A DNA stretch of 64,000 bases, from positions 248,001 to 312,000 of the forward strand of contig JAHBZB010000003.1 in NCBI GenBank assembly GCA_019635635.1. Reading direction: 5' to 3'. A program made the translations under genes and the position numbers. Positions within the stretch are counted from its first letter, which is position 1, and every line of letters starts with the position of its first letter. This stretch comes from Xanthobacteraceae bacterium. Lineage in GTDB: Bacteria; Pseudomonadota; Alphaproteobacteria; Rhizobiales; Xanthobacteraceae. Below, piece by piece: positions 1 to 64,000 of the stretch. The notes below the pieces were generated by a model, which searched no databases, was not told the origin of the DNA, and was given only the letters and a program-made list of their open reading frames with translations.

Positions 1-966
1 GGCCAGCGCTTCCGCATTGCCCGGCGGGATCAGGGATTTTGCGTCCGGGCCGAAGATTTCCGGAATGCCGCCGACGGCGGTTGCGACCAGCGGGAGTCCC
101 GCGGCCGCTGCTTCCAGCACGATGTAAGGCAAAGATTCCGCGCGCGATGGAACGGCGAGCAGCGTTCCTTTGGCGAAGGCGCTTCGCGCCGGCAGTGCGC
201 CGGGAAATTCGATCTGGGTATCGAGACCGCGCGCTTTCGCGGGTACCGCGAAGGCTTGGCGATCAGGGCCGTCGCCGACGATGATCGCGCGCAATGTCTC
301 GCCGCGAGTCTTCAGAAGCGCCAGCGCCTCGATCAGCACATCGACGCCCTTCAGCTTGCGCAACTCGCCGACGAAAAGAATGTCGGCGGGGCTCGGCGCC
401 GGCGATACCGGCTCGAATTCCTCCGGCCGCACGCCGTTATGAACTACAGCGGAGATGCCCCTGGGGCGGCCGATCTTCTGCTCGAACACGGCGCGCGCAT
501 ATTCGCTTTCAAAGAGCGCGAGATCGGTCTTGCCGAGCAGCATCCGCTCGACGCCGAGATAGGCGAAACCGATCGGGTTCGTGCGCGAGAAATGCAGACT
601 GCCGCCGTGCGGCGTGTAAACGCGAAGTGCATGGCCCGCGGCGAGCCGCGCAAACGCGCCGCCTTTCGCGCCATGACCGTGCACGACCGAGGCTTTCAAC
701 TGTCGCGCGTGGGTTTCGACATAGCGGACAGCGGCGATGTCGCTAAGCCCCGCGTGACGGCTCATGGGAATGCGCGAGACACCGAGCGATATTTTCGAGG
801 AGAGGGCGGAAAGCGCGCCTTCGGCCTTGTCGCCGCCGGTGGTCCGGTCCGCGATCACGCCGACGGCGTGGCCGCGAGCGCTCTGTTCCAGCGCCAGGTC
901 GCAGACATGGCGAAACAGCCCTCCGACCGGGGCGCGAAGCACGTGGAGGATGCGAAGCGGCGGCAA
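1..966 (-). CDS. GT4-family glycosyltransferase (3' end cut by window edge)
   Basis: The gene runs leftwards off the window, so the C-terminus is missing. The translation opens with PLRILHVLRAPVGGLFRHV, the glycine-rich loop that starts GT-B glycosyltransferases. It then shows a G-D-G-P-D-R nucleotide-sugar loop and the C-terminal E-x7-E region (SRAESLPYIVLEAAAAGLP), typical of family GT4. It would transfer a sugar from an activated donor onto a growing exopolysaccharide or lipid carrier at the cytoplasmic face. No ATG or GTG lies in frame at a sensible place. A TTG 10 bases after the stop of the Wza-like gene is the likeliest start. It is probably co-transcribed with that gene. Acceptor and sugar cannot be told from sequence. 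Confidence 0.85.
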   Translation of the reverse strand, partial: MPPLRILHVLRAPVGGLFRHVCDLALEQSARGHAVGVIADRTTGGDKAEGALSALSSKISLGVSRIPMSRHAGLSDIAAVRYVETHARQLKASVVHGHGAKGGAFARLAAGHALRVYTPHGGSLHFSRTNPIGFAYLGVERMLLGKTDLALFESEYARAVFEQKIGRPRGISAVVHNGVRPEEFEPVSPAPSPADILFVGELRKLKGVDVLIEALALLKTRGETLRAIIVGDGPDRQAFAVPAKARGLDTQIEFPGALPARSAFAKGTLLAVPSRAESLPYIVLEAAAAGLPLVATAVGGIPEIFGPDAKSLIPPGNAEALA

Positions 967-976
967 AGGCGGCTCG

Positions 977-1528
977 TCAGAACCAGCGTTCGTGAACGGT
1001 GATGGTGTCGCCCGGCCGCACGTTGAAATAGGGCGGCACGCTCGCGCTCGAAGCCACGCCGTTGATGTTGCGGACGATGGTGAAGTTCGCGCGGTTGGCG
1101 CGCGGCGTGAAGCCGCCTGCGATCGCGACCGCGGTTTCGACAGTCAGGTTGTTGACGTAAGCGTACTGACCGGCGGCGGTCACTTCGCCGAGGATGAAGA
1201 ACGGCCGGTAGGTTTCGACTTCCACCGCGACATGCGGCTCGCGCACGTAACCGGAGCGGAGCTTGCTCGTGATCTGGGCCGCGACCTGCGCGGTGGTCAG
1301 CCCGCGCGCATCGACGCGGCCGATCAGCGGCATCGAAATCTTGCCGGCGCCATCGACCGCGTAGGAATTGGTGAGGCCTTCCTGACCGAACACGGTCACG
1401 CGGAGCTTGTCGCCGCCGTCGAGCGTGTAGGGCGCCTCGAAAGAGGCGTCCGGCGCAGGGCGCGGATTACCCGCGCAGGCGGAAAGCGCGAGCGCCAGAG
1501 CGAGGAGGATGGCCGGGCGGAAAGACAT
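977..1528 (-). CDS. Wza-type polysaccharide export lipoprotein
   Basis: The 183-residue product starts with a short basic and hydrophobic stretch ending in LSACAG, a lipobox with the lipidated cysteine near residue 18. A Poly_export domain follows (PYTLDGGDKLRVTVFGQE, about residues 34-110), then an SLBB-like beta-grasp segment (FFILGEVTAAGQYAYV). Proteins of this family form the outer-membrane channel for capsule or exopolysaccharide. At this length it has one SLBB repeat and resembles the short rhizobial ExoF/GumB type rather than full Wza. It is divergent from the GumC-like gene at 1671 and lies just upstream of the glycosyltransferase, so the three form one exopolysaccharide locus. Confidence 0.88.
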   Translation of the reverse strand: MSFRPAILLALALALSACAGNPRPAPDASFEAPYTLDGGDKLRVTVFGQEGLTNSYAVDGAGKISMPLIGRVDARGLTTAQVAAQITSKLRSGYVREPHVAVEVETYRPFFILGEVTAAGQYAYVNNLTVETAVAIAGGFTPRANRANFTIVRNINGVASSASVPPYFNVRPGDTITVHERWF

Positions 1529-1670
1529 GCGCGGACAGGACTTTCTTGGTTGCCAATTTCTTACCGCGACATGGTTAACGGAATCTGACTCGTGCGGCCG
1601 GGACGGGCGCCCTTAACCCAATGGCAACCCTAATGATTTCTTATACGGACAGTAGTTGCGTGGGAGTCGT

Positions 1671-3779
1671 TTGAAGCCAATGCGCCGTCCGTCCTCCAAA
1701 GCCCGCGCGGAAGCGATTCCCGCCCCAGCCGCCGAATCGGAGCTAGATCTCGCCGCCCTCGGGCGGGCGCTCTGGGCCCGGAAATTCCGCATTCTGGCGG
1801 TCACGCTTGCAGCGGGCGTGCTGAGCTTCCTCGCCGTCAACATGATCACGCCGCGCTACAAATCGGAAGCGCGGGTGCTGATCGAGAACCGCGAGACGCC
1901 GTACAATCAGGCGCAGGGCGAGCGCAACATGGAGCGCGACCGCACGCTGCTCGATGCCGAAGCCGTGCAGAGTCAGGTGCAGCTTGCGCTGTCGCGCGAT
2001 CTCGCCCGCGGCATCATCCGCGACCTGAAATTCGCGGAGCGCCCCGAATTCAATCCGAACGCGGGCGGCTCGCTGCTCGACGGGTTGCTCGGTCTTGCCG
2101 GCATGTCGCGCGCGCGCGCGCCGATGAGCGACGAGGACAAAATCCTCGAGCGTTATTTCGAACGGCTCAACGTCTATCAGGTCGACAAGTCGCGCGTGAT
2201 CTCGATCGAGTTTCAGTCGCAGGATGCAGAATTCGCCGCGCGCGTCGCGAACGCGGTCGCCGAAGGCTATATCAAGCTGCAACAGCAAGCGAAGCAGGAC
2301 GCGATCCGCCAGGCCGGGCAGTGGCTCGCCGGGGAAATCGAGCGGCTGCGCACGCGCGTTGCTGAAGCGGAATCCAAGGTCGAGGAATTTCGCGTCAAGT
2401 CGAACCTCTATGTCGGTCCAAACAACAATTCCCTGAGCGCGCAATCGCTGGGCGAACTGAATACCCAGCTTGCGAGCGCCCGCACCAAGAAAGCCGACGC
2501 CGAAACCAAGGCGCGGATTATCCGTGATATTCTCAAGAGCGGCCGGCCGGTTGAAACCAGCGAAGTGCTGAATTCCGACCTGATCCGACGGCTGAACGAA
2601 CAGCGCGTGACGTTGCGCGCGCAGCTTGCCGAGCAGTCTTCGACGCTCTTGGACCAGCATCCGCGCATCAAGGAATTGCGCGCGCAGATCGCCGATCTGG
2701 AGGCGCAGACGCGGATCGCCGCAGACAAGATGGCGCGCGGATACGAGAACGACGCGCGGATCGCGGCCGCGCAGGCCGACGCCATTCTGGTCGCACTCGA
2801 CCAGCAGAAGAAGATGTCGGGTTCGCTGAACTCGCAGGATGTGCAACTGCGGGCGCTCGAGCGTGACGCGAAATCGCAGCGCGACCTGCTGGAAACCTAT
2901 CTCTCGCGTTATCGCGACACGGTCGCGCGCGAAACGCCGGACGCGGTGCAGGCGGACGCGCGGATCATCTCGCGCGCGATCCCTTCGACAAAGGTACATT
3001 TCCCGAAGAAGTTGCCGATCGTGTTCATCGTGACCTTCGGCGTGCTGGTTGCGATGACGGGCTTCCTTGCCGCCTCGCAGCTCCTGCGCGGCGAAGTCTA
3101 TCGTCCGGTTGAGGCTGTGCCGGCGCTCGCGGAAGACGAGGCGCCGATTGCGCCGGCGATGCCGAGGACAGCCCAGCAGAACTATGCGGAAAGTCCACGC
3201 GCTGGGCCGCTTACGGCACAAGTGCGCGCGATGGGCCGCGGCGTTGTGGTCGTGACACGCACGGCGTCGGAGCCTTCATCCGAACTCGCGCTCGATCTTG
3301 CGCGCGAGCTTTCTGAAGGCGGGGCGCATTCCGTATTCGTCGATCTCGACGCGGAAACGGCGGTCAGCCGCAAGGCGGGCGCGCAATCCGGTATCGGCGA
3401 TCTTCTGCTCGGCAAGGTTTCGTTCGGCGAAGCGATCGAGCGCGATCCGAAGTCGCGCGCGCATATTCTCGGCGCGGGACGCATCACGCCCGACATCGCC
3501 GCGATCCTTTCGGCCGACCGGTTCTCGATCGTGCTCGGCGCGCTTGCGCAAAGCTACGATCACATCGTGATCGCGGCGCCGAACCTGATCGGCTATTCCA
3601 GCGCCTCGCGGCTTGCGCGCTTTACGCGCGGCACGGTCGTGGTCACGCTCGAAGGAAATTCGGACGCGGGGATTGCCGCCGCCGAGACGCTGCGCGGGAT
3701 GGGCTTCCCGAATATCGCGGTGGTCGCGGTTGCGCCCGAGCCCGATCCGAAGGTTGCGCCGGAAGTGGCCGCCGCCTAG
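1671..3779 (+). CDS. GumC/Wzc-like polysaccharide chain-length protein with degenerate tyrosine-kinase domain
   Basis: A 700-residue inner-membrane protein. An N-terminal Wzz domain follows the first membrane helix (ILAVTLAAGVLSFLAVNMIT), with a long coiled coil (roughly residues 190-450) that projects into the periplasm. A second helix (VFIVTFGVLVAMTGFLAAS) leads to a cytoplasmic domain folded like the BY-kinases (about residues 520-695). In that domain the expected Walker A GEGKT is replaced by SEPSSEL, the Walker A' reads VFVDLDAE, the Walker B is weak (HIVIAAP), and there is no C-terminal tyrosine cluster. Autophosphorylation is therefore unlikely. A GGGAG-type site 4 bases before TTG 1671 supports that start; TTG 1656 and ATG 1680 are alternatives. 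It pairs with the divergent Wza-type exporter. Confidence 0.87.
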   Translation: MKPMRRPSSKARAEAIPAPAAESELDLAALGRALWARKFRILAVTLAAGVLSFLAVNMITPRYKSEARVLIENRETPYNQAQGERNMERDRTLLDAEAVQSQVQLALSRDLARGIIRDLKFAERPEFNPNAGGSLLDGLLGLAGMSRARAPMSDEDKILERYFERLNVYQVDKSRVISIEFQSQDAEFAARVANAVAEGYIKLQQQAKQDAIRQAGQWLAGEIERLRTRVAEAESKVEEFRVKSNLYVGPNNNSLSAQSLGELNTQLASARTKKADAETKARIIRDILKSGRPVETSEVLNSDLIRRLNEQRVTLRAQLAEQSSTLLDQHPRIKELRAQIADLEAQTRIAADKMARGYENDARIAAAQADAILVALDQQKKMSGSLNSQDVQLRALERDAKSQRDLLETYLSRYRDTVARETPDAVQADARIISRAIPSTKVHFPKKLPIVFIVTFGVLVAMTGFLAASQLLRGEVYRPVEAVPALAEDEAPIAPAMPRTAQQNYAESPRAGPLTAQVRAMGRGVVVVTRTASEPSSELALDLARELSEGGAHSVFVDLDAETAVSRKAGAQSGIGDLLLGKVSFGEAIERDPKSRAHILGAGRITPDIAAILSADRFSIVLGALAQSYDHIVIAAPNLIGYSSASRLARFTRGTVVVTLEGNSDAGIAAAETLRGMGFPNIAVVAVAPEPDPKVAPEVAAA

Positions 3780-4954
3780 CGCGGCAACAGTCCCCGGACG
3801 GTTTTCGCGGCTTTCCAGAGCACCGGCGTCGTTTTCACGAAGCGCTTGAGGCTCGCCTGCGCGCGCAGGAGTGGTGCGAGTGCGTGGCCTTTCGGCGAAA
3901 GCGGGATGAAGCTGTCGAACAGCTCTTCCTTCTCGTCGCAATAGACGAACTTGTATTCCGCTTCGCCAACGCCGAGGTCCATGATCGCGAAGCCGCGGTC
4001 GGCGACGTTCGGCACGATATGCGACAGCGTGATGATGCCGGGGCTCCAGCGCGAATTTTCGCTCGCGGTGTAGGAACTGATCATGGTCGAGAGGCGCTTG
4101 CCGTCCGTGACGCCGGCATAAAGCGCGAGCACTTCGCTTTCGCATTCGAGCGCGTGGATTTCGAGCGCGCCTGCGTCCGCGGCCGCGCGCAGGAAGGCTT
4201 CGACTTCCGGCTCGTCGAACGGATTGGGAATTTTCATCATCGCCATATAGGCGCGCTTCTGCACGAAGAAGGCGTCCATGCAGCGCCGCACTTCATCCGG
4301 CGTCGAGGCGACGAAGTAACGGTAGCCCGGAAGCTTCGCGAGTTTCTTTTCCTTGCCGCGAATGCGGCCGCGGTAGCTTGTGGTGAGCTGGCGCGAAAGC
4401 ACCGCTTCGCCGCTCTCGCCGAGTTTCAGGCGGTAGCCGAGGCTCGGTGAGGGCTGATGCGGAAACGCAAGCAGCGGGTTTTCCGCGCCGTGCCAGGAAT
4501 AGGGCTGGTTGTGCAACTCAAGCGCGGCAAGTTCGGGCTCGGCCTTGGCAAGGGCATCGAGAAGCTGCTGCACGAATGCGCGCGGGAAAGACATACCGCG
4601 CCGCCAGAGTCCGAAATTATAGTTCGCATGTTTGCCCGCGAGAAAGCGCGCGACCGGGAAGGGGCCATGCGAGAATTTCCCGAGCGGCAGCAGGCAAAGC
4701 GGCTCGCCGTCTTCGCCGAAGACGGCGACGAGCAACGGTTCGACGCCTTCCTTCGCGCCGATATGTTCCTGCCAGAGATTCAGAAAATCGAATCGCTGAT
4801 ACGGCGTGAGGTCGGCGCCGGCCTCGAACGCGCGCCAGAGCGGCGCAATATTCGCGAAATCACGGAAGATTTCAAAACGGGTGAAGGCAGGAGCGCCGCC
4901 GGTAACAGCGGTCTCGTCCCACGCGGATGTGTTTTTTTCGACGCGCTTAAGCAC
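3776..4954 (-). CDS. GNAT-family acetyltransferase (FemAB/CelD-like, Acetyltransf_6)
   Basis: About 392 residues when started at GTG 4954 (VLKRVEKN); the frame stays open to a TTG at 5056, so the start is uncertain. The C-terminal half carries the Acetyltransf_6 pattern seen in CelD-like proteins of exopolysaccharide loci: YRGRIRGKEKKLAKLPG, then FFVQKRAYM, then the acceptor-loop region FAIMDLGVGEAEYKF. Members are thought to acylate polysaccharide precursors or lipid-linked sugars in the cytoplasm. The gene converges on the GumC-like gene with a 4-base tail overlap and is divergent from the polysaccharide deacetylase at 5072. This context supports a role in polymer decoration. Substrate unknown. 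Confidence 0.78.
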   Translation of the reverse strand: MLKRVEKNTSAWDETAVTGGAPAFTRFEIFRDFANIAPLWRAFEAGADLTPYQRFDFLNLWQEHIGAKEGVEPLLVAVFGEDGEPLCLLPLGKFSHGPFPVARFLAGKHANYNFGLWRRGMSFPRAFVQQLLDALAKAEPELAALELHNQPYSWHGAENPLLAFPHQPSPSLGYRLKLGESGEAVLSRQLTTSYRGRIRGKEKKLAKLPGYRYFVASTPDEVRRCMDAFFVQKRAYMAMMKIPNPFDEPEVEAFLRAAADAGALEIHALECESEVLALYAGVTDGKRLSTMISSYTASENSRWSPGIITLSHIVPNVADRGFAIMDLGVGEAEYKFVYCDEKEELFDSFIPLSPKGHALAPLLRAQASLKRFVKTTPVLWKAAKTVRGLLPR

Positions 4955-5071
4955 GTTTCTTAACGCCTTTCCCCGGTGTTCCCCTTGGGACGCGCAGACT
5001 CGCAAAGATTTCTCAATTTTCCGTTGGTAGATTGCTTGAAATCGGGGGCTGTCCAAGCCATTGACTGAATT

Positions 5072-6127
5072 ATGAATTTAAGAACCGCCGGCATCCGCAT
5101 GGGCCTGGAGGCGCTCTATTTTTCGGGCGCGTTCAAGCTGTTGGGGCCGCTCTCGTCCGGCATCGGCGCGGTCTTCACGATGCATCACGTGCGGCCCGCG
5201 CGGAACGACGCGTTCCAGCCGAACGCGCTGCTCGAGATCGATCCGGAGTTTCTCGAAACGCTGATCGAATACCTGCGCTACAAGAAGGTCGATATCGTTT
5301 CGCTCGCCGAAGCGCGGCGGCGGCTGCGCGAGCAGGAATACGCGAACCGCTTCGTCTGCTTCACGCTGGATGACGGCTATCGCGACAATCTCGAATACGC
5401 CTATCCGATCTTCAAGAAGCAGGGCGTTCCGGCCACGCTGTTCGTCGCGACGAGTTTCGCGGACAAGATCGGGCTCTTGTGGTGGGCCGCGATCGAGCGC
5501 GTGATCGCCAAGACCGAGCGCATCGCGATCGAAGTGGACGGCAAGACGCGCTTCTTCGATTGCGCGGACGTTGCCGCCAAGCAGCGCGCTTATACGGAGC
5601 TTTACTGGTGGCTGCGCCGCATGCCCGATGAGAAGGAAATGCGCGGCATCGTAACCGATCTTTGCGAGCGCTATGGCGTCGATCCGCTCGAGCCTTGCAA
5701 AGAGTTGTGCATGGGCTGGAGCGAACTGGAGACGCTGGCGTCGGATCCGCTGATCACGATCGGCGCCCATAGCGTGAACCACTATATGCTGAAGAAGTGG
5801 CCGGCCGCGGTCGTGAAGCAGGAACTCGAACAGAGCGCTTCCGTGATCGAGAAGGCGCTCGGCAAGAAGCCGGTTGATTTCGCTTATCCGGTCGGTGATT
5901 GCACCTCGGCGGATGCGCGCGATTTCGCGCTTGCTTCCGAAGCCGGGTACGACCTAGCGGTGACGACACGGCCCGGCGTGATTTTCCCCGAACACCGCGA
6001 ACACTTGACCGCATTGCCGCGTGTGTCGCTGAACGGAAACTTCCAGGCGCTGCGCTATGTCGATGTGTTGCGTTCGGGCGTGCCGTTTTCGCTCAGGGCG
6101 AATTTCCGGCGGCTCGACGTCGCGTAA
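5072..6127 (+). CDS. Polysaccharide deacetylase (NodB-homology) family protein
   Basis: 351 residues. The NodB motif 1 appears as FTLDDGYRDNLEYA, with the catalytic and metal aspartates at about 107-108. Motif 2 is TIGAHSVNHYML, with the histidines that hold the divalent metal. FAYPVGD is a later NodB motif. Enzymes of this family remove N- or O-acetyl groups from polysaccharides. No signal peptide is visible, so it may act on a lipid-linked precursor in the cytoplasm. It closes the exopolysaccharide locus and is transcribed away from the acetyltransferase at 4954, giving an acyl-adding and an acyl-removing candidate side by side. Confidence 0.85.
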   Translation: MNLRTAGIRMGLEALYFSGAFKLLGPLSSGIGAVFTMHHVRPARNDAFQPNALLEIDPEFLETLIEYLRYKKVDIVSLAEARRRLREQEYANRFVCFTLDDGYRDNLEYAYPIFKKQGVPATLFVATSFADKIGLLWWAAIERVIAKTERIAIEVDGKTRFFDCADVAAKQRAYTELYWWLRRMPDEKEMRGIVTDLCERYGVDPLEPCKELCMGWSELETLASDPLITIGAHSVNHYMLKKWPAAVVKQELEQSASVIEKALGKKPVDFAYPVGDCTSADARDFALASEAGYDLAVTTRPGVIFPEHREHLTALPRVSLNGNFQALRYVDVLRSGVPFSLRANFRRLDVA

Positions 6128-6134
6128 GTTTAGG

Positions 6135-6341
6135 TCAAGCGTCCTTGCGGGCCATCCAGCGGATGATAAATCCCGCGGGCAGCACCCAGACCATCCCTAA
6201 AAACAGGAACACGAAGACCTGGGCGTAGCCCGGCAATTCGACCACGCGGCCCTGCGCGACCAGCATGCCGAACAGCGCCCAGAATATGACGAGCACGAGG
6301 AGCGCGACGGTGCCGATCAGTTTGCGGTTACGCTGGCGCAT
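6135..6341 (-). CDS. DUF2842 small membrane protein
   Basis: 68 residues starting at ATG 6341 (MRQRNRKLIGT). Two membrane helices are visible (VALLVLVIFWALFGMLVA and VFVFLFLGMVWVLPAGFII), with a basic N-terminus and the C-terminal IIRWMARKD typical of DUF2842. This short family is common in Rhizobiales and its function is unknown. It is often found close to ctaA, as here, where ctaA lies divergently 88 bases away. The longer open frame upstream of this ATG has no family support. Confidence 0.75.
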   Translation of the reverse strand: MRQRNRKLIGTVALLVLVIFWALFGMLVAQGRVVELPGYAQVFVFLFLGMVWVLPAGFIIRWMARKDA

Positions 6342-6428
6342 GAGGTGCGGCTTTGCGAGCATTGCGGGGAAGGGTGCCGCTCTATAAACGTCGCGCGGCT
6401 TCTTGTTAATCCGGATTTCCATCCCCCG

Positions 6429-7439
6429 ATGCCGCAGTCAGACGACCCAATGAGCGACGTACGCCGCTGGCTTTGGGCCATTGCTGCGCTCGTCGCCGGT
6501 ATGGTCATGCTCGGCGGCGCGACAAGGCTTACCGGGTCGGGGCTTTCCATCACCGAGTGGAATGTCGTGACCGGCGTTTTCCCGCCGCTGACGGACGCCG
6601 CCTGGCTTGCCGAGTTCGAGAAGTACAAGGCCATCCCGCAGTATCAGGCGATCAACCAAGGGATGAGCCTCGCCGACTTCAAGTTCATCTTCTTCTGGGA
6701 ATGGGCGCACCGGCTCTTGGGCCGCATCGTCGGCTTTGCCTTCGCAATCCCGCTCGCGTTCTTCTGGTGGCGGGGAAAGATCGGCCTGGCTTTGCGCTGG
6801 AAGCTGCTGGTGCTTCTGTTCCTCGGCGGGCTGCAAGGCACGGTCGGCTGGTGGATGGTCGCAAGCGGGTTGTCGGTGCGTACCGACGTCAGCCAGTACC
6901 GGTTAGCTGTGCACCTGACGCTCGCCTGCATCATCTTCGTTGCGCTGGTCTGGGTCGCGACTTCGCTGCTGCCGAAGCACAAGCTTGGAAAGCGCGGGAA
7001 GATTTTCGCGGTGGTGTTGATCGTGCTTGCGCTGTTGCAGGTGTTTCTCGGCGCGATCGTCGCGAAGACCAATGCGGGTCTGACCTACAACACCTGGCCC
7101 CTGATCGACGGGGTGTTTCATCCCAAGGGCGCGCAACTCTTTCTGTTGCAGCCGTGGTGGCGGAATTTCTTCGAGAACGTGCTCGCGGTGCAGTTCAACC
7201 ACCGCATGACGGCCTATCTCTTATGGTTCGTTTCGCTCGGCTACGTCATCTACCAGCGAAACCGGCCAGCGCAGTCGCAGGCGGTGATGCTTTTTCTTCT
7301 GATTACGGCGCAGGCCGCGCTCGGCATCGTTACGTTGCTGCTCGCGGTGCCGCTCGCGCTCGGCCTTGCGCATCAGGCCGGTGCGGTCGTGGTGCTGGCT
7401 TACGCCAGCTACCACGCCGCGAGGCTTCGGAACGTCTAG
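6429..7439 (+). CDS. ctaA: Haem A synthase (COX15/CtaA type 2)
   Basis: About 336 residues with eight membrane helices. Conserved signatures are LGGATRLTGSGLSITEW near the N-terminus, EWAHRLLGR with a haem-ligand histidine, TNAGLTYNTWPL, and FNHRMTAYLL with the paired histidine of the second half. It oxidises the C8 methyl of haem O to the formyl of haem A for aa3-type cytochrome oxidase. The long form without the bacillary cysteine pair is the alphaproteobacterial/mitochondrial type. ATG 6429 (MPQSDDP) is taken as start, ATG 6450 being an alternative; neither has a strong ribosome binding site. Its tail overlaps metY by 4 bases in the convergent direction. Confidence 0.93.
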   Translation: MPQSDDPMSDVRRWLWAIAALVAGMVMLGGATRLTGSGLSITEWNVVTGVFPPLTDAAWLAEFEKYKAIPQYQAINQGMSLADFKFIFFWEWAHRLLGRIVGFAFAIPLAFFWWRGKIGLALRWKLLVLLFLGGLQGTVGWWMVASGLSVRTDVSQYRLAVHLTLACIIFVALVWVATSLLPKHKLGKRGKIFAVVLIVLALLQVFLGAIVAKTNAGLTYNTWPLIDGVFHPKGAQLFLLQPWWRNFFENVLAVQFNHRMTAYLLWFVSLGYVIYQRNRPAQSQAVMLFLLITAQAALGIVTLLLAVPLALGLAHQAGAVVVLAYASYHAARLRNV

Positions 7440-8716
7440 GCGTTCAAGCCTTTTTCCAGATCGGCGATGATGTCTTCGACATCCTCGATGCCGACCGAAA
7501 GGCGCACGACATCCGGGCCCGCACCCGCCTTCACCTTCTGCTCGTCGCTAAGCTGCTTGTGCGTGGTGGAAGCCGGGTGAATGATCAGCGAGCGCGTGTC
7601 GCCGATATTCGCAAGATGCGAGAACAGCTCGACGTTGGAAACCAGTTTCACGCCGGCGTCGAAACCGCCCTTGAGACCGAAGGTGAAGACCGCGCCCGCG
7701 CCCTTGGGCGAGTATTTCTGCTGGAGCGCGTGATATTTGTCGGTCTTGAGGCCGGCATAATTCACCCAGGCCACCTTCGGATGCTTGCTCAAAAATTCCG
7801 CGACTTTCTGCGCGTTGTCGGAATGCTTCTGCATGCGCAGCGGCAGTGTCTCGATGCCGTTGATGATCAGGAAGGCGTTGAACGGCGAAAGCGCGGGGCC
7901 GAGATCGCGCAGGCCGAGCACGCGCACGGCAATCGCAAAGGCGAAATTACCGAAGGTTTCCGCGAGCACGATGCCGTTATATTCCGGCCGCGGCGCGGAC
8001 AGCATCGGGTAGCGCTTGTTGCCGATCCAGTTGAACTTGCCGCCGTCGACGATGACGCCTGCGATCGAGTTGCCGTGGCCGCCGAGGAATTTAGTCGCCG
8101 AGTGGATGACGATGTCGGCGCCAAACTTGAACGGCTGGATCAGGTAGGGCGAGGCGAGCGTGTTGTCGACGACCAGCGGCACGCCGGCCTTGTTGGCGAT
8201 CTTCGCGATGCCTTCGATATCGACGACCACGCCGCCGGGGTTCGCGAGCGACTCGATGAAGATCGCCTTCGTCTTCGGCGAGATCGCCTTCTCGAAGGAG
8301 GAGAGATCGTCGGTATCGGCCCAGACGACCTTCCAGCCGAAATTCTTGATCGAGTGGCTGAGCTGGTTGATCGAGCCGCCATAGAGGCGGTTCGCGGCGA
8401 CGATCTCGTCGCCGGATTCCATCAGCGCGTGAAACACGAGCACCTGCGCGGCGTGACCGGAGGCGACGGCGAGCGCGCCGGTGCCGCCTTCGAGGGCTGC
8501 GACGCGCTCCTCGAGCACGTTGTTCGTCGGGTTGCCGATGCGGGTGTAGATGTTGCCGAAGGTCTGCAGGCCGAACAGCGAGGCCGCGTGCTCCACGTCG
8601 TCGAATACGAACGAGGTGGTCTGGTAGATCGGAGTCGCGCGTGCGCCGGTGGTGGGGTCGGGCTGCGCGCCGGCATGGATCGAAAGGGTCGAAAAGCCGG
8701 GTTCGCGGTCGGACAT
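7436..8716 (-). CDS. metY: O-acetylhomoserine sulfhydrylase (aminocarboxypropyltransferase)
   Basis: 426 residues, the usual length of MetY. It shows the Cys/Met metabolism PLP fold: TPIYQTTSF near the start, YTRIGNPTNNVLEERVAALE, and the Schiff-base lysine in HSATKFLGGHGNS. It makes homocysteine from O-acetyl-L-homoserine and sulfide, a direct-sulfhydrylation step of methionine synthesis in the cytoplasm. The ATG start follows an AGAAGGAAG ribosome binding site. A well-formed dyad lies 26-50 bases upstream of the start and may be its operator. Confidence 0.93.
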   Translation of the reverse strand: MSDREPGFSTLSIHAGAQPDPTTGARATPIYQTTSFVFDDVEHAASLFGLQTFGNIYTRIGNPTNNVLEERVAALEGGTGALAVASGHAAQVLVFHALMESGDEIVAANRLYGGSINQLSHSIKNFGWKVVWADTDDLSSFEKAISPKTKAIFIESLANPGGVVVDIEGIAKIANKAGVPLVVDNTLASPYLIQPFKFGADIVIHSATKFLGGHGNSIAGVIVDGGKFNWIGNKRYPMLSAPRPEYNGIVLAETFGNFAFAIAVRVLGLRDLGPALSPFNAFLIINGIETLPLRMQKHSDNAQKVAEFLSKHPKVAWVNYAGLKTDKYHALQQKYSPKGAGAVFTFGLKGGFDAGVKLVSNVELFSHLANIGDTRSLIIHPASTTHKQLSDEQKVKAGAGPDVVRLSVGIEDVEDIIADLEKGLNA

Positions 8717-8741
8717 CGTGCTGCTTCCTTCTGTGGCCGAT

Positions 8742-8766
8742 TATACTCACTTACGATGTGAATATA
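8742..8766 (-). promoter_or_regulatory. Operator-like dyad overlapping a TATAAT -10 upstream of metY
   Basis: The 9-base arms at 8742-8750 (TATACTCAC) and 8758-8766 (GTGAATATA) match at 8 of 9 positions around a 7-base spacer. Read on the minus strand, one arm ends in GTGAGTATAAT, so the dyad overlaps a perfect -10 hexamer TATAAT about 25 bases before the metY ATG. A repressor bound here would block polymerase. The regulator is not identified; a methionine-cycle regulator is only an inference. No SAM riboswitch fold was recognised in the short leader. Confidence 0.5.
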
Positions 8767-8838
8767 TTCGATTAGCGAAAATCAATTGTGATTTATGCAG
8801 AAGGCGGGTGGGCGGTCAACTGCGGCGCTTTCGCCGGG

Positions 8839-9246
8839 CTAACGCGCTTTCTTCTTCTCGCTGTTCAGCGCGACGGCTTCGCGGATCAGCGCCTTGAACG
8901 CGCGCTCGTCGATCTTGTCGCCTTCGCGAATGTCGATCGCGCGGCGCGTGCCGGCATCAAGGCTTGCGTTGAAAAGGCCGGACGGGTCATTCAGCGAAGC
9001 GCCGCGTGCGAACGTCAGCTTCACTTTGTCTTTGTAGGTCTCGCCGGTGCAGATGATGCCGTCATGCGACCAGGTCGGCACGCCTTTCGGGTTCGACGGC
9101 TTCTTCCATTTTCGTTCTTCAACGGCGTTGGGCGCGGCTTCTTGGATGAGTGCGCGGATGCGGGCGAGGGCGGCGGCGCGCCAGTCGTTCTTGCGCGCCG
9201 GGACCGTTTTCTTCTTCGCTGCCTTCTTTTTCGATTTCTTCGCCAT
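8839..9246 (-). CDS. DUF1801 (YdhG-like) domain protein
   Basis: 135 residues with a lysine-rich N-terminus (MAKKSKKKAAKKKTVPARK) followed by the DUF1801 fold. Features are VEERKWKKPSNPKGVPTWSH, a GIICTGETYKDKVKLTF strand region, and ASLNDPSGLFNASL. Relatives are small cytoplasmic proteins related to the frataxin-like YdhG group; no reaction is established. It sits 2 bases after the next gene upstream (9249), suggesting one transcript with the CoA-binding protein. Confidence 0.75.
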   Translation of the reverse strand: MAKKSKKKAAKKKTVPARKNDWRAAALARIRALIQEAAPNAVEERKWKKPSNPKGVPTWSHDGIICTGETYKDKVKLTFARGASLNDPSGLFNASLDAGTRRAIDIREGDKIDERAFKALIREAVALNSEKKKAR

Positions 9247-9248
9247 TG

Positions 9249-9788
9249 CTAAGACTTCGGCGGAAAGTTCTGCCCGATCGACAATCGCTGCACGCCGCCT
9301 TCGAGACGCTTCGGGCGTTTGGAAGAAAGCTTCCGCGTATTCACGCCGGCCCAGCTGATCTCGCCGGAGAGGCGGCCGTATTCGATCTTGGGGCAGCGAT
9401 CCATCACGACCTTCATGCCCGCTTCTTCCGCGCGCTTCGCGGCTTCCTCGCTCCGCACGCTCAACTGCATCCAGAACACTTTCGGGCGGGGAGAGAGCTT
9501 CAGCGCTTCGTCGAGTACGGCAGGCACCGCGTCTGACGAGCGGAAGACGTCGATCATGTCGATCGGCTCGGGCACGTCCGAAAGTTTCGCGTAAGCCTTG
9601 ACGCCCGCGATCTCGCTGTCGCCCTGGCCGGGATTGATCGGGAAGACCTTGTAGCCGCGCTCTTTCAGATACTTCACGACGAAATGGCTCGGGCGATTGT
9701 CTTTCGGCGAGGCGCCGACAATCGCAACCGATTTCACCTCATGCAGGATGCCGCGGATGTAGCTGTCGTCGTATTTTTCGTGATCCAT
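9249..9788 (-). CDS. CoA-binding (CoA_binding_2, YccU-like) protein
   Basis: 179 residues with a Rossmann fold. Signatures are VKSVAIVGASPKDNRPSH, VVKYLKERGYKVFPINPG, and PKVFWMQLSVRSEEAAKRAE, followed by VMDRCPKIEYGRL. This is the stand-alone CoA-binding domain related to the N-terminus of succinyl-CoA synthetase alpha and protein acetyltransferases, without the catalytic partner. Its cellular role is unknown. It is likely co-transcribed with the DUF1801 gene downstream and the oxidase-like gene upstream. Confidence 0.85.
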   Translation of the reverse strand: MDHEKYDDSYIRGILHEVKSVAIVGASPKDNRPSHFVVKYLKERGYKVFPINPGQGDSEIAGVKAYAKLSDVPEPIDMIDVFRSSDAVPAVLDEALKLSPRPKVFWMQLSVRSEEAAKRAEEAGMKVVMDRCPKIEYGRLSGEISWAGVNTRKLSSKRPKRLEGGVQRLSIGQNFPPKS

Positions 9789-9805
9789 GGCTGTGCAGAC
9801 TTTGG

Positions 9806-10428
9806 CTAATCGAATTTCTTTCCGAGCGCGTCGTTGAGCGCTGCCCGTAACTGCGCGTTCTCGGTCTCGAGCGCAATAATTTTCTGCTGAATGCCGGGCA
9901 TCGCCGCCTGAATCTCCTCTCTGGTGAAGCGCTCGGTGATGTGCTGCGAACAGTTCACGTCCCAGGCTTCGATCCTGAAGAGCAGCACGCGCTCGGGCCG
10001 CGCTTTGTAGCCTTCGTCGAACAGTTTGCCGATCATTTCGAGGTCGCCTTCGACCGCTTTCAGGCGGCCCCAGAGCTTGATGCGCGAGCGCGTGGCGGGA
10101 TCGAACAGAAACAAAAATGCGCGGTCGTTGTGCTCGATGTTCGAGATCGTGATGTATTGGCGGTTGCCGCGATAATCCGCGAAGCCGAGCGTCTTCTCGT
10201 CGACGACCTTGATGAAGCCGCGCGGGCCGCCGCGATGCTGGATATAAGGCGAGCCGTTTTCCGTGACGGTGCCGAGGAATGCCGTGTCGATGCGTGCGAT
10301 GAACTGCGCGAGGTCGGGCGTGACGGTGTCGGGAAATCCCTGTTCGACGCGTCCGGCATAGGCCTTCGCGGAGCCGCGTTGCTCCTGCGCGCGGCGGGGG
10401 GAAATACAAGATCGCTGTTGTTGCTCAT
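9806..10428 (-). pseudogene. Pyridoxamine 5'-phosphate oxidase-like flavoprotein gene with a -1 frameshift near the start
   Basis: Nearly the whole family is readable in one frame (SAKAYAGRV, DLAQFIARIDTAFLGTVTE, SPYIQHRGGPRGF, TLGFADYRGNRQYI, then AWDVNCSQHIT). That frame has no ATG, GTG or TTG start until position 10114. A good start, ATG 10428 (MSNNSDLVFPPA), lies in a different frame. The two join if one base is added to the G6 run at 10396-10401, giving a family-like N-terminus. It is therefore either a one-base homopolymer deletion (sequencing error or real inactivation) or a slippage site. The intact protein would be an FMN-binding split-barrel oxidoreductase of about 207 residues with a C-terminal coiled coil. 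Confidence 0.75.
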
Positions 10429-10472
10429 GCCAACCTATGTGGGCGCGGGAGGCGAGCGGCGCCAGTCACGGC

Positions 10473-11294
10473 CTAGCGGTCTTCCCATTTCGGCGCGCGC
10501 TTCTCGACGAAGGCGCCGATGCCTTCCTCGGCGTCGCGCGCGAGCATGTTCTCGGTCATCACTTCCGCCGTGTAGCGATAGGCGCTTTCGAGGTCGAGTT
10601 CGCGCTGGCGGTAAAAGGCTTCCTTGCCGATTTTCAGCGTATAGGCCGACTTCGACGCGATCCTGTTCGCCAATTCCATCGCTTCATGGCGTTCGGTCTC
10701 GATTTCCACTACGCGGTTGACGAGGCCGATCTCGTAGGCGCGCTGCGCGGGGATCAGATCGCCGGTCAGCAGCATTTCCATCGCATGCTTGTTCGTCACG
10801 TTGCGCGAGAGCGCGACCATCGGTGTCGAGCAGAACAGGCCGATGTCGACGCCGGGTGTCGCGAAGCGCGCTTCCTTCGAGGCGACCGCGAGATCGCACG
10901 ACGCAACGAGCTGGCATCCGGCAGCACTCGCAGCACCGCCGACGGCTGCGATCACGGGTTTGGGCAGATGCACGATCGACATCATCATCTTCGCGCAGCT
11001 CTCGAACATATGTGCGAAGAAGGCGCGGCCTTTGTCGCTGTCCGCGCGGCGCGCGGTCATTTCCTTCATGTCGTGGCCGGCGCAGAAGCCGGGGCCGTTC
11101 GCGGCGATGATGAGGACGCGCACGGAAGCGTCGTCGCGCACTTTCGCGATTTCGGCCGTGAGCGTGTCGATCATGGCTTGCGAGAGCGAATTTCGCGCAG
11201 CGGGACGATTGAGAATCAGCATCGCGACCGGACCATGATCCTCGCGGAGCACGATGGGCGCGGCTTCTGCTTTTGCGGCGGTGTGCTTCGTCAT
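10473..11294 (-). CDS. Enoyl-CoA hydratase/isomerase superfamily protein (ECHDC3-like)
   Basis: 273 residues with the crotonase fold. The CoA/oxyanion region reads FCAGHDMKEMTA, and the second signature reads GGAASAAGCQLVASCDLAVA followed by FATPGVDIGLFCSTP. In true hydratases two catalytic glutamates occupy GGGCE and the later FxxPE position. Here they are Gln and Gly, as in the ECHDC3 branch, so simple water addition is doubtful. The ATG start has weak Shine-Dalgarno support. Divergent from the thioesterase gene at 11370. Confidence 0.85.
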   Translation of the reverse strand: MTKHTAAKAEAAPIVLREDHGPVAMLILNRPAARNSLSQAMIDTLTAEIAKVRDDASVRVLIIAANGPGFCAGHDMKEMTARRADSDKGRAFFAHMFESCAKMMMSIVHLPKPVIAAVGGAASAAGCQLVASCDLAVASKEARFATPGVDIGLFCSTPMVALSRNVTNKHAMEMLLTGDLIPAQRAYEIGLVNRVVEIETERHEAMELANRIASKSAYTLKIGKEAFYRQRELDLESAYRYTAEVMTENMLARDAEEGIGAFVEKRAPKWEDR

Positions 11295-11369
11295 TTGTCA
11301 GCTTCACGGCTTCTCGTTCGTTGCCCGGCATTGTATCGGAAAAGAAAGGGCGAGGTGAGGAGACTAATC

Positions 11370-11804
11370 GTGGCAGCCATGCCGGTAGTAATGACGGTCG
11401 AGGAACTGCGCGATTACCTCGCCAAGGAATTTCCGCAGGCCTATGCGCCGGGCAAGCCGAACAAGATCGTTTCCGTAGGGCCGGGGACGGCGGTGGTGCA
11501 TTTCTCGGCCGGCGAGCGGCACCTGCGGCCGGGCGGCACCGTTTCGGGGCCGACCATGATGGGGCTCGCGGACGGGGCGATTTACGTCGCGATCCTCGGC
11601 GCGATCGGGCCGGTGGCACTTGCGGTGACCACGAGCTTCACCTGCAATTTCCTGTCGAAACCCGCACCCGGCGACCTCGTCTGCGAGGTCAAGATTCTCA
11701 AGCTCGGGAAGCGGCTGGTGGTGGCGGAGGCGACTATCCGGGGCATCGACGACGAGGATCCGGCGGCGCATGTCGTCGCGACCTATTCGATTCCGCCGCG
11801 ATAG
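11370..11804 (+). CDS. PaaI-type hotdog thioesterase
   Basis: 144 residues from GTG 11370, preceded by AGGAG at 8 bases; ATG 11379 is the alternative. Hotdog-fold signatures are GTAVVHFSAGERHLRPGGTVSGPTMM in pieces, then DGAIYVAILGAIG, and TTSFTCNFLSKPAPGDL. PaaI-like enzymes hydrolyse acyl-CoA thioesters in the cytoplasm. Being divergent from a crotonase-fold gene fits CoA-ester metabolism, but the substrate is unknown. An open frame continues far upstream but only antisense to the crotonase gene. Confidence 0.82.
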   Translation: MAAMPVVMTVEELRDYLAKEFPQAYAPGKPNKIVSVGPGTAVVHFSAGERHLRPGGTVSGPTMMGLADGAIYVAILGAIGPVALAVTTSFTCNFLSKPAPGDLVCEVKILKLGKRLVVAEATIRGIDDEDPAAHVVATYSIPPR

Positions 11805-11880
11805 CAGCACTTAGCGGCTGGTATTAAATTACCATATTTATAAGTCATTGATATATAATGAAGTTATTTGCCGATAGTGC

Positions 11881-11909
11881 TTGACGCTATTGCGGCGCTT
11901 TCCTAGAAC
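11881..11909 (+). promoter_or_regulatory. Sigma-70 promoter of rplM-rpsI
   Basis: TTGACG at 11881-11886 and TAGAAC at 11904-11909 are separated by 17 bases, a near-ideal housekeeping promoter 36 bases before the rplM ATG. An AT-rich stretch (11822-11870) lies upstream and could act as an UP element, as is common for ribosomal protein operons. Confidence 0.65.
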
Positions 11910-11944
11910 CCGCGCCAACGAATTCCCATCCAAGGAAGAACGTC

Positions 11945-12409
11945 ATGACCACCTTCGTGGCGAAGCCCGCCGAGGTCGAGAAGAAATGGGTGCTGATCGA
12001 TGCATCCGGTCTCGTCGTCGGCCGTCTCGCGACCATCATCGCCATGCGCCTCAAGGGCAAGCATAAGGCCATCTACACGCCGCACGTCGATTGCGGCGAC
12101 AACGTCATCGTCATCAACGCCGAGAAGGTCGTCTTCACGGGCAAGAAGCTCGAGAAGAAGGTCTATCACCATCACACCGGCTACATCGGCGGCATCAAAG
12201 AGCGTTCCGCCAAGATGATCATGGAAGGCCGCTTCCCCGAGCGCGTTCTCGAGAAGGCCGTCGAGCGCATGCTCAAGCGCGGTCCGCTCCACCGCAAGAT
12301 CATGGGCAACCTGCGCGTCTACAAGGGCGAGAAGCACCCGCACGAAGCGCAGAACCCGGTGAAGCTCGATATCGCAAAACTCAACCGCAAGAATGTGGGG
12401 GCCGCGTGA
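11945..12409 (+). CDS. rplM: 50S ribosomal protein L13
   Basis: 154 residues, a usual alphaproteobacterial length. Signatures are [48 protein letters not shown], and [20 protein letters not shown]13 is an early-assembling protein of the large subunit. An AAGGAAG site stands 6 bases before the ATG. Its stop overlaps the rpsI start (TGATG), so the two are translationally coupled in the standard rplM-rpsI order. Confidence 0.98.
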
Positions 12410-12885
12410 TGGCCGAATCCGTTCAGTCTCTCGAAGGCCTCTCGCAGCTCAAGGGCGTCCAGCCCGAAGCTCCGGTCCACGTTCAGAAGTTGGATAAGCA
12501 GGGCCGTGCCTACGCGACCGGCAAGCGCAAGGACGCGGTCGCCCGCGTCTGGCTCAAGCCCGGTTCGGGCAAGATCCTCGTCAACGAGCGCACGGTCGAA
12601 GTTTACTTCGCGCGCCCGGTGCTGCGCATGATCATCCAGCAGCCGTTCGTGGCTGCGAACCGCGGCGGCCAGTATGACGTGGTCTGCACGGTTTCCGGCG
12701 GCGGTCTCTCCGGCCAGGCCGGTGCGTTGCGCCACGGCGTTTCGCGCGCGCTGACCTTCTTCGAGCCGGAACTGCGCGGCGTGCTGAAGAAGGGCGGCTT
12801 CCTCACCCGCGACAGCCGCGTGGTCGAGCGCAAGAAGTACGGCAAGAAGAAAGCCCGCCGCAGCTTCCAGTTCTCGAAGCGCTAA
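12409..12885 (+). CDS. rpsI: 30S ribosomal protein S9
   Basis: 158 residues with an N-terminal extension of about 30 residues typical of alphaproteobacteria. The core then follows: [18 protein letters not shown], then [20 protein letters not shown] and the basic tail [17 protein letters not shown], which reaches the P-site tRNA. It starts on the base where rplM stops (1-base overlap). Confidence 0.98.
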
Positions 12886-12899
12886 TCTTCGGGGCTCGC

Positions 12900-13535
12900 T
12901 TGGCGAAAGCGACTAAAAAGAAAATCGAACACGAGGGCGGAAGCGATTCCGCCCTCGAACGTTTGAAATTGTTCTCGGACGCCGTGATGGCGATCGCGAT
13001 GACGCTGCTCGTCATCGAAATACGGTTGCCGAACGAACATCACCTGACCGACGCGCGACTCCTCGAAATTTTAGGCTCGCTATGGCCGCGCTATCTCGGC
13101 TTCTTCGTCAGCTTCGCCGTGATTGCATTCCTGTGGATCGCGCATTGGCGCAAATATCAGATGATCGAGCGCGCGAGTTCGCGGCTGGTCTGGTTGAACT
13201 TCCTGTTCCTGCTTGCGATCTGCTGCATCCCGTTCACGACCGCGGTGCTCGGTGAGCACGGCGACCTTCGCGTCGCTGTGATCGTCTATGCGGCGACGAT
13301 GGTTTTTGCCTTGCTTTGCTCGGCTACGCTTACGCTCTACGGCTATCGGGCGGGGCTCATGAAAGCGTCGGTCAGCACGGATGAAGTGAAGAAAAGCATT
13401 CTCAACTCGCTGTTTACCGCGACGGTCTTTGCAATTTCCATCGGCATTGCCTTTTTCGATCCGCAACTCGCCAAATATTTCTGGTTCGTATTGTTCGGTT
13501 CGATGATCTTCAGCCTGCGCGCGCCCGTGCATTAA
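12900..13535 (+). CDS. TMEM175 family (DUF1211) membrane protein
   Basis: 211 residues with about six membrane helices. The family hallmark stands in the first helix as RLKLFSDAVMAIAMTLLVIEI, close to the R-FSD motif that lines the pore of TMEM175 potassium channels. Bacterial homologues carry one six-helix repeat and form tetrameric K+ leak channels. That function is inferred for this copy. Translation must begin at TTG 12900, since the next in-frame ATG lies inside the hallmark helix. It follows rpsI by 14 bases and could be read through from the ribosomal promoter. Confidence 0.8.
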   Translation: MAKATKKKIEHEGGSDSALERLKLFSDAVMAIAMTLLVIEIRLPNEHHLTDARLLEILGSLWPRYLGFFVSFAVIAFLWIAHWRKYQMIERASSRLVWLNFLFLLAICCIPFTTAVLGEHGDLRVAVIVYAATMVFALLCSATLTLYGYRAGLMKASVSTDEVKKSILNSLFTATVFAISIGIAFFDPQLAKYFWFVLFGSMIFSLRAPVH

Positions 13536-13644
13536 GCACCCGTTCACCAAGATGATCCGCGCAATTTTATCGATTTCGCGTCCGGTTCCGTAGGGCTTTA
13601 TCGACTACATCGCAGACAGCGAAATCTGCGAAAGTCATTGCCCC

Positions 13645-14970
13645 GTGCTCGATCTCGATGTGCGAACACTCTTCATCGTGTCGATTTCCGTCACGATCGT
13701 GCTCGGTTTCCTGCTGCTTTTCACCTGGTATCAGAACCGGCAGATTCGCGCGCTCGGCTGGTGGAGCGCGAGTCATTTCGTGATGTGTGCGGGCGCGGGT
13801 CTTCTAGGCGCGCGTGGCCACGTACCCGACGTCCTGTCGATGGAAATGGCGAACGTGCTGATCCTGCTCTCCTGCGGCATAGCATGGGGCGGCGCGCGGC
13901 TGTTCGACGAACGGCCGGCGCCGATCAGCGGCGTGCTCGCCGGCCCGATCCTCTGGATGATCGCGTCACAACTTCCGTTGTTGAGCGATTCCATCAATGC
14001 GCGGATCATGTTCAGCTCCGCGATCATCTCGGTTTACGTAATCGGCACAGGTTGCGAAATCTGGCGCGGCCGCGTGCAGGAGCCGTTGCTGTCGCGCTGG
14101 CCGCTAAGCGTCACTTTCTTCGTGCACGGCGCCGTCTATGCCTTGCGCATTTGGCTGGTGTTCGCATTTCCGGTAGCACAGGGCAGTACGTATTACTCGG
14201 TAGTCTGGTTCAGCATCATCGGGCTTGAATCGCTTCTGTTCCTCATCATCGCGTCGTTCATGATTCTTGCCATGGCGAAGGAGCGGAGCGAACTTGTACA
14301 TAAAACCAACGCGATGCTCGATCCGCTGACAAATATCCCGAACCGCCGCGCGTTCCTCGACGCTGCGATGCGCCGGATGCGTCAGCGTTCGCGCAATCCC
14401 GAACCGGTGACCGCACTCCTGTTCGATCTAGACTATTTCAAGTCGATCAACGACCGTTTCGGCCATCACATCGGCGACGAGGTGCTGCGCATCTTTACGT
14501 CGAAGGCCGCGTCGGAGTTCCGTTCAACCGACCTTCTAGGCCGTATCGGCGGCGAAGAATTCGGCGCGCTGCTGTTCGGTGCGGGCGAGGGCACGGCGGT
14601 CTCCACCGCCGAGCGCATCCGCCGCGCGCTGATGATTGCGACCTCGGAAATCGAGGGCCATCACGTCGATGCGACGGTGAGTGTCGGCGTCGCGGTACTT
14701 GGCAGCGATATGAACGAAGACGTGATCGAATTGCTTTCGCGGGCCGACAGCGCGCTCTATCTGGCGAAAGAGCACGGCCGTAACCGTGTCGAGGTCGCGG
14801 GGCGTACTCATGCGCCGGCGCCGCCGCTCGAGGAGGCCAAGGCGGCAGTTGCCGCAATCGGAGCACTGCGCGTGGTCAATCCGGGACTGGCGCCGAAGCT
14901 CCAGGCGGCGGCGAACGAAGACGCGCTCGCGTGGCTGGACGCCCGGTCCGCACGCACGGCCGCCAAATAG
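13645..14970 (+). CDS. Membrane diguanylate cyclase (first of a tandem pair)
   Basis: 441 residues. The N-terminal half has about six to seven membrane helices (residues 1-205), then a full GGDEF domain. It shows LDPLTNIPNRRAF, FDLDYFKSINDRFGH, and the active-site loop GGEEF at residues 302-306. An RSTD at 293-296, five residues before the loop, is a product-inhibition I-site. It should condense two GTP into cyclic di-GMP. It starts at GTG 13645. The C-terminal 45 residues are alanine-rich and differ from the paralogue at 15089. Confidence 0.9.
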   Translation: MLDLDVRTLFIVSISVTIVLGFLLLFTWYQNRQIRALGWWSASHFVMCAGAGLLGARGHVPDVLSMEMANVLILLSCGIAWGGARLFDERPAPISGVLAGPILWMIASQLPLLSDSINARIMFSSAIISVYVIGTGCEIWRGRVQEPLLSRWPLSVTFFVHGAVYALRIWLVFAFPVAQGSTYYSVVWFSIIGLESLLFLIIASFMILAMAKERSELVHKTNAMLDPLTNIPNRRAFLDAAMRRMRQRSRNPEPVTALLFDLDYFKSINDRFGHHIGDEVLRIFTSKAASEFRSTDLLGRIGGEEFGALLFGAGEGTAVSTAERIRRALMIATSEIEGHHVDATVSVGVAVLGSDMNEDVIELLSRADSALYLAKEHGRNRVEVAGRTHAPAPPLEEAKAAVAAIGALRVVNPGLAPKLQAAANEDALAWLDARSARTAAK

Positions 14971-15088
14971 GGCGATATTTCGCGTTCCCGCTTTCTCAAT
15001 TTTTAAGCAGTTCGAGGACGGTTTCCTAAGCCGGCAACGGTAAGTTCGTGCGCAATTACAAAAATTCTTGGGACCTTGCGGCGCCTGC

Positions 15089-16318
15089 ATGATTTTGGAC
15101 GTACCGACGCTGCTCGTCGTTTCGATCTTCGTAACGGCGGTGCTTGGACTGCTTCTGATCTTCGCCTGGATTCAGGACCGGAGCATCCAAGCGCTTGGCT
15201 GGTGGGGTGCCGCCTATCTGGTCGGCGGGCTTTCCGCGGGCATGCTCAGCCTTCAGCAGTTCATCGAAAGCCCGATGCTGATCGATTTCGCGAGCGCGCT
15301 CTTGTTCGTTGCCTGCGGCATGTCGTGGAACGGCGCGCGGCTGTTCGACGGAAAAGCGGTTCAGCCGCTGGCGATGTTCGCGGGGGCGATCATCTGGCTC
15401 ATGGCCTGCCAGATCCCCGGGTTTTCCGATTCATCGATCGGCCGCATCGTGGTCAGTTCGCTCATCATTTCCAATTATACGCTGTTCACCGCGTTCGAGT
15501 TGTGGAGCGGCCGCGGCGAGAAACTCAACTCGCGCTGGCCGGCGGTAATCGTTATCACGCTGCATGGCGTGGTGTTTCCGAGCCAGGTGCCGCTCACCAT
15601 GGTACTGCCGGGCGACAGGATCGCGGCGACGCTGACCAACGGCTGGATCGCGACACTCGCAATCGAGTCCCTGCTTTATTCGATCGCGGCAGCATTCATT
15701 CTTCTGGAGATGGCGAAGGAGCGGACCGAGCGCGTGCACAAGGAAGCCGCGTTGATCGATCCCCTGACCGGCGTTCACAACCGGCGCGCGATCACGGAAT
15801 TCGCGAAGCAAATTCTTGCGCGCGAGGTACGCCCGACCAAGCCGATGGCGATCTTCATGTTCGACATCGACAAGTTCAAGTCGATCAATGACCGCTTCGG
15901 CCATCCGGTCGGCGACAAGGTCATCCGGCTGCTGGCATCGACCGCGAAGAATACGCTTCGTCAGACCGACGTGTTCGGCCGGCTCGGCGGCGAGGAATTC
16001 GCGGCGTTCCTGGGCAATACCGACGAAAAGGGCGCGGTGATCGTTGCGGAGCGCGTAAGGCTTGCCTTTCTCGAAGCGGCGAAGGTCGTGGACGGCACCG
16101 AGATCGGTGCGACCGTCAGTATCGGCGTGACCTTCACGACGAACTACAAGGACGAAGTGGATACGCTGCTGTCGCGCGCCGACGAGGCGCTTTACGAAGC
16201 GAAGAATACCGGCCGGAACCGCGTGATGATCCGCAGCGAGCAGAATGTGCAGGTCGCGGCTGCGAGCATCGTGCCGGACCTGTCAGTAGCGGCGGCCGAG
16301 CCGGTTACCGCTCATTAA
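15089..16318 (+). CDS. Membrane diguanylate cyclase (second of a tandem pair)
   Basis: 409 residues from ATG 15089 (MILDVPTLLVVSIFVTAVLG), an N-terminus that parallels the preceding cyclase. It has about six to seven membrane helices, then a GGDEF domain with IDPLTGVHNRRAI, FDIDKFKSINDRFGH, and GGEEF at about residues 300-304. An I-site RQTD is at 291-294, so it should be active and feedback-inhibited. The shared architecture and adjacency to the gene at 13645 indicate a duplication. An earlier TTG (15068) is possible but adds nothing conserved. Confidence 0.9.
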   Translation: MILDVPTLLVVSIFVTAVLGLLLIFAWIQDRSIQALGWWGAAYLVGGLSAGMLSLQQFIESPMLIDFASALLFVACGMSWNGARLFDGKAVQPLAMFAGAIIWLMACQIPGFSDSSIGRIVVSSLIISNYTLFTAFELWSGRGEKLNSRWPAVIVITLHGVVFPSQVPLTMVLPGDRIAATLTNGWIATLAIESLLYSIAAAFILLEMAKERTERVHKEAALIDPLTGVHNRRAITEFAKQILAREVRPTKPMAIFMFDIDKFKSINDRFGHPVGDKVIRLLASTAKNTLRQTDVFGRLGGEEFAAFLGNTDEKGAVIVAERVRLAFLEAAKVVDGTEIGATVSIGVTFTTNYKDEVDTLLSRADEALYEAKNTGRNRVMIRSEQNVQVAAASIVPDLSVAAAEPVTAH

Positions 16319-16343
16319 CCTTCCCGGGCTTACGCTTTCGGCC

Positions 16344-16544
16344 ATGGCAAGCGTCGAGTCACGCAACATTGTCGCCGAAGAAGCCCGCCTCGAGGCCATC
16401 GCCCGTGGCGCCGGAGCGGCACTCGCCTGCATGCACGAAACCGCCGAGGATTTGCACCGCGCGCTGGTTAGTGAATATCTCCAGCGCAAGCAGGGGCAGG
16501 GCTTCTGGTCCCGCATGCGCGCGCTCAGCATTTTCTCTCTCTAA
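16344..16544 (+). CDS. Small hypothetical protein
   Basis: 66 residues starting at ATG 16344, 25 bases after the second cyclase. It looks helical and amphipathic in the first half (VAEEARLEAIARGAGAALA) and ends with FWSRMRALSIFSL. I do not recognise a family. Position on the same strand and codon use like its neighbours make it a plausible gene, but overlapping frames on both strands are also open. Confidence 0.4.
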   Translation: MASVESRNIVAEEARLEAIARGAGAALACMHETAEDLHRALVSEYLQRKQGQGFWSRMRALSIFSL

Positions 16545-16566
16545 TTCAACCGAACGATCAGCGGCG

Positions 16567-17226
16567 CTAACGAGGGTTCTGCGAGGAGCCGTGTGATTGC
16601 GCGCCGTCGAAGACCGCGCGCGCGAAGTTCATGAGGTTCTGAATCTCCGACGGCGAGGCTGCGGGTCCCATCTGACCCTGCACCGCCAGCGTTGCGAAGC
16701 CATGCACCAGAGCCCATTCCCGCATGACGGACGGATCCGTGTCCTTGAACATGCCCTCGGGAAAGGCGACGTCGTTGGCCTGCATGTAGGTTTCGATGAA
16801 GACGTCGAACGCAGCGCGGCTCGCAGTCGCGAGACGTTCGTTCGCGTGATCGACGAGGCCCTTCTGGAACATCAGCTGGAACTGTGCGGGATGGGAGAGG
16901 GCGAAGCGGACATAGCCAAGCCCGGTTCCGATCAGCCGTTTCCCGGCAGGCTCTTCGTCACGCGCCTCGCGTTCGGATGCCGTCAAACGCTCGAATCCGA
17001 GTGCCGCGACTTCCGTGAGCAGTCCCCTGGCATCGCCGAAATGATGCGCGGGAGCGGCATGCGACACGCCGGCGCGGCGGGCGCATTCACGTAGCGTAAA
17101 GCCCTCGACCCCGCGCTCGGTGAGAACGGCTTCGGCTGCCTCGACGAGTGCGGCTGCCAGGTCGCCGTGATGATAGGTCTTCTCGCGTGCCGAGCGGCGC
17201 GCCGGCTTCTTTCTTCGTTGTTCCAT
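16567..17226 (-). CDS. TetR/AcrR family transcriptional regulator
   Basis: 219 residues. After a basic N-terminus, the helix-turn-helix domain reads YHHGDLAAALVEAAEAVL, then FTLRECARRAGVSHAAPAHHF, typical of TetR members with a WHG-type C-terminal domain. The rest is a helical ligand-binding region. It is divergent from the ABA4-like operon. Inverted repeats of GTCAAG/CTTGAC type lie in the 89-base gap, so it probably represses that operon and itself. Ligand unknown. Confidence 0.88.
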   Translation of the reverse strand: MEQRRKKPARRSAREKTYHHGDLAAALVEAAEAVLTERGVEGFTLRECARRAGVSHAAPAHHFGDARGLLTEVAALGFERLTASEREARDEEPAGKRLIGTGLGYVRFALSHPAQFQLMFQKGLVDHANERLATASRAAFDVFIETYMQANDVAFPEGMFKDTDPSVMREWALVHGFATLAVQGQMGPAASPSEIQNLMNFARAVFDGAQSHGSSQNPR

Positions 17227-17243
17227 GGGAACACGTTTACACC

Positions 17244-17303
17244 GTCAAGATTTAACTTGACAACAGAAAGATTGACCATAGTTTCCAACTTGTCAACGTC
17301 AAG
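17244..17303 (+). promoter_or_regulatory. Divergent promoter region with two TetR-operator-like repeats
   Basis: A perfect inverted repeat GTCAAG-N6-CTTGAC lies at 17244-17261. A second, looser copy CTTG-N7-CAAG lies at 17289-17303. The first overlaps a possible -35 (TTGACA, 17257-17262) that is 16 bases from TAGTTT (17279-17284), a promoter for the rightward genes. Binding of the adjacent TetR protein at both sites would occlude it. Confidence 0.5.
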
Positions 17304-17315
17304 ATGGAGGAAGAG

Positions 17316-17747
17316 ATGATCCCTATAGCGATATTCGGTCCGGCGAATTGGTTTGCGATGCTTGGCTGGCTGGTGCTGATCGCCGGAATCATCCTGAACC
17401 GGGCGTGGCTGCGCGACAAACTGGCGGGACTCTATTGGCCGCTGGCGCTCTCGGCCGGCTATTGCGTCGCCATCTATCTCGGCTTCGGCCAGAGCGGAGG
17501 CGGTTTCGATAGCTTGCCGGCTGTTCGGCAACTGTTTTCGAACGACTGGGCGTTGCTCGCGGGCTGGGTGCATTACCTCGCATTCGATCTCTTCGTCGGC
17601 GCGTGGATCGCGCGCGATGCCTCGCGCTCCGGCGTGTCGCGCTGGTTCATGATACCCGTATTGCCGCTGACCTTCCTGTTCGGACCCGCCGGCCTCCTGC
17701 TCTTTCAAGGTATCAAAGCCGTGTTCGGGAAAGGAGCGCAGTCATGA
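17316..17747 (+). CDS. ABA4-like (DUF4281) membrane protein
   Basis: 143 residues from ATG 17316, which follows GGAGG by 5 bases; an in-frame ATG lies at 17304. Four membrane helices are visible. The family pattern includes WLVLIAGIILNRAW, NDWALLAGWVHYLAFDLFVG, and IPVLPLTFLFGPAGLLLF. The plant ABA4 protein is needed for neoxanthin synthesis, but bacterial members have no established role. It overlaps the next gene by 4 bases (ATGA), so both are co-translated, likely under the TetR regulator. Confidence 0.78.
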   Translation: MIPIAIFGPANWFAMLGWLVLIAGIILNRAWLRDKLAGLYWPLALSAGYCVAIYLGFGQSGGGFDSLPAVRQLFSNDWALLAGWVHYLAFDLFVGAWIARDASRSGVSRWFMIPVLPLTFLFGPAGLLLFQGIKAVFGKGAQS

Positions 17748-18583
17748 CGGCGCGTAAGACGATGCTCAATTCCGGTTTTGCTGGCAGCGATATTTGGCGG
17801 ACGCTTCATCGCGACGAGCCTGTGCTGCTCTACGCCACGGTTATCCTGGCGGCGATGATGTTCCCGGCGTTTCTTGCCTATCTCGCTGAAACACGGACGT
17901 TCAACGGCATCAATGTCTGGATCAAGCCGATGAAATTCATGTCGTCGGCCGCGATTTTCCTCGCCACGCTCGCGATCTTCATGCCGTATCTCGACCAAGC
18001 GGATCGCGCGCGAAAATCCGTGAATGCGGCGGTCTGGATCATCAGCGTTTTTCTGATCCTCGAGATTCTTTACATTACTTTCCGTGCGTCGCGGGCCGAG
18101 GCGTCGCACTTCAACCGCGAGAACGTGATCGGGATCGTTCTGTATGCGTGGATGGGCATCACCATCCTGATATCGACGGCGCTGGCGGGATGGATCGGCT
18201 GGCTAATCCTGATGGGCAGGGACAAGATTGCTGCCCCCGAACTGCGCTATGCGATCGGCGTCGGTCTTGTGCTCGGCACTGCGCTGGGCAGCCTTACTGC
18301 GATCTATATGAGCACGCAGACCGGTCACTGGGTCGGCGGCGTGCGGAACGACAGCGAGGGCTCCTTCTTCTTCGGTTGGTCGCGCACCGGCGGCGATCTG
18401 CGCGTCGCGCACTTCATCGGCCTGCACGCCATGCAGGGCATTCCGTTGATCGGCTGGTTCGCATCGTTCATCTCGGCAGCCGCGGCGAAACCCGCCGTGA
18501 TTGTATCGGCTGCCTTGTGGGTGCTCGTGACGGCCGCGACCTTCGGACAAGCCATTGCCGCGCGGGCGTTGCTTCCGCTTTAG
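17744..18583 (+). CDS. Polytopic membrane protein of unknown function
   Basis: 279 residues, starting inside the stop of the ABA4-like gene. About seven to eight membrane helices are visible. Polar signatures between them include NGINVWIKPMKFMSSAA, TFRASRAEASHFN, and GDLRVAHFIGLHAMQGIPL. The repeated His in H-F-I-G-L-H and SHF suggests a possible metal or haem site, which is speculative. I do not recognise a named family. It ends 4 bases inside the TonB receptor gene, in the convergent direction. Confidence 0.7.
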   Translation: MTARKTMLNSGFAGSDIWRTLHRDEPVLLYATVILAAMMFPAFLAYLAETRTFNGINVWIKPMKFMSSAAIFLATLAIFMPYLDQADRARKSVNAAVWIISVFLILEILYITFRASRAEASHFNRENVIGIVLYAWMGITILISTALAGWIGWLILMGRDKIAAPELRYAIGVGLVLGTALGSLTAIYMSTQTGHWVGGVRNDSEGSFFFGWSRTGGDLRVAHFIGLHAMQGIPLIGWFASFISAAAAKPAVIVSAALWVLVTAATFGQAIAARALLPL

Positions 18584-20640
18584 AACTCCTTCGCGAGCGT
18601 CACGCGGATCGCCAGCGGCTCGACCGGATGGAGGTGCCGGTCGTCTACGCCGGCCAGCGGCTCTAGGGCGAGGCGCGAAGGGTAGTAGTAGGCGATCTGG
18701 TCCGATTTCGCGTTGAACAGATTGATGGCGTCGAGCCAGAGGCGCATTCCGTTCTCGAAACGATAGCCGAGGCGGGCGTTTACGAGCGTGGTCGAACTCG
18801 AACGCACGCTGTCGTCCTCGATCAGCGGCCGCGGACCGAAATAGCGCAGCTTCACCGCTCCGAACCAGCCGAGCGGTTCGCCGAAGGTGAGGCCGGTGCT
18901 GATGACCGTGGTCGCCGCACCCGGCACGAAATTGCCGGCGGCGTCGTAGTCCGTGAAGCGCGCGCGGGTATGCGCGAGGTTGAGATCGAATGCGAGCCAC
19001 GGATTGAACTGGTAGCGGCTGTTCCATTCAAAGCCGGTGCGGCGGCTCGGGCGTGACGCTTCGGTGGTGCCGGCGTCGCCGACGAACAGAAGCTCGGATT
19101 CGTAATCGAGCATGAAGAACGCGAAGGATGTCTCTAGCCGGGATACGATACTGGTGCGAAGCCCGATTTCGCCGCCATGCGACTTCACCAGTAACGGGAC
19201 GCGATCCGCCGGAAGGCCGGTATTCGGATCGACGGTGATGGTGACGCCGCGCAGGTCGTTGGAGTGAAAGCCTTCGCCGGCGTTCAGGAAAAACTCCGTC
19301 TTGTTGAACGGCCCAAGGACGACGCTGCCCTTGGGGCTGAAAATGCCCGCGTTCGCGTCGCCGGAGTTCAGCGGGTTATCGCTTGCGACCTTGCCGCGAT
19401 AGAGGTCGTAACGCAGGCCGCTGATGGTGCGGATCCACGCGGTCCAGCGCACCGTTTGCTGCACATAAAATCCAGTGCTCGCTTCCTGCACCTCGTCGGC
19501 ACGCACGGTCGACAGCGTCATGCGCTGCGCGGTTTTGTAGAGGCCGAGGCTGATGTCGTCGTAGCGCGTCTGGACGCCAAAGGTGGTCTCGACGGGAAGG
19601 GAAGCGTAGTTTCCCTTGATCGTGTGCGAAGCGTTGATGCCGCCGAGCACGCGCCAGTCGGTCTGGCTGAACTGGTCGCCGTTCACGGGATCGTCGAGAA
19701 AATAGGTGAAGTTGTTGAACAACCGCATGTCCTGCCGGATCACGTAGCCGTTAATCTGCGTGACCGTGGTGTCGGTCGATGTGCTCCAGCGCGACGACAG
19801 GCTATAGCGCTTCGAGATGCCGCCGTCGGTCGGATCGAGCGTGCCGAAGCGGGTGATGATGCCCTGATCGATTGCGCGTTGCGCGACCTGATCGGTCGAA
19901 TTCCATTTGTTGTCGAAGGCCATCGCGGTGACGGAAAAGCCGTCGAGCGCGGTGCCTTGGCTGTAGCGAAAGACGCCGTTGAATTTTTGCAGGCGATCCG
20001 GGTTGTCCCACGGGCCGTCATAGCCGGTCGCTTCAAGTGCAGCGAGCACGGTGCCGTCGCCGATCTGACCGGAGCCAACGGCGAGGCCGCGCTTGTAGCC
20101 GAAGCTGCCTAACGTCACCTGCACGAGATTTTTCGGGAGCCGGTCGACATAGTCGATGTGGACCGCACCCGCGGAAGCGAAGTCGCCTTCTTCGGCGAAG
20201 TATGGTCCCTTGCGGACGCGCATCGACTGGATGAGCTCGGGGATCAGAAAATTGATGTCGGCGTAGCCCTGACCATGGCCGTGCGTGCGCATGTTGATCG
20301 GCATGCCATCGACGAACAGCGCGATGTCGGTGCCGTGATCGAGATTGAAGCCGCGCAGGAAATACTGGTTCGCTTTGCCTTCGCCGGAGTGCTGGGTGAC
20401 GATCAGGCCCGGCACTTGCTCGAGCGCCTCGCCCGGACGCGTCACCGGCTGCGCGAGGATGCGTTCGGGGGGAATCGTGAGTTCGCTTGCAGCGTTCGGC
20501 GGACGGTCGCGATCGCCGGAGCCTGCGAGCACTTCGATCGAGGGGAGAAAAATCGCCTGCGCGTGTAATTCGCCCGGCGCCAGGCACAGTGCTGCCGCGC
20601 CAATCAGCGAACGCATCCATACGCTACGAACAAAAGCCAT
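18580..20640 (-). CDS. TonB-dependent outer-membrane receptor
   Basis: 686 residues. A signal peptide (MRSLIGAAALCLAPGELHAQA) is followed by a plug domain with RPGEALEQVPGLIVTQHSGE, QYFLRGFNLDHGTDIALFVD and RVRKGPYFAEEGDFASAG. A 22-strand barrel follows, ending in the typical terminal aromatic (LAKEF). It would import an iron chelate, vitamin or other scarce compound using TonB energy. No TonB, ExbBD or ABC partner is nearby, so the ligand cannot be told. It lies downstream of glnA on the same strand but is separated by a strong terminator. Confidence 0.9.
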   Translation of the reverse strand: MAFVRSVWMRSLIGAAALCLAPGELHAQAIFLPSIEVLAGSGDRDRPPNAASELTIPPERILAQPVTRPGEALEQVPGLIVTQHSGEGKANQYFLRGFNLDHGTDIALFVDGMPINMRTHGHGQGYADINFLIPELIQSMRVRKGPYFAEEGDFASAGAVHIDYVDRLPKNLVQVTLGSFGYKRGLAVGSGQIGDGTVLAALEATGYDGPWDNPDRLQKFNGVFRYSQGTALDGFSVTAMAFDNKWNSTDQVAQRAIDQGIITRFGTLDPTDGGISKRYSLSSRWSTSTDTTVTQINGYVIRQDMRLFNNFTYFLDDPVNGDQFSQTDWRVLGGINASHTIKGNYASLPVETTFGVQTRYDDISLGLYKTAQRMTLSTVRADEVQEASTGFYVQQTVRWTAWIRTISGLRYDLYRGKVASDNPLNSGDANAGIFSPKGSVVLGPFNKTEFFLNAGEGFHSNDLRGVTITVDPNTGLPADRVPLLVKSHGGEIGLRTSIVSRLETSFAFFMLDYESELLFVGDAGTTEASRPSRRTGFEWNSRYQFNPWLAFDLNLAHTRARFTDYDAAGNFVPGAATTVISTGLTFGEPLGWFGAVKLRYFGPRPLIEDDSVRSSSTTLVNARLGYRFENGMRLWLDAINLFNAKSDQIAYYYPSRLALEPLAGVDDRHLHPVEPLAIRVTLAKEF

Positions 20641-20730
20641 CTCGCCCCCGCGTAAATTCTAAATGTACGAGCGCGGCTCGCAACGATTATCGCGGCTTTT
20701 CGATTCCGGCCGCGCGCCGGCCGAAAACAA

Positions 20731-20758
20731 AAAGGGCGCTTCTTGCGAAGCGCCCTTT
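20731..20758 (-). terminator. Rho-independent terminator of glnA
   Basis: A perfect 12-base inverted repeat (AAAGGGCGCTTC, loop TTGC) is followed on the minus strand by TTTTTGTTTTC. It lies 49 bases past the glnA stop. A second GC-rich repeat (CGGCCG around 20708-20725) follows immediately. Confidence 0.85.
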
Positions 20759-20806
20759 AAAGTTGGACCGCGCAATCCCCCAATCGCGCGATCTCGGGAG
20801 GAAAGG

Positions 20807-22216
20807 TTAGTACGAGTAATACATCTCGAACTCGACCGGATGCGGCGTCATTTCGAAGCGTGCCACGTCCTGCATCTTGAGTTCGATGTAGCTTTCGATG
20901 AAGTCTTCGTCGAATACGCCACCGGCCTTGAGGAATTCGTTGTCTTTCTTCAACGCCTCGAGCGCTTCGCGAAGCGAGCCGCAGACGGTCGGAATCTTCT
21001 TCAATTCCTTCGGCGGCAGATCGTAGAGATCCTTGTCCATCGCCGAGCCGGGATCCATCTTGTTCTTGATGCCGTCGAGGCCGGCCATCAGCATCGCGGC
21101 GAAGGCCAGATACGGGTTCGCCATCGGATCCGGGAAACGCACTTCGACGCGCTTCGCCTTCGGGTTCGAGGTGAACGGGATGCGGCACGACGCCGAGCGG
21201 TTGCGCGCGGAGTAGGCGAGCAGCACCGGCGCTTCGTAACCTGGCACCAGACGCTTGTAGGAGTTCGTGGACGGGTTGGTGAAAGCGTTCAGCGCCTTCG
21301 CGTGCTTGATGATGCCCGCGATGTAGGAGAGGCAGGTGTCCGAGAGGCCGGCATACTTGTCGCCGGCGAATACGGGCGTCGAGCCTTTCCAGATCGACTG
21401 GTGGCAGTGCATGCCCGAGCCGTTGTCGCCATAGATCGGCTTCGGCATGAAGGTCGCGGTCTTGCCGTACATGTTGGCGACCTGGTGGATGCAGTATTTA
21501 TAGATCTGCAAATGGTCGGCCATGGTGGTGAGCGGGCCGAACTTCAGGCCGAGTTCGTGCTGCGCGCTTGCCACTTCGTGGTGATGCTTCTCGACCTTCG
21601 CGCCCATCTTCGCCATGGCGCCCAGCATTTCGGAGCGCATGTCCTGCGCGGAGTCCTGCGGCGGCACCGGGAAGTAGCCACCCTTGGTGCGGATGCGGTG
21701 GCCGAGGTTGCCGGACTCGTAGTCGGTCGCGGAATTGATCGGCAGTTCGACCGAGTCGAGACGGAAGCCGGTGTTGTACGGATCGGCCGCATATTTCACG
21801 TCGTCGAATACGAAGAACTCGGCTTCGGGACCGAAATAGACCGCATCGCCGACGCCCGAGGATTTCACGAAGGCTTCCGCCTTCTTCGCGATGCCGCGCG
21901 GGTCGCGGTTATAGGGCTCGCCGGTGGTCGGCTCGAGCACGTCGCAAACCATGGACAGCGTAGTCTCAGCGAAGAACGGATCGACGCAGGCGGTGGACGG
22001 ATCCGGCATCAGGCACATGTCGGACTCGTTGATCGCCTTCCAGCCGGCGATCGACGAGCCGTCGAACATCGTGCCTTCGGAGAAAATTTCTTCGTCGATC
22101 ATGCCGACATCGAACGTGACGTGCTGCCACTTGCCACGCGGATCGGTGAAACGGAGATCGACATATTTTACGTCCTGATCCTTGATGAGTTTCAGGACAT
22201 CCTTGGCGCTAGACAT
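20807..22216 (-). CDS. glnA: Glutamine synthetase, type I
   Basis: 469 residues, the normal length for GlnA. The ATP/glutamate signatures appear as [16 protein letters not shown] and [12 protein letters not shown]. The adenylylation site is Tyr398 in DLYDLPPKE. It makes glutamine from glutamate, ammonia and ATP and is the main ammonia-assimilation enzyme. It follows glnB on the same strand with a 64-base gap holding a perfect palindrome. Activity is expected to be controlled by GlnE and PII, the latter encoded upstream. Confidence 0.97.
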
Positions 22217-22238
22217 TGCGGTAGTTCCCCTCGTTATG

Positions 22239-22258
22239 AATTCCCGGGCCCGGGAATT
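22239..22258 (-). repeat. 20-base perfect palindrome in the glnB-glnA gap
   Basis: AATTCCCGGG followed by its exact reverse complement, with no spacer, stands 22 bases upstream of the glnA start and 19 bases after the glnB stop. In RNA it would fold as a short tight hairpin lacking a U-run, so it is more likely an RNA-processing or attenuation element, or a protein site, than a full terminator. Confidence 0.6.
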
Positions 22259-22280
22259 TGTCGTGTTTGAGCGCGACTTT

Positions 22281-22685
<405 letters not shown>

Positions 22686-22687
22686 TT

Positions 22688-22703
22688 AGCAGGGTCCGTG
22701 CCA
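22688..22703 (-). promoter_or_regulatory. Sigma-54 (RpoN) promoter upstream of glnB
   Basis: On the minus strand the site reads TGGCACGGACCCTGCT, giving the required GG and GC with 10 bases between and a perfect TGGCAC -24 box. This matches the known nitrogen control of glnBA by NtrC and RpoN in alphaproteobacteria. The rest of the 303-base gap (22620-22922) holds a CCGGC-AATA-GCCGG repeat beside the site, and no gene. No convincing NtrC site was found by eye. Confidence 0.7.
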
Positions 22704-22922
22704 GCCTCCGGCAATAGCCGGCACGTTGATATCGCTTGCAAAATCGGCAGCCCGCAAGGGGCGCGATTTGCAGATTGCACGGCATAGCCTAGATTCTAGG
22801 CACTTCGCCTACGGAGTGTGCAGGTCCATTTCTGCAAGCTCCCTTGCGGCGCATCCACTTTAGGCAGCCGCGTAAAAGGCCGCCAGAGGCTTGTTGGAAA
22901 ACCGGCGTGCTATGGCTCGGCA

Positions 22923-24428
22923 ATGAACGAAGTTCTTGAGCCGAAGGAAATGGCCGAGGCCGACCGGCGCACGATCGCCGCCGGCACGCCGGGCATCGAG
23001 TTGATGGAGCGCGCGGGTGCGGCCGTCGCGCGTGAAGCAGCAGCCTCCGGCGTGACTGGCCGGCGCGTTCTCGTGCTGTGCGGTCCGGGCAACAACGGCG
23101 GGGATGGTTTTGTCGCCGCGCGCATCCTGCGGGAGCAAGGCTTCGACGTGCGGCTCTCGCTCTTGGGCGCGCGGGAAAAACTTTCAGGCGACGCTGCGAT
23201 CGCGGCATCGCGCTGGCCGGGAAAAATCGAGGCGTTCGATTCCGGCCGGCTTGCGAACTGCGATCTGATCGTTGATGCGCTGTTCGGCGCGGGACTGGCG
23301 CGCGATCTTTCCGGCGAGGCGAAGCGCGCGGTCGAGGCGATTAACGCATCGGACGTGCCGGTGCTCGCGGTCGACCTGCCGAGCGGCATCGATGGTGCGA
23401 GCGGCAAGGTTCGCGGCGCGGCGGTGCGCGCGGCGAGAACGGTGACGTTCTGCCGGATGAAGCCCGGGCATCTCCTGCTGCCCGGACGCGTTCACGCAGG
23501 CGCAATCACGGTTGCCGATATCGGGATTCCGGACCGCATCGTGGCCGAAATCGCGGGCGGCATTTCCCTGAACACGCCGGAAGTCTGGATCAACGCTTAT
23601 CCCTGGCCGCGGATCGACGGACATAAATACAAGCGCGGTCACGCGGTCGTGGTCAGCGGTCCGGCGCACGCGACGGGCGCGGCGCGGCTCGCGGCGCGCG
23701 CGGCGCTGTGCGCGGGTGCGGGGCTGGTGACGGTCGCGGCATCCAAGGCGGCGTTGCCGGTGCTCGCCGCGAGCCTCGAAGCGGTCATGGTCCGCGAGGC
23801 CAACGGCGCGGCCGGATTGAAGAAACTCCTCTCCGACGAGCGGCTCAACGCGGTGTTGCTCGGTCCCGCAAACGGGGTGGGGAAGGCGACGAAGGCCGCG
23901 GTCGAGGCCGCGGCGAAGGCGAAACGCGCCCTGGTGCTGGATGCTGATGCAATCTCAAGTTTCGCAAGAGAGTCTGGAAAGCTCGCGAAGCTTCTGAAAA
24001 TGAATCGGATTCAGGGGTTATGCACACCCCATGATGGCGAGTTCGCGAAGCTCTTTGCCAACGACTCGGCGAAGATCCTTGGCATTGAATCGAAAATCGC
24101 GAAGACGCGCGCGGCGGCCAAGCTTCTCGGTGTTGCCGTGCTCCTCAAAGGTCCGGACACCGTGGTTGCGTCACCCGATGGCCGCGCAACTGTCGCGAAC
24201 AATGCGCCGCCATGGCTTGCAACCGCGGGTGCGGGCGATGTGCTTGGCGGAATCGCGCTCGGGCTGATCGCGCAAGGAATGCCTGCCTTCGAGGCCGGTT
24301 GCGCTGCCGCCTGGCTGCATGGCGAAGCCGCGAAGCAGGCCGGCTTCGGCATGATCGCCGAAGACCTGACGCCCGCGCTGAAGAAGGTTCTGGAGCGGCT
24401 TTACGAAGCCTTCGGGCCGGAAAGCTGA
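22923..24428 (+). CDS. nnr: Bifunctional NAD(P)H-hydrate epimerase / ADP-dependent dehydratase
   Basis: 501 residues. The N-terminal YjeF epimerase domain (about 1-210) has ELMERAGAAVAREA, LCGPGNNGGDGFVAARIL and LPSGIDGASG. The C-terminal ribokinase-like dehydratase domain (about 220-495) has KRGHAVVVSG, DADAISSF, CTPHDGEFAKLF, LLKGPDTVV and the catalytic loop ATAGAGDVLGG. Together they repair hydrated NADH/NADPH. ATG 22923 fits the family N-terminus, although the frame is open further upstream. The last 28 bases overlap the Nudix gene on the other strand. Confidence 0.93.
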   Translation: MNEVLEPKEMAEADRRTIAAGTPGIELMERAGAAVAREAAASGVTGRRVLVLCGPGNNGGDGFVAARILREQGFDVRLSLLGAREKLSGDAAIAASRWPGKIEAFDSGRLANCDLIVDALFGAGLARDLSGEAKRAVEAINASDVPVLAVDLPSGIDGASGKVRGAAVRAARTVTFCRMKPGHLLLPGRVHAGAITVADIGIPDRIVAEIAGGISLNTPEVWINAYPWPRIDGHKYKRGHAVVVSGPAHATGAARLAARAALCAGAGLVTVAASKAALPVLAASLEAVMVREANGAAGLKKLLSDERLNAVLLGPANGVGKATKAAVEAAAKAKRALVLDADAISSFARESGKLAKLLKMNRIQGLCTPHDGEFAKLFANDSAKILGIESKIAKTRAAAKLLGVAVLLKGPDTVVASPDGRATVANNAPPWLATAGAGDVLGGIALGLIAQGMPAFEAGCAAAWLHGEAAKQAGFGMIAEDLTPALKKVLERLYEAFGPES

Positions 24429-24817
24429 GCGAGCGCGTCGGCGACGATTTCGTCGTGATCGAAAGCGAGCTTCTCGGCGCGATAGTTCGCGACGAATTCG
24501 GCGCTGGCCGCGTCGTCTCCGGCGATCGGCTGCTGGCCGTCAGCACCGACGAGATAGACCGCCGAGACGCAATGCCCGCGCGGGTCGCGATCGGGGCGCG
24601 AATAGACGCCAATCAGGCGGACGATCCGGCCGGTGATGCCGGTTTCCTCTTTCAGTTCCCGAAGCGCCGCATCTTCCATCCGTTCGCCGTAGTCCACGAA
24701 GCCGCCCGGCAACGCGTGCTGGCCCTGAAAGGGCGGGTTCTTGCGGCGGATAAGCAGCAGGCGGCCTTCGTCATCGAAGACCACGCAGTCGGCGGCGAGC
24801 GCGGGTTGCTTATGCAT
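24401..24817 (-). CDS. Nudix hydrolase
   Basis: 138 residues from ATG 24817 (MHKQPALAADCVVF). A complete Nudix box is present: GFVDYGERMEDAALRELKEETG in two overlapping pieces, with the metal-binding REL-EE core. It fits ADP-ribose or (d)NTP pyrophosphohydrolases of the housecleaning type. The frame stays open upstream only because it reads through the tRNA-Leu gene (a false leader containing GVRVPPPAP). Neighbouring the NAD(P)HX repair enzyme, an NAD-related substrate is conceivable but unproven. Confidence 0.9.
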   Translation of the reverse strand: MHKQPALAADCVVFDDEGRLLLIRRKNPPFQGQHALPGGFVDYGERMEDAALRELKEETGITGRIVRLIGVYSRPDRDPRGHCVSAVYLVGADGQQPIAGDDAASAEFVANYRAEKLAFDHDEIVADALAQLSGPKAS

Positions 24818-24844
24818 GGAACGGCGCTTTCGAGATGAAGCGAG

Positions 24845-24929
<85 letters not shown>

Positions 24930-25259
24930 GGGGAATGCACGGGAGCTACCCGGCCGTTCGGCGAGCGGGGATATAGCATGGCGTCTTCGCGTTTCAACTC
25001 GGCCAAAAAGCCTTATCGGATCGCCATAATGATCATATTTTATAATATATTAGAGAAGAGTTCTAACGCGAAAGGCGCCCGAAAATTCTTCGGCAGAATT
25101 GCCGATGTCAGCGGCGGAAGTGGAAGCGTTCCGGGTGCCGAGCAAGCCGCAGCCGCCGACGTTGCTGCGCGACGCAAGGTTCTGTAGTAACGCGCGCATT
25201 CCAATTCCATGCAGTTTCTCTGGCCGCCGGGGCACCGGCAGCGCGAAGGTTTGAAATCG
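24930..25259 (+). other. Intergenic region upstream of tig, with an AT-rich promoter-like patch
   Basis: No gene is supported here. 25021-25060 is an unusually AT-rich patch for this genome and contains TATAAT at 25041-25046, a possible -10 for tig, though no good -35 was found. A small hairpin AATTC-N7-GAATT lies at 25084-25100. GAAGGT at about 25245 may be the tig ribosome binding site. Confidence 0.4.
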
Positions 25260-26648
25260 ATGCAAGTCAAGGAAACCCTCTCGGAGGGTCTGAAGCGCGA
25301 ATACGAAGTCGTGATCACCGCAGCTGACCTCGATCAGCGCGTGAACGCGAAGCTCGACGACCTGAAGGGCCGGGTGAATATCGCCGGCTTCCGTCCGGGC
25401 AAGGTGCCGGTCAGCCACCTCAAGCGCGTCTACGGCAAGTCCGTGATGGGCGAGGTGATTCAGGACGCGGTCAACGATTCGAACCAGAAGATCGTCGACG
25501 ACGGCAAGTTCAAGCTCGCGATGGAGCCGAAGGTTACGCTCGCCGCCGAAGACGAAGCGTCGGTGAAGCAACTCATGGAAGGCAAGAGCGACCTTTCCTA
25601 CAAGGTCGCGATGGAAATTCTGCCGAAGATCGAATTTCCGGATTTCAAGAAGATCAAGGTGACGCGCCCGACCACGCAGGCGAGCGAGGCCGACGTCGAC
25701 CAGGCGGTTACGAAGATCGCCGAAGCTAACCAGCAATACGAAGAGAAGAACGGGAAGGCAGAACAGGGCGATCAGGTCACGATCGACTTCAAGGGCTCGA
25801 TTGACGGCGTGCCGTTCGATGGCGGTGCCGCGGAAGACGCGCCGCTCGTACTCGGCTCGAACACTTTCATTCCGGGCTTCGAGGATCAACTGGTCGGCGT
25901 CGCAGCCGGCGACGAGAAGGACATCACTGTTAAATTCCCTGAGGACTACGGCGCGGACCAGCTCGCCGGCAAGGATGCCGTATTCGCGATCAAGGTGAAG
26001 AAGGTCGAGAAGCCGAAGAAGACCGAGATCGACGAGGATTTCGCGAAGAACGTCGGCGCGGAGTCGCTTGCGAAGCTCAAAGAACAGGTCCGCGAGCGCA
26101 TCCAGCGCGATTTCAATTCGGTTTCGCGTGCGAAAGCCAAGCGCGCGGTGCTCGATTCACTGGACGCCGAGATGAAATTCGACGCGCCCCCGTCGCTGGT
26201 CGAGCAGGAGTTCGACACGGTCTGGAAGGCCGTCAGCAACGACATGACCAACCGCAAGGTCACCTGGGCCGACGAGGACACGACCGAGGACGAGGCCAAG
26301 GCCGAATACCGCCGGATCGCCGACCGCCGCGTTCGTCTCGGCCTCGCCATTGCGGAACTGGGGGAGAAGAACAATATCGAGGTCTCCCAGGACGAGCTGA
26401 CCCGCGCCATGGTCGAACAGGCGCGCCAGTTCCCCGGGCAGGAACAGCAGATCTGGGACATGTTCCGGAAGAACCCGCAGGCCGTCGCGGGCATCCGGGC
26501 GCCGCTGTTCGAGGACAAGGTGATCGATTTCATCCTCGAACTCGCGGACGTCTCCGACAAGGCGGTCAGCCGCGAAGAACTGCTCGCGGACGACGAGGAA
26601 ACGACTTCCCGCCCCAACATCGGGAAGAACAAGAAAGCGAAAAAGTAA
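25260..26648 (+). CDS. tig: Trigger factor (ribosome-associated chaperone and prolyl isomerase)
   Basis: 462 residues from ATG 25260 (MQVKETLSEGLKREYEVV). The N-terminal ribosome-binding domain has the signature GFRPGKVPVSHLKRVYG. The FKBP-like PPIase domain (about 155-240) has GDQVTIDFKGSIDGVPFDGG. The C-terminal domain is helical, with LGLAIAELGEKNNIEV. It binds L23 at the ribosome exit tunnel and guards nascent chains. Order tig-clpP-(two genes)-clpX-lon matches the widespread protein-quality cluster. A frame extension upstream of the ATG has no family support. Confidence 0.97.
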   Translation: MQVKETLSEGLKREYEVVITAADLDQRVNAKLDDLKGRVNIAGFRPGKVPVSHLKRVYGKSVMGEVIQDAVNDSNQKIVDDGKFKLAMEPKVTLAAEDEASVKQLMEGKSDLSYKVAMEILPKIEFPDFKKIKVTRPTTQASEADVDQAVTKIAEANQQYEEKNGKAEQGDQVTIDFKGSIDGVPFDGGAAEDAPLVLGSNTFIPGFEDQLVGVAAGDEKDITVKFPEDYGADQLAGKDAVFAIKVKKVEKPKKTEIDEDFAKNVGAESLAKLKEQVRERIQRDFNSVSRAKAKRAVLDSLDAEMKFDAPPSLVEQEFDTVWKAVSNDMTNRKVTWADEDTTEDEAKAEYRRIADRRVRLGLAIAELGEKNNIEVSQDELTRAMVEQARQFPGQEQQIWDMFRKNPQAVAGIRAPLFEDKVIDFILELADVSDKAVSREELLADDEETTSRPNIGKNKKAKK

Positions 26649-26662
26649 GGCTTCGGATTAAC

Positions 26663-26709
26663 CCACTCGATCCGGTGCCGGGCTAGATTCTGGCAACCGA
26701 TTCGAGTGG
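26663..26709 (+). other. Extended stem-loop in the tig-clpP gap
   Basis: CCACTCGA (26663-26670) pairs exactly with TCGAGTGG (26702-26709). Inside, CGGT/ACCG and GCC/GGC extend the stem with small bulges, leaving a 12-base loop. No U-run follows, so it may be a processing or regulatory element in the clpP leader rather than a full terminator. Confidence 0.45.
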
Positions 26710-26729
26710 CCTTGCTTTAGGAGAAGACG

Positions 26730-27368
26730 ATGCGCGATCCGGTCGATACCTACATGAACCTAGTGCCGATGGTGGTCGAGCAGACCAACCGCGGCGAACG
26801 CGCCTATGACATCTTCTCGCGGCTGCTGAAGGAGCGGATCATCTTCATCACCGGTCCGATCGAGGACGGCATGTCGACGCTCGTGGTCGCGCAGTTGCTG
26901 TTCCTCGAAGCGGAAAATCCGAAAAAAGAAATCTCGATGTACATCAACTCGCCCGGCGGCGTGGTGACATCGGGCATGGCGATCTACGATACGATGCAGT
27001 TCATCCGTCCGCCGGTTTCGACGCTCTGCACGGGTCAGGCGGCGTCGATGGGTTCGCTGCTGCTCGCCGCCGGCGAGAAGGGCCAGCGCTTCGCGCTGCC
27101 GAACGCGCGCATCATGGTTCACCAGCCGTCCGGGGGATTCCAGGGGCAGGCGACCGACATCATGCTGCACGCGCAGGAAATCCTGAACCTGAAGAAGCGG
27201 CTCAACGAAATCTACGTGAAGCACACCGGCCAGCCGCTCAAGGTGATCGAAGAGGCGCTCGAGCGTGACAAGTTCCTGACGTCGGAAGCGGCCGCCGAGT
27301 TCGGCCTCGTCGACAAGGTGATCGACAAGCGGCCGACGGACGACATTTCGCTCGCGAAGGCGTCCTAA
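26730..27368 (+). CDS. clpP: ATP-dependent Clp protease proteolytic subunit
   Basis: 212 residues. The catalytic serine is Ser106 in [14 protein letters not shown] and the histidine is His131 in [12 protein letters not shown]; the aspartate lies in the LDRD-type segment near residue 180. The short N-terminus before [20 protein letters not shown] is normal for this processed enzyme. It assembles as two heptameric rings and is fed by ClpX (30103) or ClpA. A TTTAGGAG ribosome binding site precedes the ATG by 7 bases. Confidence 0.97.
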
Positions 27369-27477
27369 GCGCTCCGAATTGCGCACAATTTCGAGAACGA
27401 ACGCCGCCAAACCTTGGCGGCGTTTTCGTATCCGACTAGCATCCGCGCCGATTTCGAATTGACGCGGGGGCGGGACG

Positions 27478-29247
27478 TTGTCGCATTTTTCCGATCCGAA
27501 GTTCGTGCTGCTGCTGCAAATTCTGGCGGTGGTCGGTCTTCCGCTCGTGCTGTGGCGCTATTTCCGGCTGGGGCGTTTTTTTCCGCTCGCCATCGTCCAG
27601 ATTTTCGCGGGCATCGCGCTCGGACCGTCGATCCTCGGCGCGCTGTGGCCCGGCGCCTATGAGACGCTGTTCGGCCCGAAATATCTCAAGGACGGGCTGG
27701 ATTCGCTTCGCACCGTTACCGACGTGCTGCCTTACACATTGCAGCAGCTATCGGCGCTCTCGCTGCGATCCGGCATCGAAACCATCGCGCAGATCGCCGT
27801 CATCCTGTTCGTGTTTCTCGCCGGATGCGAAGCCGACAAACAGATCCTGAACAACTCCGCGAAGATGGTGCTGCGCATCGGCATTACCGGCGTGTTTTTG
27901 CCGCTTGTGCTCGGCGCGGTCGCCGCGTGGTTTCTCGCCGGGCTGCCGCGCGCGGCGGGCGCGTCGGTCAGTATGCTCTCATACGGACATCTGCTTTATT
28001 CGGTGGCGTTCGGGCTCTGCATGGCCGTGACGGCGCTACCGATCCTCGTGATCGTACTGCGCGAACTTGGCTTCAACCAGAAGCCGATCGGCACCGTCGC
28101 ACTGGCGGTGGGCGGCGTCGACGACGCGCTGTTGTGGGGGTCGCTTGCGATCCTGTTGCCGCTGGCGCCGTCCGCCATGGCGATTGCCGCGGGCGCGACC
28201 GGCGGCAATCCGATGCAATCGGCAATCGACTTCGGCTTTGCGATCGGCGGCGGCGTGGTGGCCGCGGCCGCGATCTATTATCTGCTCGCGCCCTTGCTCG
28301 AGCGGCTGCTGAAAGAGTCCGCGCCCGAGCGCATGCTGATGTCGACCGTCATCATCGGGCTGTTCACGGCTTCGGCGATCACCGAGTTCACCGGGCTGCA
28401 CGCGGTGTTCGGCGCGTTTCTCGTCGGCCTGATGATTCCGGAAAAGCTCAGGCATCTCGCGCAAGACCGTTTCGACGTGCCGGTAAGCCTGCTGCTGCTC
28501 CCGTTCTTCTTTCTTTCGACCGGCTTGAAGACCAGCTTCGCCTTCGGCGACGCGAGTATGTGGACGATTTTCTCCGTCGCGATGGTCGTCTGCATCACCG
28601 GAAAATTCCTCGGCATCTCGATTCCGGCCTATCTCTCCGGCCAGTCGATGCCGTTTTCGATTACGCTCGGCACGCTCATGCAGTGCAAGGGCTTGATGGA
28701 AATCGTGGTCGTGACGCTGCTCTATAGCCGCGGCGTGTTCGGTCCCTCGACCTTTACCGCGCTGGTGCTGGTCGCGCTGGTTTCGACCGCTATCACCGCA
28801 CCGCTATCGAAGCTCGCGCAGTGGTACTTCGGCGAGGCGGCAACGAAAACCCGCGAGCAGGCGAAGGTCGAGGTCAGCGTGCCGGCAGTGCCCGAACTGC
28901 CGCCGAGCGAGCAGGCGGGCACGGTGGTAGCAGAGGGCACGAAGGTGCACGGCGCGACGCTCGAATTCGACAATTCGATCGGCAAGGTGGTCGTCACCAA
29001 TCCCGACGTGGTGATCGGGCGGCACAAGGACGACGGCATTCGCGTCAACGATGTCCGCGTCTCGCGCGGTCACGCGCGTCTCCAGAAGCTCGGCGACAAC
29101 GTCTACGAAATCACGAACCTCACCGCCACGCGCTCGGAGCCCAACCCGATCACGATCAACGGCGAGGAGAAGGACAAGGCGATCCTGAAGGACGGGGACG
29201 CGGTCTCGCTAAACGGCGTGAACTTCAAGTTCCGGAACGCAGCGTGA
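27478..29247 (+). CDS. CPA2 (Kef/CHX-type) cation:proton antiporter fused to a C-terminal FHA domain
   Basis: 589 residues starting at TTG 27478. Residues 1-450 form a 12-13 helix Na+/H+-exchanger fold. CHX/Kef-like signatures are VFLAGCEADKQIL, MAVTALPILVIVLRELG, the acidic pair Asp215-Asp216 in GGVDDALLWG, and GAFLVGLMIPE. A charged linker (about 451-490) leads to an FHA domain (about 490-586). This has GR at 514-515, SRGH at 529-532 and Asn561-Gly562, the residues that bind phosphothreonine. Kef relatives usually carry RCK/TrkA-N domains; here FHA takes that place. The gene lies between clpP and clpX and faces a stand-alone FHA gene 3 bases away. Confidence 0.88.
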   Translation: MSHFSDPKFVLLLQILAVVGLPLVLWRYFRLGRFFPLAIVQIFAGIALGPSILGALWPGAYETLFGPKYLKDGLDSLRTVTDVLPYTLQQLSALSLRSGIETIAQIAVILFVFLAGCEADKQILNNSAKMVLRIGITGVFLPLVLGAVAAWFLAGLPRAAGASVSMLSYGHLLYSVAFGLCMAVTALPILVIVLRELGFNQKPIGTVALAVGGVDDALLWGSLAILLPLAPSAMAIAAGATGGNPMQSAIDFGFAIGGGVVAAAAIYYLLAPLLERLLKESAPERMLMSTVIIGLFTASAITEFTGLHAVFGAFLVGLMIPEKLRHLAQDRFDVPVSLLLLPFFFLSTGLKTSFAFGDASMWTIFSVAMVVCITGKFLGISIPAYLSGQSMPFSITLGTLMQCKGLMEIVVVTLLYSRGVFGPSTFTALVLVALVSTAITAPLSKLAQWYFGEAATKTREQAKVEVSVPAVPELPPSEQAGTVVAEGTKVHGATLEFDNSIGKVVVTNPDVVIGRHKDDGIRVNDVRVSRGHARLQKLGDNVYEITNLTATRSEPNPITINGEEKDKAILKDGDAVSLNGVNFKFRNAA

Positions 29248-29250
29248 GCC

Positions 29251-29661
29251 TCACGCCTGCTCGAGTTTCAGGGTGGTTTCGCCGAGTTTGATGAGATCGC
29301 CGAATTTCACGGCCTGATCGGCGGTGATACGGTTGCCGTTCACCCATAGGCCACCGGGCTTGCCGCCGTCATAGATGCGGACTTCTAGGTTCTTCGCGTC
29401 GTAGGTGATGACCGCGTGCTGCTGGCGCGAGATGGTGTCGTCGCCGAAGTTGACCTGAATCCGCATGTCGTTGCCGCGGCCGATCTGGTTCGTTCCGGAA
29501 TAGACGTTCACCGAGTTCCCCGCACCCGGACCCTCGACCACGGTCAGCTTGCCGATCACCTGGTTCGATTTATCCCGGATGAGTTGGGTGGAGATGTCGT
29601 CCAGTGCCTCGCCGCCGCCGCTGGCTTCTCCCCGGCGGGTGATTTTTGTCTCGTTGGACAT
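29251..29661 (-). CDS. Stand-alone FHA domain protein
   Basis: 136 residues from ATG 29661. About 35 polar residues precede an FHA domain (37-136). Visible motifs are IGRGNDMRI (Gly61-Arg62), ISRQQHAVITYD (Ser78-Arg79, His82) and LWVNGNRI (Asn108-Gly109). The serine-to-histidine spacing is one residue longer than the common SRxH. FHA domains bind phosphothreonine peptides. It converges on the antiporter-FHA gene with only 3 bases between the stops. The pair suggests a shared kinase, but no Ser/Thr kinase is in the window. Confidence 0.85.
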   Translation of the reverse strand: MSNETKITRRGEASGGGEALDDISTQLIRDKSNQVIGKLTVVEGPGAGNSVNVYSGTNQIGRGNDMRIQVNFGDDTISRQQHAVITYDAKNLEVRIYDGGKPGGLWVNGNRITADQAVKFGDLIKLGETTLKLEQA

Positions 29662-30102
29662 GGCTGGAGCGTTTCCCTCGCTACTTGAATGATCGAAAAG
29701 ATACCGCATATAGCCGCCGCAGACCACGCGGAGCCCCATCACAAGCTTCGGCGGAACTTTTCGTTACACCAAAGTCGCAGATTGCCCCTCGCGGGCGGCG
29801 GATCGTCGCAATTCGGGCGTCCGGGGTGCCGCGGCGGCATCTGGTTTGCATCGTCCACAAAGGGCGCGAGTCTGGGGTTCTGGTAGCACTTGGATAGGAT
29901 TTGGGTCGTAAGATCGTCATATCCGAATCGTGGAGGGCGGCCCCGTTAGAGTTAACGCAACCTTGATCATGTGAGCGGTAGCGTGCTTCGCTGTTGCAAT
30001 GCAGGGTGGGGCGAGATTCTCGAACTACCCCGGGCCAAAATCGGTACCGGGACAACGCCTTGAGGGCAGAATGCGCTCAGGACGAAGGAACGGAGAAGTG
30101 GA
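29662..30102 (+). other. 441-base intergenic region between an FHA gene and clpX
   Basis: It must hold the divergent promoters of the FHA gene (leftwards) and clpX (rightwards). I found no convincing -35/-10 pair and no RNA gene. A weak hairpin (CTTGAG...CTCAGG) at 30058-30080 precedes the clpX ribosome binding site (AACGGAGAAG). Short open frames on both strands lack start sites or family resemblance. Confidence 0.4.
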
Positions 30103-31371
30103 ATGAGCAAGGCCGGCGGCGAATCCAAGAGCACTCTGTATTGCTCGTTCTGCGGCAAGAGCCAGCACGAGGTCCGCAAGCTGATTGCCGGACCGACCGT
30201 CTTCATCTGCGACGAGTGTGTCGAACTGTGCATGGACATCATTCGCGAGGAGAACAAATCCTCGCTGGTGAAGTCGCGCGACGGCATCCCGACGCCGAAG
30301 GAAATCCGCAAGGTCCTCGACGACTATGTCATCGGCCAGGACCAGGCGAAGAAGGTGCTCTCGGTCGCGGTTCACAACCACTACAAGCGGTTGAACCACG
30401 CGACCAAGCACAACGACGTCGAACTCGCCAAATCCAACATCCTGCTGATCGGACCCACGGGCTCGGGCAAGACGCTGCTTGCGCAGACGCTGGCCCGCAT
30501 CCTCGACGTGCCGTTCACGATGGCCGACGCAACGACGCTGACCGAAGCCGGTTACGTCGGCGAGGACGTCGAAAACATCATTCTGAAGCTGTTGCAGGCC
30601 GCCGACTACAACGTCGAGCGTGCCCAGCGCGGCATCGTCTATATCGACGAAATCGACAAGATTTCCCGCAAGTCCGACAATCCGTCGATCACGCGCGACG
30701 TGTCGGGCGAGGGCGTGCAGCAGGCGCTCCTGAAGATCATGGAAGGCACCGTTGCCTCCGTGCCTCCGCAGGGCGGCCGCAAGCACCCGCAGCAGGAATT
30801 CCTGCAAGTCGATACCACCAACATCCTCTTCATCTGCGGCGGCGCTTTCGGCGGCCTCGACAAGATCATCTCGTCGCGTGGCATCGGCACGTCGATCGGC
30901 TTCGGCGCGACCGTGCGCTCGCCGGAAGACAGGAAGCCCGGCGAAGTGTTCCGTAATGTCGAGCCGGAAGATCTGCTCAAATACGGGCTGATCCCGGAAT
31001 TCATCGGCCGTCTGCCAGTGCTGGCGACGCTCGGCGATCTCGACGAGGAAGCGCTCAAGAAGATCCTCATGGAGCCGAAGAACGCGCTGGTGAAGCAGTA
31101 TCAGCGGCTGTTCGAGATGGAGAACGTGCACCTCACGATCCACGAGGAAGCGCTCGGTGCGATCGCCCGCAAGGCGATCGAACGCAAGACGGGTGCCCGC
31201 GGCCTGCGCTCGATCATGGAAGGCATCCTGCTCGAGACCATGTTCGATCTGCCGAGCCTCGAGGGCGTCGAAGAGGTCGTGATCTCCCGCGAAGTGGTCG
31301 AGGGCGGGGCGCGTCCGCTCTACACTTACTCGGACCGCAGCGGCGAGCAGTCGGCCCCTGCCAGCGCCTGA
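30103..31371 (+). CDS. clpX: ATP-dependent Clp protease ATP-binding subunit
   Basis: 422 residues. The N-terminal zinc finger has [11 protein letters not shown] and [10 protein letters not shown] (four cysteines). The AAA+ core has Walker A GPTGSGKT and Walker [10 protein letters not shown]. Substrate-gripping pore loop GYVGEDVE follows Walker A. The IGF-type ClpP-docking loop appears as IGFGA. ClpX unfolds tagged proteins and threads them into ClpP; in alphaproteobacteria it degrades cell-cycle regulators. Preceded by AACGGAGAAG ribosome binding site. Confidence 0.98.
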
Positions 31372-31403
31372 GCCGGCGCTGTCCAGACAAGTTCCAAGCC
31401 ACG

Positions 31404-31421
31404 GGGCCCGGTGACGGGCCC
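31404..31421 (+). terminator. Probable terminator hairpin after clpX
   Basis: GGGCCCG, loop GTGA, CGGGCCC form a perfect 7-base stem 33 bases past the clpX stop. The following TGTTCGCTTTT is a weak U-tract. Confidence 0.55.
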
Positions 31422-31502
31422 TGTTCGCTTTTGGCAGGCCAATGTTAGCCAAAACTGCCGAAAATCGGGGGAAAATGGCCCGAAACCTGCATTTTCAGGC
31501 AC

Positions 31503-31531
31503 TTGAACCCCTATGGTTCGTCGCTACCTAT
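31503..31531 (+). promoter_or_regulatory. Possible lon promoter
   Basis: TTGAAC (31503-31508) and ACCTAT (31526-31531) are 17 bases apart, about 96 bases before the lon ATG. The preceding CTTGAA resembles a heat-shock sigma-32 -35, but the spacing to CCTATG is longer than usual, so the sigma factor is undecided. Confidence 0.35.
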
Positions 31532-31627
31532 GATGCCGAACAAGATTCCGGCAGGAATCGCCCGTAACCTCCGCTTCACGACCTTGAGGGCGAAAATCCC
31601 AATCCCCGGAATAAGGAAAGGGCCGAA

Positions 31628-34063
31628 ATGACCGCCCAGAAACCGCGTCCCCCGCTAGTTCCGGGTCAGAGCCAGAACTATCCCGTTCTCCCGCTGCGCG
31701 ACATCGTGGTGTTTCCCCACATGATCGTGCCGCTCTTCGTCGGCCGCGAGAAATCGATCCGCGCGCTCGAAGAGGTGATGAAGAACGACACCTACATTCT
31801 CCTCGCGACGCAGATGAATGCGAGCGACGACGAGCCGAAAGCCGATGCGATCTTCAAGGTCGGCACGCTCGCGTCCGTGCTTCAGTTGCTGAAACTGCCC
31901 GACGGCACCGTGAAGGTGCTGGTTGAGGGCGTCGAGCGCGCGAATATCGAGAACTATACCGACCGCGCCGAATATTTCGAAGCAGGCGCGATTACGTTGC
32001 CCGCCGATGATGGCGAGCACGTCGAGGTCGAGGCGCTTGCGCGCTCGGTCGTCAACGAGTTCGAGAACTACGTGAAGCTGAATAAGAAAGTGTCGCCGGA
32101 GGTGGTGGGCGTCGTCTCGCAGATCGACGACCATGCCAAGCTCGCCGACACGGTCGCTTCGCACCTCGCGGTCAAGATCGCCGACAAGCAGGCGGTGCTT
32201 GAACTGACGAGCGTTGCTGCGCGCCTCGAGAAGGTGCTCGCGCTGATGGAAAGCGAAATCTCGGTCTTGCAGGTCGAGAAGCGCATCCGCACGCGCGTCA
32301 AGCGCCAGATGGAGAAGACGCAGCGCGAGTATTACCTCAACGAGCAGATGAAGGCGATCCAGAAGGAACTCGGCGACGAGGACGGCAAGGACGAACTTCA
32401 GGAGCTCGAAGACAAGATCAAGCGCACCAAGCTGACGAAGGAAGCGCGCGACAAGGCGATGCACGAGCTAAAGAAGCTTCGCCAGATGTCGCCGATGTCC
32501 GCGGAAGCGACCGTCGTGCGCAACTATCTCGACTGGCTGTTGTCGATCCCCTGGAACAACAAGAGCAAGGTCAAAAAGGACCTGAAGTTCGCGCAGGACA
32601 TTCTCGATGCCGATCACTACGGCCTCGAGAAGGTCAAGGAACGCATCGTCGAGTATCTCGCGGTCCAGCAGCGCGCGAACAAGCTCTCCGGCCCGATCCT
32701 GTGTCTGGTCGGCGCCCCCGGCGTCGGCAAGACTTCGCTCGGCAAGTCGATCGCGAAGGCCACGGGGCGCGAATTCGTGCGCGTGTCGCTCGGCGGCGTG
32801 CGTGACGAAGCCGAAATCCGCGGCCACCGCCGGACCTATATCGGCTCGATGCCCGGCAAGATCATCCAGTCGATGCGCAAGGCGAAGAAGTCCAACCCGC
32901 TCTTCCTGCTCGACGAAATCGACAAGATGGGCGCGGACTTCCGCGGCGATCCGTCGTCGGCGTTGCTCGAGGTGCTCGATCCCGAGCAGAACTCGACGTT
33001 CGCGGACCACTATCTTGAGGTCGATTACGACCTCTCGAACGTGATGTTCGTGACGACGGCGAATACGCTCAACATTCCGCCGGCGCTGCTCGACCGTATG
33101 GAAGTGATCCGGATCGCTGGCTACACCGAAAACGAGAAGGTGGAGATCGCGCGCCGCCACTTGATCCCGTCGGTCACGGCCAAGCACGGCCTGAAGCCTG
33201 AGGAGTGGTCGATCACGGATGATGCGTTGCTCACCGTCATTCGCCGTTACACCCGCGAAGCGGGCGTGCGGTCGCTCGAGCGCGAACTTGCGACTGTTAT
33301 CCGCAAGGGCGTGAAGGAGCTGATCACCGAGAACAAGGAAAAGGTCTCGGTCACGGCAGAAAACCTCGAAGGCTATCTCGGCGTACCGAAGTATCGCTAC
33401 GGCGAAGCCGAGCTCGAGGATATGACCGGTGTCGTGACCGGTCTCGCCTGGACGGAAGTCGGCGGCGAGCTGCTCACGATCGAAGGCCTGATGATGCCCG
33501 GCAAGGGCAAGATGACGGTCACGGGCAACCTGCGTGACGTGATGAAGGAGTCGATCTCCGCGGCGGCGTCTTATGTCCGCTCGCGTGCCATCGACTTCGG
33601 CATCAAGCCGCCGCTGTTCGAGAAGCGGGACATCCACGTCCACGTTCCCGAGGGCGCAACCCCAAAGGACGGCCCGTCAGCGGGTGTCGCGATGGTCACG
33701 GCGATCGTCTCGGTGATGACCGGTATTCCGGTTCGCCGCGACGTTGCGATGACCGGCGAGATCACGCTGCGCGGCAGGGTGCTGCCGATCGGCGGTCTCA
33801 AGGAGAAGCTCCTTGCCGCACACCGCGGCGGCATCAAGAAGGTGCTGATCCCGGAAGAGAACGCGAAGGACCTGACCGAAATCTCGGATCAGATCAAAGG
33901 CGGTCTCGAGATCGTGCCGGTGTCGCGGATGGACGAGGTGCTCGCGCATGCGCTGGTCCGCAAGCCGGAGCCGATCGAATGGGACGAAGCGGCGGAAGCT
34001 GCCGCCGCCAAGTCCTCGGTCAAGGGTGCGGAAGACGACTCTTCGTCGGTCATCGCGCACTGA
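31628..34063 (+). CDS. lon: ATP-dependent protease Lon
   Basis: 811 residues. The N-terminal substrate-recognition domain opens with [21 protein letters not shown] coiled region precedes the AAA+ module, with Walker [10 protein letters not shown] and Walker [12 protein letters not shown]. The C-terminal peptidase has catalytic Ser684 in [11 protein letters not shown]; the dyad lysine lies near [13 protein letters not shown]. It degrades damaged and short-lived regulatory proteins in the cytoplasm. It lies downstream of clpX with a terminator between them, so it is separately transcribed. Confidence 0.98.
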
Positions 34064-34080
34064 CCTGATGCCAATATAAA

Positions 34081-34110
34081 CGCCCGCGGTGGGGAGACCT
34101 GCCGCGGGCG
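34081..34110 (+). terminator. Terminator hairpin after lon
   Basis: CGCCCGCGG (34081-34089) pairs exactly with CCGCGGGCG (34102-34110) around a 12-base loop, followed by GTGTCTTATT, 18 bases past the lon stop. Confidence 0.65.
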
Positions 34111-34244
34111 GTGTCTTATTACCGGTGCATATCGTCCCGTGGCCCGCGCGGAACGCTTGCATTTCAAGGCGAAAGAGGCGGAACCTCATCGCGATACCGG
34201 ATCGGGAAGTCCGGCGCGACAAGACAAGAGGGAAGGAAATTCGG

Positions 34245-34520
34245 ATGACCAAGAACGATCTGATCGTACAGGTTTCGGAAGTCTCGAATCTGACCCGTAT
34301 TCAGGCGACCGCCGCGGTCGAGGCGACCTTCGATCTCATCACCAAGGCGCTGAAAGCGGGCGACGAGGTGAAGATCATCGGATTCGGCACCTTCACGGTC
34401 GCAGACCGCGCCGCGCGCGAAGGCCGCAATCCGCGAACCGGCGAGGCCGTGCAGATCCCGGCCTCCAAGGCGCCTAAATTCTCGGCCGGCAAAGGCCTGA
34501 AAGACGCCGTCAACCGCTGA
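34245..34520 (+). CDS. hup: HU-family DNA-binding protein
   Basis: 91 residues from ATG 34245, after an AGGGAAGG ribosome binding site. It shows the HU fold: MTKNDLIVQVSEVSNLTR, KIIGFGTFTVADRAAREGRN and NPRTGEAVQIPASKAPKF, the DNA-clamping beta arm. It compacts and bends DNA without sequence specificity. The position after lon is the classic one for hupB. A second, more diverged HU gene is at 39659. Confidence 0.95.
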   Translation: MTKNDLIVQVSEVSNLTRIQATAAVEATFDLITKALKAGDEVKIIGFGTFTVADRAAREGRNPRTGEAVQIPASKAPKFSAGKGLKDAVNR

Positions 34521-34543
34521 TCCCTGGCCGAGGTTGATAGCAA

Positions 34544-34568
34544 GGCCGCCGCGTCGTAAGCAGCGGCC
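34544..34568 (+). terminator. Possible terminator after hup
   Basis: GGCCGC (34544-34549) pairs with GCGGCC (34563-34568) around a 13-base loop just before tRNA-Val. The U-tract is weak (CTCGATTTGG). Confidence 0.4.
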
Positions 34569-34577
34569 CTCGATTTG

Positions 34578-34653
34578 GCGCGGTTAGCTCAGTTGGTAGA
34601 GCATCTCGTTTACACCGAGAGGGTCGGCGGTTCGAGCCCGTCACCGCGCACCA
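34578..34653 (+). tRNA. tRNA-Val (anticodon TAC)
   Basis: A 76-base gene with encoded CCA. The acceptor stem is GCGCGGT with ACCGCGC. The anticodon stem-loop CTCGT-TTACA-CCGAG region places TAC at the anticodon. The D-loop is AGCTCAGTTGGTAGAGC and the T-loop GTTCGAGCC. Confidence 0.95.
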
Positions 34654-34663
34654 TTTCGCTGCG

Positions 34664-34882
34664 TCAGCGGCGTCCGTATTTCGGATTCCGGAAACAGCGC
34701 TCGCCCGCCACGCGCGAGGCCATGCACTGCTGATAGGTATAGGCCTCGCAGACCATGACCGAGCCGCGTTCGAGCGGCATGTCGCGGCAATACATATCCG
34801 AGCGTGCGCCCTGCTGGGCGTAGGCGGCCGTTACGAGATAGCCGCTCATCAGAACTCCCGACAAAAGCAATTTCCATTTCAT
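34664..34882 (-). CDS. DUF3551 small secreted protein
   Basis: 72 residues from ATG 34882. A signal peptide (MKWKLLLSGVLMSGYLVTAAYAQ) is followed by a short mature part with four cysteines: MYCRDMP, VMVCEAYTYQQCMAS and RCFRNPKY. The CxxxTYQQC pattern and R-N-P-x-Y ending are those of DUF3551, a family abundant in Bradyrhizobiaceae with unknown role. Located between tRNA-Val and the anti-sigma gene. Confidence 0.75.
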   Translation of the reverse strand: MKWKLLLSGVLMSGYLVTAAYAQQGARSDMYCRDMPLERGSVMVCEAYTYQQCMASRVAGERCFRNPKYGRR

Positions 34883-34960
34883 GGGACGTCTCCTTTGGTC
34901 GGCAACGTGCGGCGACAAAAGATGTTCCTTGCCCGGTGGCTTTGTCCGCTGGCGCACGTA

Positions 34961-35599
34961 TCACCAGCGCAGCAGGCGCGATCCGATCGTCGCGCCGGCA
35001 AGCACCACGATTCCGATTGCGATCGGATACCAGGCCGCCACAAAGAGCGGGCTGTCGTTATTGCAGTTCAGCGCATAGAAGGTCGCCGCGATCCCGCCGG
35101 CAGCGAGACCGGCAATGGCACCGGCGAGCGTGGGCTGCGTCGGCGCGCCATAGCGGAGTGCCGCGAGCGCGGCGGCGAGCGGCAGGAGCGACAGCGCCGG
35201 GATGACCGTCAGGCAGAGGAAACGGTTCGTGCCTTTCAGGCTTGCGGCCCATTCGTTCGAGGGCAGCGCGACGAGTTCGGCCGCGACGCCCGTCAGAAGC
35301 AGCAGTACCGGTACACCAGCAACGAGCAGCCAGGAGCCGAATTTCGCGCCCGGCCTGCCTGCGCGCAGGAACAAGCCTGCCGCGGCGACCGCGACCAGCG
35401 CAACCACTGCGATCTTCAGCACGAAGCGCGGCGTTGCGATTGCCGCGTAGAAATCCTGACGCAGCCCGAAGAACGGGATGAAGAACACGAGCGTCGCCGC
35501 GACCGCGGCGGCGAGCGCAAGCAGGCCCGCTGGGCCGAATTGCGCGCGGCTATGCTCTGCGTCGGCCGCGAGCGCGCGAACCAGATCGTCCGTTTTCAT
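34961..35599 (-). CDS. nrsF: NrsF-type (DUF1109) membrane anti-sigma factor
   Basis: 212 residues with a short cytoplasmic start and six membrane helices, the NrsF/DUF1109 layout. Two cysteines, Cys129 (NRFLCLTV) and Cys179 (YALNCNND), are 50 residues apart. This matches, as I recall, the Cys131/Cys181 pair needed for signal sensing in Caulobacter NrsF. In that system NrsF holds SigF inactive until heavy metals or oxidants modify the cysteines. The ATG overlaps the sigma gene stop by one base (TAATG), so partner proteins are made together. The divergent bufferin operon is the probable target. Confidence 0.88.
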   Translation of the reverse strand: MKTDDLVRALAADAEHSRAQFGPAGLLALAAAVAATLVFFIPFFGLRQDFYAAIATPRFVLKIAVVALVAVAAAGLFLRAGRPGAKFGSWLLVAGVPVLLLLTGVAAELVALPSNEWAASLKGTNRFLCLTVIPALSLLPLAAALAALRYGAPTQPTLAGAIAGLAAGGIAATFYALNCNNDSPLFVAAWYPIAIGIVVLAGATIGSRLLRW

Positions 35600-36156
35600 T
35601 ATTCCTGTTCCTTTCGCATTCCGGCCGCGAGTTTTTTCAGTGCACGATGCAATGCGACGCGTACCGCACCTTCGTTCATGCCGAGACGCATCGCGGCGTC
35701 GCGCATCGAATGGCCCTCGATCGAAACCGTGCGAACGATCGCCCGGTCGCGTTCGGGGAGCAGCGCGAGCGCGCGTTCGATGTCCTGACTCGCGCAAGGT
35801 TCTTCCGCCGTCTCGGCGGGCAGTTCCTGGCTCAAGCCGTCGATCTCGATTTCCGCGCGCCGCGTGCGGCGGCGCAGCGCGTCGATCAGCTTGTTTCGCA
35901 CGATCGCGTTGACCCAGGGACCAAGCGGATCTTCCTTCCGCCAGGTGTGACGCTTCAGGTGTATTGCGATCAGGGTTTCCTGCACCGCATCCTCAACTTC
36001 CGAGAGCGGCGCGGAAAAACGGCGGCACGCGCGCATGGCGGTCGCGCGGATCACCGGCGTCAGCAATTCGAGCAGCCGGCGATATGCGCCGGCATTTCCG
36101 TCAACCGCGGCGATCATCAGCGTCGTCCATTCGAGTTCGCGCTCGGGACTTCTCAC
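35599..36156 (-). CDS. sigF: ECF sigma factor (SigF-like, partner of NrsF)
   Basis: 185 residues from GTG 36156, preceded by GAGGAG at 5 bases. Region 2 reads ELLTPVIRATAMRACRRF and EDAVQETLIAIHLKRHTW, with DALRRRTRR following. Region 4 has ALALLPERDRAIVRTVSIEG, SMRDAAMRLGMNEGAVRVAL and HRALKKLAAGM. It belongs to the ECF group paired with DUF1109 anti-sigmas. It would direct RNA polymerase to GTAACG/CGAA-type promoters such as the one before bufA. The open frame upstream of the GTG lies in the promoter region and has no support. Confidence 0.9.
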   Translation of the reverse strand: MRSPERELEWTTLMIAAVDGNAGAYRRLLELLTPVIRATAMRACRRFSAPLSEVEDAVQETLIAIHLKRHTWRKEDPLGPWVNAIVRNKLIDALRRRTRRAEIEIDGLSQELPAETAEEPCASQDIERALALLPERDRAIVRTVSIEGHSMRDAAMRLGMNEGAVRVALHRALKKLAAGMRKEQE

Positions 36157-36172
36157 GAATTCTCCTCGCAGA

Positions 36173-36198
36173 TACGCACGGCCGCAGGACTTCGTTAC
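36173..36198 (-). promoter_or_regulatory. Putative ECF promoter of the sigF-nrsF operon
   Basis: On the minus strand GTAACG is followed after exactly 16 bases by CGTA, close to the SigF pattern GTAACC-N16-CGAA known from Caulobacter. It is only 17 bases from the GTG start, so the leader would be very short and the start of transcription would fall near the ribosome binding site. This weakens the call. Confidence 0.45.
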
Positions 36199-36263
36199 AT
36201 ACCGATTTGGCGGAAGGTGCCAGCGTGAAGGCGGCATCCCGTGCTCACAGCTTCGTGAGGGCA

Positions 36264-36289
36264 GTAACGAAGCAGCCCCGCCCGGCGAA
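36264..36289 (+). promoter_or_regulatory. Putative SigF-dependent promoter of the bufferin operon
   Basis: GTAACG (36264-36269), 16 bases, CGAA (36286-36289), 47 bases before the bufA ATG. The -10 part is identical to the Caulobacter SigF consensus and the -35 part differs in one base. An inverted repeat CTCAC-N6-GTGAG (36244-36259) lies just upstream. Confidence 0.65.
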
Positions 36290-36336
36290 TAGCTTTCGTA
36301 GGCGCGATCAACGCGCACCAAATGGGAGCTATCACG

Positions 36337-36633
36337 ATGACCAATACCGCGATGAAACTCGCAATCGCAGGGTCGCTGGCCGCGGCTTTGACGGCGGTTT
36401 CCCTTCCGGCAAAAGCGCAGGACGCTTCGAAGGAGAAGTGCTTCGGCGTCGCACTGAAGGGCAAAAACGACTGCAAGGCGGGCGCGGGCACGACCTGTGC
36501 CGGAACCTCCAAGGTCGATTATCAGGGCAATGCGTGGTCGCTGGTGCCGAAAGGTACCTGCGTCTCGATGATGCTGCCCGGCAACCGCAAGGGTTCGCTT
36601 AAGGAACTGATGCGCGACGTTCCGAAGACCTGA
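36337..36633 (+). CDS. bufA1: Bufferin precursor peptide (BufA1, DUF2282)
   Basis: 98 residues from ATG 36337, which has GGGAG at 8 bases. A Sec signal peptide ([23 protein letters not shown]) is followed by a core with four cysteines: Cys35 (EKCFGVAL), Cys46 (NDCKAG), Cys54 (TTCAGTS) and Cys75 (KGTC). This is the BufA1/DUF2282 pattern. Bufferins are ribosomally made peptides whose core cysteines are oxidised by the BufB-BufC enzyme and which then sequester copper in the periplasm. That role is known for relatives and inferred here. First gene of the bufABC-DoxX operon. Confidence 0.9.
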
Positions 36634-36701
36634 TCACAACTTGCCGCGCCGGGGCCGCAGCCGCGGCGCGGTAATTCATTCAGAGATGATCGGAGGTTTG
36701 C

Positions 36702-37601
36702 ATGTTGCATCATGCGAGCGCGCGGTGTGCTGCCGGCATTCCGGATCGCGCAGGCGTCGGGCTCAAGCCGGAACACTATCGGGAGATTCTCGAGCAGAAT
36801 CCCGATGTCGGTTACTTCGAAGTTCACGCCGAGAATTACATGGGCGCGGGTGGACCACCGCACGCTTATCTCGAGGTGATCCGCAAACGCTATCCGCTGT
36901 CGCTGCACGGCGTCGGGCTTTCGATCGGCGCTGCCGGGCCGCTCGACCGCGCGCATCTCTCGCGGCTGAAAGCGCTGAACGAGCGCTACGAGCCGGGGCT
37001 GTTTTCGGAGCATCTTGCGTGGTCGACGCATGAATCCGAATTTTTCAACGACCTGCTGCCGGTGCCCTATACGCAGGAAACGCTCGACATCGTTTGCCGC
37101 CATATCGACGAGGTACAGACAACGCTTCGCCGGCAGATGCTGCTCGAGAACCCATCGGTCTATGTGCTGTTCGAGGAAAGCGAGATTCCGGAAACCGAAT
37201 TTCTCGCGCTGATCGCCGCGCGCACGGGCTGCGGGCTTCTGCTCGACGTCAATAACGTCGAGGTATCGGCGAACAACGCGGGATATGACGCCGCGAAATA
37301 CATCGACAGCTTTCCGGTCGAACATGTCGGTGAGATTCATCTCGCCGGAAACGCAGTCGCGGAAGGCGAGGGTGAGCGGCTCCTGATCGACGCGCATGGC
37401 TCGCCGGTCGAGGATTCGGTCTGGGGTCTTTATCGGGGGGCGCTTTCGCGCACCGGTCCGGTGCCGACGCTGATCGAGTGGGACAACGACGTGCCGTCCT
37501 GGCCGCGCCTGCTCGGCGAAGCGCAGAAGGCGGAAGCCGAGCTTTCGAGATCGGCGCGGCAGCGAAACCGCACGCCTGCGCGTGCCACGGCGCTGGCATG
37601 A
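36702..37601 (+). CDS. bufB: MNIO-family (DUF692) peptide-modifying oxidase BufB
   Basis: 299 residues, TIM-barrel DUF692 fold; GGAGG stands 6 bases before the ATG. Likely iron ligands or active-site residues are seen at His69 (SLHGVGLS), His104 (FSEHLAW), Glu149 (LLENPS), Asp182 (LLDVNN), His213 (GEIHLAG), Asp230 and His232 (IDAHGSPV), and Glu259 (LIEWDND). MNIO enzymes use two or three iron ions and oxygen to turn cysteines of a precursor into oxazolone/thioamide or thiooxazole groups. Its partner is BufC, which overlaps it by 4 bases. Confidence 0.92.
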
Positions 37602-38365
37602 GCACGCTCGGCGAAATGCAGCAGGCCTTCGCGCGCGCGCTGTCCGATCCCGAGGCGGCGATACCGGCGGGCTTGGGCGGCCGTCGTGCCGCGCAGGCGC
37701 AGCGGCGCTTTGCGATTTATCGCAACAACGTGACGGCAAGCCTGATCGACGCCTTGCAGGAATCTTTCCCGGTGACGGCTGCGCTGGTCGGCGAGGAATT
37801 TTTCCGGGCAATGGCCCGCGAATTCGTGCGGTGCGAGCGGCCGCGTTCGCAGGTACTGCTTTGCTATGGCGACACCTTTCCGGATTTCATCGCCGCTTTC
37901 GAACCAGCGCAGGCCTTGCCCTATCTTGCAGATGTCGCGCGGATCGAGGCGGCATGGATCGCTACCTATCACGCGGCCGATGCGGAGCCGCTCGGTCCCG
38001 CTGCGCTGGCGGCGCTCGGCGCGGACGCCGGTGCGGCGCGCGTGAAGTTGTTGCCGTCGGTACGGCTTGTCGTTTCGCAGTTTCCGGCAGGTTCGATCTG
38101 GCTCGCGCATCAGGCAGAGCACGCCGGCGAAGCCGGCGAAGGGCCGGAGACGGTTCTCGTGGTCCGGCCCGCGATGGAGGTCACGCTTCGCGTAATGCGC
38201 GGCGCCGAAGGCGTATTCGCAACCGCGCTTTATCGCGGCGGCAGTATCGAGGAAGCCGCTGCCGCGGCGCTCGGGGCGGACGGGTCTTTCGATCCGGGAA
38301 CCGCACTGGTTTCGCTTTTGACACAGGGCGCGGTGCTCGCGTTCGAGATGGAGAACGATCGATGA
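37598..38365 (+). CDS. bufC: MNIO partner protein BufC (DUF2063)
   Basis: 255 residues. The N-terminal DUF2063 domain shows [40 protein letters not shown] and [14 protein letters not shown], the helical fold that binds the DUF692 enzyme and presents the precursor. The C-terminal part is beta-rich with a winged-helix-like end. No catalytic motif is visible. Start and stop overlap bufB and the DoxX gene (ATGA), giving translational coupling. Confidence 0.88.
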
Positions 38366-38838
38366 CGACGATAACCCAACGGACAACGGCAACCGTATTC
38401 GATTTCGCCACAGGCGCGCGATCGGTCGCGCTGCTGCTGCTGCGAATCTCTCTTGCGCTGCCGTTCTATTTTTCAGGACTTACGAAGTGGGACGGATTTC
38501 TGCGTCTTTCCGATAACGCGATCTATCTCTTCACCAACGAGTTCAAGCTTCACCTGTTCGGCCGCATGATCGATTTTCCGTTTCCCGCGGCATCGGCGCT
38601 CGCCTCGGCGATTTCCGAAATCGTGGTACCGGTTCTGCTGGTACTGGGTCTCGGCACGCGGTTTGCGGCTTTCGCGGCGCTCGGAATGACGGCCGTCATC
38701 CAGCTCGTCGTGCCGGATGGCTGGGTAAATTATCATCTTCCTTGGGCGGCGATGGCGCTTTCCATTCTTCTGTTCGGGCCGGGCGGGTTGTCGCTCGATG
38801 CGCTGATCCGCCGGGCCGCGGCAAAGAGCCAGGAATAA
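38362..38838 (+). CDS. DoxX family membrane protein
   Basis: 158 residues with four membrane helices. The DoxX pattern is seen in LLLRISLALPFYFSGLTKW, VVPVLLVLGLGTRFAAFAAL and LGMTAVIQLVVPDGW. DoxX-like proteins often end bufferin operons and may supply quinone-linked redox chemistry for disulfide or peptide maturation. That is an inference. It starts inside the bufC stop and is the last gene before a strong terminator. Confidence 0.87.
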   Translation: MTTITQRTTATVFDFATGARSVALLLLRISLALPFYFSGLTKWDGFLRLSDNAIYLFTNEFKLHLFGRMIDFPFPAASALASAISEIVVPVLLVLGLGTRFAAFAALGMTAVIQLVVPDGWVNYHLPWAAMALSILLFGPGGLSLDALIRRAAAKSQE

Positions 38839-38854
38839 GCGGCTGCAAATAAAA

Positions 38855-38884
38855 ACGGCGACGCGTGAATGCGCCGCCGTTTCC
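38855..38884. terminator. Bidirectional terminator between the bufferin operon and an FMN reductase gene
   Basis: AAACGGCG (38855-38862) pairs with CGCCGTTT (38877-38884), and an inner CGC/GCG continues the stem. Leftwards it is followed by a T-rich run (TTTTTATTTG as read on the minus strand), so it best serves the FMN reductase gene, and more weakly the bufferin operon. Confidence 0.7.
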
Positions 38885-38902
38885 TTTGCCGGATTCCGGA
38901 AT

Positions 38903-39469
38903 CTATTTCCGCATCGGTTTTAGCGCTTCGGCCCAGCGGACGAGTTCGTCGAGGAGCTTGGTCGAACCCTCCTTGACGGGATCGGTCGGCGCAAACACGT
39001 CGTCCTTGCCGATCATGCTGTTGAAGTTTGGCACGGGCACGCCTTCGGTGAGCGGCACCATCTTCAGCGTGGTGAGAATGAGTTTCAGCGACTGCGCAGC
39101 GCGCAGGCCGCCGGAAATGCCGCCGTAGCTGACGAGCCCGGCGGGCTTGTAGTTCCATTCCGCGAAAACGTAATTCAGCGCGTTCACGAGCGCCGGCGGC
39201 GCGAAGTAATTGTATTCCGGATGCACGAAGACGAAGGCGTCGGCGGACTTGATTTTCGCCGACCAACGCTTGGTATGGTCGTGTTCGTACTGGCCGGTCG
39301 CGGGATGCTTCGGCTCATCATAAACCGGAAACTTGAAGTCGGCGATGTCGACGAGTTCGACGTCGAATTTGCCATGCTGTTTCGCGAACTCAGCGAACCA
39401 TTTCGCCACGATCGGGCCGCGGCGGGTAGGCCGCGTGCTGCCGATAATCACCTGAAGTTTGAGCGCCAA
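38903..39469 (-). CDS. NADPH-dependent FMN reductase family protein
   Basis: 188 residues from TTG 39469, chosen because AAGGAG stands 6 bases before it and the family begins there (LKLQVIIGSTRPTRRG). The flavodoxin-like fold is seen in IIGSTRPTR (phosphate loop), FVFVHPEYNYFAPPALVNAL and GLVSYGGISGGLRAAQ. Relatives reduce FMN, quinones, azo dyes or chromate with NAD(P)H. Lying next to the metal-stress operon is suggestive, but it has its own transcript. Confidence 0.85.
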   Translation of the reverse strand: MALKLQVIIGSTRPTRRGPIVAKWFAEFAKQHGKFDVELVDIADFKFPVYDEPKHPATGQYEHDHTKRWSAKIKSADAFVFVHPEYNYFAPPALVNALNYVFAEWNYKPAGLVSYGGISGGLRAAQSLKLILTTLKMVPLTEGVPVPNFNSMIGKDDVFAPTDPVKEGSTKLLDELVRWAEALKPMRK

Positions 39470-39597
39470 TTTTTTCTCCTTGCGGGACGGACGTAAAGCC
39501 ATGCCGTCGGTAAACGGCTTACGGCGGAGATAGTTCAGCAAGGCAAGCGCGCCTAAGCCAGCGCAGTTCGCGCAAGGCAACTACGCAAAAAACAACG

Positions 39598-39622
39598 GCG
39601 ACGCGCTTGCCGCGCGTCGCCG
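39598..39622 (-). terminator. Rho-independent terminator of the second HU gene
   Basis: A perfect 10-base inverted repeat (GGCGACGCGC, loop TTGCC) followed on the minus strand by TTGTTTTTTGCG, 37 bases past the HU stop. Confidence 0.85.
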
Positions 39623-39658
39623 CTTGAACTCTCAGTCCGTTCGCCGGAGCGAAGGAGT

Positions 39659-39961
39659 CTAGATCGACTCTTTCAGTTCCTTGGCAGCGCGGAAGGCGAC
39701 CTTCTTGGAGGCCTTGATCTGGATCTGCTCGCCGGTCGCAGGGTTGCGGCCCATGCGGGCTGCACGCTTGCGAACCTGAAGAATGCCGAGGCCGCTCAGG
39801 CGAACGCGGTCGCCCTTCTTGAGCAGCTTCGTAATGAGGGTGACGAGATCGTTGAGGATCGCTTCGCCCTGTTTCTTCGAGAGCTGGTGGTCTTCTGCGA
39901 TCTGCGCCGCGAGATGCTTCAACGTATGCGTCGGTGCAGTCGCCGGCTTCTTGTCAGCCAT
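39659..39961 (-). CDS. Second, diverged HU/IHF-family DNA-binding protein
   Basis: 100 residues from ATG 39961, preceded by AAAGGAG. After a Lys/Pro/Thr leader (MADKKPATAPTHTLKHL), the HU fold continues: LSKKQGEAILNDLVTLITKLL, RVRLSGLGILQVRKRAARMG and GRNPATGEQIQIKAS. The family DNA-intercalating proline region (NPATG) is present. It differs strongly from the HU at 34245, so it is a separate lineage common in Rhizobiales, and may have its own growth-phase role. It is monocistronic. Confidence 0.9.
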   Translation of the reverse strand: MADKKPATAPTHTLKHLAAQIAEDHQLSKKQGEAILNDLVTLITKLLKKGDRVRLSGLGILQVRKRAARMGRNPATGEQIQIKASKKVAFRAAKELKESI

Positions 39962-40043
39962 GGATGGGCTCCTTTGTCATCAAGCGGCGTAAGAAACATT
40001 GCAATTGCTGGCGTTTAGATGATTCTCGCTCCATGAGCCATGA

Positions 40044-40069
40044 GAAAAGCCCCATTTTCAGGGGTTTTT
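40044..40069 (+). terminator. Orphan Rho-independent terminator upstream of tRNA-Asp
   Basis: AAAAGCCCC, loop ATTTTCA, GGGGTTTTTT. It is a textbook terminator for rightward transcription, yet no rightward gene precedes it within 1.2 kb (the nearest ends at 38838, behind its own terminator). It may end a short unannotated transcript from 39962-40043, or insulate the tRNA. It could also act leftwards (CTTTTCTC tail). Confidence 0.6.
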
Positions 40070-40138
40070 TGCGCCTCCCGGACCGGAAAGCGCCTTGACT
40101 AAGATGGGGCCGGTCTTTATCCCGGCCTCTCTCCCTTC

Positions 40139-40215
<77 letters not shown>

Positions 40216-40329
40216 TTTCCATCCAATTCGTTGAAAATTATGTGATTTCCGGCGGACTTTACCGTCGCCGGGAAGCATGTTCCGTTACACCGGAAGTGCC
40301 GGATTCCGGCAAAATGCGGGGTGCGATTC

Positions 40330-40947
40330 ATGCGTATGGGTTGGCGAGCCGCCGGTCTGGCGGGGTTTTTTCTGGCGCTGGCCACGATTCCCGTGACCTC
40401 CCAGCCGCGCGGACCTTCGGTGGTTTATGCACAGGATGAATTGCCCGATGTGGAGACGCCCGGCGTCGTCCCGCAACAGGAAGAGGCTTCGCCCCAGTTC
40501 CAGAAGCAGGTGGTGTTTTTCCGCACCAACGAAGAACCGGGCACCATCATCATCCATACCAGCGAGCGCTACCTCTATCTGGTGATGGGGAATAACCGCG
40601 CGCTGCGCTACGGCGTCGGCGTCGGCCGCGACGGTTTCACCTGGCAGGGGCTGCACAAGATCACCCGTAAGGCGGAGTGGCCGGACTGGCGTCCGCCGCC
40701 CGAAATGATCGAGCGCCAGCCTTATCTGCCGCGCTTCATGGCCGGCGGGCCGGGCAATCCGCTCGGTGCGCGCGCGCTCTATATCGGCACCACGATCTAC
40801 CGCATCCACGGCACCAACCAGCCGCACACCATCGGGCACGCGGTCTCGTCGGGATGTTTCCGCATGGTCAATAACGACGTGATCGATCTGTTCGATCGCG
40901 TGCCGATCGGCACGCGCGTGATCGTCAAGCACGCGCCGGCGATGTGA
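40330..40947 (+). CDS. L,D-transpeptidase (YkuD domain)
   Basis: About 205 residues from ATG 40330; GTG 40321 is a possible earlier start. A signal sequence (AAGLAGFFLALATIPVTS) leads to the periplasm. The YkuD domain has SERYLYLVMGNNRALRYGVG and the catalytic motif IHGTN...GHAVSSGCFRM, with the nucleophile Cys176 and His170. It would make 3-3 peptidoglycan cross-links or attach outer-membrane proteins to peptidoglycan. Rhizobiales encode many copies, so the specific role is open. Confidence 0.9.
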   Translation: MRMGWRAAGLAGFFLALATIPVTSQPRGPSVVYAQDELPDVETPGVVPQQEEASPQFQKQVVFFRTNEEPGTIIIHTSERYLYLVMGNNRALRYGVGVGRDGFTWQGLHKITRKAEWPDWRPPPEMIERQPYLPRFMAGGPGNPLGARALYIGTTIYRIHGTNQPHTIGHAVSSGCFRMVNNDVIDLFDRVPIGTRVIVKHAPAM

Positions 40948-40966
40948 GGCGCGAGGAGAGATAGCG

Positions 40967-41980
40967 ATGTTGAAAATGAAAACGGCACTCTGCGCGACGC
41001 TCGCGCTGCTCGGCGCGGTGACGATGGCGAACGCACAGACGCTGAAAGCCGTGAAGGATCGCGGATCGCTCGTTTGCGGCGTCAGCCAGGGGTTGCCGGG
41101 ATTCTCGCAGGACGACGGCAAGGGCAACTGGTCCGGCTTCGACGTCGATTTCTGCCGGGCGCTTGCGGCCGCAATCTTCAACGATCCGAAGAAAGTGACC
41201 TATGTTCCGCTCAACGCCGCGGAGCGCTTCGACGCGCTGAAAGCCGGCAAGATCGATATTCTCTCGCGCAACTCGACGTGGACGCTCGGCCGTGAGGCCG
41301 AAGGCATCACGTTCGCGGGCGTTACCTATTACGACGGGCAGGGCTTCATGCTGAAGAAGCGGCAGAACCTGATGACGTCGATGGATCTTTCGAACGTGAA
41401 GATCTGCGTGCAGGAAGGCACGACGACCGAACTCAATCTCACCGACTATTTCAACCAGAACGGCATGCGCTTCGAGATCGTGAAGCTTCCGAATGTCGGC
41501 GAGTTGCTGAAGGCTTATGAATCCGGGAAGTGCGAAGTCATTTCGGCGGACGTTTCGCAGCTCTACGCGCTGCGTCTCGAACTTCCGAATTCGATGAGCC
41601 ACACCATTCTGGCCGACGTGATTTCCAAGGAGCCGCTCGGGCCGGTGGTGCGCCAGGGCGACGAGCAGTGGTTCAACATTGTCAAGTGGGTTCACTTCGC
41701 GATGCTGAACGCCGACGAACTCGGCGTGCACGCTGCAAAGCTCGACGACGCGCTGAAATCAGAGAAAGCGGACTTGAAGCGGCTACTCGGCCGCGATGGG
41801 GATTACGGCGAGAAGCTCGGGCTGACGCGCGACTGGGTCGTGCGCATCGTGCGTCACGTCGGCAGCTATGGCGACGTGTACGAGCGCAATATCGGCATGA
41901 AGTCGAAGGTGATGATCCCGCGTGGGCTGAACCAACTCTGGAGCACCGGCGGCATCCAGTACGCGCCGCCGATCCGTTAG
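40967..41980 (+). CDS. General L-amino-acid ABC transporter substrate-binding protein (AapJ/BztA-like)
   Basis: 337 residues. A signal peptide (MKTALCATLALLGAVTMANAQ) precedes a type II periplasmic binding domain. AapJ-like signatures are LVCGVSQGLPGFSQDD, GFDVDFCRALAAAIF, ILSRNSTWTLGRE and NLTDYFNQNGM. AapJ binds a wide range of L-amino acids for the AapQMP permease. No permease or ATPase gene follows, so this copy is an orphan in the window or works with a distant transporter. It follows the L,D-transpeptidase by 19 bases. Confidence 0.9.
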   Translation: MLKMKTALCATLALLGAVTMANAQTLKAVKDRGSLVCGVSQGLPGFSQDDGKGNWSGFDVDFCRALAAAIFNDPKKVTYVPLNAAERFDALKAGKIDILSRNSTWTLGREAEGITFAGVTYYDGQGFMLKKRQNLMTSMDLSNVKICVQEGTTTELNLTDYFNQNGMRFEIVKLPNVGELLKAYESGKCEVISADVSQLYALRLELPNSMSHTILADVISKEPLGPVVRQGDEQWFNIVKWVHFAMLNADELGVHAAKLDDALKSEKADLKRLLGRDGDYGEKLGLTRDWVVRIVRHVGSYGDVYERNIGMKSKVMIPRGLNQLWSTGGIQYAPPIR

Positions 41981-42612
41981 TTGGGATTTCTCGGCGGCTC
42001 GGTGAAGACCGGCGTGTTCGGTTGGGGAGACTCGACCGGCGCCGGCTGAAGCTGCTTGGCCGGAGCCGCGGCCTTCGCTTTCGGCGCGGCTTTCTTGCGG
42101 GGCGGGGCTTTCCTCTTCGTCGCCGGAATGCTGTCGCAGCGGACGTAGATGGCGGTGCCGTAGCGCGATGCAACTTCGGCATCGACCCAGCGCAGGACCA
42201 GAACCTTGCCGTCGAAGGAAACGACTTCGCGGTCCTGTTCGCCGCCCGCGTCGCCTTCGGGGCCGATGAAGGTCTTGCCGCCCGCGGCGCCCTTGAGTTG
42301 CAATTCGGTGGGCTCCGACTGGTCGGCGAGGTGCATGAGCACGCCGCCGCCCGGACCCTTCACGATCTCATAAGGCTGGCGGCATTGCCGCCGGGCCTCG
42401 GCTTCGGTGCGCGTGCGATCCTCGTCGCGCTGGTAGGCGGCAAGCCCGTATTTCCCGACGATCTGATCGGCCTGATAGGCGGGCGGCGTGTTGGCCGGCC
42501 CGGTCAGGCTGTTCATGTTGAAACCGGTACTGGAACAACTCGCGATGAGAATCGCCACCGCCGGAATCCAGTAGATCCGGGGCGAGGGGTAAGCGCTTGT
42601 GAGGGTCCGCAT
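41977..42612 (-). CDS. Hypothetical lipoprotein with Ala/Pro/Lys-rich tail
   Basis: 211 residues from ATG 42612. The N-terminus ends in [15 protein letters not shown], a clear lipobox. The middle (about 50-160) is a soluble domain with [21 protein letters not shown] and [11 protein letters not shown]. The end is a low-complexity K/A/P tail ([16 protein letters not shown]). I do not recognise the family. It converges on the amino-acid binding protein with a 4-base tail overlap and is divergent from nuoA. Confidence 0.68.
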
Positions 42613-42820
42613 CACATTTCCTTCGCAAAGCAGCGGGAACAGCCTAGCTGGCTTCGCGCATGGCGGGAAGTCGTTGGAATATCCCGTATTCGGACCTTTT
42701 GTACCCTTGCTTCCCCTAGGGGGCTGCGTTAACTCCCTACCGTCTTTCGAATTATTCGCATCTGCGAGATCGGAAGGCCCGCCTTCGCCCGAAGGTGATG
42801 TGCCCCGTGAGGGTTTCCTG

Positions 42821-43186
42821 ATGGCCGTCCTTGTCCACGACTACCTTCCGGTCGTTGTTTTTATTGGCGTTGCGACCGTAATCGGCCTGGCGCTTCTCGT
42901 TTCTCCGTTCCTGCTCGCCTATCAGAATCCAGACCCCGAAAAGCTCTCCGCTTACGAGTGCGGCTTCAACGCCTTCGACGACGCGCGCATGAAGTTCGAC
43001 GTGCGCTTCTATCTGGTGGCGATCCTGTTCATCATTTTCGATCTCGAGGTCGCGTTCCTGTTCCCGTGGGCGATCGTATTCGGGGAACTGGGTTCGTTCG
43101 GCTTCTGGTCGATGATGGTGTTCCTCGGCGTGCTCACCATCGGCTTTATCTACGAGTGGAAGAAGGGGGCGCTGGAATGGGATTAG
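42821..43186 (+). CDS. nuoA: NADH-quinone oxidoreductase subunit A
   Basis: 121 residues with three membrane helices. Signatures are [17 protein letters not shown], the cysteine loop [20 protein letters not shown], and [12 protein letters not shown]. This loop moves during quinone reduction in complex I. ATG 42821 has GAGGG upstream. It begins the nuo operon; nuoB overlaps it by 10 bases. Confidence 0.96.
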
Positions 43187-43737
43187 TCGCGCCCGCGCCC
43201 AAAGGCATTCTCGATCCGAACACCGGCAAACCGGTAGGGTCGGACGATCCGTTCTATCAGGGCCTCTCGAACGAGCTCGCCGACAAAGGCTTCCTCGTCA
43301 CCGCGACCGACGACCTGATCAACTGGGCGCGTACCGGCTCGCTGATGTGGATGACCTTCGGCCTCGCATGCTGCGCGGTCGAGATGATGCAGGTGTCGAT
43401 GCCGCGCTACGACGTCGAGCGCTTCGGCTTCGCGCCGCGCGCATCTCCGCGCCAGTCCGACGTAATGATCGTCGCCGGCACGCTGACCAATAAAATGGCG
43501 CCCGCATTGCGCAAGGTCTATGACCAGATGCCGGAGCCGCGCTACGTGATCTCGATGGGATCCTGCGCGAACGGTGGCGGCTATTATCATTATTCCTATT
43601 CCGTCGTGCGCGGCTGCGACCGCATCGTGCCGGTGGACATCTACGTGCCGGGCTGCCCGCCGACCGCGGAAGCGCTGCTCTACGGCATTCTCCTGTTGCA
43701 GCGGAAAATACGCCGCACCGGCACGATCGAGCGGTGA
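43177..43737 (+). CDS. nuoB: NADH-quinone oxidoreductase subunit B
   Basis: 186 residues from ATG 43177. It carries the terminal 4Fe-4S cluster N2, held by the adjacent cysteines in [11 protein letters not shown] together with GSCANGG and [11 protein letters not shown]. It passes electrons to quinone at the junction of the peripheral and membrane arms. Start lies inside nuoA, so the two are coupled. The next gene (cupin) begins 3 bases after its stop. Confidence 0.97.
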
Positions 43738-43740
43738 CCG

Positions 43741-44070
43741 ATGCGTATGAGCGGCATTCCCTTTGGAACTACCGACTGGTCGAGCGTTGCCCCGATAAGT
43801 CACAAGGGCGACATGGGCGTCGCGACGTGGCGTACCCGCCAGTTCGGTGACATTCGCGTGCGCCTTGTCGATTACTCGCCGGGCTACGTTGCCGATCACT
43901 GGTGCGAGAAGGGGCACATTCTTTTCTGTCTCGATGGTCAACTCGATACCGAACTGAATGACGGCCGCAAATTCACGCTGACGCCTGGCATGAGCTATCA
44001 GGTGGCCGATGGCGTAGACGCGCATCGCTCGCGCTCCGAAACGGGCGCGCGGCTTTTCATTGTGGATTGA
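43741..44070 (+). CDS. DHCW-motif cupin-fold protein embedded in the nuo operon
   Basis: 109 residues. A small cupin barrel with [21 protein letters not shown], then [19 protein letters not shown] and [18 protein letters not shown]. It matches the family I know as DHCW-motif cupin; the motif here reads D-H-W-C. His and Glu residues in these segments could bind one metal. Its reaction is unknown. It sits 3 bases after nuoB and 4 bases before nuoC, so it must be expressed with complex I. Confidence 0.8.
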
Positions 44071-44074
44071 AGCA

Positions 44075-44683
44075 ATGAGCGAAGCGCTGCGCGAACTCGG
44101 AGAACACATCGCACGCTCGAAGGGCGTGACCGGCTTCAACATCGCCTATGGCGAGTTGAACGTCGAGGCGGAGGCCGCGCAGATCGTCGCGGTGATGAAG
44201 TTCCTGCGCGACGACAAGAAGTGCCAGTTCATCAACATCATCGATGTCTGCGGCGTGGACTATCCGACGCGCGAGAAGCGCTTCGACGTGGTCTATCACC
44301 TGCTGTCGCCGAAGAAGAATGCGCGCGTGCGCGTGAAGGTGCAGACCGACGAACAGACTCCGGTGCCTTCGGTCTGCGATATTTTCCCGGGCGCGAACTG
44401 GTTCGAGCGCGAGGCCTACGATCTCTACGGCATTCTGTTTACGGGCCATCCCGAGCTTCGCCGGCTGCTTACCGATTACGGCTTCGAAGGCTATCCGCTG
44501 CGCAAGGATTTCCCGCTCACGGGTTTCGTCGAAGTGCGTTGGGACGACGAAGTGAAGCGGGTGGTTTACGAGCCGGTACGGCTCGCGCAGGAATTCCGCA
44601 ATTTCGATTTCCTCTCGCCGTGGGAAGGCACCGACTACGTGCTGCCGGGCGACGAGAAGGCCAAAGCGGAGGCGAAGAAGTGA
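44075..44683 (+). CDS. nuoC: NADH-quinone oxidoreductase subunit C
   Basis: 202 residues from ATG 44075. The 30 kDa subunit signature is present as [23 protein letters not shown] and [20 protein letters not shown]. It is a structural subunit of the hydrophilic arm next to NuoD and NuoB. In this organism it is separate from NuoD, unlike the E. coli NuoCD fusion. Its stop overlaps the thioesterase start (GTGA). Confidence 0.97.
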
Positions 44684-45105
44684 AAGCCTCGCTGAAGCCC
44701 GGACTGAAACATCGTCTCGTGTTCGAAGTGACGGACAAGCAAACCGTGCCCGCGCTGTTCGCGGATTCGAAAAGTTTTCTGGACATGCCTTCGGTGTTCG
44801 CGACCGGTTTCATGGTCGGCCTGTTCGAATGGTGCTGCACAGAATTGCTGGCGCAGCATCTCGACGACGGCGAAGGCAGCCTCGGTACGCAGGTGAATTT
44901 CTCGCATGACGCGGCGACGCCGCCGGGGCTGACGGTCACGGTCGATTGCGAGATCACCGAAGTCGACGGCAAGCGCGTGAAGTTCACGGTCACGGGCCAT
45001 GACGGCGTCGATAAGATCGGCGGCGGCGCGCACGAGCGCTTCGTCATCAACCGCGCGAAATTCGACGAGCGCGTCGCGGCGAAGGCCGCAAAGGTGGCGG
45101 CATGA
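44680..45105 (+). CDS. FlK-like hotdog thioesterase embedded in the nuo operon
   Basis: 141 residues from GTG 44680, overlapping both nuoC and nuoD by 4 bases. The fold matches fluoroacetyl-CoA thioesterase FlK. Thr42 (FATGFMV), Glu50 (GLFEWCC) and His76 (NFSHDAA) fall at the same residue numbers and spacing as the catalytic Thr/Glu/His triad of FlK, and the GTQV glycine is present. It probably hydrolyses a small acyl-CoA; fluoroacetyl-CoA itself is unlikely as a natural substrate. Tight coupling between two core complex I genes suggests a housekeeping link. Confidence 0.82.
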
Positions 45106-46289
45106 ACGAACAGACGCCAACCAGAAACTTCACGATCAACTTCGGTCCGCAGCATCCGGCGGCGCATGGCGTGCTGCGCCTCGTGCTCGAACTCGACGGC
45201 GAGATCGTCGAGCGCGTGGACCCGCATATCGGTTTGCTTCACCGCGGCACCGAGAAGCTGATCGAGGCGAAGACTTACCTTCAGGCGATCCCGTATTTCG
45301 ACCGGCTCGATTACGTCGCGCCGATGAATCAGGAGCACGCCTTCTGCCTCGCGGTGGAGAAGCTGCTCGGCATCGAGGTGCCGGTCCGCGGACAGCTGAT
45401 CCGTGTGCTTTATTCCGAAATCGGCCGCATCCTTTCGCATCTTCTCAATGTGACGACGCAGGCGATGGACGTCGGCGCGCTGACGCCCCCGCTCTGGGGC
45501 TTCGAGGAGCGCGAGAAGCTCATGATCTTCTATGAGCGCGCGTCGGGCTCGCGGATGCACGCGGCCTATTTCCGCGTTGGTGGCGTGCATCAGGATATTC
45601 CGCAGCAACTCGTCAACGACATCCGTGCATTCTGCGATCCGTTCCTGAAAGTGGTCGACGATCTCGATCGCCTGCTTTCGGAAAACCGCATTTTCAAGCA
45701 GCGCAACGTAGACATAGGCATCGTGACGCTGGAAGAGGCGTGGGCCTGGGGCTTCTCAGGCGTGATGGTGCGCGGCTCGGGCGCGGCATGGGACCTGCGC
45801 AAGTCGCAGCCTTACGAATGCTACGCCGACATGGAATTCGACATCCCGATCGGCAAGAACGGCGACTGCTACGACCGCTATCACATCCGCATGGAAGAGA
45901 TGCGCCAGTCGGTGCGCATCATGAAGCAGTGCCTCGACCGGCTCGATAAGGAAAAGGGTCCGGTTTCCGCGCGCGACCAGAAGATCGTGCCGCCGAAGCG
46001 GGGCGAGATGAAGCGCTCGATGGAAGCGCTGATCCACCACTTCAAGCTCTACACCGAAGGCTTCCACGTTCCGGCCGGCGAAGTCTACGCCGCCGTCGAA
46101 GCGCCGAAGGGCGAGTTCGGCGTCTATCTCGTTTCCGACGGTACCAACAAACCGTACCGCTGCAAGATCCGCGCACCCGGCTTCGCGCATTTGCAGGCGA
46201 TGGATTATCTTTCGCGCGGTTACATGCTCGCGGACGTGTCGGCGATCCTGGGCTCGCTCGACATCGTATTCGGTGAGGTGGACCGGTGA
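45102..46289 (+). CDS. nuoD: NADH-quinone oxidoreductase subunit D
   Basis: 395 residues. The 49 kDa subunit signature appears as [34 protein letters not shown], and the C-terminal [13 protein letters not shown]. With NuoB it forms the quinone-binding pocket. The ATG overlaps the thioesterase stop (ATGA) and its own stop overlaps the FkbM gene start (TGATG). Confidence 0.97.
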
Positions 46290-47206
46290 TGGCGCAGCAC
46301 TATCGCGAACCGACGGCGTTCGCTCGCGCGCTTGCTAGCGGCTTGCGCTCGTATGGGACGCGAAGCGATGTGAACTGGAAGCGCTTTACGCGGCTCGCGA
46401 AACTCGCGAAGGCCGCGCACCTGCGCAACGGCCTCGCGCGCGTGCAACTCGGGCCGGAAAGTCAATTCATCTTCCCGCTAGGCGATCACTACTGGCATCC
46501 CGTGTTTCTCGGCCGGAAATATGAGCCGCCGGTCGAATGGCTGCTGCGCCGCGCGAGCGCGATGCGTTACGCGTTCATCGATTGCGGTGCGAACATGGGC
46601 TATTGGCCGTCGCTTCTTTCCGGCAAGGATTTTGGCGTGAAGCCGATCGTCGCGGTCGAGGCTTCGCTCGCCAATTTCCGCTATCTCGAAAACAACGCGA
46701 TCGCGAATGGCGAGCGTTTCACGCCGCTGCATCGCGCGATTTTGGACGTTTCCGGCAAGAAGGTTCGTCTGTACGGCAAGATGCATTTCGGCCGCTCGCT
46801 GGCACAGGACTGGCACGCGGGAAAGCGGGACGGGCGGTTCGAGGAAGTCGAAACGATCACGATCGACGACCTTGCCGCGAAATATCTTTCGGCGCATAGC
46901 GGCCCGGTAGTGATCAAGCTCGATGTCGAGGGGGTCGAGGTTGCCGCCATGAACGGCGCCAAGAACATGCTGGATGCCGGCGCTCTCCTGATCTACGAGG
47001 ACCACGAGAAGCAGGAAGACTGCGAGGCTACCGCGCACCTGCTTGCCATGGGCGACATGGAAATCTGGCACCTCGGCCGCGACAACGTACTCGTGCCGGT
47101 GACTTCGCTCGATCATGTCAATGCGCTGAAGCAAAGCGGATTCGATTTCTTCAGCTATAAGCGCGGCGCCGCGTGGTCGAAGCTCTTCAGCGAGGGGATG
47201 CACTAA
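46289..47206 (+). CDS. FkbM-family SAM-dependent methyltransferase embedded in the nuo operon
   Basis: 305 residues from ATG 46289 (GTG 46286 is an alternative). The SAM fold shows motif I in YAFIDCGANMGYWPSLLS, the acidic ribose-binding residue in VAVEASLANFRYLE, and VVIKLDVEGVEVAAMNGA typical of FkbM. FkbM members usually O-methylate sugars or lipids. It overlaps nuoD and nuoE by one base each, so its expression is tied to complex I. Whether it modifies a complex I subunit, a quinone, or an unrelated substrate is unknown. Confidence 0.85.
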   Translation: MAQHYREPTAFARALASGLRSYGTRSDVNWKRFTRLAKLAKAAHLRNGLARVQLGPESQFIFPLGDHYWHPVFLGRKYEPPVEWLLRRASAMRYAFIDCGANMGYWPSLLSGKDFGVKPIVAVEASLANFRYLENNAIANGERFTPLHRAILDVSGKKVRLYGKMHFGRSLAQDWHAGKRDGRFEEVETITIDDLAAKYLSAHSGPVVIKLDVEGVEVAAMNGAKNMLDAGALLIYEDHEKQEDCEATAHLLAMGDMEIWHLGRDNVLVPVTSLDHVNALKQSGFDFFSYKRGAAWSKLFSEGMH

Positions 47207-47858
47207 TGTCCGTCCGTCGTCTCGCAGCAGAACAGCCCAAGAGCTTCTCGTTCACGAAGAAGAACGAAGAGTGGGCGAAGAAGCAGATCGCGAAATACCC
47301 GGAGGGCCGGCAGGCTTCTGCCGTGATTCCGCTCCTGTGGCAGGCGCAGAAGCAGGCGGGCGGCTGGCTGCCCGAGGCCGCGATCCGTCATGTCTCGGAC
47401 CTGCTCGGCATGGCGCATATCCGCGTGCTCGAAGTCGCGACCTTCTACACGATGTTCAATCTTGAGCCGGTCGGCGAGCATTTCATTCAGGTCTGCGGCA
47501 CCACGCCCTGCGCGCTGCGCGGCGCCGAAGATTTGATGAAAGTCTGCAAGAAGCGGATCGGCGAGCAGCGGCAGGTTTCCAAGGATGGAAAGTTCTCGTG
47601 GCTCGAGGTCGAGTGTCTCGGCGCATGTGTGAACGCGCCGATGGTGCAGATCAATGACGACTACTACGAAGACCTGACGCCGGAACTGCTCGAAAAGCTG
47701 ATGAACGACCTGAAAGCCGGAAAGAAAGTGAAGGTCGGCCCGCAGATCGACCGGCAATATTCCGCGCCTTCGGGCGGCCTCACCACGCTTACCGGCGACG
47801 CCAGTTCTGCGGCACCGAAGCCGCCGGCAGGCAACGGTTCTGGAAAAGGACGCCGCTG

Positions 47859-47859
<1 letters not shown>
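47206..47859 (+). CDS. nuoE: NADH-quinone oxidoreductase subunit E
   Basis: 217 residues from ATG 47206. Thioredoxin-like domain with the 2Fe-2S cluster N1a bound by cysteines in [10 protein letters not shown] and [11 protein letters not shown]. The C-terminal 50 residues are a Gly/Ser/Pro-rich tail common in alphaproteobacteria. It overlaps the FkbM stop (TAATG) and nuoF start (TGATG). Confidence 0.96.
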
Positions 47860-49163
<1,304 letters not shown>

Positions 49164-49172
49164 GGGGCGTTC

Positions 49173-49634
49173 ATGCGTGGCAGGGTAATCGCCTACGACA
49201 ACGATCAGGGCCGCGGCATCATCAGCGGCGACGACGGCAACCGCTACGAATTCGTGCGCGGTTCGCTCGGCGGCAACGTGCGTTCGGTGCGGCCGGGCAC
49301 CGATGTCGATTTCGATGTTTCCGGGCGGCAGGCGACCGATATTTTTCCTCTCGGTCCGGCGGCGGCTTCGACCGGTCAGGTCGGGCAGAAATCGAAAATC
49401 GCGGCGGGGCTGCTTGCGATCCTGCTCGGCGGTCTCGGTATTCACAAATTCTATCTCGGTTACACGGGTGCCGGCATCATCATGCTGCTCCTGTTCATCT
49501 TCGGCTTCATCCTGCTTGGCATTCCGACCATCATCATCAGCGTGATCGCTCTGGTGGAAGGCATCATCTATCTGACGAAGTCGGACGAAGAGTTCTACGA
49601 GACCTATGAAGTCGGATCGCGAAGCTGGTTTTAA
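49173..49634 (+). CDS. Cold-shock-like domain fused to TM2 membrane domain, embedded in the nuo operon
   Basis: 153 residues. Residues 1-60 look like a small OB-fold of cold-shock type (GRVIAYDNDQGRGIISGDDG, then YEFVRGSL). A linker leads to a TM2 domain: KSKIAAGLLAILLGGLGIHK, FYLGYTGAGIIMLL and an intermembrane loop followed by GIPTIIISVIALVEGIIYL. TM2 domains are two-helix hairpins of unclear function. The fusion would put a nucleic-acid-like OB fold at the membrane. It lies between nuoF and nuoG on the same strand. Confidence 0.78.
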   Translation: MRGRVIAYDNDQGRGIISGDDGNRYEFVRGSLGGNVRSVRPGTDVDFDVSGRQATDIFPLGPAAASTGQVGQKSKIAAGLLAILLGGLGIHKFYLGYTGAGIIMLLLFIFGFILLGIPTIIISVIALVEGIIYLTKSDEEFYETYEVGSRSWF

Positions 49635-49664
49635 CATGCGTATTTGCAGCAACAGGGGCAGTTC

Positions 49665-49871
49665 ATGAGCACAGATTTCGGTTCGGGCGCGGGCGCGCTC
49701 TTTTACATTCTTATTCTTGCGTTCTATTTCGCGATCTTCGGCGTGCCGGTGATGCAACTGCTTGCGCGCACGGGCCACTCGCGGCTCTGGATACTGGTTG
49801 CCTTCATTCCGCTCGTGAACCTGATTTTCCTCTGGGTCTGGGCATTCAAGCGCTGGCCGACCGGCGCGTAA
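49665..49871 (+). CDS. Small two-helix membrane protein in the nuo operon
   Basis: 68 residues from ATG 49665, preceded by AGGGG. Two hydrophobic helices ([19 protein letters not shown] and [20 protein letters not shown]) are joined by [11 protein letters not shown], and the end is FKRWP. The pattern resembles small membrane proteins with a W-P-x-N core, but I cannot name the family. It lies 30 bases after the TM2 gene and 25 before nuoG. Confidence 0.65.
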
Positions 49872-49896
49872 GAGAACCGAACAGGAAGCCGAAGCT

Positions 49897-51957
49897 GTGA
49901 CGAAAATCGTCGTCGACGGAAAAGAGATCGAAGTACCGGCCGAGTACACGCTTCTTCAGGCGTGCGAGGCGGCGGGTGCGGAGATTCCGCGCTTCTGCTT
50001 CCACGAGCGGCTTTCGATCGCGGGCAACTGCCGCATGTGCCTGGTCGAGCTGAAAGGCTCGCCGAAGCCGGTCGCGTCTTGCGCCTGGGCCGTGCGCGAT
50101 TGCCGCCCCGGTCCGAACGGCGAGCCGCCGGTCGTCAATACCAAGACGCCGATGGTGAAGAAGGCGCGCGAAGGCGTGATGGAGTTCCTGCTGATCAACC
50201 ATCCGCTCGATTGCCCGATCTGCGATCAGGGCGGCGAGTGCGACCTGCAGGATCAGGCGATGGCCTACGGCGTCGACAAGTCGCGCTATCACGAGAACAA
50301 GCGCGCGGTCGAAGACAAATATATCGGCCCGCTGGTGAAGACGATCATGACGCGCTGCATCCACTGCACGCGCTGCGTCCGCTTCACCACGGAAGTCGCG
50401 GGCGTCGCCGAACTCGGCGCGATCGGACGCGGCGAGGACATGGAGATCACGACCTATCTCGAGCAGGCGATGACCTCCGAGTTGCAGGGCAATGTCATCG
50501 ACCTTTGCCCGGTCGGCGCGCTGACCTCGAAGCCCTACGCCTTCCAGGCGCGGCCTTGGGAACTGACCAAGACCGAGAGTATCGACGCGATGGACGCTGC
50601 GGGCTCCAATATCCGCGTCGACGTGCGCGGGCGCGAAGTGCAGCGCATCCTGCCGCGGCTCCATGAAGACGTGAACGAGGAGTGGATCTCCGACAAGACG
50701 CGCTTCATCTGGGACGGGTTGCGCACGCAGCGGCTCGACAAGCCCTATGTCCGCATCAAGGGCAAGCTCGTGCGCGCAAGCTGGTCGGATGCTTTCGCGG
50801 CGATCGCGGATAAGATGCGCGGGCTGGATGCGAAGAAGGTCGGCGCGATTATCGGCGACCTTTCGACCACGGAAGAGTCGTTCGCGATCAAGGCGCTGAT
50901 GGACAAGATCGGCTCGCCGCACCTCGACTGCCGTCAGGACGGCTCGGTGCTGCATCCGAAATACGGACGCGCGAGCTATCTCTTCAACGCGACCATTGCC
51001 GGCATCGAGCAGGCCGACGGCCTGATGATCATCGGCGCCAATCCGCGCCGCGAAGCGCCGGTCATCAATGCGCGCATCCGCAAACGGTGGCGCGCGGGCG
51101 ATTTCAAGATCGGCGTGATCGGCGAGAAGGCCGATCTCACTTATGATTATGCTTATCTCGGCGCAGGCCCGGAAACGCTCGCCGATTTCGTGAAGCACAA
51201 GAAGGCGCAGCTCAAGAAGCAGATCTGGCTGATCGGTCAGGGTGCGCTCTCGCGGCCAGACGGCGAAGCGGTGCTTTCGATGTTCGCGAAGTCCGTGCAT
51301 TCGGTCGGCGGTATCGCCGAGGGCTGGAACGGTTTCTCGGTGCTGCACACGGCGGCGTCGCGCGTCGGCGCGTTGGACGTCGGCGCCGTACCGGGCGAGG
51401 GCGGAATGAGCGCGCGCGAAATGGCAAAGTCGAAGTCGCTCGACGTGCTGTTCCTGCTAGGCGCGGACGAGATCGAAGTCGAGAGCGATGCTTTCGTGGT
51501 TTACATCGGCACGCATGGCGACCGCGGCGCGCATCGCGCGGATGTCATTCTTCCGGCTGCTGCTTACACCGAGAAGTCCGGCATCTTCGTCAATACCGAA
51601 GGCCGCCCGCAGCTTGCCAAACGCGCTGCGTTTGCGCCGGGCGATTCCCGCGAGGACTGGGCGGTCCTGCGCGCGCTGTCCGACGTGATCGGCCACAAGC
51701 TGCCGTGGGATTCGTTGAGCGCGCTGCGCCAGCAGATGTTCGCGGCGCACCCGCATCTGGCGAAGCTCGACCAGATCGTGGCGGCAGATGCTTCTGCACT
51801 TGCGGCGCTCTCGAAGATCGGGGGAGACGCGAAGAAGACCGGCTTCAAGTCGCCGGTGACGGATTTCTATCTCACCAATCCGATCGCGCGCGCGTCGGCC
51901 ATCATGGCGGAATGTTCGCGGCTGGCCGCGGGCAAGCTCCCGCAAGCGGCGGAGTAA
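49897..51957 (+). CDS. nuoG: NADH-quinone oxidoreductase subunit G
   Basis: 686 residues from GTG 49897. N-terminal 2Fe-2S domain ([25 protein letters not shown]), then the His-containing 4Fe-4S motif [20 protein letters not shown], then [11 protein letters not shown] and CPVGAL. A molybdopterin-oxidoreductase-like domain with no Mo-cofactor function fills the rest. It carries electrons from NuoF/E towards NuoI. An AGGAAG site lies 9 bases before the GTG. Confidence 0.97.
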
Positions 51958-51963
51958 CGCGCG

Positions 51964-52989
51964 ATGGTTGATTTCTTCTGGCAGACCCTTTGGCCGATCA
52001 TCATCATTCTCGCGCAGAGCGTGTTGCTCCTCGTCGCGCTGCTAATCTTCATCGCGTATATCCTGCTGGCCGACCGCAAGATCTGGGCGGCGGTGCAGAT
52101 GCGTAGAGGTCCGAACGTGGTCGGGCCATTCGGCCTCTTGCAATCCTTCGCCGATCTTCTGAAGTTCGTGCTGAAAGAGCCGATCATTCCGGCGGGCGCA
52201 AACAAGGGCGTGTTTCTGCTTGCGCCGCTCGTCACCTGCGTACTCGCGCTCGCGGCATGGGCGGTGATCCCGGTGCATCCGGGCTGGTCGATCGCCGAGA
52301 TCAATGTCGGCATTCTTTATATTTTCGCGATCTCGTCGCTCATGGTCTACGGCGTGATCATGGCCGGATGGGCGTCGAACTCGAAGTATCCGTTCCTCGC
52401 GGCCCTTCGGTCGGCGGCGCAGATGGTGTCCTACGAAGTTTCGATCGGCTTCGTGATCATCACCGTCCTGCTGTGCGCGGGCTCGCTCAATCTGACCAAG
52501 ATCGTCGAAGCGCAGAACGGGCCGTGGGGCATGTTCCAGTGGTACTGGTTGCCGTTACTGCCGATGTTCGTGGTGTTCTACATTTCGGCGCTCGCGGAGA
52601 CGAACCGTCCGCCGTTCGATCTCGTCGAAGCGGAATCCGAACTCGTCGCCGGCTTCATGGTGGAATATTCCTCGACGCCGTATCTGCTGTTCATGCTCGG
52701 CGAATACGTGGCCATTGTGACCATGTGTGCGATGGGCACGATCCTGTTCCTCGGCGGCTGGCTGCCGCCGTTCGATGTCGCGCCGTTCAACTGGCTGCCG
52801 GGCATCGTCTGGTTCGTGATCAAAGTCTGCTTCATGTTCTTCCTGTTCGCGATGGCGAAGGCGATTGTGCCGCGCTACCGCTACGACCAGTTGATGCGGC
52901 TCGGCTGGAAAGTGTTCCTGCCGTTGTCGCTGGTGATGGTCGTCGCCGTCGCCGCCGTTCTTCACTTCACGGGGTGGGCACCGAAATGA
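51964..52989 (+). CDS. nuoH: NADH-quinone oxidoreductase subunit H
   Basis: 341 residues, eight membrane helices. Signatures are [33 protein letters not shown] and [20 protein letters not shown]. It links the quinone site to the proton-pumping arm. Its stop overlaps the nuoI start (ATGA). Confidence 0.98.
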
Positions 52990-53474
52990 AACTCGACCGC
53001 GCCGCCCGCCAGATTTTCCTTTGGGAGTTCGTTTCGGCGTTCTTCCTCGCGATGCGCTATTTCTTCGCGAAAAAATCGACGCTGAACTATCCGTTCGAGA
53101 AGGGCTATCTTTCGCCGCGCTTCCGCGGCGAACATGCGCTGCGCCGCTACCCCAACGGAGAAGAGCGCTGCATTGCCTGCAAACTTTGCGAGGCGATCTG
53201 CCCGGCACAGGCCATTACCATCGAGGCCGGTCCGCGCCGCAACGACGGTACGCGCCGCACGACGCGCTACGACATCGACATGGTGAAGTGCATCTATTGC
53301 GGGCTTTGCCAGGAAGCCTGCCCGGTCGATGCGATCGTTGAGGGGCCGAACTTCGAATTCGCGACCGAGACGCGCGAAGAACTCTACTACGATAAAGAGC
53401 GGCTGCTTGCGAACGGCGACCGCTGGGAGCGCGAGATAGCGAAGAACATTTCGCTCGACGCGCCATACCGGTGA
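52986..53474 (+). CDS. nuoI: NADH-quinone oxidoreductase subunit I
   Basis: 162 residues from ATG 52986. Two ferredoxin-type motifs hold clusters N6a and N6b: [16 protein letters not shown] and [16 protein letters not shown]. It passes electrons from NuoG to NuoB. Overlaps nuoH and nuoJ by 4 bases each. Confidence 0.98.
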
Positions 53475-54094
53475 TCATGATGACCGTTCCGGCTTTCTTC
53501 TTCTATCTGTTCTCGGCGATTGCAGTTGCCAGCGCCTTCATGGTGATCGCAGGCCGCAACCCCGTGCACTCGGTGCTGTGGCTGATCCTGACTTTCGTGA
53601 ATGCGGCGGGGCTGTTCCTGCTGGTCGGCGCGGAATTCCTCGCGATGATTCTGGTCGTGGTTTACGTCGGCGCGGTCGCGGTGCTGTTCCTGTTCGTCGT
53701 GATGATGCTTGACGTCGACTTTGCGGAACTTCGCGAGGGCTTCCTGCAATATCTCCCGATCGGCGCGCTGGTCGGTTTCGTGTTTCTGGTCGAACTCGTG
53801 CTGGTGGTCGGCACCTGGGTCGTGGGGCCGGGGATTGCGAGCGCGATCAAGGCGCCGATCCCGAATGCGGCGCAGGTGACCAACACCGAAGCCATCGGCC
53901 GCGTGCTCTACACGACCTACGTGCATTACTTCCAGATCGCGGGGCTCGTGCTCCTGGTCGCGATGATCGGTGCGATCGTGCTGACGCTGCATCACCGCGT
54001 GAACGTGAAACGGCAGAGCATCTCGTCGCAGAACGCGCGCACGCGCGACACCGCGATCGAGGTCGTCAAGGTCAAGACTGGCGAGGGCATCTGA
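53471..54094 (+). CDS. nuoJ: NADH-quinone oxidoreductase subunit J
   Basis: 207 residues from GTG 53471, which overlaps the nuoI stop; ATG 53477 and 53480 are alternatives. Five membrane helices, with [20 protein letters not shown] and [12 protein letters not shown] being the conserved pi-bulge region of helix 3. Member of the proton-translocating membrane arm. Its stop overlaps nuoK by one base (TGATG). Confidence 0.96.
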
Positions 54095-54399
54095 TGATCG
54101 GGTTGCCGCATTATCTCACCGTCGCCGCGATCCTGTTCACGCTCGGGATTCTCGGCATCTTCCTGAACCGGAAGAACGTGATCGTCATTCTGATGTCGGT
54201 CGAACTGATCCTGCTCGCGGTGAACATCAATCTCGTGGCGTTCTCGGCGTTCCTGAACGACATCGTCGGGCAGATTTTCGCGCTTCTCGTGCTGACCGTT
54301 GCCGCGGCGGAAGCCGCCATCGGCCTTGCGATCCTTGTCGTATTCTTCCGTAACCGTGGCTCGATCGCGGTCGAAGACATCAATGCAATGAAGGGCTGA
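54094..54399 (+). CDS. nuoK: NADH-quinone oxidoreductase subunit K
   Basis: 101 residues, three membrane helices. [20 protein letters not shown] and [19 protein letters not shown] carry the two buried glutamates used in proton transfer. Usual length. Confidence 0.97.
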
Positions 54400-54407
54400 T
54401 TGCCGCG

Positions 54408-56348
54408 ATGACGATGTATCACTTCATTGTATTCCTGCCGCTGGCCGGCGCCTTGATCGCGGGCCTGTTCGGCCGCGTGCTGGGCGCGCGTCCCTCGGAA
54501 ATCGTTACGACCGTCTTCCTGCTGATCGCGGCCGGCTTGTCGTGGGTCGCGTTCTTCGACGTCGGCTTCTACGGCAAGGATCTTCGCGTTCCGCTGTTCA
54601 CCTGGATTTCTGCGGGTGATCTCAAGGTCGAGTGGGCGCTGCGCGTCGATACGCTGACCGCGGTCATGCTGATCGTCGTCAACAGCGTATCCGCGCTCGT
54701 GCATCTCTATTCGATCGGCTACATGCACGAAGACCCGCACCGCCCGCGCTTCTTTGCGTATCTCTCGCTGTTCACCTTCGCGATGCTGGCGCTCGTTACC
54801 GCGGACAACCTCGTGCAGCTCTTCTTCGGCTGGGAAGGGGTCGGTCTCGCAAGTTACCTGCTGATCGGTTTCTGGTACCAGAAGCCGGAAGCGAACGCGG
54901 CCGCGATCAAGGCCTTCGTCGTGAACCGCGTCGGCGACTTCGGCTTTGCGCTCGGTATCTTCGCGGTGTTTGCAATGATCGGCGCGGTCGGTTTCGAGAC
55001 GATCTTTGCCGAGGCGAAGTCGCTCACCGGCAAGACCATTCATATTTTCGGCGGCAATTTCGATGCGCTGACCGTGATCTGCCTGCTTCTTTTCGTCGGC
55101 GCGATGGGCAAGTCGGCGCAGTTCCTGCTGCACACATGGCTGCCGGACGCGATGGAGGGTCCGACGCCGGTTTCAGCGCTCATTCATGCGGCGACTATGG
55201 TGACGGCCGGCGTGTTCATGGTCGCGCGCCTGTCGCCGCTCTTTGAGCTTGCGCCGACCGCGCTCACCGTCGTGACCTTCTTCGGGGCGACGACCGCGTT
55301 CTTCGCGGCGACGGTCGGCCTGGTCCAGAACGACATCAAGCGCGTGATTGCGTACTCCACCTGCTCGCAGCTCGGCTACATGTTCGTCGCGATGGGCGTC
55401 GGCGCCTATTCGGTCGGCATGTTCCATCTCTTTACGCATGCCGCCTTCAAGGCACTCCTGTTCCTCGGCGCAGGCTCGGTGATCCACGCGATGCATCACG
55501 AGCAGGACATGCGCAACATGGGCGGGCTCTGGAAGAAAATTCCTTTCACCTACGCGATGATGTTCATCGGCACGATCGCGCTCACCGGCTTCCCGTTCAC
55601 GGCCGGATACTTCTCCAAGGACGCGATCATCGAGGCTGCCTTCGCGGGTCATAACTCGATGGCGGCCTACGCCTTCTACATGACCGTGATCGCAGCGGCG
55701 CTGACCTCGTTCTATTCGTGGCGTCTCGTGTTCATGACGTTCCACGGCGAGACGCGCGCCGATCATCATACCTACGATCACGCGCATGAATCGCCGCTGG
55801 TGATGCTGGTCCCGCTCGCCATTCTTGCGACCGGCGCGCTGGTGCTCGGTTTCGCCTTCAAGGGCGTGTTTATCTACGAGGAGGGTGTCGAGAAGTTCTT
55901 CCGCCACTCGCTGTTCTCGCACGACAACTGGCACATCCTGCATGCGATGCACGAAGTGCCGGGCTGGGTGCCGTGGCTGCCGACGGTAATGATGGCGGGC
56001 GGATTTCTGGTCTCGTACTGGTTCTACATGGTGAACCCGCGCCTGCCGGTTGCGCTCGCGAAGCAACAGGATGTGCTGTACCGCTTCCTCCTGAACAAGT
56101 GGTACTTTGACGAGATCTACGACTTCCTGTTCGTGCGTCCGGCGAAGGCCATCGGCCGCTTCCTTTGGAAGAAGGGCGATGGCTGGCTGATCGACGGCTT
56201 CGGCCCGAACGGCATCTCCGCGCGCGTGCTCGATGTGACGCGCGGCGTGGTGCGGTTGCAGACCGGCTATCTCTATCACTATGCCTTCGTGATGCTGATC
56301 GGCGTCGCGGCGCTCATCACCTGGTTCCTGTTCAGGGGAGCTGTGTGA
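54408..56348 (+). CDS. nuoL: NADH-quinone oxidoreductase subunit L
   Basis: 646 residues, an antiporter-like subunit with about 16 helices and the long lateral helix at the C-terminus. Signatures are [39 protein letters not shown] and [15 protein letters not shown]. It forms the distal proton channel. Its stop overlaps nuoM by one base. Confidence 0.97.
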
Positions 56349-57859
56349 TGGCGACCTGGCCCATTCTTTCGGTCACGACCTTCCTGCCGCTGGTCGGCGC
56401 GGTCTTCATCCTGCTTCTGCGCGGCGACGACGAAGCGGCGAAGCGCAACGCGCGCTGGGTCGCGCTTTGGACGACCGTCGTCACCTTCATCGTTTCGATC
56501 TTCCTGATCACAGGCTTCGACAAGAGCAATCCGGGCTTCCAGTTCGTCGAGGATCATCCGTGGTTAGGGGGCACCATCCGCTACAAGATGGGCGTCGATG
56601 GCATTTCGCTTCCCTTCGTGATCCTGACCACGTTCCTGATGCCGATCACGATTCTTTCGGCGTGGCATGCGATCGAGAAGCGGGTGAAGGAATTCATGGT
56701 CCTTTTCCTGATCCTCGAGACGCTGATGGTCGGCACCTTCTCGGCGCTCGACATCGTCTTGTTCTACGTCTTCTTCGAAGGCGGCCTGATCCCGATGTTC
56801 CTGATCATCGGCGTCTGGGGCGGCGCGCGGCGCGTCTATGCGAGCTTTAAGTTCTTCCTCTATACGCTCGCGGGCTCGGTCTTGATGCTGCTCGCGATCA
56901 TGGCGATGTATTATCAGGCGGGCACGACCGACATCGTGAAGCTGCTTACTTACGGCTTCCCGCGCGAAATGCAGACCTGGCTCTGGCTCGCGTTCTTCGC
57001 TTCGTTCGCAGTGAAGCTGCCGATGTGGCCGGTGCATACCTGGCTGCCGGACGCGCACGTCGAAGCGCCGACCGCGGGCTCCGTCATTCTGGCGGCGGTC
57101 CTCCTGAAGATGGGCGGCTACGGTTTCCTGCGCTTCTCGCTGCCGATGTTCCCGCATGCGTCGGAGCTGTTCGCGCCGATGATGTTCTTCCTTTCGGTCG
57201 TCGCGATCATCTACACCTCGCTGGTCGCGCTGATGCAGGAAGACATCAAGAAGTTGATTGCCTACTCGTCGGTCGCGCACATGGGCTTCGTCACGCTCGG
57301 CATGTTCACCTTCTCGAATGAAGGCGTGCAGGCGGCGGTGTTCCAGATGGTGTCGCACGGCATCGTGTCGGGCGCGCTCTTCCTTTGCGTGGGCGTGGTC
57401 TATGACCGCATGCATACGCGCGAGATCGCAGCCTATGGCGGCCTCGTGAACCGGATGCCGATTTACGCAGCCGTGTTCATGCTTTTCACGATGGCGAATT
57501 GCGGCTTGCCGGGCACGAGCGGCTTCGTCGGCGAATTGCTCGCGCTGATTTCGGCGTTCAAGGCAAATACCTGGGTCGCGGTGTTTGCGACCACTGGCGT
57601 GATCCTGTCCGCCGCTTACGCGCTCTGGCTCTATCGCCGGGTCGTGTTTGGCGCGCTCGAGAAGGACAGCTTAAAAAGCATCACCGATCTGGAGACGCGA
57701 GAAATCGCAATCCTCGCGCCGCTCGTGATCCTGACGCTCCTGTTCGGATTCTATCCCGCGCCCGTGCTCGACATGAGCGCGGCTTCGGTCGCCAATCTCG
57801 TCGCGCAGACCAAGGCGGCACTCGCGCCGGCCAAGGCTGCGCTACTTGGAGTGCAATAG
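56348..57859 (+). CDS. nuoM: NADH-quinone oxidoreductase subunit M
   Basis: 503 residues from ATG 56348. Antiporter-like subunit with [40 protein letters not shown] and [13 protein letters not shown]. Translocates protons in the membrane arm. nuoN follows after 5 bases. Confidence 0.97.
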
Positions 57860-57864
57860 CCGCC

Positions 57865-59289
57865 ATGACGCTCAATTCCCTCATGCCGGTTCTGCCCGAG
57901 CTCGTCGTCGTCGTCGGCGCGATGCTGCTTCTGATGTTCGGCGTGTTCCGGGGCGAGGACAGCACGCCCATCGTCGAAGCCGGTGCGCTAGTCGTGCTCG
58001 CGATTGCGGCGGTGCTGATCTTGATGCAGCCGTCCGCTCCGGCCGAACTCTTCGGCGGCAGCATCGTGATCGATGCCTTTGCGCGCTTCTTCAAGATTTT
58101 GATCCTGATCGGTGCAGCGGCAGCGCTCGTCATGTCGATGCCGTTTTGGCGCAACCACAAGCTCAACCGCTTCGAGTTTTCGGTCGTGGTGCTCCTGTCC
58201 GTCGCCGGCATGATGGTGATGGTGTCGGCGCGCGACCTGATCGCGCTCTACCTCGGCATCGAATTGATGTCGCTCGCGCTCTACGTGATCGCGGCAATCG
58301 ATCGGGAAAACGTGCGCTCGACCGAAGCCGGCCTGAAGTATTTCGTGCTCGGCGCGCTGTCGTCGGGCATGCTGCTCTACGGCGCGTCGCTGGCTTACGG
58401 CTTCACCGGCACGGTTTCGTTTGCCGGAATCGCCGCGGCGGCGAAATCTCCCTCGACCGGCCTCGTGTTCGGCATCGTGTTCCTGTTCGCGGGGCTCGCG
58501 TTCAAGGTTTCCGCCGTGCCGTTCCACATGTGGACGCCGGACGTCTATGAAGGCGCACCGACGCCGGTGACCGCGTTCTTCGCGGCCGCGCCCAAGGTCG
58601 CGGCGATTGCGCTGTTCGTGCGCGTTGCGATCACCGCGTTCCCGAACATTACGCTGAGCTGGCAGCAGATCATCGTCTTTATCTCCATCGCTTCGATGGT
58701 GCTCGGCGCATTCGCCGCGATCGGCCAGAAGAACATCAAGCGCCTGATGGCCTATTCCTCGATCGGCCATGTCGGCTACGCGCTCGTGGGCCTTGCGCCC
58801 GGCACGGCGGAAGGCGTCTCGGGCGTCTTGATCTACATGACGATCTATCTTGCGATGACGCTCGGCACGTTCGCGGTCGTGATCGCGATGCGCCGCGACG
58901 GCGGCCAGATCGAGGAGATCGATCAGCTTGCGGGACTTTCGCGCACGCAGCCGGTGATGGCCTTCGTGCTCGCAGCACTCCTGTTCTCGCTCGCAGGCAT
59001 TCCGCCGCTCGCAGGCTTCTTTGCGAAATTCTACGTCTTCCTCGCCGCGATCCAAGGCAAGTTCTATGCGCTCGCCGTGATCGGCGTGCTGGCGAGCGTG
59101 GTCGGCGCTTACTATTACCTGCGCATCGTCAAGATCATGTATATCGACGAGCCTGCGCAACGTTTCCTGCCGATGCCGAAGCCGGTCGCAATCGTGCTCG
59201 CGCTCTCGGGCATCTTCACGATCCTGTTCTTCGTCTATCCTGGACCGCTGGTCGCGGCGGCGAATGCCGCGGCGAAGTCGCTGTTCTGA
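57865..59289 (+). CDS. nuoN: NADH-quinone oxidoreductase subunit N
   Basis: 474 residues from ATG 57865. Antiporter-like subunit with [40 protein letters not shown] and [13 protein letters not shown]. Last nuo gene; birA starts 2 bases later, so transcription very likely continues. Confidence 0.97.
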
Positions 59290-59291
59290 CG

Positions 59292-60053
59292 ATGACGGAA
59301 TTTCCGGCTCTCGCAGGCGGACTTGCCGTAATTCATTTTGCCAAAATCGGTTCGACCAACGCGGAGGCGCTGACGCGCGCGGCGTCCGGCGCACCGGAAC
59401 AATGGATCGTCGCGGACCGGCAGATATCAGGGCGCGGACGGCGTGGCCGGCAATGGATATCCGAGCCCGGCAATCTCTACTCGACGCTGCTGCTCTATGA
59501 TCCGGCACCGCCCGCGCAGAGCCCGCAGATCTGTTTTGTCGCGGCACTCGCGTTGCATGACGCAGCCTGCGATTGCCTGCCTTCACTCGACGCCGAGCGG
59601 CTTCGTCTGAAATGGCCGAACGACCTCTTGCTCGACGGCAAGAAGCTCGCGGGCATTCTGGTCGAGGGCGCGCTTGCCGGAGACAATCAGGCGGTCGTCG
59701 TCGGCATGGGCACGAATTGCGCGCATCACCCGGAGGGCACACCTTATCCGGTGACGGATTTCAAAGCCGAAGGGTTCGCGCTTACGCCGCCGCAGCTCTT
59801 TTCGCGCCTCGCCGAGCGGATGATGGATCGTCTTGCGCAATGGCAGAAGGGTCGTGCATTTGCCGAGACACGCCGTTCGTGGCTCGCGCGCGCGCAGGAT
59901 CTCGGTTTTGAGATCGAAGTGAAGCTGCCGGAGCGGGCGATCAAAGGCCGCTTCGAGGAAATCGACGGCGAGGGCGCGCTTGTCTTGGCGCTTCCCGGCG
60001 GTCATCGTGAATTCATTCGCGCCGGTGACGTGTTCCCGGCCACAAGCCGGTAG
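59292..60053 (+). CDS. birA: Biotin--[acetyl-CoA-carboxylase] ligase
   Basis: 253 residues, catalytic domain only, lacking the N-terminal DNA-binding domain of E. coli BirA, so it should not be a repressor. The biotin/ATP loop is GRGRRGRQW, followed by KWPNDLLLDGKKLAGIL and a short C-terminal SH3-like domain. It biotinylates carboxylases. The nuoN-birA-rnj order is conserved in Rhizobiales. Confidence 0.95.
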   Translation: MTEFPALAGGLAVIHFAKIGSTNAEALTRAASGAPEQWIVADRQISGRGRRGRQWISEPGNLYSTLLLYDPAPPAQSPQICFVAALALHDAACDCLPSLDAERLRLKWPNDLLLDGKKLAGILVEGALAGDNQAVVVGMGTNCAHHPEGTPYPVTDFKAEGFALTPPQLFSRLAERMMDRLAQWQKGRAFAETRRSWLARAQDLGFEIEVKLPERAIKGRFEEIDGEGALVLALPGGHREFIRAGDVFPATSR

Positions 60054-60058
60054 ATATT

Positions 60059-61729
60059 TTGAACAAGCCGCAACAGGAACTGCTGTTTGCGCCGCTCGGC
60101 GGCGTTGGCGAGATCGGCATGAATCTCGCGCTCTATGGCCTTGCGTCGGGCAACCGCCGCGAATGGCTTTGCGTCGATATGGGTGTTTCGTTCGGCGACA
60201 ATGACACGCCAGGTATCGACCTTATCATGGCGGACGTCGCCTTCGCGGAAGAAGAGCGGCGCGACCTCAAGGGTATCGTGCTGACGCACGGGCATGAGGA
60301 CCATGTCGGTGCGCTGTTCGATCTCTGGCCGAAGCTCCGCGTGCCGGTCTATGCGACGCCGTTCACCGCGACGCTGATCGCGTCGAAGAAGATGATGGAG
60401 CCGAACGCGCCCGAGATTCCGATCACGGTCGTGCCGGTCGGCGGGCGCGTGACCATCGGCTCGTTCGACGTGGAGTTCGTCCCGGTCGCGCATTCGATTC
60501 CGGAAAGCCATGCGCTTGCGATCCGCACCTCCGCCGGCATGGTGGTGCATACCGGCGACTGGAAGCTCGATCCGACGCCGATCGCGGGCGAGATCACTGA
60601 CGAGCGGAAGTTCCGCGCGCTCGGCGAGGAGGGCGTGCGCGCCGTCATCTGCGACTCCACGAATGCGGTACGCGACGGCACCTCGCCGTCCGAGGCGGAT
60701 GTCGCGGAAGGTCTCAGGAAAGTCATTGCGCGCGCCAAGGGCCGCGTCGCGGTGACGACATTTGCGTCCAACGTCGCGCGGCTGCGTTCGGCGGCGCTCG
60801 CGGCGGAAGCCTGCGGGCGGCAGGTGATCGTGGCCGGCCGGGCGATGGAGCGCGTGATCGGGGTCGCGCGCGAACTCGGCTATCTCGAGGGTGTGCCGCC
60901 GTTTCGCGGCATCGACGCGTACCAGACACTTCCGCCGAACAAGGTCATGGTGCTCTTGACCGGCAGCCAGGGCGAGCCGCGCGCCGCGCTTGCGCGCATC
61001 GCCAACGAAGATCATCCGGCGATCGAATTGACACAGGGCGACATGGTGATCCTGTCGTCGCGCACCATTCCCGGCAACGAAAAGCCGGTGAACCGCATCA
61101 TCAACGCGATCATCTCGAAGGGCATCGAGGTCGTGACCGACCGCACCGATCTGGTGCATGTGTCGGGTCATCCGCGTCGGGGCGAACTCAAGAAAATGTA
61201 CGAGTGGTTGAAGCCCGAGCTCGTCGTGCCGGTGCACGGCGAGGCGCTGCATCTGCACGAGAACGCGCTCTTGGCAAAAGAAGCCGGGATCCACGAAGTC
61301 GTCTCCTGCATGAACGGGGACATCGTGCGGCTCGGCCCCGGCTCGGCTGGCGTGATCGACCAGTTCCAGTCGGGACGGCTCTACAAGGACGGCGCGCTCC
61401 TGATTTCGGCGAACGATGCCGCGGTGAAGGACCGTAAACGTCTCGCATTCGCGGGCGTCGTTTCCGTTGCCGTCGCGCTATCGCGCGGGGGTCAGCTTGC
61501 CGACGAGCCGGTCGTAGAGTTTGCCGGGCTACCGGAACATGCCGGCAAGGACGGTTCCATGTTCGACCTGATCGTAGACGCGGTGCATTCCGGCTTCGAG
61601 AGTATGCCAAAGCCGCGGCGGCGCGATTCCGAGCAGGTCGAGGAAGCGATCCGCCGCAGCGTGCGGGGTGCGGTCAATGCCGCATGGGGCAAGAAGCCCA
61701 CCTGCCACGTGCTCGTGCTAGAGGTATAA
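60059..61729 (+). CDS. rnj: Ribonuclease J
   Basis: 556 residues from TTG 60059. Metallo-beta-lactamase fold with the zinc motif LTHGHEDHVGALFD (His77, His79, Asp81, His82), a beta-CASP domain with VICDSTNAVRDG and SSRTIPGNEKPVNR, and HVSGHPRRGELKKM near the C-terminus. RNase J is both a 5'-3' exonuclease and an endonuclease and matures rRNA and mRNA in alphaproteobacteria. It starts 5 bases after birA. Confidence 0.95.
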   Translation: MNKPQQELLFAPLGGVGEIGMNLALYGLASGNRREWLCVDMGVSFGDNDTPGIDLIMADVAFAEEERRDLKGIVLTHGHEDHVGALFDLWPKLRVPVYATPFTATLIASKKMMEPNAPEIPITVVPVGGRVTIGSFDVEFVPVAHSIPESHALAIRTSAGMVVHTGDWKLDPTPIAGEITDERKFRALGEEGVRAVICDSTNAVRDGTSPSEADVAEGLRKVIARAKGRVAVTTFASNVARLRSAALAAEACGRQVIVAGRAMERVIGVARELGYLEGVPPFRGIDAYQTLPPNKVMVLLTGSQGEPRAALARIANEDHPAIELTQGDMVILSSRTIPGNEKPVNRIINAIISKGIEVVTDRTDLVHVSGHPRRGELKKMYEWLKPELVVPVHGEALHLHENALLAKEAGIHEVVSCMNGDIVRLGPGSAGVIDQFQSGRLYKDGALLISANDAAVKDRKRLAFAGVVSVAVALSRGGQLADEPVVEFAGLPEHAGKDGSMFDLIVDAVHSGFESMPKPRRRDSEQVEEAIRRSVRGAVNAAWGKKPTCHVLVLEV

Positions 61730-61750
61730 GCTTCTCGGTAGAGGTGGATC

Positions 61751-62155
61751 ATGATCGGCCGGCTCAATCACGTCGCGATTGCGGTGAAGGACATCAAGGC
61801 GGCGTCGGAGGTCTATAAGACCAAGCTCGGCGCGGAAGTTTCCGAGATCGTGCCGCAGCCCGACCACGGCGTTTCGACCGTCTTCATCACGCTGCCGAAT
61901 ACGAAGATCGAGCTGCTCGAGCCGCTCGGCGACAATTCGCCGATCGCGAAGTTTCTCGAACGCAATCCGGAAGGCGGCGTGCATCACGTCTGCTACGAGG
62001 TGGATGACATCCTCGCGGCGCGCGACCAGTTGAAGGCGACGGGCGCGCGCGTGCTCGGCGACGGCAACCCGAAAATCGGCGCGCATGGCAAGCCGGTGCT
62101 GTTCCTGCACCCAAAGGACTTTCTCGGCACGCTGACGGAGATCGAGCAGGCGTAA
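61751..62155 (+). CDS. mce: Methylmalonyl-CoA epimerase
   Basis: 134 residues, VOC (glyoxalase/bleomycin) fold. Metal ligands are His7 (RLNHVAIAV), a second histidine in GGVHHVCYEV and the glutamate in TLTEIEQA, with PQPDHGVSTVFITL between. It interconverts R- and S-methylmalonyl-CoA in propionate breakdown. It follows rnj by 21 bases. Confidence 0.95.
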   Translation: MIGRLNHVAIAVKDIKAASEVYKTKLGAEVSEIVPQPDHGVSTVFITLPNTKIELLEPLGDNSPIAKFLERNPEGGVHHVCYEVDDILAARDQLKATGARVLGDGNPKIGAHGKPVLFLHPKDFLGTLTEIEQA

Positions 62156-62159
62156 CCCC

Positions 62160-62435
62160 ATGAGCATTGGACTAGGCGTCGCGATCTATTTCATTCTGTG
62201 GTGGACTGTGCTGTTCGCCGTGCTGCCGTGGGGCGTGCGCTCGCACCGGGAGGCGGGCGTTACGCTGAGCGAAGGCGTCGATCCTGGCGCTCCGGTGGTG
62301 CCGCAGCTTTTGAAGAAAGTGGTCTGGACCACGATCGCCTCGACCGTGCTCTTCTTCTTCGGCTATCTGGTCTGGAAGGCGGGCTGGATTTCGCTCAACA
62401 GCTTTCCGCTGCCCTTCAAGATCATCGACCTCTAG
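62160..62435 (+). CDS. DUF1467 membrane protein
   Basis: 91 residues with two membrane helices: VAIYFILWWTVLFAVLPWGV and TTIASTVLFFFGYLVWKAG. The motif LPWGVRSHREAG and the spacing are those of DUF1467, a small alphaproteobacterial family of unknown function almost always located between mce and proS. Confidence 0.85.
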   Translation: MSIGLGVAIYFILWWTVLFAVLPWGVRSHREAGVTLSEGVDPGAPVVPQLLKKVVWTTIASTVLFFFGYLVWKAGWISLNSFPLPFKIIDL

Positions 62436-62754
62436 GGCTGCGGCCCAAAAGATAACGGGCGAGCCTTGAAAGCTCGCCCGCTTCCGGTGACCGCCTTTTC
62501 CATCGTCGCGTAAACGCGCCGGACGGGGGCGGTTTCTCTTCCTCCCGAGACCTGGGCCTACGGCTTTCCGCCGTCTTCCCAATCGGTCTGGAAACGTAGA
62601 ACACCTTGATCGGCCTTGTCATTCTTGCGCTGCAACATACTGTAATGGTTTTGATGCCAACGATCCCCCGCAATCTCCGGGGCTTGTCATTCGGCGTCGT
62701 TATGCGTTCATGCCCTCAGTTCCGCCGCACCTTTGAGTCGAAAGTCCCTTCCTG
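62436..62754 (+). other. Intergenic region before proS with hairpin and candidate promoter
   Basis: No gene is supported. CGGGCGAGC (62456-62464) pairs exactly with GCTCGCCCG (62472-62480) around CTTGAAA, a likely terminator for the nuo-DUF1467 transcript although the U-tract is poor. A possible promoter for proS is TTGTCA (62616-62621), 16 bases, TACTGT (62638-62643), which would leave a leader of about 105 bases. Confidence 0.4.
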
Positions 62755-64000
62755 ATGCGCCTTTCCCGCTATTTCCTGCCCATTCTCCGCGATACCCCGA
62801 AGGACGCCGAGATCGTCTCGCACCGGCTGATGCTGCGCGCGGGCATGATCCGGCAGGAGGCGGCCGGAATCTATGCCTGGCTGCCGCTCGGGCACCGGGT
62901 GCTCGCCAAGGTCTGCAACATCATCCGCGAGGAGCAGAATCGCTCCGGCGCGGTCGAGATGCTGATGCCGACTATCCAGTCGGCGGACCTGTGGCGCGAA
63001 AGCGGGCGTTACGACGACTACGGCAAGGAGATGCTTCGCATCCAGGACCGGCATGAGCGCGAAATGCTCTACGGCCCCACTAACGAAGAAATGATCACGG
63101 AAATCTTCCGCTCTTACGTGAAGTCATACAAAAACCTTCCGCTCAATCTCTACCATTTGCAGTGGAAATTCCGTGACGAGGTACGCCCGCGCTTCGGCGT
63201 CTATCGCTCGCGCGAATTTCTGATGAAGGATGCTTACAGCTTCGATCTCGATGCGGCGGGCGCGAAACATTCCTACAACAAGATGTTCGTGGCTTACCTG
63301 CGGACGTTTGCGCGCATGGGTCTGAAGGCGATTCCGATGGTCGCGGACACAGGGCCGATCGGCGGTAATCTCAGCCATGAGTTCATCATTCTCGCCTCGA
63401 CCGGCGAGAGCGAAGTCTTCTGCCACAAGGACTATCTCGGCTTCGACGTGCCGGCTGCGAACGTGAACTTCGACAGCAGGGACGAACTCGAAAATCTCGT
63501 CGGCAAATGGACTTCGCTTTATGCCGCGACTTCCGAGAAGCACGACGCGGCGGCGTTCGGCGCGATTCCTTCGGACAAGCAGATGTCCGCGCGCGGGATC
63601 GAAGTCGGTCACATCTTCTATTTCGGCACGAAATACTCGGAGCCGATGAAGGCAAGCGTGCAGACACCGGATGGCGCGATGCAGCCCGTGCACATGGGCT
63701 CCTACGGCATCGGGCCGACTCGGCTTGTCGCGGCGATCATCGAAGCGAGCCACGACCAGAACGGCATCGTCTGGCCGGAAGCGATCGCGCCGTTCAAGGT
63801 CGGCATCCTGAATCTCAAGCAAGGCGACGGCACGACCGACGCGGCTTGCGAAAAACTCTATAACGAATTGAACGCGCGCGGGGTCGAAGTGCTTTACGAC
63901 GACACCGACGATCGCGCGGGCGCGAAGTTCGCGACCGCCGATCTGATCGGGTTGCCGTATCAGATTCTGGTCGGGCCGAAGGGCCTCGCGGAAGGCAAGA
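62755..64000 (+). CDS. proS: Prolyl-tRNA synthetase, alphaproteobacterial short form (3' end cut by window edge)
   Basis: The first 415 residues are present. Class II motifs are seen: [13 protein letters not shown] (motif 1 region), [20 protein letters not shown] and [20 protein letters not shown] (motif 2), and [10 protein letters not shown] (motif 3). Between motifs 2 and 3 the insertion is about 80-90 residues rather than the roughly 180-residue editing (INS) domain of E. coli ProRS. Cis-editing of Ala-tRNA-Pro is thus probably reduced or done by a separate factor. The anticodon-binding domain begins near FKVGILNLK and is truncated by the window. Confidence 0.96.

Follow-up and report, generated by a model that had tools for sequence, protein, structure and literature searches.

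The locus described here lies within a window of 64,000 nucleotides (the whole stretch of DNA that was analyzed) and consists of two convergent genes (Table 1). The first codes for a protein in which a Na_H_Exchanger membrane domain (PF00999; 132.2 bits against a cut-off of 26.2, E = 2.9e-38) is joined by a linker to a C-terminal FHA domain (PF00498; 32 bits against a cut-off of 20.7, E = 1.6e-07). The second, labeled FHA2, lies directly downstream and had been overlooked in the original prediction. It codes for a stand-alone FHA protein (Pfam FHA match of 38 bits); its open frame spans 29251-29742, with a conserved ATG at 29661. The AlphaFold model of the full-length fusion protein is of moderate confidence (mean pLDDT 74.9), with values below 50 in the linker at residues 461-489. 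A sigma-70 promoter scan of the fusion locus gave no result.

Table 1. Coordinates of the features at the exchanger-FHA locus (positions within the window).
Feature	Position	Strand	Comment
clpP	26730..27368	+	upstream neighbor in 8/8 genus genomes; context, outside the system
Replaced exchanger-coding segment	27400..28850	+	approximate ends, relative to nearest genome L041; flanks and FHA half unchanged
Exchanger-FHA fusion gene	27478..29247	+	589 aa, TTG start
Na_H_Exchanger (CPA2-type) membrane domain	27553..28803	+	residues 26-442; Pfam and fold
D215-D216	28120..28125	+	D216 invariant in 17 aligned relatives; aligns with NapA 'IDD'
K376	28603..28605	+	invariant in 17 aligned relatives; aligns with NapA 'GK'
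Pro/Glu-rich low-confidence linker	28840..29007	+	residues 455-510
FHA domain	29008..29211	+	residues 511-578; Pfam and FHA-alone model
R515, phosphothreonine-pocket Arg (GRH)	29020..29022	+	invariant in 10/10 fused FHA domains; aligns with GarA GRH
S529, phosphothreonine-pocket Ser (SRGH)	29062..29064	+	invariant in 10/10 fused FHA domains; aligns with GarA SRRH
N556 in RSEPNP, probable pocket-loop Asn counterpart	29143..29145	+	opposite the Asn of GarA LNGT
FHA2, stand-alone FHA protein	29251..29661	-	136 aa from conserved ATG; convergent with fusion
FHA2 Thr25 (DDISTQLIR)	29587..29589	-	second invariant tail Thr, 15/15 FHA2 copies
FHA2 Thr5, candidate phospho-acceptor	29647..29649	-	invariant tail Thr, 15/15 FHA2 copies
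clpX	30103..31371	+	downstream neighbor; context, outside the system

The in-frame joining of exchanger and FHA domain, as originally predicted, is borne out by comparison with related genomes. The fusion and its reading frame recur in all eight sampled genomes of the window's genus, as well as at further loci in the order. In the same eight genomes the fusion and FHA2 adjoin each other, convergently oriented, between clpP and clpX (in L038 clpX is cut by the contig end). For the FHA part, dN/dS is 0.06 between the window and L041 and 0.12 between the window and L090. The fusion is thus conserved under purifying selection in the genus. Both the recurrence and the dN/dS values rule out a spurious or chance FHA match, and likewise a fusion produced by a frame or assembly error.

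To which exchangers is the membrane half related? A profile built from 17 sequences matched NapA best (E = 2.7e-17) and KefC second (E = 9.9e-10), followed by GarA, OdhI and the FHA domain of Rv1747. A fold search with the AlphaFold model gave the same order, NapA (4bwz) ranking first (E = 3.4e-11) and KefC (8bxg) next (E = 1.7e-8); the FHA-containing EmbR appeared at rank 50 for the full-length model. By both profile and fold, therefore, the exchanger is closer to NapA than to KefC. The NCBI model for the CPA2 subfamily, TIGR00932, was the best match in its library, yet its score (103.5 bits) stayed below the cut-off of 238.3, and by this measure we class the exchanger as a CPA2-like outlier. 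CPA2/NapA-like features are nevertheless present, namely the NapA fold, the aligned pair of aspartates and the membrane lysine. The position of D215-D216, like that of the NapA 'IDD', is presumably the ion site; D215, the residue preceding the invariant D216, varies among the 17 aligned relatives. The NapA structures (PDB 4bwz, 5bz2 and 5bz3) are those of the Na+/H+ antiporter of Thermus thermophilus. The matched NapA chains (384-394 residues) lack such a C-terminal control domain, whereas the fusion protein adds a linker and the FHA domain.

Kef-type exchangers of bacteria are gated through RCK domains by nucleotides or glutathione. KefC (PDB 8bxg), a K+/H+ exchanger, has the same exchanger fold and, like the fusion protein, carries a C-terminal cytoplasmic regulatory domain. 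In KefC, however, this domain is an RCK (TrkA_N) domain, whereas Pfam found no RCK/TrkA_N match in the 589-residue fusion protein, nor any ABC domain. The suggestion that an FHA domain occupies the place of the usual RCK domain was therefore correct. The assignment to Kef/CHX-type antiporters, in contrast, calls for correction: the protein is nearer to NapA, falls short of the TIGR00932 cut-off, and its membership in the Kef group is ruled out by the missing RCK/TrkA_N match. Elsewhere in the window's genome a Kef-like protein is encoded that does combine a Na_H_Exchanger domain with TrkA_N, and it serves as a positive control for TrkA_N detection. It follows that the FHA exchanger is an addition to Kef and not a substitute for it.

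The FHA half retains the sequence features of the phosphothreonine-binding type. Among solved FHA domains the closest by sequence are those of GarA, and the model of the FHA part alone, weak as it is (pLDDT 68), matched the folds of OdhI, GarA, Rv0020c, DgcB and Rv1747 FHA-1. All ten fused FHA domains share the G-R-H, S-R-x-H and E-P-N-P motifs without exception. The residues originally listed (GR 514-515, SRGH 529-532 and NG 561-562) are indeed found at these positions, and two of the proposed pocket residues, R515 and S529, are invariant in the ten domains and aligned with GarA. The asparagine calls for a correction. In the alignment the Asn of GarA LNGT stands opposite N556, also present in all ten, and N561 stands opposite a later GarA Asn, in 'VNREP'. 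The pocket Asn is therefore probably N556 instead of N561, an assignment for which the alignment has to cross a 4-residue insertion just before N556.

FHA2 resembles GarA and OdhI in layout, with tail threonines followed by an FHA domain. We compared 15 FHA2 copies, drawn from five genera including the window's own. Apart from Met1, Thr5 and Thr25 (numbered as in the window) are the only invariant residues N-terminal to the FHA region. Within the FHA region, G-R is present in all 15 copies and S-R in 14, His replacing Ser in the remaining one (G1203). GarA/OdhI are phosphorylated in an ETTS motif of the N-terminal tail, and their known targets include the 2-oxoglutarate dehydrogenase complex and no exchanger (PMC8546545). 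Unlike these proteins, FHA2 has two other invariant threonines; the ETTS motif was looked for in the FHA2 tails and none was found. FHA2 also stays below the NCBIfam family cut-offs: the OdhI model was not among its matches, and the FhaB model scored 42.7 bits against a cut-off of 125. A T-x-hydrophobic-hydrophobic-R pattern seen in the tail of the window's FHA2 was dropped, being missing in several copies.

Comparison with L041 (G171), the nearest genome as judged by flanking genes, revealed a discontinuity within the fusion gene. At the protein level the window and L041 are 95.6% identical in trigger factor, 99.5% in ClpP, 99.5% in ClpX and 99.3% in Lon; the FHA half (93.3%) and FHA2 (95.7%) are similarly close, and the exchanger half is only 61.7% identical. 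At the DNA level, the flanks are about 0.9 or more identical; between approximately 27,400 and 28,850 identity is 0.43-0.79, and at the linker it is back near 0.9. The window's exchanger half is instead 88% identical to that of G231 (L090), a genome with more distant flanks (trigger factor 71%). Trees of the two halves disagree accordingly. In the exchanger-half tree a clade of the window and L041 is rejected (AU p = 8e-44); in the FHA-half tree a clade of the window and G231 is rejected too, more weakly (p = 0.016). The identity pattern and the trees together indicate that recombination replaced the exchanger in place, with the 3' end of the new segment close to the boundary between the domains. 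An assembly chimera is made less likely by the absence of any sampled genome identical to the inserted segment. As judged from these comparisons, the replacement spared the FHA half and FHA2. The swap may be read in two ways: the FHA half may be what the locus conserves, or it may lack fine tuning to one exchanger and possibly be a tether.

One further sequence, the public MAG contig L037, might have been taken for an independent second representative of the donor type. It was rejected as such, since its contig may be chimeric: it is 100% identical to G231 from within clpP to the contig end and only about 65% identical upstream. The identity switches at about 4800-5000 of L037, inside clpP, which points to a chimeric contig or a very recent transfer. 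In the half-gene tree and alignment A1, from which it was not removed, L037 duplicates the L090 or the window type.

Fusions were found only in Hyphomicrobiales, as judged from genome samples and from scans of contigs and plasmids. The genome samples were drawn from Pseudomonadota only, the family, order, class and phylum samples overlap, and fusions built on another exchanger subfamily could escape these homology searches. In the family sample, 37 of 248 genomes gave a match at E<=1e-20. Eight of them belong to the window's genus, and each of these has the complete fusion. In the other 29 the match always stops short of the end of the FHA part; the one in G370 extends to residue 530. The order sample yielded matches at E<=1e-35 in 9 of 397 genomes. 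They comprise five fusion loci in four genomes (G000, G061, G1181 and, twice, G1203) and eight loci coding for exchangers without FHA in six genomes (G070, G106, G1145, G1181, G1224 and G1247). Matches were obtained in 3 of 385 genomes of the class sample (E<=1e-28) and in 34 of 398 of the phylum sample; in these two samples no match extends past residue 470 except that of the window's own genome.

The scan of a genome contig collection detected 19 relatives, ten of which have fusions or are of the fusion type. Complete fusions are present in L035, L036, L038-L042 (L042 holding two) and L044, and in L037 the contig end cuts the gene before the FHA part. No FHA match was found in the scanned relatives L043 and L045-L053. 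The plasmid scan matched 24 records, none covering 80% of the query, and no fusion turned up elsewhere. Altogether there are 14 distinct fusion loci: eight in the genus, G061, G1181:C7, G1203:C9, G1203:C30 and two in L042, with L044 and G1203:C9 counted as one. The two fusions of L042 (3907-7608) are of different subtype and diverge from one intergenic region; in the second subtype A-D replaces D-D at the ion-site position.

We then considered the genes surrounding the fusions and their closest relatives (gene positions at high-GC loci rest on tblastn and Pfam). Ten of the 14 distinct loci have FHA2 next to the fusion, namely the eight of the genus, G061 and G1203:C30. The other four (G1203:C9, G1181:C7 and both loci of L042) have no adjoining FHA2, which counts against the explanation favored below. 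Family f28 presents a split form. At five exchanger loci (G070:C11, G106, G1145, G1224 and G1247) a homologue of the window's FHA half is encoded as a protein of its own, followed by FHA2, in all five cases convergently with the exchanger; three other f28 exchanger loci have neither the separate FHA protein nor FHA2. In G070 the separate FHA protein starts with a hydrophobic stretch and is therefore probably membrane-anchored. Being fused in one lineage and neighbors in another is a classic sign of proteins that work together.

Genes for a kinase and a PP2C phosphatase adjoin the fusion at two loci. In G061 one side of the locus consists of the fusion, FHA2, an FHA-zinc-finger-like, an FHA-flavin-like and a small membrane protein gene, and the divergent side of genes for a protein kinase, PP2C, a PrsW-like protease and a vWA protein. 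This kinase is the sole Pkinase match in the G061 genome. The G1203:C30 locus has PP2C and kinase genes on one side and, divergent from them, an FHA2-like gene, the fusion and FHA2. Adjacency to a kinase is not supported as a general rule, however, being seen at two of eight tested fusion loci and at none of five split loci, and this, too, weighs against the favored explanation. No adjoining kinase is present in the window's genome, G171, G231 or G210, or at G1181:C7 and G1203:C9. The window's genome has five Pkinase and five FHA matches; its kinases and PP2C are located away from the fusion, another point against. Genes flanking the G061 fusion are relatives of a separate cluster of FHA, vWA-FHA, FHA2-like and PP2C genes in the window's genome. 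Taken as a whole, the gene context in relatives, where a kinase, PP2C and FHA partners occur, is consistent with control by Ser/Thr phosphorylation.

Several properties of these kinases and clusters may be recorded separately. Hanks kinases usually carry HRD and DFG motifs; the G061 kinase (L124:2911-4359, minus strand) has YQD and DID at these positions, and its small C-terminal domain also occurs in the neighboring PrsW-like protein. The five kinases of the window's genome are related Hanks kinases, two of them with a TPR-like tail, arranged in two clusters (L055:6843-11227; L056:4901-8560 and 16400-18292). The separate FHA, vWA-FHA, FHA2-like and PP2C cluster is located at L054:5872-14161 (G000:C1, about 1.282-1.290 Mb) and also encodes a 679-residue protein that is FHA plus flavoprotein-like; similar clusters are present in G070 (L062) and G061 (L124).

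Among known systems, a precedent is Rv1747 of Mycobacterium tuberculosis. It is an ABC transporter with two FHA domains encoded in an operon with pknF (PMC3908365), and its FHA I binds phosphothreonine (T237) of Rv2623, with a proposed negative control of activity (PMC5549992). Both of its FHA domains, FHA-1 (6ccd) and FHA-2 (6cah), match that of the fusion protein. The likeness is thus that of a membrane transporter carrying FHA domains, with the gene of a Ser/Thr kinase (PknF) in the operon; the difference is that Rv1747 is an ATP-driven ABC exporter, unrelated to cation/proton exchangers. DgcB of Bdellovibrio, an FHA-regulated diguanylate cyclase, likewise has its effector fused to FHA, the effector being a GGDEF enzyme and not a transporter (PMC6733907). 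The titles of its PDB entries 6hc0 and 6hc1 name the FHA domain with its own phosphorylated N-terminal peptide. The original prediction knew of no description of the link between Ser/Thr phosphorylation and ion exchange in this group. For antiporters this agrees with the full-text literature searched (mostly without subscription papers), where no description of an FHA-fused antiporter was found; transporters fused to FHA domains are already known, from Rv1747.

How, then, might the fused protein work? We favor, with a probability of about 0.55, the explanation that Ser/Thr phosphorylation controls the exchanger through its FHA domain, with FHA2 as the probable phospho-partner and a kinase and PP2C as the switch. 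The FHA domain would be the cytoplasmic control module of a CPA2-type cation/proton exchanger, in place of the RCK domain of Kef-type exchangers. A Hanks-type Ser/Thr kinase would phosphorylate a threonine on a partner protein, the phosphothreonine would be bound by the exchanger's FHA domain (R515, S529 and probably N556), binding or release would alter transport, and a PP2C phosphatase would reset the switch. The most likely partner would be FHA2, with its disordered N-terminal tail bearing two invariant threonines ahead of an FHA domain. The sequences show the fusion, the conservation of its pocket and of the pairing with FHA2, the equivalence of fused and split forms, and the kinase and PP2C genes beside the fusion at two loci; we infer the phosphorylation itself, FHA2 as ligand, the effect on transport together with its direction, and the transported ion.

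It might be argued that the FHA domain is a scaffold, holding the exchanger to FHA2 or some other protein for assembly or localization, with no gating involved and possibly without phosphate. FHA domains can also bind partners in a phosphate-independent manner, which counts against phosphorylation control. The FHA half of f28 is a separate protein encoded beside the exchanger gene, making covalent coupling unnecessary, the linker of the fusion is long and flexible, and the exchanger half of the window was swapped while the FHA half stayed, as expected if FHA touches transport only loosely. Nevertheless, the pocket Arg, Ser and Asn are invariant in all ten fused FHA domains, and kinase and PP2C genes adjoin the fusion at two loci. 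We regard a pure scaffold as rather improbable, if a serious competitor. The same two kinase-adjoining loci would also suit an arrangement in which the FHA domain docks the autophosphorylated tail of a kinase that has the exchanger as its substrate and for which FHA2 competes as well. FHA domains of GarA/OdhI do serve as kinase docking sites (PMC8546545). The constant neighbor of the fusion, however, is FHA2 and not a kinase, and we consider such docking unlikely. It seems very improbable that the FHA tail is now functionless and merely carried along. Eight close exchanger loci in the order sample, and all matches outside the order, do without FHA, but a passenger would hardly be expected to show dN/dS of 0.06-0.12, an invariant pocket and retention through the replacement of the exchanger half.

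Returning to control by phosphorylation, the observations may tentatively be extended to a family of phospho-gated exchangers, a proposal that we find possible though doubtful in its full form. In such a family a kinase/PP2C pair would set the state of a GarA-like FHA2, which would dock by its phosphothreonine tail on the exchanger's FHA domain, either fused or present as a membrane-anchored subunit. Cytoplasmic pH or cation balance would thereby be coupled to kinase signaling, and the exchanger domain itself would be swappable between lineages by recombination. If phosphorylation control is true, pH or cation balance in these bacteria would be under the direct control of Ser/Thr kinases, a connection drawn for the ABC transporter Rv1747 and, in the literature searched, for no antiporter, and the split, fused and kinase-linked versions would provide a compact set of loci for rebuilding writer, eraser and reader.

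Follow-up and report, generated by a model that had tools for sequence, protein, structure and literature searches.

Organization of the bufferin locus

The stretch of DNA analysed here, 64,000 nucleotides in all (the window), carries four intact open reading frames on its forward strand at 36337-38838, namely bufA1, bufB, bufC and doxX, with ATGA overlaps joining bufB to bufC (37598-37601) and bufC to doxX (38362-38365). A first-pass annotation had read these genes as a complete bufferin operon whose known relatives are copper-sequestering RiPPs. Its coordinates, the four cysteines of the precursor and both overlaps were confirmed on re-reading the sequence, and family models fit all four proteins, in agreement with the bufferin assignment. 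However, the operon was not complete as described: the divergent genes for an ECF sigma factor and an NrsF anti-sigma factor had been missed, as had both promoters. The boundaries of the unit are thus corrected from a four-gene operon to a six-gene cassette with its own switch.

The order bufA-bufB-bufC-doxX and the common direction of the genes are kept in 75/81 loci (a set chosen by BufB similarity, window included), which excludes chance as the source of the arrangement; doxX is absent from some of these loci. Directly 3′ of doxX we found a strong hairpin at 38854..38883 (+ strand; −17.2 kcal/mol for 38846-38890, z = −2.95), which has a weak T tail, was not flagged by a simple terminator scan and is the probable transcript end. 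No sigma-70 promoters were found in the operon region.

The sigma gene (35599..36156, − strand) encodes a 185-AA SigF/EcfF-like factor of the ECF16 type (NF009165, 235.9 bits, cut-off 198), with a GTG start preceded by a GAGGAGAA ribosome site. It is divergent from bufA, both genes starting out of one intergenic region, and overlaps by one base with the gene for the 212-AA NrsF/DUF1109 anti-sigma factor (34961..35599, − strand; PF06532, E = 1e-52). The window NrsF has just two cysteines, C129 and C179; in Bradyrhizobium OsrA, a functional cysteine pair bears these numbers too (PMC3420878).

Bufferin precursor, maturation proteins and DoxX

The bufA1 gene (36337..36633, + strand) encodes a 98-AA precursor that fits PF10048 (DUF2282) with E = 2e-24 and 85.7 bits against a cut-off of 22.4. 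Inspection of its N-terminus revealed a Sec-type signal peptide, with K7, a hydrophobic stretch at 8-23 and AKA at 25-27 followed by Q; cleavage after residue 27 is likely. All four cysteines (35, 46, 54 and 75) are located in the core and are conserved in 88/88 aligned precursors (those of related loci and of the window; the first cysteine served as alignment anchor and the other three were free), 85 of which have exactly four. Membership in the BufA2/Buf2 group was rejected, as the score for NF050166 was 21.8 bits vs. a cut-off of 60 and the precursor has four cysteines, not six. Characterized Buf1 binds Cu(I)/Cu(II), and of its cysteines the central two are modified while the outer ones are joined in a disulphide (PMC12452194). 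The modification is a 5-thiooxazole, which absorbs near 305 nm and costs 4 Da per cysteine (PMC13097082). Homology predicts thiooxazoles at C46 and C54 of the window precursor, a C35-C75 disulphide and copper bound in the periplasm. Two of the three points listed as open in the first-pass annotation, the modified cysteines and the bound metal, are largely answered for the family (PMC12452194). Tandem bufA genes were seen in loci L041, L060, L069, L071, L073, L077, L049 and L011; except in L049, one of the copies is shortened in the loop that links cysteines two and three (AGxHxC for AGxGTTC).

The 299-AA MNIO maturase BufB (36702..37601, + strand) matches PF05114 (E = 2e-105) and the NCBIfam model MNIO_BufB (NF050167; 388.6 bits, cut-off 310). 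It retains all residues invariant across 81 relatives, among them H69, H104, E149, D182, H213, D230, H232, E259 and D261 (81/81 each); among the invariant residues, His, Asp and Glu positions can be aligned with 3BWW, an MNIO of solved structure. Judged by motif position, D261 appears to match D249, the proposed catalytic base of FonB (PMC13097082). The partner protein BufC (255 AA; 37598..38365, + strand) has a DUF2063 domain at residues 6-98 (PF09836, E = 4e-28) and a conserved C-terminal half (99-255), with R37, R42, N44, E117, P153 and R190 invariant in 41 sequences. The HvfC model matches BufC below its cut-off. No RRE model matched the protein and neither sequence nor profile comparison gave a relevant solved structure, which leaves its RRE half putative. 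An MNIO together with a DUF2063-type partner also produces 5-thiooxazoles on the cysteine-containing precursor of the fontiphorin/oxazolin system (EGKCG captophorins; PMC13097082), but that precursor is of the repeat type, whereas the window precursor is a four-cysteine DUF2282 domain.

The last gene of the operon, doxX (38362..38838, + strand; PF07681, E = 1e-14, 55.4 bits), encodes a 158-AA membrane protein devoid of cysteines. Across 51 DoxX sequences the invariant residues are S38, E86, G96, R100, W128, G139 and G141, with no His or Met among them. The predicted model of the protein has a pLDDT of 93.8.

Divergent promoters of the ECF16 type

Two matches to GTAACG-N16-CGWA occur in the 64 kb, both of them in the gap between bufA and the sigma gene. 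The bufA promoter (GTAACG-N16-CGAA; 36264..36289) is the sole + strand match and the sigma-gene promoter (GTAACG-N16-CGTA; 36173..36198) the sole − strand match; the motif of the latter predicts autoregulation of the sigma gene. Both fit the pattern of ECF16 targets, for which the consensus tGTAACc-N16-CGAA was reported (PMC3420878). The sigF-like and nrsF-like genes and the divergent ECF16-type promoters belong to the bufferin unit.

Searching across loci with the pattern GTAACn-N15-17-CGn, we found the motif upstream of bufA in 40/45 loci with a sigma gene vs. 12/35 without one, where resampling predicts 1.4 and 1.6, respectively (expectations taken from shuffled/resampled upstream sequences). 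This enrichment in sigma-bearing loci ties the regulator to the bufferin operon across the group, and is the strongest new evidence of the analysis. In loci of the divergent type the motif precedes bufA in 28/30 cases, with a spacer of 16 in 26 of the 28, and the sigma gene in 22/30. A scan of the window's own genome for GTAACG-N14-17-CGWA gave 51 matches vs. 75 for a reversed-pattern control, and with matches at control level the scan does not reveal a regulon. Four sulfite-oxidase-type (molybdopterin oxidoreductase) loci of this genome showed no convincing motif upstream, and no msrP target of the sigma factor was found in it.

Presence and absence of the cassette in relatives

In the sister genome G002 the six genes are absent and nothing else is: positions 34914 and 38904 of the window are joined there by 49 nt, the flanks being 91-94% identical to those of the window (locus L124, G002:C2:97000-113000, compared with window 34915-38903). 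This cassette-free genome offers a natural control for the Buf1 cassette. In G003, a congener at greater distance, all six genes of the cassette occupy this site; the DNA has diverged (73%), but the frames of bufA, bufB, the sigma gene and nrsF are intact. That G000 and G003 share the site of the cassette points to an ancestral presence followed by loss, with gain as the alternative. No direct repeats of at least 9 bases, which would be a sign of a mobile element, were found at the cassette ends. A DUF2282 gene occurs in 24/61 relatives and in 2/8 genomes of the genus, and with so few holders in the genus the cassette is dispensable. A gene for an NADPH-dependent FMN reductase-like protein (38903-39580, − strand) adjoins the cassette; full-length close copies of it were seen in 2/7 congeners, G002 and G006. 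Elsewhere in the window, ARAGORN reported a 95-nt tRNA-Val(aac) at 3934-4028 that has no Rfam support and is probably a false positive.

Proposed function and alternative explanations

The same set of genes is known from Caulobacter crescentus, where CC3254-CC3257 (CCNA_03362-03366) with nrsF-sigF encode DUF1109, ECF sigma, DUF2282, DUF692/MNIO, DUF2063 and DoxX proteins as found here (PMC3511200, PMC8224329), and NrsF likewise has two conserved cysteines. The bufferin genes of that cluster are sigF-dependent (PMC3511200); it was copper-induced in all conditions tested, and insertion into sigF made the cells copper-sensitive (PMC8224329). In Caulobacter, a further bufferin-like operon is present and the regulon includes msrPQ as a target, whereas DUF2282, MNIO and NrsF genes occur once each in the window genome. 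The window cassette is a further example of the system described from Caulobacter and does not define a novel type. With it, a Buf1 cassette that is complete, present once and self-regulated is placed in a Hyphomicrobiales bacterium of small genome size. In a Betaproteobacterium, Cupriavidus metallidurans, the comparable gigPABT-rpoQ-rsqA genes are copper- and gold-induced (PMC10304878).

By analogy with these systems, the six genes very probably constitute a self-regulated Buf1-type bufferin cassette with a copper-buffering function. In such a scheme NrsF would tether the ECF sigma factor to the inner membrane and let it go when C129/C179 perceive copper or a similar stress that acts on thiols, as shown in relatives. 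The freed sigma factor would then fire both of the divergent promoters, whose motif is known from comparison. As in Caulobacter Buf1 and its relatives, BufB and BufC would oxidise C46 and C54 of BufA1 to 5-thiooxazoles, with 4 H lost from each, and the peptide would exit by Sec, acquire the C35-C75 disulphide and buffer periplasmic copper. For DoxX we speculate on a probable auxiliary redox function in the membrane, linked to quinones and outside peptide maturation itself.

An unlikely though not negligible alternative is that, with the same machinery, the main signal and role are not copper but oxidative stress, HOCl stress or a different soft metal (Au, Ag, Cd). The Bradyrhizobium EcfF-OsrA and Brucella BcrS-AbcS pairs are of the sigma/anti-sigma type found here, with sensor cysteines 129/179 in common, and the EcfF-OsrA promoters share the GTAAC core. 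Since such ECF16 pairs answer H2O2 and singlet oxygen in Bradyrhizobium (PMC3420878) or HOCl in Brucella (PMC8315932), an oxidant stimulus keeps some probability, and responses to chromate and Cd by ECF16/NrsF-type pairs (PMC3511200) and to gold by gig operons (PMC5413113, PMC10304878) point the same way for metals. Yet the reported targets of the two oxidant systems include oxidant-induced methionine sulfoxide repair genes, methionine sulfoxide reductases among them, and name no bufferin genes (PMC3420878, PMC8315932), and the molybdopterin oxidoreductase loci of the window genome had no clear motif upstream. It is copper, moreover, that induces the matching Caulobacter cluster and to which loss of sigF sensitises the cells.

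Less probable still is a main effector role for DoxX in place of the peptide, by oxidation of Cu(I) into the quinol pool. This was proposed for GigT, thought to pass electrons to the quinone pool (PMC10304878). The DoxX model weakly resembles the membrane part of the quinol-using vitamin K-dependent carboxylase (Z 9.4, rmsd 3.0, 123 aligned), but Foldseek gave no match at E ≤ 0.001 (E > 1) and Z values below 13 for helical bundles may reflect shared helix arrangement alone, as may apply also to NACHO/TMEM35A, the top match of the second comparison (Z 10.9, rmsd 4.0, 119 aligned). The resemblances are too weak for a functional claim and are compatible with the quinone-pool idea for GigT, no more. 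The lack of cysteines in the window DoxX, the lack of His or Met among the invariant residues and the absence of doxX from some loci argue further against DoxX as the main effector. Least credible of all is decay or lack of expression of the operon in the window genome, as might be read from its patchy presence in congeners and relatives: all six frames are intact, the conserved catalytic and cysteine positions and both promoters are retained, and the frames that we followed in G003 stayed open in spite of the divergence of the DNA. Copper buffering by a peptide under its own sigma switch is the reading that we prefer.

Two types of NrsF linked to bufferin loci

Among NrsF proteins of bufferin loci, Cys occupies the second sensor position in 28/29 loci of the divergent type and His in 13/13 loci with nrsF downstream of the operon. 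The lone divergent exception (L042) has His, and in the NrsF tree it falls on the His side. Cys and His types form the two sides of this tree (support 100/100) with a long branch between them; the alignment is ungapped at the sensor site but spans that branch, which calls for caution. In the promoters, GTAAC is mostly followed by G or A in loci of the divergent (Cys) type and by C in those of the downstream (His) type. No description of this split was found in the literature examined, and together with the promoter change it is the sole, mildly new point of the analysis.

We tentatively suggest, on the basis of these alignments, that alphaproteobacterial bufferin operons may be run by two sister NrsF types, and that the Cys/His exchange might fit a metal-ligand site better than a redox disulphide. 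One type would be the upstream divergent NrsF with Cys179 and mostly G/A after GTAAC, the other the NrsF 3′ of doxX with His and C, a division which we offer as a possibility with odds below even. A metal-ligand sensor site would, if true, mean direct copper sensing. Both a redox mechanism and metal binding by thiols have been put forward, and the split gives a direct handle on how copper is sensed. NrsF genes 3′ of doxX, with His for Cys179 and mostly GTAACC, were seen in L010, L014, L021, L023, L027 and L029, and further such loci are L031, L033, L039, L050, L052, L056 and L075.
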